Assembly (NCBI RefSeq): GCF_910596095.1
Contig: NC_056545.1
Location: forward strand, 22,405,067 to 22,469,066
DNA length: 64,000 nt
From: Thunnus maccoyii
Taxonomy: Eukaryota > Chordata > Actinopteri > Scombriformes > Scombridae
Direction: 5' to 3'
In this document: positions 1 to 64,000 of the stretch, piece by piece
Numbering within the stretch: position 1 is the first letter of the stretch
Layout of the letters: each line of letters opens with the position of its first letter
Made by a program: the position numbers and the translations under genes
Notes under the pieces: generated by a model
Databases searched by the model: none
What the model saw: the letters and a program-made list of their open reading frames with translations, nothing else
Told to the model about the DNA's origin: nothing

Positions 1-18
1 ATTTCAGGCGCACCGACA
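1..18 (+). other. Possible end of an upstream non-coding exon (pls3 exon 1?)
   Basis: The bases CACCGACA are followed directly by GTGAGTACC, a good splice-donor consensus at 19-20. The next convincing acceptor on this strand is the one before the pls3 start codon (5733-5734), so this could be the end of a 5' untranslated first exon of pls3 that begins left of the window. This is inference from one splice motif; no coding frame supports it. Confidence 0.25.
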
Positions 19-3000
19 GTGAGTACCAATTTCCTGGCAACTTCTTAACCAAGAGCTACTTACAGACAGAGTTTGTCTCAGATGTATTTTTTGCTAAAAT
101 AGCACCTTTGTCCTAACCCTTCTCTTTGTTTGAGAGCCGTTATCCACTGTTTGGACGGTTGGATTTGCAGGAGTAAACGGATAGTTTCCTGCCTGTAAAA
201 CTTGCACGTCTGGCGCTAGCCGGGTAGCTTTAGCTACACCTTCACTGTAGCCTATTCATCCCATCAGGGCGCTGGATAGATACTAGAAATACTGAAATAA
301 AGTAGCCTTTGAGCCCTACAATTTGACACCAGGTAACGTTTAGTAGATGTAACTCTAAGACATAATTAAAGTAACTTAAAATAAAAATAAAAACCTAGAT
401 ATAAGTAGCTATAAATTCAGTATACGTTTTGAAAATTATACAGAAAGTGTATGCTCTCTTTTTAAGTTTGGAAATATCAACATTTATGAACATGAGGCAG
501 GTCGGTTCCGTTAGCATACCGGCGCCTACCGGAGGAAGTCGCATAGGTGGAGCCTTACATTTAAAAGATCTCCACATTAGCATTGAGCCATGTAAACACT
601 GATTATAGTCAACTAAAGCCTTGTGTAAGAGTTCCCTTTCAGTGCTAGGCGTGTGTGTTTGCTCTTCTGATCTGTTTTCTTTCTTTTTCTTGTTGACACT
701 TGAGGCAATATGATGCATGCATAGCTCTAGTAAATGATTTACCCTTTGTTTAATTGATCTGTCCCTCCCTCTCTGTGTGCCACATTTCTTAAAATTTATG
801 GGACATAGAATTGCAAAGTGGAGTTTCCCCTCACTGCACATCAACTGGTATATCTGGTACTCCAAAAGACTTAGTCTGGGTGTTGCAGTATATTGGGAAA
901 GGCCAGTGATTGTTTTAACAGTGAAATGAAGCAGCCTCTTTTGTTACTCAGTTTATTTGTGCCTGTGTAAAACAGCGGCCTATGTAATGTTGTTTACTAC
1001 TCTGAATGATTTACCAGATTTTTCCTGTGGATCCATCTGGGGCAGCAACACACTTACATCTGGGATCCCAATTGTGGATCACTGTTGAGAAATAGTTGAA
1101 CGACTCTCTATCTGATGGTGTTGGAGAAACCCACATTTTAACTCGATAAATATTGTTACTTGGAACAAGAAGTGTGTTATGAATACAGCTCCTCATCAGT
1201 GGTCATTTCCCTTCCAACAGTTCTTGCTGTCTGTCCTTGGTGAAAGTCATGTTTTCATTTGTATGGAGGCGTACTTTGATCATGAAAAATGTTTAATTAT
1301 TAAAGAAAGTAACAGGACTCAGCGGACATAGTTTTGTTCAAGTGGAAAAAGTGTTGTGTGCACTTCCTTTTGTGGGAAAGAGGGAAAAAAGAAAAGTTAA
1401 TTTGAACTCTGTCTATCATTAACCTGATTGGTGTGTTCAAATCGCCCATGAATGTGCATGTGAGGTATGTATAGTATGTTTTACGATAGCTGGAGTAAAA
1501 TGTGAGATTCCCTTGTTCATGCTGTGGAGAACCACATGAGAGCAGAGCATGTTGGTGTTTTAAATACAGACATTACGTGTCTGATGTTATCTCTGTAAAG
1601 ACAAACCAGACAGTCAAGAAGGAGGAGGGAGGGTGCTTATATTCGTGGTTCCGCCCTCGCACACGCTCACACCTGTGCGAGTGAACAGGTTGCTCCACTT
1701 TCTGCGCTGACGGGCTTTTAAAACAAGTGCCTCCACTTGTTTTTCAAAGGGCGTGAAAGTGATCGAGTTATTTATAAGCTGCACCTGTTTTCACCTGATT
1801 TGTTTTTTTACTCTTAGTTCTGTAACTGTTTTGTTTTTGGTTTTGTTTAAATTAGATTAGCTGCATCTGTTCTTAAAACTGAATCTAATCACAGTTAATT
1901 CCAGAAAGTACAATCTGAAAATGCACATTTTGAAAATAAAAAAATGTTTAGAAGTTTTTCATCTTGATCCACACTGAAACACAGATCGTGTTAGATAATC
2001 TAACTGTAATATTGGCTGTAAAAAAAACATGATCTCTGAGTCACCAAAATTCGGTGAAGGTTGGCTTTAGAAGTTATGAGAAAACACAACCTCCTCTGCG
2101 GATCACTTTTACAACAAAAAATAATAACGTAATGAGGCTCCAAATAGAAAGTCTCTCATTGTTTGCATCCTTTGTTTGGAAGTTCAAGTTCAGCTACATA
2201 ACAATGGCCTCGGAACAAGGAGGGATACTGTGTCTTGCTCACAGGCACTTTGGCAAAAAGGGTGGTATTTCACAGTTAAATGTGCCTTGTGCAGTCTGAT
2301 TGCAGTGTTTAAAAGATAACACGTTACAGTATTTTTGTTGAGTAATGACAAACCTTTGTAGGTGTGTCTGCAGAAACGGCCTCAACTCAACTGATTCAGC
2401 AGGACCTCAGTAACCTGTCCAATGACATTTTTAAGTGATGGGTGGTAGTGATTGCAGTGTTAACACCTTTTCTAGCATGACCTGTTGCATCTACTCTCTA
2501 TATCTTCCTTCCATTTGGTGAAAAGTAGTTTACTACGGAGAGCAAGTTGTTCCAGTGGTAAAGGTTAGCAGCTCACCATTTCATTTGAATATTTCCATGA
2601 TGATTCACCATATTTGTACGCTTTTATAATACCCCTAAACCCTGGCCCAGGATGCTGTGCATGCAGCTGTACATGATGTTAGAGTTAGGTAAACTCTACA
2701 TACAATATTCGTTGTCGTCGCCTTTTCTTTTCCTGTCAGTATGGCTGCGCTTATCTTATCCACTCAGCAGTCACAGACTGTATGGTGTTTATGAGTCAGT
2801 GTGCTTCACATCTGCAGGCGATTGTCACTAAGTAAAAATGTCCATGTTCTTGCAGACTCTGTTGGGTGTGTGCATATGAACTTGACCACACTTGGGAAGG
2901 CTGCCCAAGCTATTTGTGTGCTTCACATTTCCCATGTAACTGTGTGGATAAAACACTGGCAGGGCGGGGTGTGTCGGCTCTACACATTTATTTCGGCCAT

Positions 3001-5734
3001 CTGGGACCAGCCCTCCGCTTTAAATTGACTGAAAGATCCATCAAAGGCGATTGTAAAAAGGCGTAGATGTGCTGTTTTTGGCTTGACAATTAAAGCTGGT
3101 GTTTGGAAAGAAATACTTGTGTATGAGTGATATCCAGGCGTAAACTGGAGAGCAAGAGAACTGAGAGAGCTTTTTGGATGAGTGTTGAAACATTTTCAAG
3201 ACTAAATATTGTTTTGCTGCTGCTAGATATCACATGACCTGGCTGATTGAAAACCTACACACACTACAGCACTTATATTTAATGAATCTCTTTCAAAAAC
3301 GTCAAAGTCTTGGAATTTGGAAAATCTTTTCCCAAGATGTTTTGCTTTGTAATGAGTCCAATCATCTGTCAAAAGTATGAAAGCATTTTTCTTATCTATC
3401 GAACTCTTGCACTGCGGCCAAGCACTGAAATTTCAATAATGCGCTTGAACTCTATCACGAGTATTGATATGTTTTTAGGCAAACATGAGCCACTCCATTT
3501 AGGAGGTTGCTGTTGCGTTCAGAGGAGCGCAGGAATTGTCTCTGCTCTCAAAACACACAGTCCAGCTGTCAAAGACAGCAACTGTCTTTGGAGCCTGACA
3601 CTCAGAATTCATTTTCTAGCGTTACACAGGATTTATGCGCCATGTTGTAAGGGTGATTACAAATGCTCTATTCTTCTGTACCACCAGTGATACGTCTCAC
3701 ATTTGTCCGCTGCCATCTGTGCCCTTGCTCCGTGTACTTAACCCCTCTTCTGTTTCCACTCTGCCTGTGTCGAGGGTGTGACAAGGGCTGGCAAATGAGG
3801 TAATGTTTGTCGGCCCTTATTGTAGACGGGCCGACTTCAGCGGCCACATTTCACATCCTTGTGGAGAAAAGTTAAATATAGCAACACACGCATCGTCATT
3901 TTCCTAATCGTTTAGTCAGGAGTTTGTGCTTGCCCTGATTTAGTAGCAGTTTGTGTAAGAAAAACACTCTGTACTCTCTGATTCATGCCACTGTATGAAT
4001 CAGAGAACAGAGAGAACTTTGATCTCCGTTGCTGATTAAAGTGACAAATCTGACCTTATTATATTGTTATCTAGAACCAGTTTTCTACTCTATATTTTGC
4101 TTCTTTATTGTAAACAGAATGATTTCATCTGAATGGCTTCGGTCGGGGAAACTCATTCTTCATTACGAGGACAGGGTACTTAATTCCATCACTTTGTTTT
4201 GTTTGCCAGAATAGCATTATAGGAATTGAGTCACATCACGGAGACCACATGGCTACTGTTGATTCATCTTTCATGAATACTATTAATAGTTTCATTCAAG
4301 GAGGAGGATGCACGGTTACTGGACTTTTGTCTATTGTTTGTCTTCTTGAATGTGCATCTGTGAGGCTGCTGTGGCCTTCGAAGCCAATTCACCAGTCCAA
4401 GCAAGAATAAATACTTTGAATGTTACTAACAATCAGGTGGATAACAATCCATCTGACTAACCGGATATTCAACTATTCCCTAATATGGTTTTACACATGT
4501 AGCACTCTGAAACGAGAAATGGCCTTGCCCAGGATTTCTGAGTAATACGCTGTGAAAATCAACAATCTGTACTTAACATCAGGAAATGGGAACACTTTTC
4601 TGTCTGGAAAAATCTGTGATCTTTAGTCAACTGCAGCGTAAACCTCATCTTTGTTTTCTGAACACTTGTGTTAGAGAGGAATGCCATCACACCAGTTTAG
4701 CCTCGGAGAGCGAGGCAGCACTCCCTGCTTACCTCTCTGTAACTGAAGCACGATCTGCCCAGGCCTCATGCATTCCTCCGCCGCTACAGAACGGGAAGGA
4801 GGTACTCGGAGGAATTCCTTATTTTCAGATGGTGACTTTGTCTCGGAGGAGTTTTGGAACACAGTGTTTTTAGTCAAGCAAAATAATTCAGATAGTCTCA
4901 CTCATTTTAGTCTTGTTATGTGATTTGTCTTGTACACATTCAAGTGAAACTTTTTATACTCAGATTTAACAGCTTTATGATGAACTGGCATCAAATTTTT
5001 GACAAATAGTCCAAACACAAGGCTCACAAATACTCCAGATGTTATGTTCTCACATAAAACTTCATCGCTTTTCATTACAGGTATTTCAGTTTGCATGAAA
5101 GTTCAACGCAAAAACACAACTCATTAAATTTGATTTGTAGCGCAGTTAAAAACTGTCAGTTTTAGAGGATTTGGAGGATGTGCTGTTGCAGTACGCAGAT
5201 TTATAAGAAAACAGTTTTATGAAATCACCTACTGTAAACACTGAAGTGCTGTAGTTGCAGCACGTCTGGCAGTTATTTTACAGTACGGGCTCATTGCTAT
5301 ACAATGCAACAACAGGAAATTACTTTGATTATGGGAGAGAAAAGTGTTTGGAAAAGGAAAAGAGCTAAAGAAAGAAACCAGAGAGAGCAGTAGATACGAT
5401 CAGTGGGGGTGGGGATCAGCCTGGATTAGCTAAGAGAACTACTAGTTTTTAGACCTGACAGAAGATGGGATGTGAATTGTGTCTCTGCCTGGGGATGAAA
5501 GGTCAAATCCGTGCTGGCAAAGAGGCAGTAGAGTTGAGACTGCTTGGCGAACCACGAGCAGCGAGGTTATTGACCGGAGTTAGCGGTGCTGGCTGAAGAC
5601 GCAGAAGGTTGCGGCAGTCTGGATAGGTAACAGGGCTGAAAAGAGGTTTACAGAAGGCTGGTGAGGATGAAGTTACCTCTGGAGTCCTTCCTCCTGTCAT
5701 TTAATGACTCGATGCTCTTCTTCTCTCTCTGCAG
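19..5734. other. Non-coding stretch upstream of the pls3 start exon
   Basis: No reading frame here resembles a known protein and none joins through splice sites to a neighbour. If the donor at position 19 is real, the whole stretch is the first intron of pls3; otherwise it is 5' flank. It is AT-rich and I recognise no repeat in it. A polypyrimidine tract and AG acceptor end it at 5734. Confidence 0.5.
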
Positions 5735-14407
<8,673 letters not shown>

Positions 14408-15415
14408 GAGACTGGCTGCGATCATTGTGACACTTACTATACTCGTACCCACAAACCATTAGTGTTTTGAAAGAGCCCCCAACTGAAGGAATGAAGAATG
14501 TTTTTTTGAATGAGTATAACATGAAGTCAAAATCAGAAATTTGCATGCACCCCCGCCTCTTTTGATTAACGGAGGTGTTACCTGAAGAATCATGTGCTGT
14601 CCTCTTATTTAAAAATGAGCCCACATTATAAATTTCAGAAGAGCTGGGCCTCCTGTTACAGGACAACTTGTTACTTTCAATATGCAGAACTCTTGATTAA
14701 TGTATAAGAATGCTGTTTTTTAAAACGAGTATGCATATTTCCAGCTGCAAGGTTGTTTACATATTTTTACTCAGACTGATAAGTAAATTATATCCTTGAC
14801 TAAGCATCACACATTCCTGAATACCATACTTATGAGTAAATGCTTGACAAGGCAAAAGAGAGGCAGGATGTTTAGGTGGAGCACATGTCATATAAACGCC
14901 TAAACATCCCTTCTCACTCAATGAAGTACAAGCATGTCTTAATAACTGGCACCATAAACTTCTACATATCTGTATACAGAAGCCATAAGGTCAAAATATA
15001 GTAATGACCAGCCTGTATGTGCTGTCTGTATTCCTGTACTCGTCATTTGTTTTGTTTCTTGGGATTATTACGCGAGGTAAAATGCTGTTTTTTTTGTTTT
15101 TTTGGGGGGGTGTCTGGTCTTTGTTGTATTGGGCTTCTGTTTTTGTCTGTTACGTTGGATAAGGAGCAGGCTGACTGGACTCTCCTGGCTTCTGCTGTGC
15201 CTTCTTGTCTCAAAGATGATTTGTACTTGTACTTTGAGGTTTTTCCCTTTTTTTTCCCTTTTTGTATTCATCATTACCAAATATAAACAGTAACTTCATT
15301 CCAGGTAGCTTCATGATATTCTATGACAGTGGCCGAATTGTATTTGGTCTCGTTTTCATGTCTACTCTTAAAGCGCTTCACATGTAACAATAAATATGAC
15401 TTTGAAAACGACTAC
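14408..15415 (+). other. pls3: pls3 3' untranslated region
   Basis: The sequence following the TAA stop holds a canonical AATAAA at 15389-15394, about 15-25 bases before a GT-rich stretch, giving a 3' UTR of about 1 kb. The cleavage position is estimated, and reading frames inside are not supported. Confidence 0.6.
15389..15394 (+). terminator. pls3: Poly(A) signal AATAAA of pls3
   Basis: Canonical hexamer about 980 bases after the pls3 stop codon, followed by GT-rich sequence (GTGTTATATCTTTGT). Confidence 0.6.
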
Positions 15416-17139
15416 AGTGTTATATCTTTGTCAGACAGAGTCCACCACAATCTGTAAATCCACTGCTGTTATCTTGACTGAGCAATGACAGTGAATCAAA
15501 TGTGCTTATATTATTTATCTCTCTGGTTTAGAACTATTTTTAAATGAAACCTCTTTAAATATCACAGTCAATATCCTCTGAAATTTAACACATATTTGCC
15601 ATGAACAGTTTATGATAAGAGAATGTGTAGACTTTTAAACTACATTTTTCTTACATATAAAGTTGTATATCTTCACATGGATTTTTCCCCTTTTGAAACA
15701 ATGCTACAGGTATGTCATGGAAAGAAAAAGTTCTCTTTTTTTGTTTCACAACCCTGTTAAAATATCAATAATTAGATAAAAGTGAACTTTAAAGCCATGA
15801 AGATGCAAGACCAGAGCTCAACATCTGATCATAAATACTGTGTAGCATCCTTTTAGCATCATTCTGGCATCTGTTCAGGCTAATAAAGTCATGTACACAC
15901 TTGCTTTTAAGTAAATGAAATGTTGAATTTGAAAGTTGTTGAGTTTGAAAGTTAGTTCTTTACCTCTGAAACAAGTTGTCTAAAGAATCTCAACGCAGCA
16001 TCCATGTAGAAGTTGGAGCTTTCAGTCACATCACACTCATCCTCATCCTCAGCAGAAGGAGTTGTCATGGTATTGTAGATGTTCAAATAAACTACTAGAT
16101 GGACCTTGTGGTGATATTGTTTTTGTCACCTGCTGTTTCCAAAGTCAAAAACAAACTTAAATCTCAATTTTTAAGCAAACGTGGACGAGACGTCCTTCAA
16201 TTGTTCAAAAAGAAAGATCAAAAGATCAAATTTCTTCAAAAAATGTTCAAAGAAATTTTAACATTTGTATTTCCATTTCTCCATTTACTGAGAAACATCA
16301 TGTCATATGATTAAAACCTTGTGGTGATATTTTATTAGTTGAATTAAATTTACCTCAAACAACAACAACCTGCCGGAGGAAAACAGCAGACACTAACTTC
16401 TTTTTTTATGATCTGAGCTTCACTTTTTACTGCTGTCTGCTTCTCCTTTCTCTTATCTAGCTTTTTGTTGCTGCCATCATGCTTTTATGTTCTTCCCTCT
16501 TTTGCATTGTAAAACACACCTGTAAAATAGCACCTCATAAAAAAGATTTATCGTTATTTGTGTTTTTTGTACCTGCTGCTATGTGATACTTATCCAAGAG
16601 GAACGGGGTACTCAATAGTTCAAGATTTCTGCAAACACTTAAATGGAGTATAAGCGACAATAGTTAATACATTAGCTATTATTCTGGGGACAGTTTGAAT
16701 GTTTTTGATAATTTATAACTATCATCTGTTGGCTCTTCTCTCTAGTTGACAAGCAGGATTTATTTACAGTCCATCAACAGTCTTGTAGCACAACAGGGGA
16801 CAGTGGTGGCAGATTGTAGTTTACTGTTCACTGGCCTGAATCTCAGTCACATGTAAAGCTTCACTCCCTGAAGAGTTTCTCAGTAAGTTTCCAGCAGTCC
16901 CCACTTCTCAGGATCTGGTTAAAGCTGACAGACTCTGTCAGAGAGCTGGATGATGATGATGAGGAGGAGGAGGAGGAGGGGGAGGAGGCAGCGGTGTGTC
17001 TCCTGTGGCCTTCATCATCTGGATGTTCAAGCTCCATTTGCACCAGTGTGTTTGTGTGATATTGGAAGGAGAGTTTGGATTTTTAAAGGTAAGATTGGAC
17101 AAAAAGGGAGTCAAATCACAAATACCTCAGACCATTAAT
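15416..17139. other. Intergenic spacer between pls3 and the repeat cluster
   Basis: No supported gene. It is AT-rich, with a short GAT/GGA trinucleotide run at about 16948-16990 that makes spurious Met/Arg or Ser runs in reading frames. Confidence 0.5.
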
Positions 17140-17490
17140 AGAGTAGCAATGATTAACTGATTCATCAATTAGTCGTTGATCAACAGAAAAAGAATAGGCT
17201 ACTATTTTGATAATCGAATAATTGTTTCAGTCATTTTTCAAGCAAAAATTCCCAACATTTACTGGTTCCAGCTTCTCATATATGACAGTTTTTCTTTGTC
17301 GTACATGACAGTGAATTAAAATCTTAAGGTTCTGGACTGCAAGCAAATTGAAAATGTCTCTGTGGCCTCAAAGAAATTTTGAATGTAGTTGATCACTATT
17401 TTTTTTTTACATTTTATAGACTAAATTATTAATCAAGAAAATTAATGACAGATTAATCGATAATGAAAATAATTGTTAGTTGCAGCCCTT
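17140..17490. mobile_element. Decayed non-autonomous hAT-like element
   Basis: The right end reads ATTGTTAGTTGCAGCCCTT, which I recognise as the terminal inverted repeat (inverse AAGGGCTGCAACTAAC) of a very common fish hAT-type MITE. The interior has the alternating GATTAAT/ATTAATCGATAA pattern usual in that family. The left end is diverged, so its border is approximate. No transposase remains. Confidence 0.55.
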
Positions 17491-17891
17491 AACATCAATA
17501 ATTGATTTTTAAAAAACACATCCATAATTTTTTTTTTTTTTTATCAACAAGAGAGGTTCAAATAGAGAGAAAAGAAAAGACAACCAGTTCAAGTCTTACA
17601 GTAAATACAAACTGGAAACAATCTTCATCTTTTTAAAGAAAAACAAATAATACAAAAAGATATGTTTCAAATGTCTTCTAACAAAGACAGGACAATTGAC
17701 TCAGTTATTATTAAAGACCTATGAAGTAAATAGTCTGATATCAAGCTAATAACTGAAGTAAAAACTTGAAGTAAACAGTCAGACAACATATCAGGGCAGT
17801 ATTATGATGCACTACAAATGAAGGCAAATGTAAAAATAGTGGAAACAGATGGTTTTAAGGAGATGTCACATACATAACCTGACATGAAACA

Positions 17892-18125
17892 GTACAGTGC
17901 CCATAAAAAGTATTCACCGTCCTTGGTTTTACTGTAATACATACATACATATATTGAGGCAAAGTAGATTTAATGTGGCTTTTTGATACTGATCAACAAC
18001 AACAAAAAAAACCTTTACTCTCAAAGTGAAAATAGAGCTCTACAAAGTGACCTTAATCAATTACAGAATACAAAACACTTGTTTGCAATGAGTTGTTGTA
18101 TTGTGTTGTCTATAAAGATTCAAGC
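17892..18125. mobile_element. Tc1/mariner-like repeat fragment
   Basis: Starts with ACAGTGCCCATAAAAAGTAT, closely like the terminal repeat of fish Tc1-type elements. The following AAGTGAAAATAGAGCTCTAC stretch also fits such repeats. There is no transposase frame, and the right end abuts the L2/SINE-type tail. Recognition is from memory of the family. Confidence 0.45.
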
Positions 18126-18400
18126 ACAATTTTGGCACAATTTTATTTATTATAACACCAAATCACAATAAAAGTTATCTCAGGGCACATTTCACATAGA
18201 GCAGGACGAGACCGTACTCTTTAATTTGCCAAGACCCAAAATTCCTCCATGAGCAAACATTTGTCAACAGTGGCAAGGAAAAACTACCATTTAACGGAAA
18301 GAAATCTTGAGCAGAACCAGGCTCTAGGTTGGCGGCGATCTGCCTTGACCAGTTAAGGCAGTCATCCAGGTCATGGTTATCCAAGGAAGGGTTGAATCAA
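18126..18400 (-). repeat. LINE/SINE 3'-tail repeat of L2 type
   Basis: Read on the minus strand, this holds the stretches TAGTTTTTCCTTGCCACTGT and CTATGTGAAATGTGCCCTGA and ends in TTTGGTGTTATAATAAATAA. These resemble the conserved tail shared by many fish L2-like LINEs and tRNA-derived SINEs. It may be the 3' part of the decayed LINE to its right or an independent insertion. Confidence 0.5.
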
Positions 18401-20885
18401 GGGCAACTGGTCTTGATTGTAGATACCTGAAGACGTTTTGCCACCTATCCAACGGGCTTCTTCAGTTCAACTGACTGAACTAGAACTAGAAGATCATGAG
18501 CCTGGAGGGATAGCTCAGGGCTTATGCTCTCTTCTATCCATAGTAGGTGGTCTTATGTCTTACTTGGTCTTGGTTGGCAGCAGGAGAGGCAGAAGGAGCT
18601 GGAAGACGAGATGAGGTTGGAGGACACATATGGGCCAAGGCACAAAAAAAAGAAAAAACCTTGTGTGCATGGTGTGTGTCACTTACATAGATGTATGTGT
18701 GTGTATGTGGGTGATATTAGGCAGCAGTGGTGAAATAGTATTCTGTATATATATGTTTGGTTACTCAGTTATGGGGGGATGGGTTGCTGGAGGGTTTTGG
18801 CCAGCTGTAGAATGAATGACAAGGGGGTGTCAGCTGTTAGTTTTGCTTCCTTTGTAGCTTTTTGGAGGGCTGGATTGTTGATTGTCTTCAAGTATTTCAG
18901 CGCTATTGCTTGATGTCTTTGTCTTACAGTTTGGATTCCTGTTATGGTGTGTATGTAATAATTGCTGATATAGAAGGGGAGCCTATGTGTCAGTTTTAGT
19001 GCTTTGTTCTTAATTATTTGCAGGCGTTGTAGCTGGTTATCAGAAAAGGTGATTCAGGCAAGGACAGAGTATTCAAAGAGTGGTTGGATGCATGACAGGT
19101 AGACTTTGATGACTGTAGAGGGTGATGCACCATGCTTACCACAGAGGGCTTTGAGATAGTTGAATCTATTGTTTGCCTTTTGTTCCAGGTTATTGATGTG
19201 TTTTGTCAGACACATTGTGTCTTGGCAGGGTTCAGTTTGATTCTCCACATATTTGACCAGTTTTCTATTTCATTTATGCATTTGTGAAGTTTTTTAGCTG
19301 CTAGTTCTGGACTTTTGGACCTGGCTGTGGTGGCTGGGGGGTTGTTTATGTCAAAAATGTATAAAAGAAAAAGAAGGATCTCAAAACTGCACCCTGAGGA
19401 ACTCCTGCTTTGGGGGTGAAAGGTGTTGAGATGGTGGAGGCAACTTTGGCAGTTGTTGAGAAAACTTGAGATGATGGATTGGGTGGGTTTTGAGAGTTTG
19501 AGATTGGTGTCCAGTTGTCTGTATTTGAGTCCATTGTGCCATACCTTGTCGAAAGCGTTTTCTATATATTCTATATAGTAAAGAATACTGCCAGAGTTAT
19601 GTCTTTTTTGTTGAAGTTTCTATGAATGTCTTCTGATAATCAAAGGATGTTGTCCGTGGTGGCTCTCCCTTTCCTGAAACCAGCTTTGTGAATTCCTTGG
19701 AGGACCATTGACTCAATGTGGTTGGTGAGGTGTGAGGTGAGTACTCTTTTAAACAGTTTTCCTATGTGACTGACAAGGCTTATGGGATGGTAGCTTGTGG
19801 TACCGTATAGGTCTTTTCCTGGTTTGTGGATCATAGTAACAACTGCAAACCTTCCATGGTGAGGGGAAATGACCAGTCATGAGGCAGATGGAGAAGAACT
19901 GTCCAAGGTGCTGGAGGTAAGCGACCGGTGCTTGTTTTATCAATATGGTGTCAACATTGTCTCCCCCCAGTGCTTTGTTTTTCATTTTTTTCAGGTGCAG
20001 TTGTATTTCTTGAATGGTGACTGGCTTTGTGAGGGGATGGTGCTCTGCAATTGGATTGGCTATGTTTGTCTCTTTTGTGTCATGTTTTGCCATTTCTTTG
20101 TCAACCAGGTCTTTCCATTTATTGTTGAAGTATGAGTAATTTGGGCATGAGTGGATGTTTTCAAGGTGATTACTGAAGAGTATGGCTTTTTCTTCATTGC
20201 CACCGATGATTGTGCCCAAGGATTTGAGTGGTGGTGTGTTATTGTTTTCTGAATCTCTATTTAGGCTCTTTATTTTTTGCCAGAAAGTCTGGGGATTTGT
20301 GTCAAGGTTGAGTTTTCTGTAGAATGTGTTCCAGGTGGGGTGATCTGAAACTGATGAATTCTCTTTGCAGCTTCTTTTTGGGGTTAATGTCTGTGTCCGT
20401 GTCTTAGCAGAGTTTTGGGGTATTGTTTCCTCTCTGGCTTTAGTTTTTCTTCTATGTTTGATCTGAATATTTCACATTCTGCTTTTTTGGGTAGTTATAC
20501 TTCTTCCTTGGGGTTGCTTGTAGATGAAAGTAGAATGTGGTAAGAACAGGAAAGTTGTCACTGCAGAGATGGTTTGTGGTGGAGAAATTGAGTTTTGAAG
20601 CCAGATCAGGGGAGCACAGAATCAAGTCCAGAATGTCTGTGCTGCATGTTTGGGGAGACATATAGGTGGGTTTGTTTGTGTTGATAGTTGACAGATTTGT
20701 GTTATTTAGAATCTGTTTTAGTGCTATGCCACTTTGGTTTGTTTTTTGCAATTGAAGTCTACATGCTGAAGATCTCTCATTATGAGGGAATGACTGGGAT
20801 TGGAAATAGCTTTAAACAGGGCCGCTGAGGGTTTTGTTCCAGGGGAATAGTAGGTTCTGGTGACTGTGATAGGATGATGCGAGTG
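18401..20885 (-). mobile_element. Decayed, 5'-truncated non-LTR retrotransposon (LINE)
   Basis: On the minus strand, broken frames appear in the order expected of a LINE ORF2. First an AP-type endonuclease part (20885-20450) with IHSHHPITVTRTYYSPGTK-like and STDILDLILCSPDLA stretches. Then a linker and fingers region (20219-19830) ending GHFPSPWK. Then the reverse-transcriptase core with IHKPGKD (19834), SYHPISLVSHIGKLFKR, QGIHKAGFRKGRATTDNIL (about 19640-19834) and GVPQGAVL (about 19380). A C-terminal part follows, with NRFNYLKALCGKHGASPST and LSCIQPLFEYSVLA (19054-19248). Stops and frameshifts break it throughout, so it is inactive. The motif style fits the Jockey/CR1/I group; I cannot place the clade. 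Confidence 0.75.
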
Positions 20886-21850
20886 GATTTTCATTTTGGT
20901 TGCAACATACTCAGTTTCCTTTTCCTTTCAGTTCCTAACTGACTGGTGGGGATTCTCGGGAACTTAATGTCTGTGGGGTCATTATCAAGGTCATTGCTAC
21001 CATGTGGTCTGTTAGTGCTCTTGGCGGTGGTAATAACAGTCGTTAGAGTCATTGGAATGACTTGAGGCCAAGTGTAAACGACAGTCGTTGGAGATGTCAC
21101 ATGAGGCCAAATGTGAATGGTTGTTATGTCTCCTAGGAAGGGATGAAAGGCAGCATTGTGGGTGGGGGATAAGTGGTGTCCTAGACCTCCTCCTCTGTTG
21201 AGGGATGGTTTCTCTACTTTGACATACACAACTTCCTTCACTCCTCTTTCAAACCATCTGTCCTCACTATCTAAAATATGTACGTTGTTATCCTTGAAAG
21301 AGTGTCACTTATCTTTCAGGTGTAGGTTTACTCCTGAGACCTGAGGAGTTAGCCTTCCTGTGTTGAGCTATGTATTTGGTTAATGGTTGTTTAGTTTTCC
21401 AATATACAAGTCATTCCTCACCGCAGTGGACTGCGCACATTAGATTGCTTTTCCTGTGTTTGGTGTGCAGTCTTTCAGGTGGACCAGTTTCTGTCTTAGT
21501 GTGTTGCTGGGTTTGAAAAACACTTGGATGCAGTTTTTGTTGAAAATCCCCCTGAGTTTCTCAGATACTCCAGACACGTAAGGAATGATGATGTTGTGTG
21601 TTTATTCTTCTTTTCTTCACCACCCACAGTGTTGGTGTTCTTCCTGGATCTTGTGGCTGTTTTCACAAAGGTCCAGTTAGGGTGTCCAAGGGCTTTAAAT
21701 GCATCCTTCGGGTGTTTGCACTCCTTCTCTTGGGCCTGGGCACTTGTTGGTACATTATCAGCTCAGTGGTGCAGGGTCTTGCTAACTCCTAGCTTATGCT
21801 CCAGTGGGTGGTGTTGTTGTATTGTGTTGCTGTTTCTCATTATTCTCAAG
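20886..21850 (-). mobile_element. Penelope-like retroelement remnant with GIY-YIG nuclease end
   Basis: On the minus strand, reading from about 21800 down, degraded frames contain KALGHPNWTFVKTATRSRK, then YVSGVSEKLRGIF (end of the RT region), VFFKPSNTLRQKLVHLKD, DLYIGK (GIY-YIG-type core) and, at 21240-21330, HSFKDNNVHILDSEDRWFER, followed by RGVKEVVYVKVEKPSLNRGG. This order is typical of Penelope-like elements of fish, which join a reverse transcriptase to a GIY-YIG endonuclease. In-frame stops and the loss of the upstream RT make it a dead fragment. It abuts the LINE fragment directly. Confidence 0.7.
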
Positions 21851-23560
21851 TGTAAGAGAGAAGAAAGGTGCTGCCAAGAGATTTTCCCAGAAGACTGCTC
21901 ACTCTAAACCTGACATCTGGGCTCTTAACCATTCAAAGATCTCCCCGCCCTGCATCTGTTGCTGCACCTCTCCTCCTATCCTGCCAACCTCCCACACGTG
22001 CTCAGTCCATCAGAGGACCAGGTGGACCACGTGTCCACTCTCCTGAGAGGAAGAGGGGAACACACTTGAAGAGGAGGCTCACAGAAAATGTTGCAAGAAC
22101 GGGACATGTGAATTTCTTTTTTTTTTTTTTTTGTAGGAGTAGCTAGAGGATGCAGAGATTTTTTCCTTTCATAACATCCGATGTGGGCATGGAGGATGGA
22201 TTGGCCGGGAGAGAGCTGCTCTGGGTGTGTCTGTGTGAAGTCACCATAAGGATTTTACTGGAGTAACTGGAGGAAACTAAAGGTAGGACCACGGCTGTGT
22301 GTCAGTTGATTTATTTTTCCAGGATTTTTTTGGCATACATTGATTATGATGCTAATAATCCACACTGCTCCTTTTGTGAAGAATACAATTTGATTACAAA
22401 TAATGACAATTTCTTTGCTGTGTTATAATGTAAATGTAATATTGTTTCAGTAAAACATGTTTTATGTTTAGAGAGCAGTGTGTTGCTAGTAAAACAAATA
22501 GAAGCTCTGTCTTATAATGTATTAAGTCAGTCAAATTAATATTTATATGCAATTGTAAGGAATATATTTAAGCGGAGTTAAATATTAAACAAGGAAAAAG
22601 CTTTTATTAGGGGATTGTAATTTCCTAAAGATTTCCTTGGAAATTTCCTAAATGTAACTATGTAATTTGGTAGAGAAAATAAGAATTTCCCTGCAAACCC
22701 CAAATAAATATTTATTAATTATTCATTTATTATTGTCAAATTTATTCTCCATATATGTCATATTGTATGCTTGCCTGCAGACAATCAATTAATTGGAAGT
22801 GTACCAATTAAACATTGTCCCTCATGTTCCTGCAATTAGTATCAAATGAGAATGGGAATAATTGGGAAATTATGGACTACAATGTGTTGTTTTTTTTGTT
22901 ATTTTTTAAAGTTGAGCTACTTTTTTAGTCCACACTGACAGTAAAAAAGTGTAGTTTGTCTCTCTGAAGTTGGATAAATGAAGGTTTATTTAACTCAGCT
23001 ACCATACAGTCATGATACATACATGACACACTTTGCTTTCAGTCAGCACACTGGTTTCCTAAGTGATGCGGCTCCTGAGGGAGAGCAGCTGATTGGCTTG
23101 CTGAGCCTCAGAGCCTCAGGCCGACCGTGTGTGTGTTTTCGTTAATGATCCACCAATTAGTCACACAATGGTAACAGTCGTCTAAACACCCCATCATCTG
23201 TCTGCGCCTCAGAGGGTGAACGCATGTCACTGCCCCCACGTTTGGTGTGACAAAAACTGCTTTTTGTGGTTGGAAATGGATTTTGGGGTGAACTTCCTCC
23301 CCAAATTTCAAACAATGCTGTGTCCGCATCGTGTCGCTGCACTGACTTCCTCTTGTAGGTTGCTTCAGTCACCACGGTAACCACCTGCTGTGTGATGGGC
23401 CAAATGAGAGACTATGGCAGACAGTCCCAGTCGTCCCCCTGTCCCCTGACTATAATCTGTCATACGCACCATAAACACTGAGACTCCCTGAGAACTATCA
23501 ACACTTTCCTCTCCTCAATTGAAAACATGTTCAACAATCCCAGTCATTACATGGGAGGCT
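21851..23560. other. Upstream region of cnga2 (possible promoter and leader exon)
   Basis: No coding frame is supported. A relatively GC-rich patch lies at 21930-22080 and contains two CACGTG-type E-boxes (around 21994 and 22027). A good donor, CTAAAG|GTAGGA, occurs near 22281, so an untranslated first exon of cnga2 could end there. The rest is AT-rich with nothing recognised. Confidence 0.35.
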
Positions 23561-23998
23561 TTAAAGGAAAATAGTCAGGTGCCCATATTAACATTGAATA
23601 GTGTTTTTTCTTGCTGTAATCATTCCTCCTGTTCATACTGAACAATTGAACGTGCTTTAAGCGATAGGGGGACAAAATCCACAGCCCTTGTTTTGTGCAA
23701 AAATGTACTCAAAAGTTTATCTAAAGCTTACATGAAGGGAATTTTATACTAAAAAGATTTTAACTTTGGATGATATCCACTTGACTTGACTAATGTGGGG
23801 AGTGAAGCCCCATATCAGATAAACGTTTGAATATATTTTTGCACAAAACGAGGACTGTGGATTTTTGTGAAAGTGCATTATGAAGGGATCTTCTAATGGT
23901 CGGTATGAACAGGAAGAATTATTACAGTCACAAAAAAATATTTCAATGTCCTTATGGACACCTGACCTGACTTGAAAAATTGTGAATTTATCCTTTAA
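23561..23998. mobile_element. Foldback MITE, copy A (438 bp)
   Basis: Bounded by TTAAAGGA on the left and TCCTTTAA on the right. The left half (GTCAGGTGCCCATATTAACA, then CATTCCTCCTGTTCATACTG) reappears inverted in the right half (CAGTATGAACAGG-type and TGGACACCTGAC). The whole unit is therefore a long hairpin with no coding content. Copies B (36069) and C (52678) share the same arms. The TTAA at both ends suggests a TTAA target, as for piggyBac-type transposons; this last step is inference. Confidence 0.75.
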
Positions 23999-24031
23999 TA
24001 TGAGTGTTTGTCCTCACTGGAAGATCTGAAG

Positions 24032-27000
24032 ATGACGGGCCAGTCAGCGGAAAGAGATCGGTCGCCTCACAATCTGTCAGTGAAGACCACCTTAGAGGAG
24101 GAGAGCGAGAGAGCTGAGAGTATTCTAAGCAGGTGATGACAATTAAATCATGTTGTTATTTTTTTCATAAGTCTGTTTGAGAAAAGCAAAATATGAGAAA
24201 CACAAAGAAGCAGCTTTACAAAAAAGTAAAATGTTACATGTGTTTTGCTCTCAGGGTGCCATCTGTCTGTGATGACACATCCTCAGAGCTACAAAGAGTC
24301 GCTGCTCTTGATCCTCACGGAGGCAATTCCAGAAATTCTTTTCAAAGAAATGGAGCTATCTCAAGGTAAAATTATCTGACAGCTGAGCTGTGGTACATCA
24401 ACCTCCTTCACAAAGATTACATAAACTGACTGAGCAGGGAGGAAGACACATAAAACAACACTGCTACCTTATCTTTTTATAGTGAAGGTTGTCTGGCCTT
24501 TTAAAAAATAGCCTAGGACTGCTTTTTCAGACAAAGTGAATCTTTTCAGACAAAATTAATACACAAAGCATTTTGTTCAAGTCTTTTCAACATCACAGGC
24601 TGACAAATCATATTTGTAAAACTTGTACTAGGAGCATAAAAATGGCCACTTTGTGGTCTTCTGCTGTCATTGTATAAAACTCTGACAGGTGTTATAAGCT
24701 TTTTGATGCCCTTCTAGCTGTTTCAAGACTTTTCTAGTATCTTGACAAAAAAAAGTACAATAATTTGAAGAAAAGCAAGAAACTTACTTTGGGATTCAAG
24801 AGAGTTTATGGTGGAAACGGGAAATTCTCTCTACCCCATTTGACAGATAATATTTTCATTTGTTTATAGAAATATTTTAAGATTAATTGGTAAACTAAAC
24901 ATTATGTTGAAATGGAAATATTTTAAAGCAAAGGCTATATAAAGTAATGTATCCAAAAATATATATTTAAGTTTACATACTGAGAGCAGTGTCCTCTTCC
25001 TTATTTGTGTCATGAAATGACAGTCTGATGGTGTTGATGTTGTTGTGCGTTAACAACAATTTTATTGATCTTTTAGAATTAATATTGTCGAGAGACAATA
25101 CAGTACAGATACAGTATGGTTTTCTTTTCGTATCCAGTATGCTGTTGAGATATTTCAACAGAAATGTTACGACTGTGTTGCCAAACTAATCCACACATTT
25201 TTAAAGAGGTTGTACATGTCCCCCATTTGTGTGTCAGACTGGTGAGCCTGGTGGTGAGACTGAGGGAATGGGCACACAGGAGCCTGATAGAGGAGGAGGA
25301 GCGGCCAGACTCCTTCCTGGAGCGCTTTCGTGGCCCCGAGCTGAGAACTGCCCCCAGCCGCATCAGCAACACGCAACCAGATGCCAATGCCAAAGGGATG
25401 TTTAAGTATGTCTGCCTGCTTGAACCACCACAAAGCACTTTGATGACTATATGCATTGCAATGGGTGACCAAAAATTGGAAACACCCGGACTTTGTAATC
25501 TACTCCAGCACAACAGTCCTATCTGATATTGTTGATATCGCAGACTTTTTAAGGGTCACAGCGCAAAAAAGGGGCACCTCTCCTGTACAGAGGATTGCTG
25601 CAAGTTAAAACTGCCAAAATAACAATATTCATTGTAAAGATATTGTACTCCATTGTTTCAGTATGTCTTTACAGTAATGTTTACTGTACTATGTCTGACT
25701 GTATTATTTGCAATCTGTTGATGTTTTCAGGAAAAAGTGGGATTTATTTGTGGTGTCCCCATCCGATAACGCGTACTACCGCTGGTTATTTGTTATCGCC
25801 ACAGCGGTGCTCTACAACTGGTTCCTTGTTGTAGCGAGGTAATAACACTACAGTCGCTGTGTGTTGGGGCAGCTGCAGCCTCAGAGATTGGTGATGGATG
25901 TAGTGAATGGTTGTTCTGTCCATAACTTAGATTGAAGCAGTAAATCATTTTTCTTTTTTCATCTACAGGGCATGCTTTGACAAATTACAGGTGGGCAATT
26001 ACATCTGCTGGCTGGTGTTGGACTACCTCTCTGATATTGTGTACATAATGGACACTTGCGTCCGACTTCGCACAGGTGACCTATTTCAAAATATAGCTTC
26101 TGGCCTCACAACACGATGCAGTTGTATTGCTAACCCTTGAAGGTCCTGTGTGGGGACTTTTTATGCAATTAGTCAAAGATGGATATTTTTCTGTTTGTAG
26201 AAAAAAAGGAAACAATCTTGGTGAAAACTGGCATAGACTATGCACTTGGTGTTATACAATCAGTATGATCTATGTCTGTGAGGATTCTCACAGGATAGCC
26301 AGAAGTGATTACTCAAAGGCAACTGGACTTACATTTATAGTGTTAATTAAGGCAGGTGAGGTGAGTCTATGCTAAAAGAACTTTAGTGCCATTTGGGCCT
26401 ATTATTATGGAAAACAGAATATGGGAGCTGAAATCTTTTTTTTTTCAGGTTAGGTTTAGGGTTTGTTTTTACCTTGAGAGTTTTAGCAAAAAGTTGTAAT
26501 TACATCCAGAAGACATGGAGCAAAATTCATTTGGAGCTGTGTTTCTGGCCACCTAACTATTGTTAGTCTAATTAACACTCTCATGTCCATCGTTTTTGGT
26601 CTCCACTAACTCCTGGGGGAAATATCTGGCTCTTTAGCTGCTAAATGCTCCACTATGTTCACAAGCTAGTTAGTAACTTTGTCTGCCTGACATTTGGTGC
26701 TGGTCAGGTGGTGCATGGTAGGTTTACCAGAGATTTGTCACTGAAAACAGCTGCCTGCTGCACAGCTGCTGGAAAATAAATTAATAAGGGCAGTCAGACT
26801 GAACCAAACAGTAAAACCAAAACAAGAAACAAAACAAGACGCTAAAATGCTCTTTTGCTGAGAGGAACTGCAGGTGATAATTCTCTGAGAGTTTGCCACT
26901 GCAAGCAAAGCTTTTCATGTTAAACATAGTTATTTGAGACACTGTTGATAGATATTGCATTGTGCAGCTTTAAAGTGCCAATAATCAATGTTTTTTTTAA

Positions 27001-29141
27001 TGACAATGTATCAAATGACAGCGTAATGTCAGAGGCATCGCTCATAGTAATGAGTCTACGTTATCATCCAATTCTGCAGCTCTCCTCAGCTTTAAAGAGC
27101 TTTATAGTGACTTTCAGCCTATTGTTTAGCTGTCCGGTTGCAACTTTACTGTTTTGGTTCACTCTCACCACTCTCATAGCATCGTTTCCAGAGAAAAAGC
27201 TCTAAAAACCACGGTACACAACCTGCTCAGCACCGAATGGCAGACACACATAGTTAGCAACAAGCTGGTGAACATAGTGGAGCATTTAGCAGGTAATGAG
27301 CCAGATATTTCCCTCAGGAGTTGTAAGAGAGCAAAAACAGAGCTAAAAGAGAGTGAATATTGGACTTCTATTCACCCAGTGGATAGAAACACAACTCCAA
27401 ATGTAAGATAATGTTGCTCCGTAAGTGCTGGATGTGTAAATAACTGTTTGCTAACAAGTTCAACATATCAGCTAAAAAGGTGATGATATGTCAGTGTTGT
27501 GTTCACAACTTGTTTCTGCAGGTTTAACTTTTTTCATACACAGTTCAGCTTCATCTCATGATAAGAACTGATTTGCAGACATATAACACAACAGTGAGCT
27601 GAGACATCACTGCTCAAATGAATTTGTGCTCAATTTTTCTTGTCTCAGGGTTCCTGGAACAAGGTTTGATGGTGAAGGACCATGTCAAGCTCAGAGACAG
27701 CTATGTCCGAACACTGCAGTTCAAGCTGGACGTGGTGTCCATCCTGCCCACTGACCTGGCGTACATCTCCACTGGCATCCACACACCACAACTCAGGTTC
27801 AACCGTCTGCTGCGCTTCCCACGCATGTTTGAGTTCTTTGACCGCACTGAGACGCGCACAAACTACCCCAACATGTTCCGTATCTGCAACCTGGTGCTTT
27901 ACATCCTGGTCATCATTCACTGGAACGCCTGCATCTACTACGCTATATCTAAGTCTTTGGGATTGGGCTCGGATACTTGGGTGTTCCCAAACATCTCCAA
28001 ACCTGAGTATTCCTCCCTGACTCGGAGTTATGTCTATTGCCTGTACTGGTCAACTCTTACTCTTACCACTATTGGAGAGATGCCTGCACCAGTACGAGAT
28101 GAAGAGTACCTATTTGTGGTCTTTGACTTTCTTGTTGGGGTGCTAATCTTCGCCACAATCGTGGGAAACGTTGGCTCTATGATTGCAAACATGAATGCCA
28201 CCCGCGCCGAGTTTCAAGCTCGGATCGATGCCATCAAACACTACATGCACTTCCGCAAAGTCAGCAAAGAACTGGAGACACGTGTCATTAAATGGTTTGA
28301 CTACCTCTGGACCAACAAGAAAGCGGTAGACGAGCAGGAGGTGCTAAAGAACTTGCCAAACAAACTGCGTGCAGAGATTGCAATTAATGTACACCTGGAG
28401 ACCTTGAAGAAAGTACGCATTTTTCAAAACTGTGAGGCCGGACTGCTGGTGGAGCTTGTGCTCAAACTACGCCCGCAGGTCTTCAGTCCAGGTGACTACA
28501 TCTGCAGAAAAGGGGACATAGGAAAGGAGATGTATATCATCAAAGAGGGGAAGCTGGCTGTGGTGGCTGACGACGGGGTCACCCAGTACGCTCTCCTCAC
28601 CTCTGGCAGCTGCTTTGGGGAAATCAGCATCCTGAACATAAAAGGTAGCAAAATGGGAAATCGTCGGACAGCCAACATTCGCAGCTTGGGTTATTCTGAT
28701 CTCTTTTGCCTCTCTAAGGATGACTTGATGGAGGCAGTGACCGAGTATCCAGATGCTAAGACTGTGCTGGAGGAGAGGGGCCGGGAGATCCTGATGAAGG
28801 AGGGTCTGCTGGATGAGAACGCAGAGAGCGGCGGAATGCAGAAAGAGGACACAGAGGAGAAGGTGGAGAGGCTGGAGTCCTCTCTGGACACCCTTCAGAC
28901 TCGCTTTTCCCGCCTTCTCAGCGAATACACACATACTCAGCAACGGCTGAAGCAGCGCATCACTCTGCTGGAGCGGCAGCTGAATCAAACGGACTGTGGC
29001 GCAGATGCAAATGATGACATGGATGCAAATGCAGAGACGGTCAACGAAACAGACCCTGGGCCTGTTGCTCATACAGATGGGTCTCCTCATCGGAATAATG
29101 TGCAAAAAGAGGGCAAAAAAAGCCCAACGTCAAAACATTAG
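24032..29141 (+). CDS. cnga2: Cyclic nucleotide-gated channel alpha 2
   Basis: Six coding exons join in frame to 662 residues (human CNGA2: 664): 24032-24132, 24255-24365, 25238-25405, 25731-25838, 25969-26075, 27649-29141. The ATG at 24032 opens [12 protein letters not shown]; the second exon encodes [15 protein letters not shown], matching CNGA2 specifically. The protein is a plasma-membrane cation channel subunit opened by cAMP/cGMP, best known from olfactory cilia. Visible parts: a basic amphipathic calmodulin-site-like helix ([17 protein letters not shown], about 72-88), the S1-S6 region (about 125-365), pore TTIGE at 305-309 with the ion-selecting Glu309, C-linker, a cyclic-nucleotide-binding domain (about 425-545) with NRRTA around R505-T506 (the Thr favours cGMP contact), and a C-terminal coiled coil (about 565-610). 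The last exon carries 75% of the protein. The upstream exon(s) of the leader are not certain. A teleost-specific duplicate name (a or b) cannot be chosen. Confidence 0.93.
26465..27475. mobile_element. Large foldback element in cnga2 intron 5
   Basis: Two inverted arms of roughly 370 bases face each other. For example GTGAACATAGTGGAGCATTT in the right arm (about 27268) is the exact inverse of AAATGCTCCACTATGTTCAC on the left (about 26643). The pairs AGCCAGATATTTCCC/GGGAAATATCTGGCT and AGAAACACAACTCCAAAT/ATTTGGAGCTGTGTTTCT also match. The spacer of about 270 bases has no coding content. It is a non-autonomous repeat; I recall similar sequence from other percomorph genomes but cannot name the family. 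Confidence 0.7.
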
Positions 29142-29320
29142 CCAAATCACCAAGGAGCTTTTAGATCCATTTCTCCTGAAATACTTTGATTCAGACACAG
29201 TGAGAGTATAGAAAAACTTCATGACGTCCTTTTTCACTTCCATTGTGAGGACGTTCTTTCAGTTTAGCTGAGTGTAAAGGGATGTCTGCATGTCAATAAA
29301 CATGAAAAGAAATGGACAAA
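29142..29320 (+). other. cnga2: cnga2 3' untranslated region
   Basis: A short 3' UTR after the TAG stop, ended by AATAAA at 29295-29300. The cleavage site is estimated. Confidence 0.55.
29295..29300 (+). terminator. cnga2: Poly(A) signal AATAAA of cnga2
   Basis: Canonical hexamer 154 bases after the stop codon; the first in the 3' flank. Confidence 0.55.
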
Positions 29321-29885
29321 ACTGCTATACCCATGCAGTCTTTAACCGATGTGTTGGATGTGTGTGTCAATGGTGGCTTTAAAGTTACTTCATGGATGCT
29401 TACTCAAGCTAAAGGAGGGTAGAGGGCGGTTTCAGCAAAAGTGGGACATCTAAGCATTGGCTTATTTTACTAATTGACTGGATAGAAGCAACAAGGTTTT
29501 TTATCCTGAAATCTTGCCACAACACTATTTATCACTGAACAATCACTGCTATTGCTTTGACATCATCATTTTAGGTGTGGCTGGAAGTCACACAAGACTA
29601 ACTGTTCGGCATGTGCTCAGGGAAAGTGGAGTGGCATAAGCAAAAGGGAAAAAACATAAGGGATTAACCAACAACAGCAGACATATTATCTTATTAAGGC
29701 CATTATGACTCCCCGTTCAAAATAAATATGCACAATATTGTCTTTAATTTGCCTGGAAACTGCCCCTGGTGTTAACCAAAATCGGGACACTGTTTTCTTG
29801 TAAAATGGGACACTTTTCTAAGCATGATTCATGCAGTATTCCAGCAATATCATATATTTTAGTTTAATAATGGACAAGTCTGATA

Positions 29886-29960
29886 AGGCAGGTACAGTGG
29901 CTGGAGATTTTAAAGCCGTGAAGCAGAGGTTGCTAGTTCAAGTCAGATCAAGGAGGTCAA
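29886..29960 (+). repeat. Possible tRNA-derived SINE head
   Basis: The sequence has TACAGTGGCTGGAG, resembling an RNA polymerase III A box, and about 35 bases on GTTGCTAGTTCAAGTC, resembling a B box. Spacing fits a tRNA-like promoter, but no cloverleaf can be folded convincingly and no tail was identified. Confidence 0.3.
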
Positions 29961-30085
29961 ATTTTTGATAATTATTTAATTATTTTAAAAAATCTATGTC
30001 TATATGACTATATTGTCTATTTATTTAGCCTGCTATATTCTTTTTAGTTCTAGTTAAATATATATTAGTCTACATACAATAGGGT

Positions 30086-30144
30086 CCAAAAGTCTGAGAC
30101 CACTTTCCCATTCACTTCAATGGGAAAGTGGTCTCAGACTTTGG
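30086..30144. repeat. Short palindromic repeat (59 bp hairpin)
   Basis: The left arm AAGTCTGAGACCACTTTCCC is followed, after a short loop, by its exact inverse GGGAAAGTGGTCTCAGACTT; only one base is lost at the outer end of the stem. A related hairpin lies at 35582-35647. Both look like tiny foldback repeats, probably Tc1-derived. Confidence 0.75.
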
Positions 30145-33071
30145 GCTTTGTATTTCTAATAGTAGGTTATCTGTTAAAAAAATAAAGGCCTCCATATTCA
30201 TTCAGTCAGTTTATAGGCAAGGATAGAGAGAGATGCAAAATAGCAAGAACAGAAAATGAAGCAGGAAAGTGTTGTCAACAGAACACTTGGCAAAACTTGG
30301 AAAAAGGCAGAAATGGAGTTCAATTAAACCAGTGGATTGAGGAAAAAGAATGAAATGAGTCATGGATGAGTATAAGGAGTTGCTTAAGGTCAACCTTTTC
30401 TAAAAGAGTCAGTACTTTGTCTTGTCTGTAAAAGTCACTGTAGATCAGTGTTCCCGTGCAGCAGATAAGCTGTCCCACTAAACCTGAAAAAGGGGGTTCT
30501 TGTTGGGTTTGAGAGTCTGTTTAAATAATGATCAATTACCTTTAAAACCTTACATAAATGTGTTTAGAAGAGTCGTACCATCTCACAAAAACATGATTGG
30601 TGTAAGTAAATATCTGTTATGATAGTGTCCTAGGTGCATTTGCCAAAAAGTGGCCCACTTTTGCTGAACCCATCTTGCTGAACACATCACTGATTAGAAA
30701 AATAAGTAAAAACTAGAGCACTTAAAAATCTGCAAATAAAATTGCTAATATTTTCACTTTTTTGGTCACCTGTAAACATCCTGTGTTTGGTTGCATCAGC
30801 AGAGGGATTCAGTTCTCTAGACATGTTACATTGTGCTCTGGCCCTGTACACATTGTCTCTTGCGGCTCCTCCTGGGGAAGAAGTCCAAGGAGAGAGAGTA
30901 GAAGGTGATTTGCTGTGTTCGCACACACAAACACAATTATTTTCCAGTGTCCTTATTTCCCAGGTTAGACCTGAACCACACACACCATGCAGCTAAACTT
31001 TGATTATCATTATAATCTTTTGATATTTCCTACTTTGGCTTTTTCAGGATATTTAAGGAGAGTTCTTAAAATGAAACTTTTGATGAAATGAACCCTCACA
31101 CAGCAAGCTGCATGTTAATATGAGTATGGTGCTTTGTCTCAGTTTGCACTTAGTTTCTCCCATTTCTGTTTTGCAGACTCACTCCCTGAGCTGAAGGACT
31201 GGGGATTTTCCAGTTATTCAGCCGCTGCATTCCAGGATACAACTCAACCACATGAGCTGTGTCGATAAGCGCAGCTGGAACAATGCCTCTGCAGCAGAGG
31301 TGGCTATAATAAAGAGGCAGGAGGTAATGAGTGCATATCCCCTGCAGCCCCTGAAGGACTGGGTGGGATCAAGTACCGTGGACAAGTCTCCAATTACCTA
31401 CAGGCTTGTTAAACTGCATGAACAAATATGGTCTCTCTTTTGCATCACATTAGAAACAAATGGCACGTAGAGCTCTTGATTGATGCAAATATCAACCACG
31501 TGATGTTTGACATTTGATAAAAAGTACATGAAGATCTCAATCTTGGTCTAAATATAACCTTAATATGACATAAAAGAGATATGAGAAGAAATGAGATATG
31601 ATTGATTTGCTAAACAGAAGATGTCTATGTATGAAGTTAAGTTATTTGAAAAGTTTAACATTTTGAGATTTCTAGGTTACATATAACCATTATGTGTAAC
31701 ATAGTATTTAAATTACTACTTCCATTACTATATTTCAATCAAATGATTGGCTAACTGTAACTATATCATTGAAATGCAGTTGAAACAATGGTTTTTATGT
31801 AATCTAGACAACACATTTTTGAATATAAATCAGCAGCAATAGAGAGAAGGGACCCATGTATGTTTTTTCAAGGATTATGAATAACTTTTTTATGGGTTGT
31901 AACAATAAAAGCAGCATCAACTTGCATTAATCTCTGTCAAATTAAGACAATAACAAAATACTTTCCACCAATCACAGCTGTATCTTACCTACAGAAATGC
32001 AGCCCTTCATGCAGCAACCTGCTTTGAGTGTTTGGTGGATGATATATACAGTATTATCAAAAACCGGATCCAGTAATGTATATTATGTTGGATCCGCATA
32101 CTTTATGTTAGAAGCATGAGCTCACTACACTAGATTGATTGGACTTGCCCTGCAAGCTCCCAAACTGCAGCTAATGTGCTAATTCAGATATAACTAAATA
32201 AATGAAATCTCATTCTGCGTTACATGCAGCTGTCTGTCGTGTTGTTAAATTCACTGAAAGGATTTTCCTGTGCTGTGCTTGTAACATGCTGCTCCATCTG
32301 CCCTTGCACTGGTGTCGACACCCTGCAACTCCTTTAACAGGTGCACTGAACTGTCCTGTACCCTTCCCCCTTCTCAAACTTTTGCCACCACATGTCGTGT
32401 GTGCAGGACAACTGGTGCCGACAGGGCTGTATGTGCAGTGACTTGAAAATGAATTGTGGAAAGAATAACATGTAGCATCTCTGAGCAGGAGGTTTTTGTT
32501 TTTTTTACAGGAAACATGAGCTAAATGTATCTGTTTATACCATATAAATCATAAACATGACCTGTGTTGTTGATGTTGTTCATGTGGTGATCACAGGCAA
32601 AATATAAAAGCAGAGAAAAACATTTCACGCACCATATATTTCTGAATATAACTATATTGTTTGTACTTTCAAAGTGTAACAGCTTACAAACTGCATTTGA
32701 AAATCAAACGGTATCTGTCGCTTTTCATTTGGACATAAGATCCCCTGATCACTGGGATTCTCTTCTGTATATGACAAAGTGTGACAGCAAACATAGACCC
32801 TTTCATAGTAAACACAACTATTCGTTTTACTTTAATACCTCAAGTCAGGACACATATTTCAACAGAAAGCATCACCGTCTGAGATATTTATGATCACTGT
32901 AGAAATTAGACCAAAGAAAATATGATTTTTCCCATAATAACTGTGATTGAATGTGAAGATATAGAGGAAACGGTGCAGGGCTGCTCATATGTGTCGGAGC
33001 TGGACCGCAACATGCTGTCTGCGGTCTGTGGACTGATTGGCTGAGAGTATCCACTGGCGCGAACACCCTGG

Positions 33072-36000
33072 CTAGCGCATTCGCATGTGCAGGCTGTGCT
33101 TGGGTCCGTCCACCCGCTCCAACTTCTCAAAGTGTTTCCTAGCATTACGGATATTGATGAGAGTGGCTGCAGATGCTGGAAATTGGAGACACGGATTATT
33201 ATGATGTTGATTCAGTCTGTTGATTTAACATTCACTGCAGAGAAATGTTATCTTCACTACTTACGGATGGAAGGGTCCGACATGATGACCATAACATATG
33301 TGTTGGAGGTGAAGACGTCAATGAAGGCCGCGAAGTTGGAGTTCCTCACTTCCATGCTCTGGAAGGAGGCTGCAAGTTTACTGTAATAAAAAAAATATAA
33401 ATATATCAATAGAAAATGTCATAAAAAAGCAGCAGGTGATGTGCGAGGTGAAGGTGATGTTTTTGTAAAGTGAACTCACCTACAGCTGAGTTTGAACTGT
33501 TTGATAATGTTACTGATCTTCTCAAATCGGTGAGCATCACGCTGCTCTTTGCACTGATAGTGGGAGATCACCTGCATTGACAACACACAATAAAAAAAAA
33601 ACAAAAAAACAAAAATGTGCATTTTTAGATTCAGATTTTCTACCCAGACACTGTTTTGCCAGAGGTGGTGGCTGCTCTCACCAGGAAAGTGGCTCTCTCA
33701 AACAGAAGAACTTCATCTGCCTCTATGATCTGCGCAAAATTTCTCAGGTTTGTCTCCAGCTGCTGGACGTTTGGGATGAGCTGGTACACTATGCTAGACC
33801 AGGCCTGCAAAGACATGAAACAATGTTACAAACAGCGTCAACGTTATGACCTGACATCTTAACATACAACCAGTCAAATATCACAACCTTATACAGGGTT
33901 TCGTCCCAGATTGATGTCCGGAAGCACGTGCAAGCCAAAGGTCTGGACAGTCTCTTCAGGTCTTCTTCACGCTCCTTAAAGATCTGTTAAGACCGGTACA
34001 GTCACACAGACAGTAGTGAAGCAATTTGATTTTTTTGTGTTCTTCCTCAGTTCAACATCACTATCAAGTGAATACATAAATAAATCACATAAATAGAGAA
34101 ATATGGAGGTAATAGATATACAAATTGGAACATAATTATTGTCACTGGTAGCTAAATTGATTTTATCTTTTACTGTCACCTCGTGGATCATCGTTGTCCA
34201 ATAGGTTTATTTCAAAAGAGACAACATAAATATTAAAAAAAGAACTAAAACTGTTAAGGTTTTCCAGTGAAATTATCCATGAAGGCTAACTTTCATATAT
34301 TTAAATGCATGTAAAAATCCAATAGAAGTCACATTGTTCATGTATCCATTCCTCAGTATTTATCTTTACTATGCAAAACAGTGCATGTGAAGTTTTAGGC
34401 AGAATTGAGCGATATGTTACTGATACTGACGTTAGGAATCACAACATGATTCAAGTGTGCTCATGTGAGTGCATTTGTTAATATACATATTATCTAATGC
34501 ACATGTGTAGATGTAAGCAGCTTAATGGTGATGAAAACAACAAAATACTGTACGATCTTATAAAGATTGTAAAGGTAAATTTATAGAAACACACTGATTT
34601 TAGTGTCATGATTGGCTCGTTTAAAGAGTTATTGTGTCATTTGTTTCTACTAAAGGGTTAATCTAGTGAGCCTTCAATTAAATAGTATAATATAAAACAT
34701 TATAACAATATTATTCTCTGTCTTAATCAGTTTTAGGTAAAATGACGTCAGCAGCAAGGTTTCTGGTAAGACTGTGAACATGACTGTCTGCATGTTTACA
34801 TGTCTGTGTGTATATTTCTGTGTGAAAGAGCACAAATGTGCATGAGAGAGTGAAGGAGCACTACTGGCAATGAAAGAAAACAGCTGTTAAATTTACCAAA
34901 TCTCTCTGGTCTTCCTGCACCAGATCCATTTTGTGCACAAGGCAGAACACTTTAGCATCAGGGGAGTTCTGCAGGATGGCCTCCAGACACGACTGGTAGT
35001 AGTGCATGTCTTTCTCCAGCTCACGGCTCTCGACGTCAAACACATAAATAAGCACCTCTACATTTCTGAAAATGTTGTCCCTCTGGCTGGTGAAGTAGTT
35101 CTCCATGAATGTGTCCTGTCTGGTGGGTAAAGGGAGCACAGAGCAACGTTTCACAGAGGTTTTCAGATTAGGTGAAAGACTCTGAATTATTAAATAATGA
35201 ACAAATGTACTTTACCCTCCACAGTCCCACAGGTTTAGAACCAGATTGCCAAGAAACCGTACGTGGGAGTGTTCCACGTCAACTACATTTAAGAAAGGAT
35301 GAAAGGATTTTTTTAAAGATTAAAAAACCAGCCTCAAAGAAATGTATTTTCATGTAGAATCTTTCTTTAAAGTGCTCTTACTTGTAGCTCCAAGGCGGCG
35401 TGTGTCTCGAGCTATGTAATTGGCAAAGATGATTGATCTCATACTGGTCTTTCCAGACCCACTTTTTCCCATCAGTAACACCTGAAAGCACATATCCATC
35501 AGATCAGATCAGATCATCACTGAAGTTAAGAGTATTGTTTATACTCTCCTCTACTCCACTTAAACTCTTGATCTACAGTAACAGTCAAAAGTTTAGACAC
35601 ACCTTCCCATTCACTTGAATGAGAAAGTGTGTCCAAACTTTTGACTGGTGTTGTATAACAATGACTCTTATTTCATTAACTGATTTTATGTAAATCCTTG
35701 CAAAGCCCACCATGTGTAATTAGTCTGTGACTGTTGAATGTAATGAAACTCCTCCTCAGGTTGTTAAAATTGCCAAAATCATTCAGAGAATGATACTGAT
35801 GAGGGTTTGTTTGTGCTGGAGGTGAAAAACAGAAGTGGGAACTTTCTTTGTATTGGTTCAGAAATCCCATTGATTCCTGGTTTATGTTTTTTAAGGGGAC
35901 AGGTCTAAGACACCAAATACTGCATATCAGAATGTGCAATTCCCATTATTATTGTTGTGGGTATGACTACAGGCATTGGAAATAATCCAAAATCTCCAAA

Positions 36001-36905
36001 TTTCAAAGACTGGTGGATTGATGAAATGGAAATACTCAAATAAAGTACAAGCATGTCAGAATTGTACTTTAAGGACGGGTTAAAAATTTTTCAAGTTTGT
36101 TTTAAAACAACAGTCAGGTGCCAATATGAAAACTAAAATAGGTTTTTCTTATTGTAATCATTCTCCTGTTCATACTGACCATAAGAAGATCCTTTCATAG
36201 TGTACTTACAGTGTAAGTGATGGAGGCCAAAATCCACAAGCCTCCTTCTGTGCCAAAATGTATTTAAAATTTTATCTGAAGCTAAAATGAAGCTTCAGCC
36301 ATCCAAGTGAGTCAAATCAAGTAGATATCTTTGAACAATAGACTTTTTAGTGCCAAAGTTCCTCTTTTGGTTTCTATACTTCCACCACAGCTCAACGGGG
36401 AAACACTGTTCGCGAAAACAAAACACAAAGAGGGAATTTAACGCTAAAAAGACTGTAAATGTGGCAGATATCCACTTGATATGACTAACTCAGACTGCTG
36501 AAGCCTCATATAAGCTTCAGATACACTTTTAAATTCATTTTTGCAAAAAAAAAGAAAAAAATGACAAACTGTGGATTTTGGCCCCCATCACTTACATAGA
36601 AAGTGCATTTGAAGGGGATTTTTTAACAGCCAGTATGAACAGGAGGAATGATTACGGCAAGGAAAACCTTTGTGTTCACATGGACACCTGACTGTTGTTT
36701 TAAGACTGACTTGAAAAATTGTGAACCCGTCCTTTAGGGTTAGGGAAGCATCCAACGCTCCATTTTAAATGACTGGGTAGATGCTTGAAGTAAAGTACAA
36801 GCACCTCAAAATTGCATTTAAGAACAGCACTTGAATAAATGTACTTCACCACTACAAAGAGTCCATGAGGAGTTTCACCTTTTTCTTCATTGCTGTGCTT
36901 GACAT
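33072..36905 (-). CDS. rraga: Ras-related GTP-binding protein A/B (Rag GTPase)
   Basis: Nine coding exons on the minus strand join in frame to 315 residues (human RRAGA: 313): 36905-36879, 35481-35382, 35282-35216, 35119-34897, 33983-33888, 33804-33682, 33571-33480, 33380-33265, 33175-33072. The first encodes only nine residues, MSSTAMKKK. GTPase motifs are intact: P-loop GKSGSGKT (14-21), WDCGGQD, and HKMD for guanine recognition; the C-terminal roadblock-type dimerisation part follows. As RagA/B it pairs with RagC/D on lysosomes and recruits mTORC1 when amino acids are plentiful. The long N-terminal and switch-region insertions of human RRAGB isoforms are absent, so length favours the RRAGA name, while [12 protein letters not shown] and the multi-exon structure resemble RRAGB (human RRAGA is single-exon). 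The end reads HSLHMRMR, two residues longer than human. Confidence 0.92.
35582..35647. repeat. Short palindromic repeat (66 bp hairpin) in Rag gene intron 1
   Basis: CAGTCAAAAGTTTAGACACA pairs with TGTGTCCAAACTTTTGACTG across a loop containing CCCATTCACTTGAATGAG. The loop region resembles that of the hairpin at 30086 (CCCATTCACTTCAATGGG), so the two belong to one repeat family. Such hairpins are common in fish genomes. Confidence 0.75.
36069..36735. mobile_element. Foldback MITE, copy B (about 667 bp)
   Basis: Same family as 23561 and 52678, lying in the first coding intron of the Rag gene. Begins TTAAGGACGGG and ends CGTCCTTTAG; arms contain AACAGTCAGGTGCCAATATG and the inverse CATGGACACCTGACTGTTGT. 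It is longer than copy A because it keeps the central part (around 36330-36480). The right TTAA is mutated to TTAG. Confidence 0.75.
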
Positions 36906-37001
36906 CCCCCCTCAGCAGAAACGATGTGGAGTATTTCTCTGAGCTGCAGGTCAGATGACTTCAGTGTGTGTTGCAGCAGCTCTCCTCTTCTTCTCCTTCA
37001 G
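36906..37001 (-). other. rraga: 5' untranslated part of the Rag gene start exon
   Basis: On the minus strand an acceptor TTTTTGTTCACCAG ends at 37002, and the exon runs through an untranslated leader to the ATG at 36905. This implies a separate upstream first exon. Confidence 0.55.
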
Positions 37002-37324
37002 CTGGTGAACAAAAACACAAATATTTTCACCTAGCTGTCAATTCAGCTTTAGCTCCACTGACAGAAAACAGATATAACTACAAAAGACAAGTTTGAGCGC
37101 TTAAACGACGAACAAATCACATATGCATAACCATCCATGTGCTTATTAAACACAGAAGAACATATACACAGCGAACTAACTTTATTTAAACTCTTTTCTG
37201 TTCCGGATAAACACCTAAGCTAATGCTAAGTGAGTTAGCACGACACACCGTCCGGATAAACGTCAGGTAGCTTAGCCGAGCTAAACGGCTAGCGCAGCGT
37301 TAGCGTGTTGTCTTACTTACCCCG

Positions 37325-37445
37325 ACAGGGTAGAACGGTTACTTATATTCAAGCACTTTAAGGCTATAGTTTTTATTTGCTTTTAGGTAAACAGTTGTAT
37401 ACATTACTTGGTAGAAACAGGCAGTGAAGTCAGAATCAGCTGCTT
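37325..37445 (-). other. rraga: Probable non-coding first exon of the Rag gene
   Basis: Minus-strand sequence ends in CCTGTCGGG followed by GTAAGTAAG, an excellent donor near 37323. It would splice to the acceptor at 37002. The start is not visible and is placed just below an ETS-type GCTTCCTGT at 37442. Confidence 0.5.
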
Positions 37446-37470
37446 CCTGTTTACGCCAAAGTCACATGAT
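37442..37470 (-). promoter_or_regulatory. Candidate Rag gene promoter motifs (ETS and MITF/TFE E-box)
   Basis: GCTTCCTGTT (inverse AACAGGAAGC) fits an ETS site. TCACATGA at 37462-37469 reads TCATGTGA on the minus strand, the form bound by MITF/TFEB-type factors. Their place just upstream of the presumed first exon is the reason to list them; short motifs alone prove nothing. Confidence 0.3.
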
Positions 37471-37569
37471 GAGTTGTCATGCTTTTTTGCCCTGAGTTTT
37501 GTCTGACGGAAGGCTCACAGTTTGTCTTTACCTTTAAAGGACATATCTTATTACATCATGCGTGTATGA

Positions 37570-37960
37570 ATTTTATTTATTTTTATTTCTTTTATTTAAT
37601 CAGGCAGTCTCATTGAGATTGAGATCTCTTTTCCAAATGAGACTTGAGAACAAGAAACAGTCATAAGACAAGAACACAATCAGCAAACAGAAACAACTCA
37701 ACTTCACAATCACTAAGGAATTAATAAAAAACAGCGACAAGAATCGTAAAAAAAATCAGATAATAAAGCTTTAAAATCTCCAAGTTTGGGGGCAGTTTGC
37801 AGTTTATTCCATTTAAAGGTGCATAATACCTGAAGCCAGTTCAGCCAACATTAGTGCGTACCTGAGGGATATCTAAGGTTAAGGTTACTGGATCCTGTGC
37901 TGTGGTTACTGGATTTAAGTGAGAGAGGAGATATGAGGTAGTTTAGAAGCTTCAACAGTG
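37570..37960. repeat. Probable dispersed repeat fragment
   Basis: The stretch beginning TTTATTTAATCAGGCAGTCT, then TTGAGATTGAGATCTCTTTT, resembles a repeat I associate with many fish genomes. There is no coding content. Borders and family are uncertain. Confidence 0.3.
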
Positions 37961-39755
37961 GAGCTTTATAGCTGAATAACATGAGATGTTTTTTTTCTTC
38001 TTGACTGTAAGGAAGTCCATCCAGCCATGTCATAGAGAGAGCAATGATAAGTATGGAATTTGTCATTTATGACAAATCGTAATTCACTATGATACACAGG
38101 GTTTAACTGCTGAAGTGTTAGACAAGGACAGACATGAGGGTTGACTGCACAATAGTTTTACAGTGAGAAGAAGACAGACAACCTTTAATTCTAAACAAAA
38201 AGCCTAGTTTGAATAAATGCAGATACTAATACAATCTAAACATTTATCAGTGTTAGTCTTGGAAATATTAAGAGTGGCACTAATGACAGTAATGATTTTA
38301 ATATCTTTATTTCCCCACTGAAAAATATGTTGAGTTGTAGTTTAGCAGAATGACCACTAGATGGCAATAAACATGCTGTCTCTGTTCATGTCTTATGGTT
38401 AAACTGAGGTTACTTTGTTCTTTTGTGAAAGTTTTCACCCAGTGTTAGTTGAGTTCCATCAGATCAGAATAATAAGGAGCAGATTGTGCTGTTTGACCAG
38501 TAGTTAGTTGCTGTATACCAATAGTTACCTTGCTACTCCTTTTTTCTTTTTTAAAAAAACTTATTTTAACTTTATTTATTGCAAAAATTGTTTCTGTTTT
38601 GAACCTGAGTGAACCACACAAGAATTCCAACATGCATGTACCCAGTGCCTGTGCAAGCAATAAAATGTCTTGAATCTATTGTAAAAGGAAAGAAGAAGGT
38701 GGGAAATGAGAAATAAATGAGCAGCAGTGGGCCAATATTGCAAAATTATTCACCTATGGTATTTATCCTGTTGACTAGGACTGTCTTTAACTACAGAAAA
38801 TCTTCATTAACAATTATCATCATCATATTCACACAAAGGCACTCGACACCGTGGACATGGTTCTCTAAATAACCACATATGAAAGCAACCTTCCCAGTAG
38901 AAGCCACAGGAAACGTCATTGACGTCTCTCTTGAACAGAAGCAAGACATAATTTTCTTACACAGAATTTTTTGGACCCACTGTGATGGATTAGCTCTGAT
39001 ATCATCTGCATGCAGTGGAGCAGATAATTCAAAAATTGATTTAAACCAAGTCCTTCCCCAAGAAGGGAATCATGATTGCCAGGAGGGACACAGTGACAAC
39101 AGACAGAGGACAGAGAGAGAGCAGCTTATTTGGACCACTTGTCTTGGACCACTTAGTAGTTGCAGGATAAATGAGAGAAATCACTGTTAATGACATGATC
39201 AGAAATAATCATTTGGAAATCTTACACTAAACCAAGGAGATGCATTTTACACACACCAGAAATACATAGTGTCACTTTTTATGTGATTTTATTCTTTTTA
39301 AATTATTGTCCTCTATTGTTAATTTGCACAACATTTCTGACAAATGTTTTTTTATCCAATGTTTAAGCTGTTGTAGGTGTTTGATATTAATTATTATGTG
39401 TTTTTATTCTCTGGAGACAGTAGTTATATGTCATTCATATTCCTTTTTTCACCTTGTGTAGACGCACCAACAGATCATAAGTGATAACTCTACTTGTTTT
39501 GTTTTTTTGTTATTTTTAACATATATTGGTACCTATGTAATGTTAAAATGACACCCTTCATCTGTTGTTCACCCCCTGACAGCTGAAAGTTGCAAGACTT
39601 CAACAGAAAAACACACTGCAATTACCGAAATGTCACAGAGCCAAAGCTGTTATCTTTGTGGTTGATTTTTGAAATGGACTTTTTACTGCAGCTGGAATAG
39701 AGCGTTATATGGAATTTTTTAAAGAAATTAAACAATTTATTGAAAAGGCAACAAG
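37961..39755. other. Spacer between the Rag gene and chmp1b
   Basis: AT-rich, no supported gene, no repeat recognised. The 103-codon open frame at 38879-39190 resembles nothing I know. Confidence 0.5.
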
Positions 39756-40485
39756 ATACAAGTATTATAAAATTTTATTGTTTACTTACTGTATGTAATA
39801 TCCAAACTGTAACCCCTTCCCAAATGATCAGTGAATATACTAAAGATGACCAGCCAAACACACAGGCTTACCATCTGGCATCTTCTTAAAATATCCGTCA
39901 GAAGTAATTTACAGCAAACCAACACAAGAAGTCAATTCACCAGTAAGGGGTAAGGTCTTTCACATTCTGCTACCAAGAAGAGAAAATGAATATATGTTTG
40001 CTGCAATCATGCACATAGAAACAAAAACTTTAACTCTACCATCCCAGACTCTTTTTGACCAAAACTTATTCACAAGTATATAAGAATGGCCTATAAATAC
40101 ATTTTAATAACTGCCATGCTCCATTTTTTAATGTATGGAGTTCTTAACTATACATATAAAACAAAAAAGTTAAATCTTTTTCATTGGTAAATATGTATAT
40201 TTAAGAAGTACATCAATTTTCCGTAACCAGCATTTCTGTTAGTTTATAGAAAGGTGTCCAAAGAATAATTCTGATCGCTGTGAAGTTTTTATAAACACAG
40301 AACCATCAGTGGCCATAATCTAGGAGAAAAATGAAAATGATACAGTATCTCCTCGACAGAAACACATGAGATGTAAAGAGGAGAAAAGACATTATGCAAA
40401 TAAAAGGTGTTTTGGAGTAATATTCAGGTAGTGTACGGGCGTGTCAGCGCTCTGCATTACGATGCCAGTCCACTGCAGTCGTCCT
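39756..40485 (-). other. chmp1b: chmp1b 3' untranslated region
   Basis: Minus-strand sequence after the TGA stop, bounded by AATAAA signals at 39779-39774 and 39741-39736. AT-rich and without coding content. Confidence 0.5.
39774..39779 (-). terminator. chmp1b: Poly(A) signal AATAAA of chmp1b
   Basis: TTTATT on the plus strand, 707 bases after the stop codon; a second copy lies 38 bases further at 39736-39741. Confidence 0.45.
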
Positions 40486-42783
40486 TCACATTTGATCTCT
40501 GAGTTTGGCGAGCCTTTGAGACAGTTCGTCCTTTGGACAAGAGAGAGCAAAGCCAGGCGTTAGTGATGAAGATGAGAATGAGAGAAGAATCCATTCCACT
40601 AAGCTTTCAGCAAACACACTTGTATACTTGTATACCTGTTCTGCCGAGGCCACGCTGGTACCCACTGATCCCGTCTGTCCCTGAGGGAGCTCCATGTTCA
40701 GGTCCAACCTAAACATAATGCACACGTTCAAAAAGTACACTTTCAGATTTAAATGAAATGTCTTTGCTTATATAATACTGTGTAACACTGTCAAAAACAT
40801 TCCTCAACTTAATTTCTATTATTTGCAATAACAGCCACTATTTCAGCTTCAATCTGTGCCTGTTTTATCATTTCACAAGAGTGTTGGGACAAAAAAATAA
40901 AACATTACCCTGCTTCGTCAGCCATTTCATGCAGCAATGACTCCACTTGATTCTGAAACACACATCAGATTCACAATGAACGTGTTTGTCTTTATAGGAC
41001 ACTGTCAGACAACAACAACAATCAGAGCAGTGAAACGTACCTGTGGTGTTGTGAGTGTTGTTGTGCTGCTCATGGTGTCCTCCATTTGGGCAGTCTGGAC
41101 ATCCAAAGTTTCAAACTGGTGTTCAAATTTGTCCATGAGAGATGAAATCTGGAAGAAGGGATTGGGAAATAGTTTTGTTACTAAGGAATTTGTTGCCAAC
41201 TGTTAGTACAATTACGTTGTTTCTGCTGAAAGAGAAATGAATGTATAGTAATAGAAATATTGTGAGCATATCGCAGGTAAAAGGAACTCTACCTTTTCCA
41301 GATTCATGGACTTCAGAGTGGCATCCATGCCTTTCACCACTCCAGCCATAGATTTTGTGACCTGTGAAATAGCACACGGTTACTAAAATGGAAGCCAGAA
41401 TGTTTTGTTCTGAACATAAAATGACAACAAACAAGCTTTCTTAAGTCTGAAAAGCCAATCTTCAGCCTGTAAGTAATTTGTAGGCCTACAGCGGTATGTA
41501 GTGACCCAGTATTCAAAGTACCTGGTTCATCGTAACTGCAGTTTGGACCCTCGCTGCCACTGCATCTACCCGAGCGCTCATCCTCAGGAAGTTCACTGAC
41601 TGGTTCTTCTGTCTGATGGCGTTCTCTGCGTGGATCCTCGCCACTTCCATATTCCCCTTCTGGATGGCCTGGAGACGACACAAAAACACAAAGGTTCAAT
41701 AAAATCTTCCACAGCCAGAAACACCAAGTCAGCCATTGTTCAGTAAAGTGAATGACAACTTACTTTCTTGACTTTGGCCTTCTCTAATTTTTCCTCTTTG
41801 TCACATTTCTTGGAATTTCTTTGGAGTTCTTTGGCAGCAAACTTTAAATTGAAAAGATGTTCTGTGGTGTGAGGTTAAGGACAAAAAAAGTCCAAACAAA
41901 AACAACAGGCAATGCAGGCACTTTGGCCTTTTGATCACTGTAGATAACCCTAAAAAGACTAGATTGTGATAGACACAGGCCCTCAAGGTTTGGTAATAAT
42001 ACAGGTGTCAGCACAAATGCTGACTAAATTAAGAGGATGAGGTATCGGACATGATGTGATCGATCCAAATTAGATACAATCTGTTTGTCAGTGTCACTAT
42101 AAAGTTCAGTGTTTCTGCTATCACGTTGGGCCACTGACTAGTGAGACAGCTTTTTTTTTTTCAATCTGAAGAACGAAGAAGTATCAGAACAATTCACTCA
42201 ATTCACTTTCTTACCTTAACAGGTTTAAAATATTTGGCATTCGCTCTGCTATTTAAATTAATTTGACTGTCATTTGACTGTCACTAGCTATGCAGTGACA
42301 AATACAGGTTATGTAACTGATATTGTACTATTGTTTTGCTATGTTAGTAAACCATTCCTGTGACAACTTCATGGTGATGTAACAAGATTACCTTCTGATA
42401 CAGGTTAAAGTTAAAGATGTCGCCCTATGCCACTACACACAGTTGTTTACTCTGTCATTTCGAGTATTAACTAACACCCTGACTACAAGCTTTTGAATAT
42501 TTCTAGCCATTAGCAGTGAAGCTTTCAAGGCCTTCAGTCCAGTTCAGCCTCGAAACGACGCCTGGAATTAACTAAAAAATGTTCGGGTTGATCAATAACG
42601 TAGCATTTGTGTCTTTGGTCTGAATCTGACCCACTTAGCGATGTCTCTGATGTCTGTAACACATAAATCTCATCAGTCTCGTCCTATAACTATCTGGTTA
42701 CGCTCGGTCTCAGTCGTTGTTGACATAATCTCACGTCCCTCTCTCACCACTTTTTTCAAAAGGATACTCTCCATGGCTGGCAT
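40486..42783 (-). CDS. chmp1b: Charged multivesicular body protein 1B (ESCRT-III)
   Basis: Eight coding exons on the minus strand join in frame to 199 residues, exactly the human CHMP1B length: 42783-42768, 41861-41764, 41668-41522, 41361-41293, 41148-41041, 40952-40909, 40708-40636, 40530-40486. The first exon holds only 16 coding bases (MPAME plus one base), and joining it restores [16 protein letters not shown], like human MSNMEKHLF. The protein is a soluble, mostly helical, basic-then-acidic ESCRT-III subunit that polymerises on endosomal and midbody membranes and recruits VPS4 and spastin. The C-terminal [14 protein letters not shown] is the MIT-interacting motif. The sequence agrees with CHMP1B, not CHMP1A. 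The human gene is single-exon, so this multi-exon copy has the parental-type structure. It is divergent from tent5d, sharing the intervening promoter region. Confidence 0.95.
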
Positions 42784-42879
42784 TTTGAAGCGGCTCTTTG
42801 CGAACTCAAGAATTACACGGGTAGATCGCGAAAAAAGTCGTTAAATCAAGCTGAACTTGTCAGTAAAAACTTCAACTCT

Positions 42880-43460
42880 TCGGTGTGTCGGTCCGTCGTC
42901 TCTTTCTTCCGCACTTCCTGGTGTCTTACCAAAATATGAACGACGTCAGTGTCACGTGGTGACGGTATTCCATTCGACGTCACGAGGAAGCCTTTCCTCC
43001 ATCCCGCAAAACGTGAATGAAAAGAGAAAAAAAACTAACCGTGAACATTAAAACACGACAATTTTACTGTTTTGACTCTATTCTCCGCTTTTGTTACACT
43101 CTGTGGAGTGTGTGCAGGCAGATAAAAGTGAACGCGGTGTTTAACCGGAGGAGTAGTGGGCGGTGAGAGCGGCTGATGGATGATTAGATTTACGGTGTGG
43201 AGCACGGCGGGGAGAGAGGATGACTCACTCCCGTCTGATGTGATGTTTCACCGCGCAACAGTGCGGTGGCACGCCGGTACCTCAGCCTGACACATCGGTG
43301 TTTGCTCCGTCAATAAAAGTCAAACTTAAGCAAACTGTTAAGATGCGTTTGAATGACCCTAAAACACGATGTTTGTTTCCAACTTGAGTGCTCGTCACTT
43401 GGCAGTTAGAAGAGAGACCGAGCGTCGTGATTTAACGTATATTTCGTGACGCCTGATTGC
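42880..43460. promoter_or_regulatory. Shared divergent promoter region of chmp1b and tent5d
   Basis: This CpG-bearing interval lies between the chmp1b start (minus) and the presumed tent5d leader exon (plus). It holds CACTTCCTG at 42912-42920 (inverse CAGGAAGTG, an ETS/GABP consensus), CGACGTCA at 42941-42948 (CRE-like), and GTCACGTGGTGAC at 42951-42963, an E-box CACGTG in a near match to the lysosomal CLEAR element GTCACGTGAC. There is no TATA box in a clear place, in keeping with a CpG-type promoter. Activity in both directions is inferred from gene order. Confidence 0.5.
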
Positions 43461-43623
43461 CATGGCAACAGTGCTCCTGCGCTGAGAGGAAACTGTCCGT
43501 GTTAACTTCAGCATCAACCTATTCAAGGGGTCGGATAAACCTGTTGGATATTTCTCTGTGTGTTTTTCTTTTTTGTGTGCTGCTACTCTGGCTTTACTCC
43601 ATTTTAATTTGGCCACAAACAAG
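43461..43623 (+). other. tent5d: Probable non-coding first exon of tent5d
   Basis: The exon ends at AACAAG|GTGAGT (donor 43624-43625), a strong splice donor. The next acceptor suited to it is TTTCATACAG at 46624, nine bases before the tent5d ATG. The left border is a guess. No coding frame is supported. Confidence 0.5.
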
Positions 43624-46600
43624 GTGAGTTTTTTTTAATTGTGCGGTTGTTGTATTATCACGTCGTCAACGTTACTGTTTCAGCCTTTTCATTTAACCTA
43701 GACTGACTGTCAACTTGTGAGCTGCATTCATTGCAACGAGTACACAATCTGTACCATAAAATAAAGATGACTCAATTTGAACTGATTGATGATTTAGCTA
43801 GTTAGTTGATACATTTTAAGTTCAGTGGCTTGACAACATAAAAAAAAAACATTAAAGAACAAACAAAGTGTCCTGTGCAAAATGTTGTTGGCCATATGTT
43901 TAGCAAATGACCATCAATATGTATGTCTCCAGGTCACGACTGTCTATAGGCTGGATTATATAGGCTGCAATACGCTATATTCGCCAAATACATTCACCAG
44001 TCTTACTGGTTCAGTCATTTTTAAAAATTTCACAACCCTAAACGTTGCTTTATGTGGTGCATTTTGTGTCGTTTTTGCGCACAGGGAAATAAATCCAGGA
44101 GGAGCCAATGAGCGGTGCTTCATTCAGTAGCTGTATGACTCATATAGTCTTATCTATAAAGAAGCCAAGTGGCAGGAGAGCAGTCCTGCTGCAGGACCGA
44201 GCTGATGTAACCCCTGAGATTCACTAGAGGCTGCTGTGGGCCATGCTTCCCAGTGCTCCCAGTCACCGTCACCACATGTACACTGATGACCACTAACACT
44301 GACACAGGCTGTTCATACTGTGCACCCAGCAGATGCTGTTTACATGACCTGGTCAGTCTGAAAACAATATCAGTAAAATCAAGAGGGTTGGCTACTCTTT
44401 TATTGACTTTTTTAATTGAGATGAAGCACATTTTGAAAATGATTTATATTAAAATTGATTCATTCTAGTTGTATTTAATTTAATTTATTAAATGCAACAT
44501 TTTTTTATAGCAGGTGCATCTTATCTAAACTATGTGTAAAAATGCACAAAAAATAGAATTGAATTCTATAAAAAAAGATAAATTGGACCAATATCAATGT
44601 TATTTTAAAGCTTATATTGGCTGATATTGATAATGCTGATCATCTCTAATTACACATTTGGCACATTCTTGGAATCAGTTTCTAATTAAGTATTGACATT
44701 TAACCACATTTTTGGTTAAGTGTATAATAAGGATGTTAACAGGAATCACCTCTGACCTCCTCCTCAAAATGTGTGATAAGGTTTTACTTGAAGCAACAAA
44801 GGTTTCATGACCTGAAAATTGGTGCATCCTCAGATTTTATTGCAGCCTTTAGGAAACTACAATGATTCACGTAACGGGGACATTTAACTCAAACAGAAAA
44901 TAAACAGCAGTATAACCAGAATAGATTTCCCTGTTTATATGCTGTACATATAATATACACTTAAATGTATTTTTGAGATACATTCCTTTAAATTATTTGC
45001 CTCAAAACTAAAAAAAAAAAACTAGTAAGAAATGTCTAAATTTAATCATTATCCTTTTTGGAAATGTATTCATATTTTCAGCAGTATGTGCTGATGCTGA
45101 ATGAAACATTAAAGCAAAAAAAAAGAAAAGGTTAAATCTAAAAGTAGATAATAAAAAGAACTTAATAACAAGTCCATTATCTTTTATTGCATCCAGTATA
45201 TGGGATGATGAGAGCATTTATCCTTCAAAACACCCTGAGGATCCTCCACGTTCCCTCTTCTATCTTTAACTGATCCCTGAAGTTGTCATAAAGCTATCTG
45301 AGAGTATGAAGCTCTTTTTAAAGGCTACTAAAAGTCTGACATTTGCCTCTTTGGTGAGTGAGTCAGCATACATTAATGATGACGTACCTTTTTCCCTCTT
45401 ACAAATACAACGTTTTAACAGCAGGAATAAACAGCAGGAGTAAACACACCATCCATCAAGAGCGTACTGTTTATTAGCCACATTATGGAGTCTTGTTTGC
45501 ACATTGTTTGGCATGACAAGCTTAGATTCAGCACTTCTACTTCAGAGGAAGCGAGCTTAAACATACAGGTACAATATTATAGAGCCACTGAATGGTTGAC
45601 ACAGGTGAGTCACCTGTAGCTGGCAGACAAGCATATGAGGACATGGAGGACTTTCAACATGGCGAATACTGAATGTTTACCTTGTGGTACCAACAAGTAA
45701 AATGGCATGAGAAACTGCTGGTGACAGTCATAATGTTACTGTATTGTTCCTTTCACAACTCAAAATGCAATGTGGGAGGGGTTGTAAAGTGGAAGCATTC
45801 ACTTACTCACAGCTCAAATAGTCACATCTTACATAATTATCCTTTGCTTTAGATTAGTTGAAGCAAATATCTGTTATTTTTATATCAACCATACTGTCAT
45901 TGATCTGTAGAATACTCTGCTATAATCTGTTAAAGAAATGTGGCATTTTTATTTGCACGCTGCAAATCAATCTGTTGTTGAATCTCCTTGTGCAAGTTCA
46001 CTACAGAGTTCAACATGGGAAAATTAAATTAGCTACAGTGCATCCTCAGTGGCTTATGTTGGAGCATTTATTATGCAATTACTGTAAAGTATGTAAACCA
46101 TTCAGCTGACATCACCACATGCTATGATGCTGTTGCCACCGAGTTAATCACTGAGACATCCTCAGACCTCAGAGCTGACATACAGTATGTTTCAGGCCAT
46201 TATGCTGGATATTGAAGGGAATCAGAGCAGTTGCTGTGTTTCAAATGAAGCACGTATTGCAATCTGAGAGAAACAAGGGTGAAAATATCTCCATTTATAC
46301 GTATTTGTTTGGCTGCATTTGTGCATCTGACACTTTCAGGAGAAGAGGAAAACAAAAAGGCAAATGCCAAGTCTTCGAAGGCATAGACTTTTGAGTAAAC
46401 AAATGAGTCAAAAATATACTCAGGCAGAGGGATGTAGACAAGGCGCTGGGATGATGCAGACAACGTGTAAAGAAAAAACACATTGCCATTTGAAAAGGGC
46501 ATCCTGCACAGAAAACAAAAGGGCACAACTAATGGATTATGTTGCTCTAGAAAGATAAACAGTTTTTTTTTTAAGGTTGCATTATGTTTTCTAATCTGTT

Positions 46601-46624
46601 GTACTGCTTCAGTCTTTCATACAG
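43624..46624 (+). other. Presumed intron 1 of tent5d
   Basis: Three kilobases between the donor at 43624 and the acceptor at 46624. AT-rich, with no supported gene. The short open frames are unlike known proteins. The patch AATATCAATGTTATTTTAAA at 44591 followed by ATATTGGCTGATATTGATAA may be a remnant of the hAT-like MITE seen at 6086. Confidence 0.5.
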
Positions 46625-46633
46625 GTGAGAATT

Positions 46634-48970
46634 ATGGAGCTTCAAACTGAGAAGAGGTTCCACAACTTGACCCTCGAGCAGGTCCAGGCTCTGGACAAAG
46701 TCTTGACTGAGGTGATCCCCATCCACGGACGAGGGAATTTTCCTACATTGCAGGTGAGAGCGAAAGACATCATTCGTGTGGTGAAGGATCGGCTGGTGGA
46801 AAGAGACATCCAGGTTAGAGATATACGCCTTAATGGCGCCACTGCCAGCCATGTCCTGGTGAGGGATAACGGCCTGGGCTACAGAGACTTAGACATCATT
46901 TTTGGAGTGGAGCTGCCCAGGCAAGAGGACTTCCAGGTGATTAAGGAGGTGGTGCTAGGCAGCCTAAGAGACCTCCTCCCTTGTGGAGTTAACAGACGGA
47001 AGATCACCTGCCTGACAATGAAGGAAGCATATGTGCAAAAGATGGTCAAAGTTTTCAATGAGCATGACAGATGGAGCCTTATCTCACTGTCTAACAACAA
47101 AGCTAAAACCGTGGGGCTTAGATTTGTTAGTGCCCTTCGAAGACAGTTTGAGTTCAGTGTGGACTCCTTCCAGATCATATTAGATCGCATGCTGGAGTCC
47201 TACTGGGAGACTGAAAGGAGACAAGGAGGAAAGTTGGCATTGAATGCTCAGAATTTGTCAAAAAGACACAATGAGGATGAAAAAAAAGCTCGAGAGCAAA
47301 CAAGCATCCCTCAGGTTGCTGCAGGGGATAGCGAAAAAGACTCAGGAAAGGCAGCCGGTGGAGAAAGTCCATCTCAGGATGAAGCAGTTACTGTGCTTGA
47401 GAAAGAGCTTCCACATACACAGGCTGAGCATGAAGATGGAAAGCATGACGCACAGCAGGAACCTGAGGGCATTAGCTCAAAGCTAACATCTCGGCAGGAG
47501 GAAGGGGAAGTGGATGGCATAGAGGATGTTCATTCAGAGGAGGACATTGTTTTTGAGCTATGTGGAGAAAATGGCGAAGAGAAAGGAGAGTTTCACAGCG
47601 ATTATCCTTTAGTTTCATCCCCTAAAACGTTATTCACAGATGTCAGGAATCCGCTGATGATGCATGCATGTTTAAAGCTTCAGAGTAAAGAAGAGCTATC
47701 AGAGTCACAAATTTCCCAGACAGCATCCACAGAGCATACGGAAAATTCAGCCCCGCAGGAACGAGTCCATTGTGAAGAAATTACTCAGTTTAAAGTAGAC
47801 GCTGCTGTCTGCAGAACTGAAAATACTGCAAACCTACAAGATCCACATCTTGAATTCTCCTTTCCTCCCCCAGCTAAGAAAACTTGCAGCACATCACAGG
47901 ATATTGTACCAGACTATTGCCCCTCGCCAAAATTGCAAAGAAAAATGTCTCGGAAAATGCTCAGTAAGCCACAACAACTCCCTGAGAAATGGTCTTTACT
48001 GACTGATTTGTCAGATCTTACAACACAGCTGTTCCCACCGATAGAAATACCCAAACCACTTCAGCCAAAGCCTCCTTTACCGGACAGCGCTAAAGTTAAT
48101 TGCTCAAATGTACCAGGCTCCATGCAGGAGACCTTTGAGGGCACAGACACCCTCACAGTTCCCACATACAGTCCAGCCAGCACACCTCAGGGTGGGACTG
48201 ACTCAAATGAAACCATAGAACAAACTGTTAAGCCAAAACACTCGAAGAAGCCTCCCGATTCAGAGATTCCAAGCCACACATGTGCAGCAAACATCCCCAC
48301 ACAGCCTCAGGTTGATGAGCAGAGACATGAGCTGGCAGACACCGTCCCAAACAGCAGTGGGTTGAGCTCATGGGCCGGGGCGGCAGGGGAGTCCACCATC
48401 ACTGTGGAAGCAGAGTGCATGTACGGAGACTTTGAGCAGGCGATGGACCACCTCCGCCACCGCCTCATTGCCACCCACAACCCAGAGGAGATCCGAGGAG
48501 GGGGCCTGCTGAAGTACAGCGACCTGTTGGTGAGGAACTTCAGGCCAGCCAGCGAGACAGAGATCAAGTCCTTGGAGCGATACATGTGCTCCCGCTTCTT
48601 CATTGACTTCCCTGACGTGAGCGAGCAACAGCGGAAGATTGAGGCGTACCTGCAGTGCCATTTCATCGGCAACGAGGAGGCGAGCAAGTACGACTACCTG
48701 ATGACCCTGCGGCGCGTGATAGACGAGAGCACGGTGTGTTTGATGGGACATGAGAGGAGACAGACGCTCAATATGATCACAGTCCTGGCCCTGAGGGTGT
48801 TGGGCGAGCAGAACGCCATCCCCAACACAGCCAACGTCACCTGTTTCTATCAGCCGGCTCCTTACATGACAGAGCCGATTTACAGCAGCTACTTCATCAC
48901 CCAGGCCCAGCCCCCGCTTGTCTACCACCCCTACCCTCTCCATGTCCACATGCAGACTGGCCTGGTGTAG
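46634..48970 (+). CDS. tent5d: Terminal nucleotidyltransferase 5D (FAM46D) with large internal insertion
   Basis: A single exon encodes 778 residues; human TENT5D has 389. The start is the ATG at 46634, since the upstream in-frame GTG abuts the acceptor at 46624. TENT5 proteins are non-canonical poly(A) polymerases that lengthen tails of chosen mRNAs. Residues 1-197 are the N-terminal catalytic half (HNLTLEQVQALDKVLTEVIP; GYRDLDIIF with the metal-binding D85 and D87; RRQFEFSVDSFQI). Residues about 591-778 are the C-terminal half (GDFEQAMDHL; EEIRGGGLLKYSDLLVRNF; ESTVCLMGHERRQTLN; CFYQPAPY). The tail ending YHPYPLHVHMQTGLV recalls human TENT5D, not A-C. Between them lie about 390 residues rich in Glu, Ser, Pro, Gln and Lys without known domains. 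The Gly-Ser pair of the nucleotidyltransferase motif is Gly68-Ala69. Neighbouring brwd3 matches human Xq21 order. Whether the enzyme is active is not known. Confidence 0.88.
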   Translation: MELQTEKRFHNLTLEQVQALDKVLTEVIPIHGRGNFPTLQVRAKDIIRVVKDRLVERDIQVRDIRLNGATASHVLVRDNGLGYRDLDIIFGVELPRQEDFQVIKEVVLGSLRDLLPCGVNRRKITCLTMKEAYVQKMVKVFNEHDRWSLISLSNNKAKTVGLRFVSALRRQFEFSVDSFQIILDRMLESYWETERRQGGKLALNAQNLSKRHNEDEKKAREQTSIPQVAAGDSEKDSGKAAGGESPSQDEAVTVLEKELPHTQAEHEDGKHDAQQEPEGISSKLTSRQEEGEVDGIEDVHSEEDIVFELCGENGEEKGEFHSDYPLVSSPKTLFTDVRNPLMMHACLKLQSKEELSESQISQTASTEHTENSAPQERVHCEEITQFKVDAAVCRTENTANLQDPHLEFSFPPPAKKTCSTSQDIVPDYCPSPKLQRKMSRKMLSKPQQLPEKWSLLTDLSDLTTQLFPPIEIPKPLQPKPPLPDSAKVNCSNVPGSMQETFEGTDTLTVPTYSPASTPQGGTDSNETIEQTVKPKHSKKPPDSEIPSHTCAANIPTQPQVDEQRHELADTVPNSSGLSSWAGAAGESTITVEAECMYGDFEQAMDHLRHRLIATHNPEEIRGGGLLKYSDLLVRNFRPASETEIKSLERYMCSRFFIDFPDVSEQQRKIEAYLQCHFIGNEEASKYDYLMTLRRVIDESTVCLMGHERRQTLNMITVLALRVLGEQNAIPNTANVTCFYQPAPYMTEPIYSSYFITQAQPPLVYHPYPLHVHMQTGLV

Positions 48971-50039
48971 CTACAGTGACATGCCCACAGGGAGGCATGA
49001 AGGCTACTTTCAGCATGGTGCTCTGCAAGCAGAGGCACAAATGGAAGTTTTAACAACAACAGGCAACCACGGGCGCAGTGTTGTTTAATGCTTTGAAATC
49101 CCTCCTGATTATGACATGAAAGATCACGAAAGGTCAGAACTGAAAGGGGTCTGGATGCAAAGCATGTCACCCTTTCGAGATGAAGACTTTTGAAAAGGAA
49201 AGAATCGCTAAGAGCCCACTTTTCAGAAAGCTCAGAGAGAGGATTTCAATGAACCTGAGGGACTTTGTTTCTGGTTGTTTCAGCTCCGTTTTGGCGGGGC
49301 TCTGTACCAGTCACCCTCCCCTGTTGAGGAGAATGTGATAATGTAATGTGATGATTCTCTATGGCTAGAAGATAAACTCATCTAACATATAAAAACATAA
49401 TCTATGAATCACCTGTTGGCAGCAAACATCTTGATTTGGTTAAAGTTTGAATAATGATAAATCCTTAATGTATCTGAGGGGTTAAAACCCCATATAGCTG
49501 TTTTGTGAATCATCATTCTCTGTGGATTAAATTTCAGCACGTAGTTGTATTCACTGTATAGAAATATGACACCGTTTTCTGAGGGCACACATTCTCAAAT
49601 TAGCTGTGGTGATATTGTCAGTTCTGTATTTGTGAATGTAAACACCTGATTTCAAAGGTATAACTGAGATCCAAGGTTGAGTTTAATTAGGGACTGTATG
49701 CAAATTATTGAGGTGGTGAACTTTATAACTTTATTCACCTTGTAAAAAAGCAAAACTCTCCAGAGTTGCCTGCCTTTTTTCTTTAAACCTTCCTCTTGAT
49801 TTAAAAAAAACCCTGCAAGATCTTCCCCACAACAATTCAAAATAATATAACATTGTGTTAAATTGGTACAACATGCAAACCTGAATTATATCTTAATGGA
49901 ACTTCTGATGTGTGTTTGAGAAAGTGCACCTTTATTAACCACCAAGTTAAAGTTGTGTTTTATGTAACTATTTATTAACTATTAACTATATTGAAAAGAA
50001 GGCTGAAGTAAAATATTATAGACCATCCCCTACTCTCCC

Positions 50040-50815
50040 AAAAAAGTCAGGTTACCCTACCATTTTTTTGCTCATATGTGACTCAGATCTGTTTGAACAG
50101 CACAAATCACATCAAATCTGATCTGTTCGATTCTGATTTGGACCACTGTCATATGTGGTCCTAAATCAGATACAGGTCTGATTTTTTGCAATGCAACCTC
50201 AGTCTGAACAGTCATATTGGAATTTATATGACCTTTACATCACTCCAGACAATACAACCTGACTACTACACGCTTTCTCGGTGAGATGGGTCACCTGAAC
50301 TGAGTGTCCTGCTGTGAGATTCTTGTGGAGAAGAGCTGACAGATGTAGTTAAAAGTAGCCCCTTGACTTCCTGAAATATTGGATGAAATCTGTTTCTGTG
50401 AAGCCATTCATCTCATCATTTCCACCACTCCTGTCTCCGACTCCACATCCACACACACCTCCGTACAGAAGTAGCAGCCATTGCTCCACAAAAAGGCAAA
50501 ATTAAAAATTTGGCTCTCTTTCTCCTCATGCTCGTCCTCGTTATCATCCGCTCACAAATTCACTGGCTTCCACTGCTCAGTAACTTATAAATGAAACTGT
50601 AAACGCTGACCTCAGCGGCCTCATACGACAGTGTGCTGCGTGTGTTATTGTTCTTTTGGGCATGCGGGTCATTTCAGGACCGTGACCAGTTCACACTGGA
50701 ATCTGATATTGGCCACATTTATAAAAATGATGTTAACAGCCAGACAAAAAAAACGCATCTGAACAATAAATCCAATTTGAACACTAAGGCTTTCATTATG
50801 AACGTATCCTTTCAA
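50040..50815. mobile_element. Non-autonomous DNA transposon (MITE)
   Basis: The left part reads TTTTTTGCTCATATGTGACT, then GGACCACTGTCATATGTGGT and AAATCAGATACAGGTCTGAT. The right part ends AACACTAAGGCTTTCATTAT, then GAACGTATCC. I recognise this pattern as a common fish MITE with subterminal TCTGAT/ATCAGA repeats. No transposase is present. Borders are approximate. Confidence 0.5.
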
Positions 50816-51760
50816 TTCCCTTCCCCTTTCTGATCCCTCATTCCCTAATAACTTTCCAACAGTCCCTCAGACTATTGAACAAAACCCAGATTTGCTCTGT
50901 TAACAATCAGAGACAGGTGTTAAGGTCTTAGGAGGTGTTTAGTTGTGCTTTTGCATTGTAATAATTTTGACTTTTTGCTTGGAATTGTGCCCGTATCTCC
51001 CTGAATCCACCCTGCATTTTGTCAGTGTCAAATCAATTCTCTTATTCCTCATCAGCATTACAAGGATTTGCCTCCTAATGGCAATACAAAGAAAGTCTCG
51101 GCTGCCTTGTTTTTCGTTTGGGACAAAATATGTTCATAGAGTGAACAGCTGAAAATGCAGAAAGCATGATGAGTTCTATTTTGTAACAGATTTTCCCCTC
51201 AAAGTGGCCATTCCCATCCTCAACGTGCTGAACAGATTCCCTGTGTGTAATTACATGGTGACTGTTGTTTGTTGTAGTGGACATAGTGGATGTCAATTCT
51301 GTCTGAGTTTTCCATTGTGTGCAAAAATGTTACTGCACATTTAAATTATTCAAGCAGTACGATGCAGCCAGCAGCTATTGCACTCTGTCCCTGTGTGTTT
51401 GTTCATTGCGTATGCATAGTGTGCTCGGTATTATAAAAAACAAAACAAATTTAAAAAAGGACAATGTAAGCACAGGTTAGCGTATGTGGGCTGCTCACAC
51501 TAATTCTGAGACTGAAGCACAATGTAAATGCACATAGCTGTTGTTGAGTAATGAAGGTGTTTCCGACATGCTTGTGATTAAGTACTGAAGACATCTAAAA
51601 TACTGCGTGCAGTAGTGCCATATGTAGCTTTACAGTGATTGTATCTATCTTGAGACTTTGGGTTTATTGTGTGTCATTAAGGAACTGTTTCACCAGTAAA
51701 GAAATCAAAGTATTCCTGTTTAATGATATCTAGTTGCTCAGTTTGTTGTGTTATTGTGAT

Positions 51761-51766
51761 AATAAA
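51761..51766 (+). terminator. tent5d: Poly(A) signal AATAAA of tent5d
   Basis: Canonical hexamer followed after about 15-25 bases by T/GT-rich sequence (GCTTTTTGTCTGG). Confidence 0.45.
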
Positions 51767-51785
51767 TATAACACAACAGCTTTTT

Positions 51786-54244
51786 GTCTGGAGTCTTCTC
51801 TTGGTGGTCACATTTTGACAAATGCTGACCGAGAACCACAGGGGTTATTAAAGGTCACACATCTTTCAGTCTGTCTTGAAATTCCCTGAACTCCCACTAC
51901 TGAAGACACGTTGTCACAGTTGTGTCTTCATTAAACTGCAGGGCTGGTCATATGTATCATCTCTGCACGCGTTTTCAATTAAATTATGGAGCATAATCAC
52001 ATCTGCAGTGTTACTATGAGCAACTTCACGTTTTACTAGATCGTCTCTGGCATTGTCATTATTATCAAATGTAGGTTTCTTGGTGCCATGACAACATTAT
52101 TGGCATGCAAGGGACACAAATGTTGTTTTTTTTTTACAGGCAACTTTGTAGTAAATACTTGGAAAAGTTGGAATTAATATTTGTGTCTTTATACGCACGT
52201 ATGACTTAAGATGATAACTGAGGTGTTAAATTTAAACTCACTTTCAAACACTCTCATACAAACTCATAAATGCATCACAAGTGGACATGATACAGCTTTT
52301 CTTCTCACTAAATAAAGACTGAAACTTACCTTTGATCCAAAGCTTCCTTTCTGATTATGTAAAATAAATAAAAAACTTAAGTCCTTCCAATCAGGTCAGT
52401 TTGTAGCATTTGGATTTGTGGAGCTGCTGTTTTCAGCCAATCCAGTGTGGTTCAGAATGATTATTCTTATAAGTTAATTGCATTTCATCTCCAAATAACC
52501 AAGTGGGTAAGAGTTACGATTATAACCTGTTGATGGTCAAAGCATTATAGTTATAGTTGGAACTGCAAAAATATTTGCAGTTCTGCTCCATTCATTGCAA
52601 AGCCTGCATGCTTGGTCAGCCTGTACGCCCACTGTCCTGCTGCTACTCTTCAATACTGACATATGAATATCCTGCTCTTAAAGGACAGGTTCACAGTTTT
52701 TTAAGTTTGTCTTAAAACATCGGTCAGGTGCCCAAATGAACACTGATACTGGTATTTTTCTTGCTGTAATCATTCATCATGTTCATACTGGCCATTAAAA
52801 GATCCCTTCCTAATGCACTTACACTGTGATGGGGGACAAAATCCACAGCCCTTGTTTTGTGCAAAAATGTTTTTAAAAGTTTATCTGAAGCATATAGTTA
52901 GTCAAATAAAATGGATATCCTGCACAGTCACAGTCTTTTAATTAAAAATTTCCGTCTTTGTGTTTCCTCGGAGAGTGTTTAACTTTTAGCTAGCTGCAGT
53001 GGAAGGATCGTAAAAAAAAAAAAAAAAAGAGGGAATTTGGCACTAAAAGACAGTAACTTTGGAAGATATCCCCTGATTTGACTGATTTGGATGGCTAAGC
53101 TTTACATTAGCTTCAGATAAACTTTTAAATACTTTTTTGCACAAAACAAGGGCTGTGGGTTTTGTCCCACATCACTTACATAAGGGAAGGATTAGGAAAA
53201 GATCTTTAAATAGCCAACATAAACAAGAGGAATGATTACAGTGAGGCTGTTGTTTTAAGACAGACTTGGAAATTGTGAATCTATCTTTTAAGTACACTGA
53301 AGACACTTGGAAACTGATATTAAGCTTCAGCTTCACCTCTTTGCACAAAAAATGGTACATGAGACAGCTGTCTTATTTTGGATCATGTGAAGGTTGATGA
53401 GTGTGTTTATAAAGATTATACACACTCTTCTAGTAACACGACTGAGGCGTTCCACTGCTGATAAACCAGATGTTTTACAAAGCACCACTTGTCTTTTGCT
53501 TCATTTATACATAGACAATATAATCCTAATCCTGGAACTATTTTTAATCCTGGAGAAATATACTGTAGAGCACATGCAGTCTTTGCCTGAACCAGAACAT
53601 GTGCACACTGTGATCCATATTGATATTATCAGCACTGCAGAATCCAAACTAATTGGGGCTGATTTTCATTTTTCACTTGACACATATTTGCAATCAGGGT
53701 GTTTCTGGTGTCCATAACTGTTTAACAATTACAAAACACAGCTCCTTTAGACCTGTCACCTTTTCACCGAACCGCACACATGCAACAGACTTGGCTTTGC
53801 CCCCTTGGCGTCCTTCAAAGTGACCTTTACCACTTCCTTGATCACTACATTGATCCTCCAGCATCTCTGCAGTTTCTAGGTGTGGCAGAGCATGGTGCGT
53901 CACAGCTCAACCTTGTTTGTTCCTCGTCTGACTCACCCCAGCTTTCAGCACATTATGCAGTTAGGCAGTTGCAAATGTTAGAGTCGGGTTTACGACTGTC
54001 TATCACGGTTGCTAATATTCTGAAACTACTGAATCTTTGCCTTGGGTACATTTTCACGATCCATCATAAAGACTACAGATGACTCAGTCCCAGTCCCTCA
54101 AGTTGTAATATCGGCTGCATTTAAATGGATAGAAAACGATTTATGTGGGTGAAAATCGACCAACAGTTGAGCCTTTTGAGAAAATGTGACATTAAAAATA
54201 TTTTAAAATGAAATCTAAGCAGCAGACCAAAATGAACAAATTCA
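51786..54244. other. Spacer between convergent tent5d and brwd3
   Basis: No gene is supported apart from the foldback MITE inside it. The 100-codon frame at 53780-54082 and its antisense neighbour resemble nothing I know. Confidence 0.45.
52678..53291. mobile_element. Foldback MITE, copy C (614 bp)
   Basis: Starts TTAAAGGACAGGTTCACAG and ends GTGAATCTATCTTTTAA, so TTAA flanks both sides. Arms contain CATCGGTCAGGTGCCCAAAT and, inverted, AAGAGGAATGATTACAGTGA-type sequence. The middle resembles that of copy B, including GAGGGAATTT and a poly(A) run at 53011-53028. Confidence 0.75.
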
Positions 54245-54264
54245 TTTTTAAGAGAAATCACAAT

Positions 54265-54270
54265 TTTATT
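54265..54270 (-). terminator. brwd3: Poly(A) signal AATAAA of brwd3
   Basis: TTTATT on the plus strand, 2.2 kb after the stop codon. It is the best signal on this strand before the foldback element. Confidence 0.4.
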
Positions 54271-56324
54271 AAAAAAATCCCACATACAATCAAAACATTG
54301 AGTATAAAAGACAGTCACATAAGCTTATTCCACCTACAGTAGAATGTTATTTGTATTCGTCATCAACTAATCTGATGCTTAGAGGCGAGACTAAGAGCCA
54401 TCTACTATATGAAAATAAGATTTCAAAATATGAATCATAGTCTTCTCACACTCAACCAGAATAATTTCGAGACACCAGTTAATGCTGCTGCCCAGAGCAC
54501 CCGAGATGCTGATTTGTGTTTTATCTCGAGTACTCAAACCAAACTCTTCAGTCCCAAAAAGAAATGAAAAAAAAAAAAAAAAAAAGCCTCCGAGGCCTCT
54601 CTCCCTCACGTCGGTGACCACACAGAGAAATGAGGAGGTGTGTTTGGATTAGAGCCCCCAGTGTTGAAATGATTATTTGTGAGTCAGCTTTTCTGGAGTC
54701 TCCTGACTGGACTCTGCTGCTGATTCAATACAAATTCAATGATTTTTTTCCCCCCAAACCAACGCCTGCACAAGCTTTAAAGTAAACATTATCGGTGTTA
54801 GAAAAAAAAAAAAAAAAAGCATCTTTTTTTGCAAGAGAGACAGCTTGTAATTGGATGCGAGTCCACTGGGAGACTTCAGAAACACAAACAGATCTGTTAT
54901 AAAACTGGGGAGAAAAACTGGACAAAATGAATCTGACACCCACTAAAACACCTGATTGCAGTATATCATGGAGAAAAAAAGCCACAATGTGTGCAGTTGA
55001 TCCACCCAAAAGCTAGAAAACCCATCAGTCCACAGATGGTTAGACAACAAGGGGGGAGAAAAATGGCACAACACACTAAGAAAGGGCTGATCCTTCGCTT
55101 TAGGCCAAAAAAAACAAAAAAAAAAACATGATGCCAATCAGATGAGGCCTTGAGCTTATAATACTATCCACAGGTTGATAGGGGTTTCTAGTTACATCCT
55201 GTTTTATTTGTTCAAACTTTAAAACATTCTTACACAAAATTCATGAGAGGTTTTGTCCCATTTCTCTTTCTCTATTATCTTTATTACTCAGCTGCCACGT
55301 GGAGTAGATAAATGTGCAAAATATTTCCTTTTCCTCATCGCCATCAGTTAAGGTAACATAAGTATAATACAATGGAAAAATAAATATTTCTGTGGAAGAG
55401 AGTTGGCCAGGGACCCTTTGCCAAGAAGGTGTCGCGGAAGCAACCATGAATGGATCCATCGCTGTGATCCATCAGGGAAAACAACCGTACAAAAAAACAG
55501 GATGCAGTGGCTTTTTTTTTTTAACCCAAGATAGAAAAGAAAAATCACTTTTACCCTAAAAAAAAAACCAAAACCACCCAATTCTACCTAAATAATAGAA
55601 TCAAAGAGCCAAAAAACAGTCCACACCATCAAAAGGAAGCAGGAGAAAACATTGAACATTCACAGGCCGAGGTGGTCAAGTTGTCCGACAAGGGCTGTAG
55701 GAGCTGAGATATTACTACGTTACTGTATCGACTGACTTTAGCCGCTCTGATGCTTCAGTATTGCTACTCCCCAAACTACGCTTGTCTTGACTCCAGCCAC
55801 AAACAGAGAGACAAAATCTGAATGACGTGAGCTCTGAAAACTAAGGCTTGTGGTAGTGAGGAAATACCAAGTACCAAAAAAGTTGACATCAGTGACCCTA
55901 AGTGATCGTGTGTTTCATGGCGGTCGTGACCGAGCTGGCGACCGCTAGCATGAGAGTTTTGTTGATTTCTTCATTGAGAAACAGAAAATAAAATATGAGC
56001 ACCGATTTTTGGCATCTCCGCATCCTTCTTTGGTGACCAGGAGTAAGAAAAGTTGTGGGTGGAAGGGATGAGAGGAGTAGAAGGAGGTGTATAGTGTTTA
56101 GTACTGGGTGTGACACGAGGAGGAGGAGGAGGAGGAGGAGGGAAGCCGTGCCGAGTCTAGAGGCTCCTCCAGCGAGCAGTAAGGCTGAGGTGAGTTAGTC
56201 CGGTTGGAGAGGGTCCGTGTTGAACAGTAGCTCTGTCGGCCAGGGAGGGAAACTCCCCGGCAACACGTCATGAGCACCAGCTATCAGTTTGAGAGTCATA
56301 AGCAGTCTCAGATAAAAAGAAAAT

Positions 56325-56375
56325 TATATATATATATATTTATATATATATATATATAAAATATGTATATATATA
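56325..56375. repeat. (TA)n microsatellite
   Basis: Almost pure TA dinucleotides, then a short ACACAC run, in the 3' UTR of brwd3. A second TA run lies at about 61350-61372 in a brwd3 intron. Confidence 0.85.
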
Positions 56376-56467
56376 CACACACTTGTACAAAAAGAAAGAA
56401 AAAAAATCCCTGCAGTATTCCTCGTGTTTAAACTGTTTTTTACTGAGGTTTGAAAAGGGGCGACGTG

Positions 56468-64000
<7,533 letters not shown>

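Follow-up and report, generated by a model that had tools for sequence, protein, structure and literature searches.

The window, a stretch of 64,000 nucleotides of the Thunnus maccoyii genome that contains 0 N bases, carries a tent5d-like gene on its forward strand. The gene has an ATG at 46634 and a stop codon at 48968-48970, and the frame between them (46634-48967) is unbroken. The Pfam family NTP_transf_7 matched the encoded protein with 498.4 bits (E 1.1e-149) in two stretches that correspond to both halves of a TENT5 protein; the curated cut-off of 27 is therefore exceeded over both halves, placing the protein in the TENT5 family. TENT5 chains from the PDB align to residues 12-191 and about 590-762. 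The positions of the gene, of its parts, and of its head-to-head neighbor are collected in Table 1.

Elsewhere in the window, a long ORF at 27603-29138 encodes a cyclic nucleotide-gated channel (Ion_trans, cNMP_binding, CLZ), and a bromodomain gene, presumably a BRWD gene, occupies 56470-60141 on the reverse strand, in which 56470-57403 hold a long tract of acidic residues and Ser. Reverse-strand ORFs at 19209-20811 resemble, by eye, fragments of the reverse transcriptase of a non-LTR retrotransposon; the one frame scanned there (19751-20471) had no Pfam match.

Table 1 Features of the tent5d-like gene and its neighbor in the window
Feature	Position	Strand	Basis
chmp1b exons, head-to-head neighbor	40489..41874	-	Frame comparison with the C8 region, PDB match
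tent5d-like gene, one coding exon, 778 aa	46634..48970	+	ORF, Pfam and PDB matches
NTase (nucleotidyltransferase) lobe, residues 1-184	46634..47185	+	PDB chain match, alignment
Codon GCC (Ala69), aligned with FAM46A Ser123	46838..46840	+	Ser in 6/6 other TENT5 genes of the genome
Metal-binding Asp85 and Asp87 (FAM46A D139, D141), kept	46886..46894	+	Alignment
Codon GGG (Gly161), aligned with FAM46A Glu215	47114..47116	+	Glu in 6/6 other TENT5 genes of the genome
Complete linker between the lobes, 411 residues, net charge -31	47186..48418	+	FQIILD to MYGDF
Insert proper, residues 191-589, disorder-type composition	47204..48400	+	Outside all solved TENT5 chain matches
Basic patch SPKLQRKMSRK	47924..47956	+	Top PAM30 hit against the C8 insert, not significant
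Helical lobe plus C-terminal tail (183 residues)	48419..48967	+	PDB chain match, alignment

The inter-lobe linker and its coding potential

Measured from FQIILD to MYGDF, the linker comprises 411 residues in the window gene versus exactly 25 in all five short-linker paralogues of this genome, a net gain of 386; in the TENT5C chain 6w3i, 13 residues separate the two matched stretches. The initial annotation had reported about 390 extra residues in one frame and a protein of 778 residues, and the net gain, the ORF, and the periodicity of the linker confirm this; the borders that it gave, 47225..48403, were off by no more than a few tens of bases. The frame of 47204-48403 stayed free of stops in 0/2000 dinucleotide shuffles (mean 16.7 stops, minimum 6), and the other two forward frames of the linker contain 12 and 31 stops. 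The proposed check on codon periodicity was also positive: phase-specific base composition compared with a shuffled null gave a z of 15.0 for 3-base periodicity in the linker, and z values of 0.1 and -1.1 in the 1200-base flanks before and after the gene, respectively. The opposite result came from synonymous-codon preference, for which five stretches of the same genome, with 1787 codons in all, served as the training set. This preference picks the true frame in the cores of both the window gene and its sister gene on contig C8 described below, but not in the window insert (-0.217 for the true frame versus -0.126 and -0.256), and in the C8 insert the true frame is barely ahead (-0.069 versus -0.090 and -0.190). 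The GC content at third positions is 0.407 for the insert, compared with 0.621 and 0.819 for the two halves. We are confident that the window insert is real and translated, and translation of the protein in vivo is very likely.

The insert had been described as polar, acidic and then proline-rich, and devoid of a recognizable domain, and its composition and our Pfam search agree. No domain was found above cut-off; the best hit, Gln_amidase at E 0.063, falls below its own cut-off and was judged a chance match. Neither this insert nor that of the C8 gene matched anything but itself in the genome at E ≤ 1, and derivation from another gene or a repeat was rejected on that basis. In a charge-hydropathy analysis, 7/8 blocks of the window insert and 11/17 of the C8 insert fell on the disordered side, while all eight core blocks, and 6/17 of the C8 insert, fell on the ordered side. 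Structure modeling, also suggested beforehand, consisted of one single-sequence AlphaFold2 run and gave a poor model of the window protein (mean pLDDT 38.8, pTM 0.25). In this low-confidence model, the ten-residue blocks of residues 241-590 average a pLDDT of 27-41, and helix and strand are absent over residues 221-599. Composition and the poor model agree that the insert is probably disordered.

Truncation constructs of human TENT5D divide the protein into an NTase part, 1-209, and a helical part from 210 onward (PMC13291444). The window protein has 184 residues before the linker and 183 after it, and if the linker had 25 residues, MYGDF would fall near residue 210. What the insert lengthens is therefore the link between the NTase and helical lobes. 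It takes the place of the linker and breaks neither lobe. The earlier view of an insert inside the catalytic fold is thus right in siting it between the two halves; it is a linker that is lengthened, however, and not a lobe that is interrupted.

A sister gene with a second long linker

An NTP_transf_7 profile search of the genome (782 Mb, 54 contigs), in which only the best candidates were scored so that counts are lower bounds, returned at least 14 matches, which group into at least seven TENT5 genes. One of these, on contig C8, has a linker of 856 residues at the same site, in one stop-free frame (27 and 68 stops in the other forward frames; 3-base periodicity z 26.6). With its exons joined, the C8 gene encodes 1231 aa. 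A coding intron of 382 bases is predicted after ...EEFQ (L015 4236-4617), which the window copy does not have. The question of whether others share the insert, raised in the initial annotation, is half answered, by a paralogue within this genome with a longer insert at the same place. Searches for TENT5 relatives in viral_contigs and genome_contigs gave 55 and 99 pattern matches, respectively, of which 0 were confirmed in either set.

In a tree of 202 core columns from the seven fish genes and three PDB chains, none of them a TENT5D reference, the window and C8 genes form one clade (support 100/98) that adjoins TENT5C and stands apart from A and B. By this tree, they are each other's closest relatives within the genome. 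As separate observations on other members of the set, the first-exon match of the C15 gene (L013) has three stops in the six-frame search and was probably read into an intron, and the residues at which the C17 gene (L020) alone departs from the set lie mostly in the N lobe, two of them (E131, A132) possibly being misreads at an exon edge.

By comparing the frames of the window with 200 kb around the C8 gene, we found a shared neighbor, with exons at C8 9286149-9288451 (-), one exon of which matches CHMP1B in the PDB (E 4.8e-24). In both places, chmp1b lies about 5 kb upstream of tent5 in head-to-head orientation. On the opposite side of the window gene is the bromodomain gene (58869-60141). 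Human TENT5D has a CHMP1B pseudogene and BRWD3 as neighbors. A TENT5D-like neighborhood is thus found, with chmp1b at both copies and a bromodomain gene in the window; the name tent5d comes from these neighbors and from elimination. Given their closest kinship and common chmp1b neighbor, the window and C8 genes are most likely duplication sisters, most simply the product of a segmental or whole-genome duplication. The window gene lacks the predicted coding intron of C8, but the shared neighbors make a retrocopy unlikely, and we set that origin aside. Of the dN/dS comparison suggested earlier, the cores gave a dN of 0.12-0.13 and a dS of about 1.9, the latter for the C half only, and the inserts could not be aligned.

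Sequence similarity between the two inserts was not significant. With composition adjustment, the best BLAST E value was 0.35; without it, E values fell to 1e-6, which we read as driven by composition. The ungapped score between the inserts was matched by shuffles in 187/300 cases with BLOSUM62, 54/300 with PAM30, and 155/300 with BLOSUM90, and comparison of the DNA gave nothing above chance. SPKxxR[KR]MxRK was considered as a common motif and dropped, shuffles being as good in 54/300 to 187/300. Each insert has a single occurrence of the pattern [KR]xx[KR][KR]xx[KR][KR], and no binding motif in the inserts was significant. The case for a common origin therefore rests on site, flank, and layout. 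The linker is flanked by R[ML]LESY in the window and C8 genes versus S[LV]L[LA][FY][DY] in the other five. Both inserts are negatively charged (net -31 in the window and -64 in C8), with the acidic residues nearer the start, and the mean relative position of proline is 0.624 in the window and 0.623 in C8, whereas 5000 random draws gave a value as extreme 32 times for the window and 0 times for C8. Part of the growth of the C8 insert came from Ser/Pro repeats within it (TRF period 21; 74% over 73 nt). We consider that the insert probably predates the gene duplication.

Active site and divergence of the two lobes

Both lobes of the window protein match the TENT5/FAM46 poly(A) polymerases (8exe, 6jyj, 6w3i, 6w36, and human TENT5D) end to end, but where this family has a linker of about 25 residues, the window protein has 411 and C8 has 856. 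The active site of FAM46A lies in a cleft between the two lobes and consists of G122, S123, D139, D141, and E215, with S123 in nucleotide binding and E215 as the catalytic base (PMC10075960). The NTase lobe of the window protein aligns with FAM46A (8exe) without gaps, the FAM46A number being the window number plus 54, and the expected letter is present at G122, D139, D141, K190, W201, and L203. The metal-binding Asp-x-Asp pair and the RNA-entrance Lys of the family are kept. In contrast, the window protein has Ala at the nucleotide-binding Ser and Gly at the catalytic base Glu. It departs from FAM46A at two of the five listed residues and C8 at none, and it is the only one of the seven TENT5 genes to have lost both the active-site Ser and Glu. 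Siting the catalytic base in the FEF strand, where it would be kept, was rejected, as FAM46A numbering puts Glu215 in VELKF. The TENT5C chains 6w3i and 8eqb have Gln at the E215 place, which is perhaps engineered. With catalytic base and nucleotide-binding Ser lost, we file the window gene as a member of the TENT5 family and not as an active polymerase.

Lone departures from otherwise invariant columns number 10/172 in the window gene, 9/171 in C17, and 6/168 in C8. The chance that two of ten such departures fall in the five active-site columns is 0.028, which we take as suggestive only. When C11 serves as the outgroup, the window gene has 18 changes of its own in the N lobe and 3 in the C lobe; for C8 the counts are 10 and 9. 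The catalytic lobe of the window copy thus looks relaxed and the helical lobe does not. In human TENT5D, the helical lobe carries the binding of FNDC3 and the ER (PMC13291444), and with three window-only changes this lobe is conserved in the window protein. On the active-site substitutions, which were unexpected, the window protein is quite probably weak or dead as a polymerase. The earlier suggestion that the loop could regulate tailing is accordingly doubtful for the window protein itself.

Origin and possible role of the insert

On balance, we favor a reading in which a disordered insert gained before the duplication now serves as a platform in two sisters, one an enzyme and the other a scaffold or decoy. 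A linker of some 25 residues would have gained a long disordered stretch before the duplication (probably the teleost genome duplication), and both duplicates would have held it in frame while its sequence and length drifted to 411 and 856 residues. Since the ends of the insert sit where the short linker of the relatives runs, the lobes should still be able to pack, and the stretch may loop out alongside the cleft. The C8 copy would have retained the full active site; the window copy, in which Ala and Gly replace the Ser that binds the nucleotide and the Glu that acts as base, would probably be a weak or dead polymerase that retains the fold. By analogy with the spacer of SRPK kinases, the loop would most likely act as an exposed platform for binding and modification that steers location or partners; C8 would then be the enzyme, and its sister in the window a scaffold or decoy. 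That the loop has a selected role we put at slightly better than even.

The two lobes of FAM46 separate upon binding of BCCIPalpha (PMC10075960), which makes the linker a plausible control point. A more specific version of the favored reading, in which C8 is a polymerase whose loop is a phosphorylation-controlled switch and the window pseudoenzyme, retaining its helical lobe and an acidic loop of 400 residues, is an ER scaffold or decoy that competes with or recruits active TENT5s, is an unlikely elaboration, entertained tentatively; the inter-lobe chain of C8 has 31 Ser/Thr-Pro sites.

The main rival holds that the insert is a neutral passenger of a permissive linker, grown by slippage and local duplication, tolerated because its ends lie close together, and without a selected function. 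The nonsignificant similarity between the two inserts and the repeat-driven growth seen in C8 both fit it, and the intact frame proves little against it, because selection on the downstream lobe suffices to keep the frame open; the acidic-to-proline layout common to both inserts speaks the other way, and we regard a mere passenger as a serious but minority possibility. Independent gain of the two inserts at a permissive site would account for their resistance to alignment, and the linker makes up about 6% of the core; against it, the two are sister genes that share the R[ML]LESY flank and the layout, and none of the other five paralogues has a long linker. We think this improbable.

A third possibility is that the window copy is decaying toward a pseudogene, with the insert and the active-site losses as signs of relaxed constraint. 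Two lost active-site residues, the most lone departures among the seven genes, and the 18 N-lobe changes are what decay would produce. Against it stand 778 codons without a stop or frameshift, only three window-only changes in the C lobe, the C17 gene, which departs nearly as often with a 25-residue linker, and C8, where a longer insert accompanies an intact active site; decay is an unlikely explanation.

The insert could also be an exitron, an intron within the exon that is spliced from some or most transcripts, inasmuch as the flanks alone encode a TENT5 of normal size and in-frame GT-AG pairs are present. No GT-AG borders of usable strength were found in either gene, in agreement with the absence of a strong donor or acceptor noted initially: with untrained splice matrices, no in-frame pair close to the borders scored better than -2.1 (window) or -2.4 (C8), compared with 4.1 and 7.7 for the predicted C8 intron and 5.4-5.5 and 6.8-7.2 for the strongest chmp1b exon edges (some other chmp1b edges have no donor above 3). 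At 46754 there is a strong donor-like site (6.8), but its partner acceptor is weak (0.3), and splicing there would delete the active site. We consider an exitron very improbable. The 46754 site itself, CAG|GTGAGA in the coding frame, lies near the profile position at which the C10 and C15 TENT5 genes change exon and is perhaps the trace of a lost intron. An assembly or allele artefact is scarcely credible, the architecture being repeated in frame at two loci on different contigs and the window having no N.

The reading favored here, of an old insert serving as a platform, has a parallel in the SRPK kinases. Their catalytic core is in two parts, and the large spacer that separates these is bound by chaperones (PMC5293202, PMC9818988). 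A long insert likewise lies between the halves of a catalytic core, and in SRPK it serves the control of location; SRPK is, however, an unrelated enzyme, and the comparison is one of principle. Nearer to hand, human TENT5D shows that non-catalytic divergence steers TENT5 proteins (PMC13291444). There, the C-terminal lobe and tail diverge, whereas in the window protein the inter-lobe linker does. The other TENT5 proteins considered here are compact: the constructs end at residue 389 for TENT5D and 425 for TENT5B (PMC13291444), and the five other fish genes have the 25-residue linker. NTase-deleted mutants of human TENT5D retain partial FNDC3 binding (PMC13291444), and by analogy FNDC3 might likewise be bound by a copy that has lost catalysis but keeps its C lobe intact. 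In the stickleback brain, Fam46d is reported to be expressed and socially regulated (PMC4569571). Among the matches listed for TENT5/FAM46 in fish and vertebrates, the titles and opening parts of abstracts mention neither such an insert nor a dead TENT5 copy.

We regard the insert as real, unusual, and probably old, and the protein as a variant within a known enzyme family rather than a system of a new kind. With a chain the length of the enzyme between the two lobes, the gene pair, one sister active-looking and the other probably inactive, makes a natural test case for inter-lobe motion, location, and partner binding as controls of cytoplasmic polyadenylation, and fish tent5d may be a poor stand-in for the mammalian enzyme.
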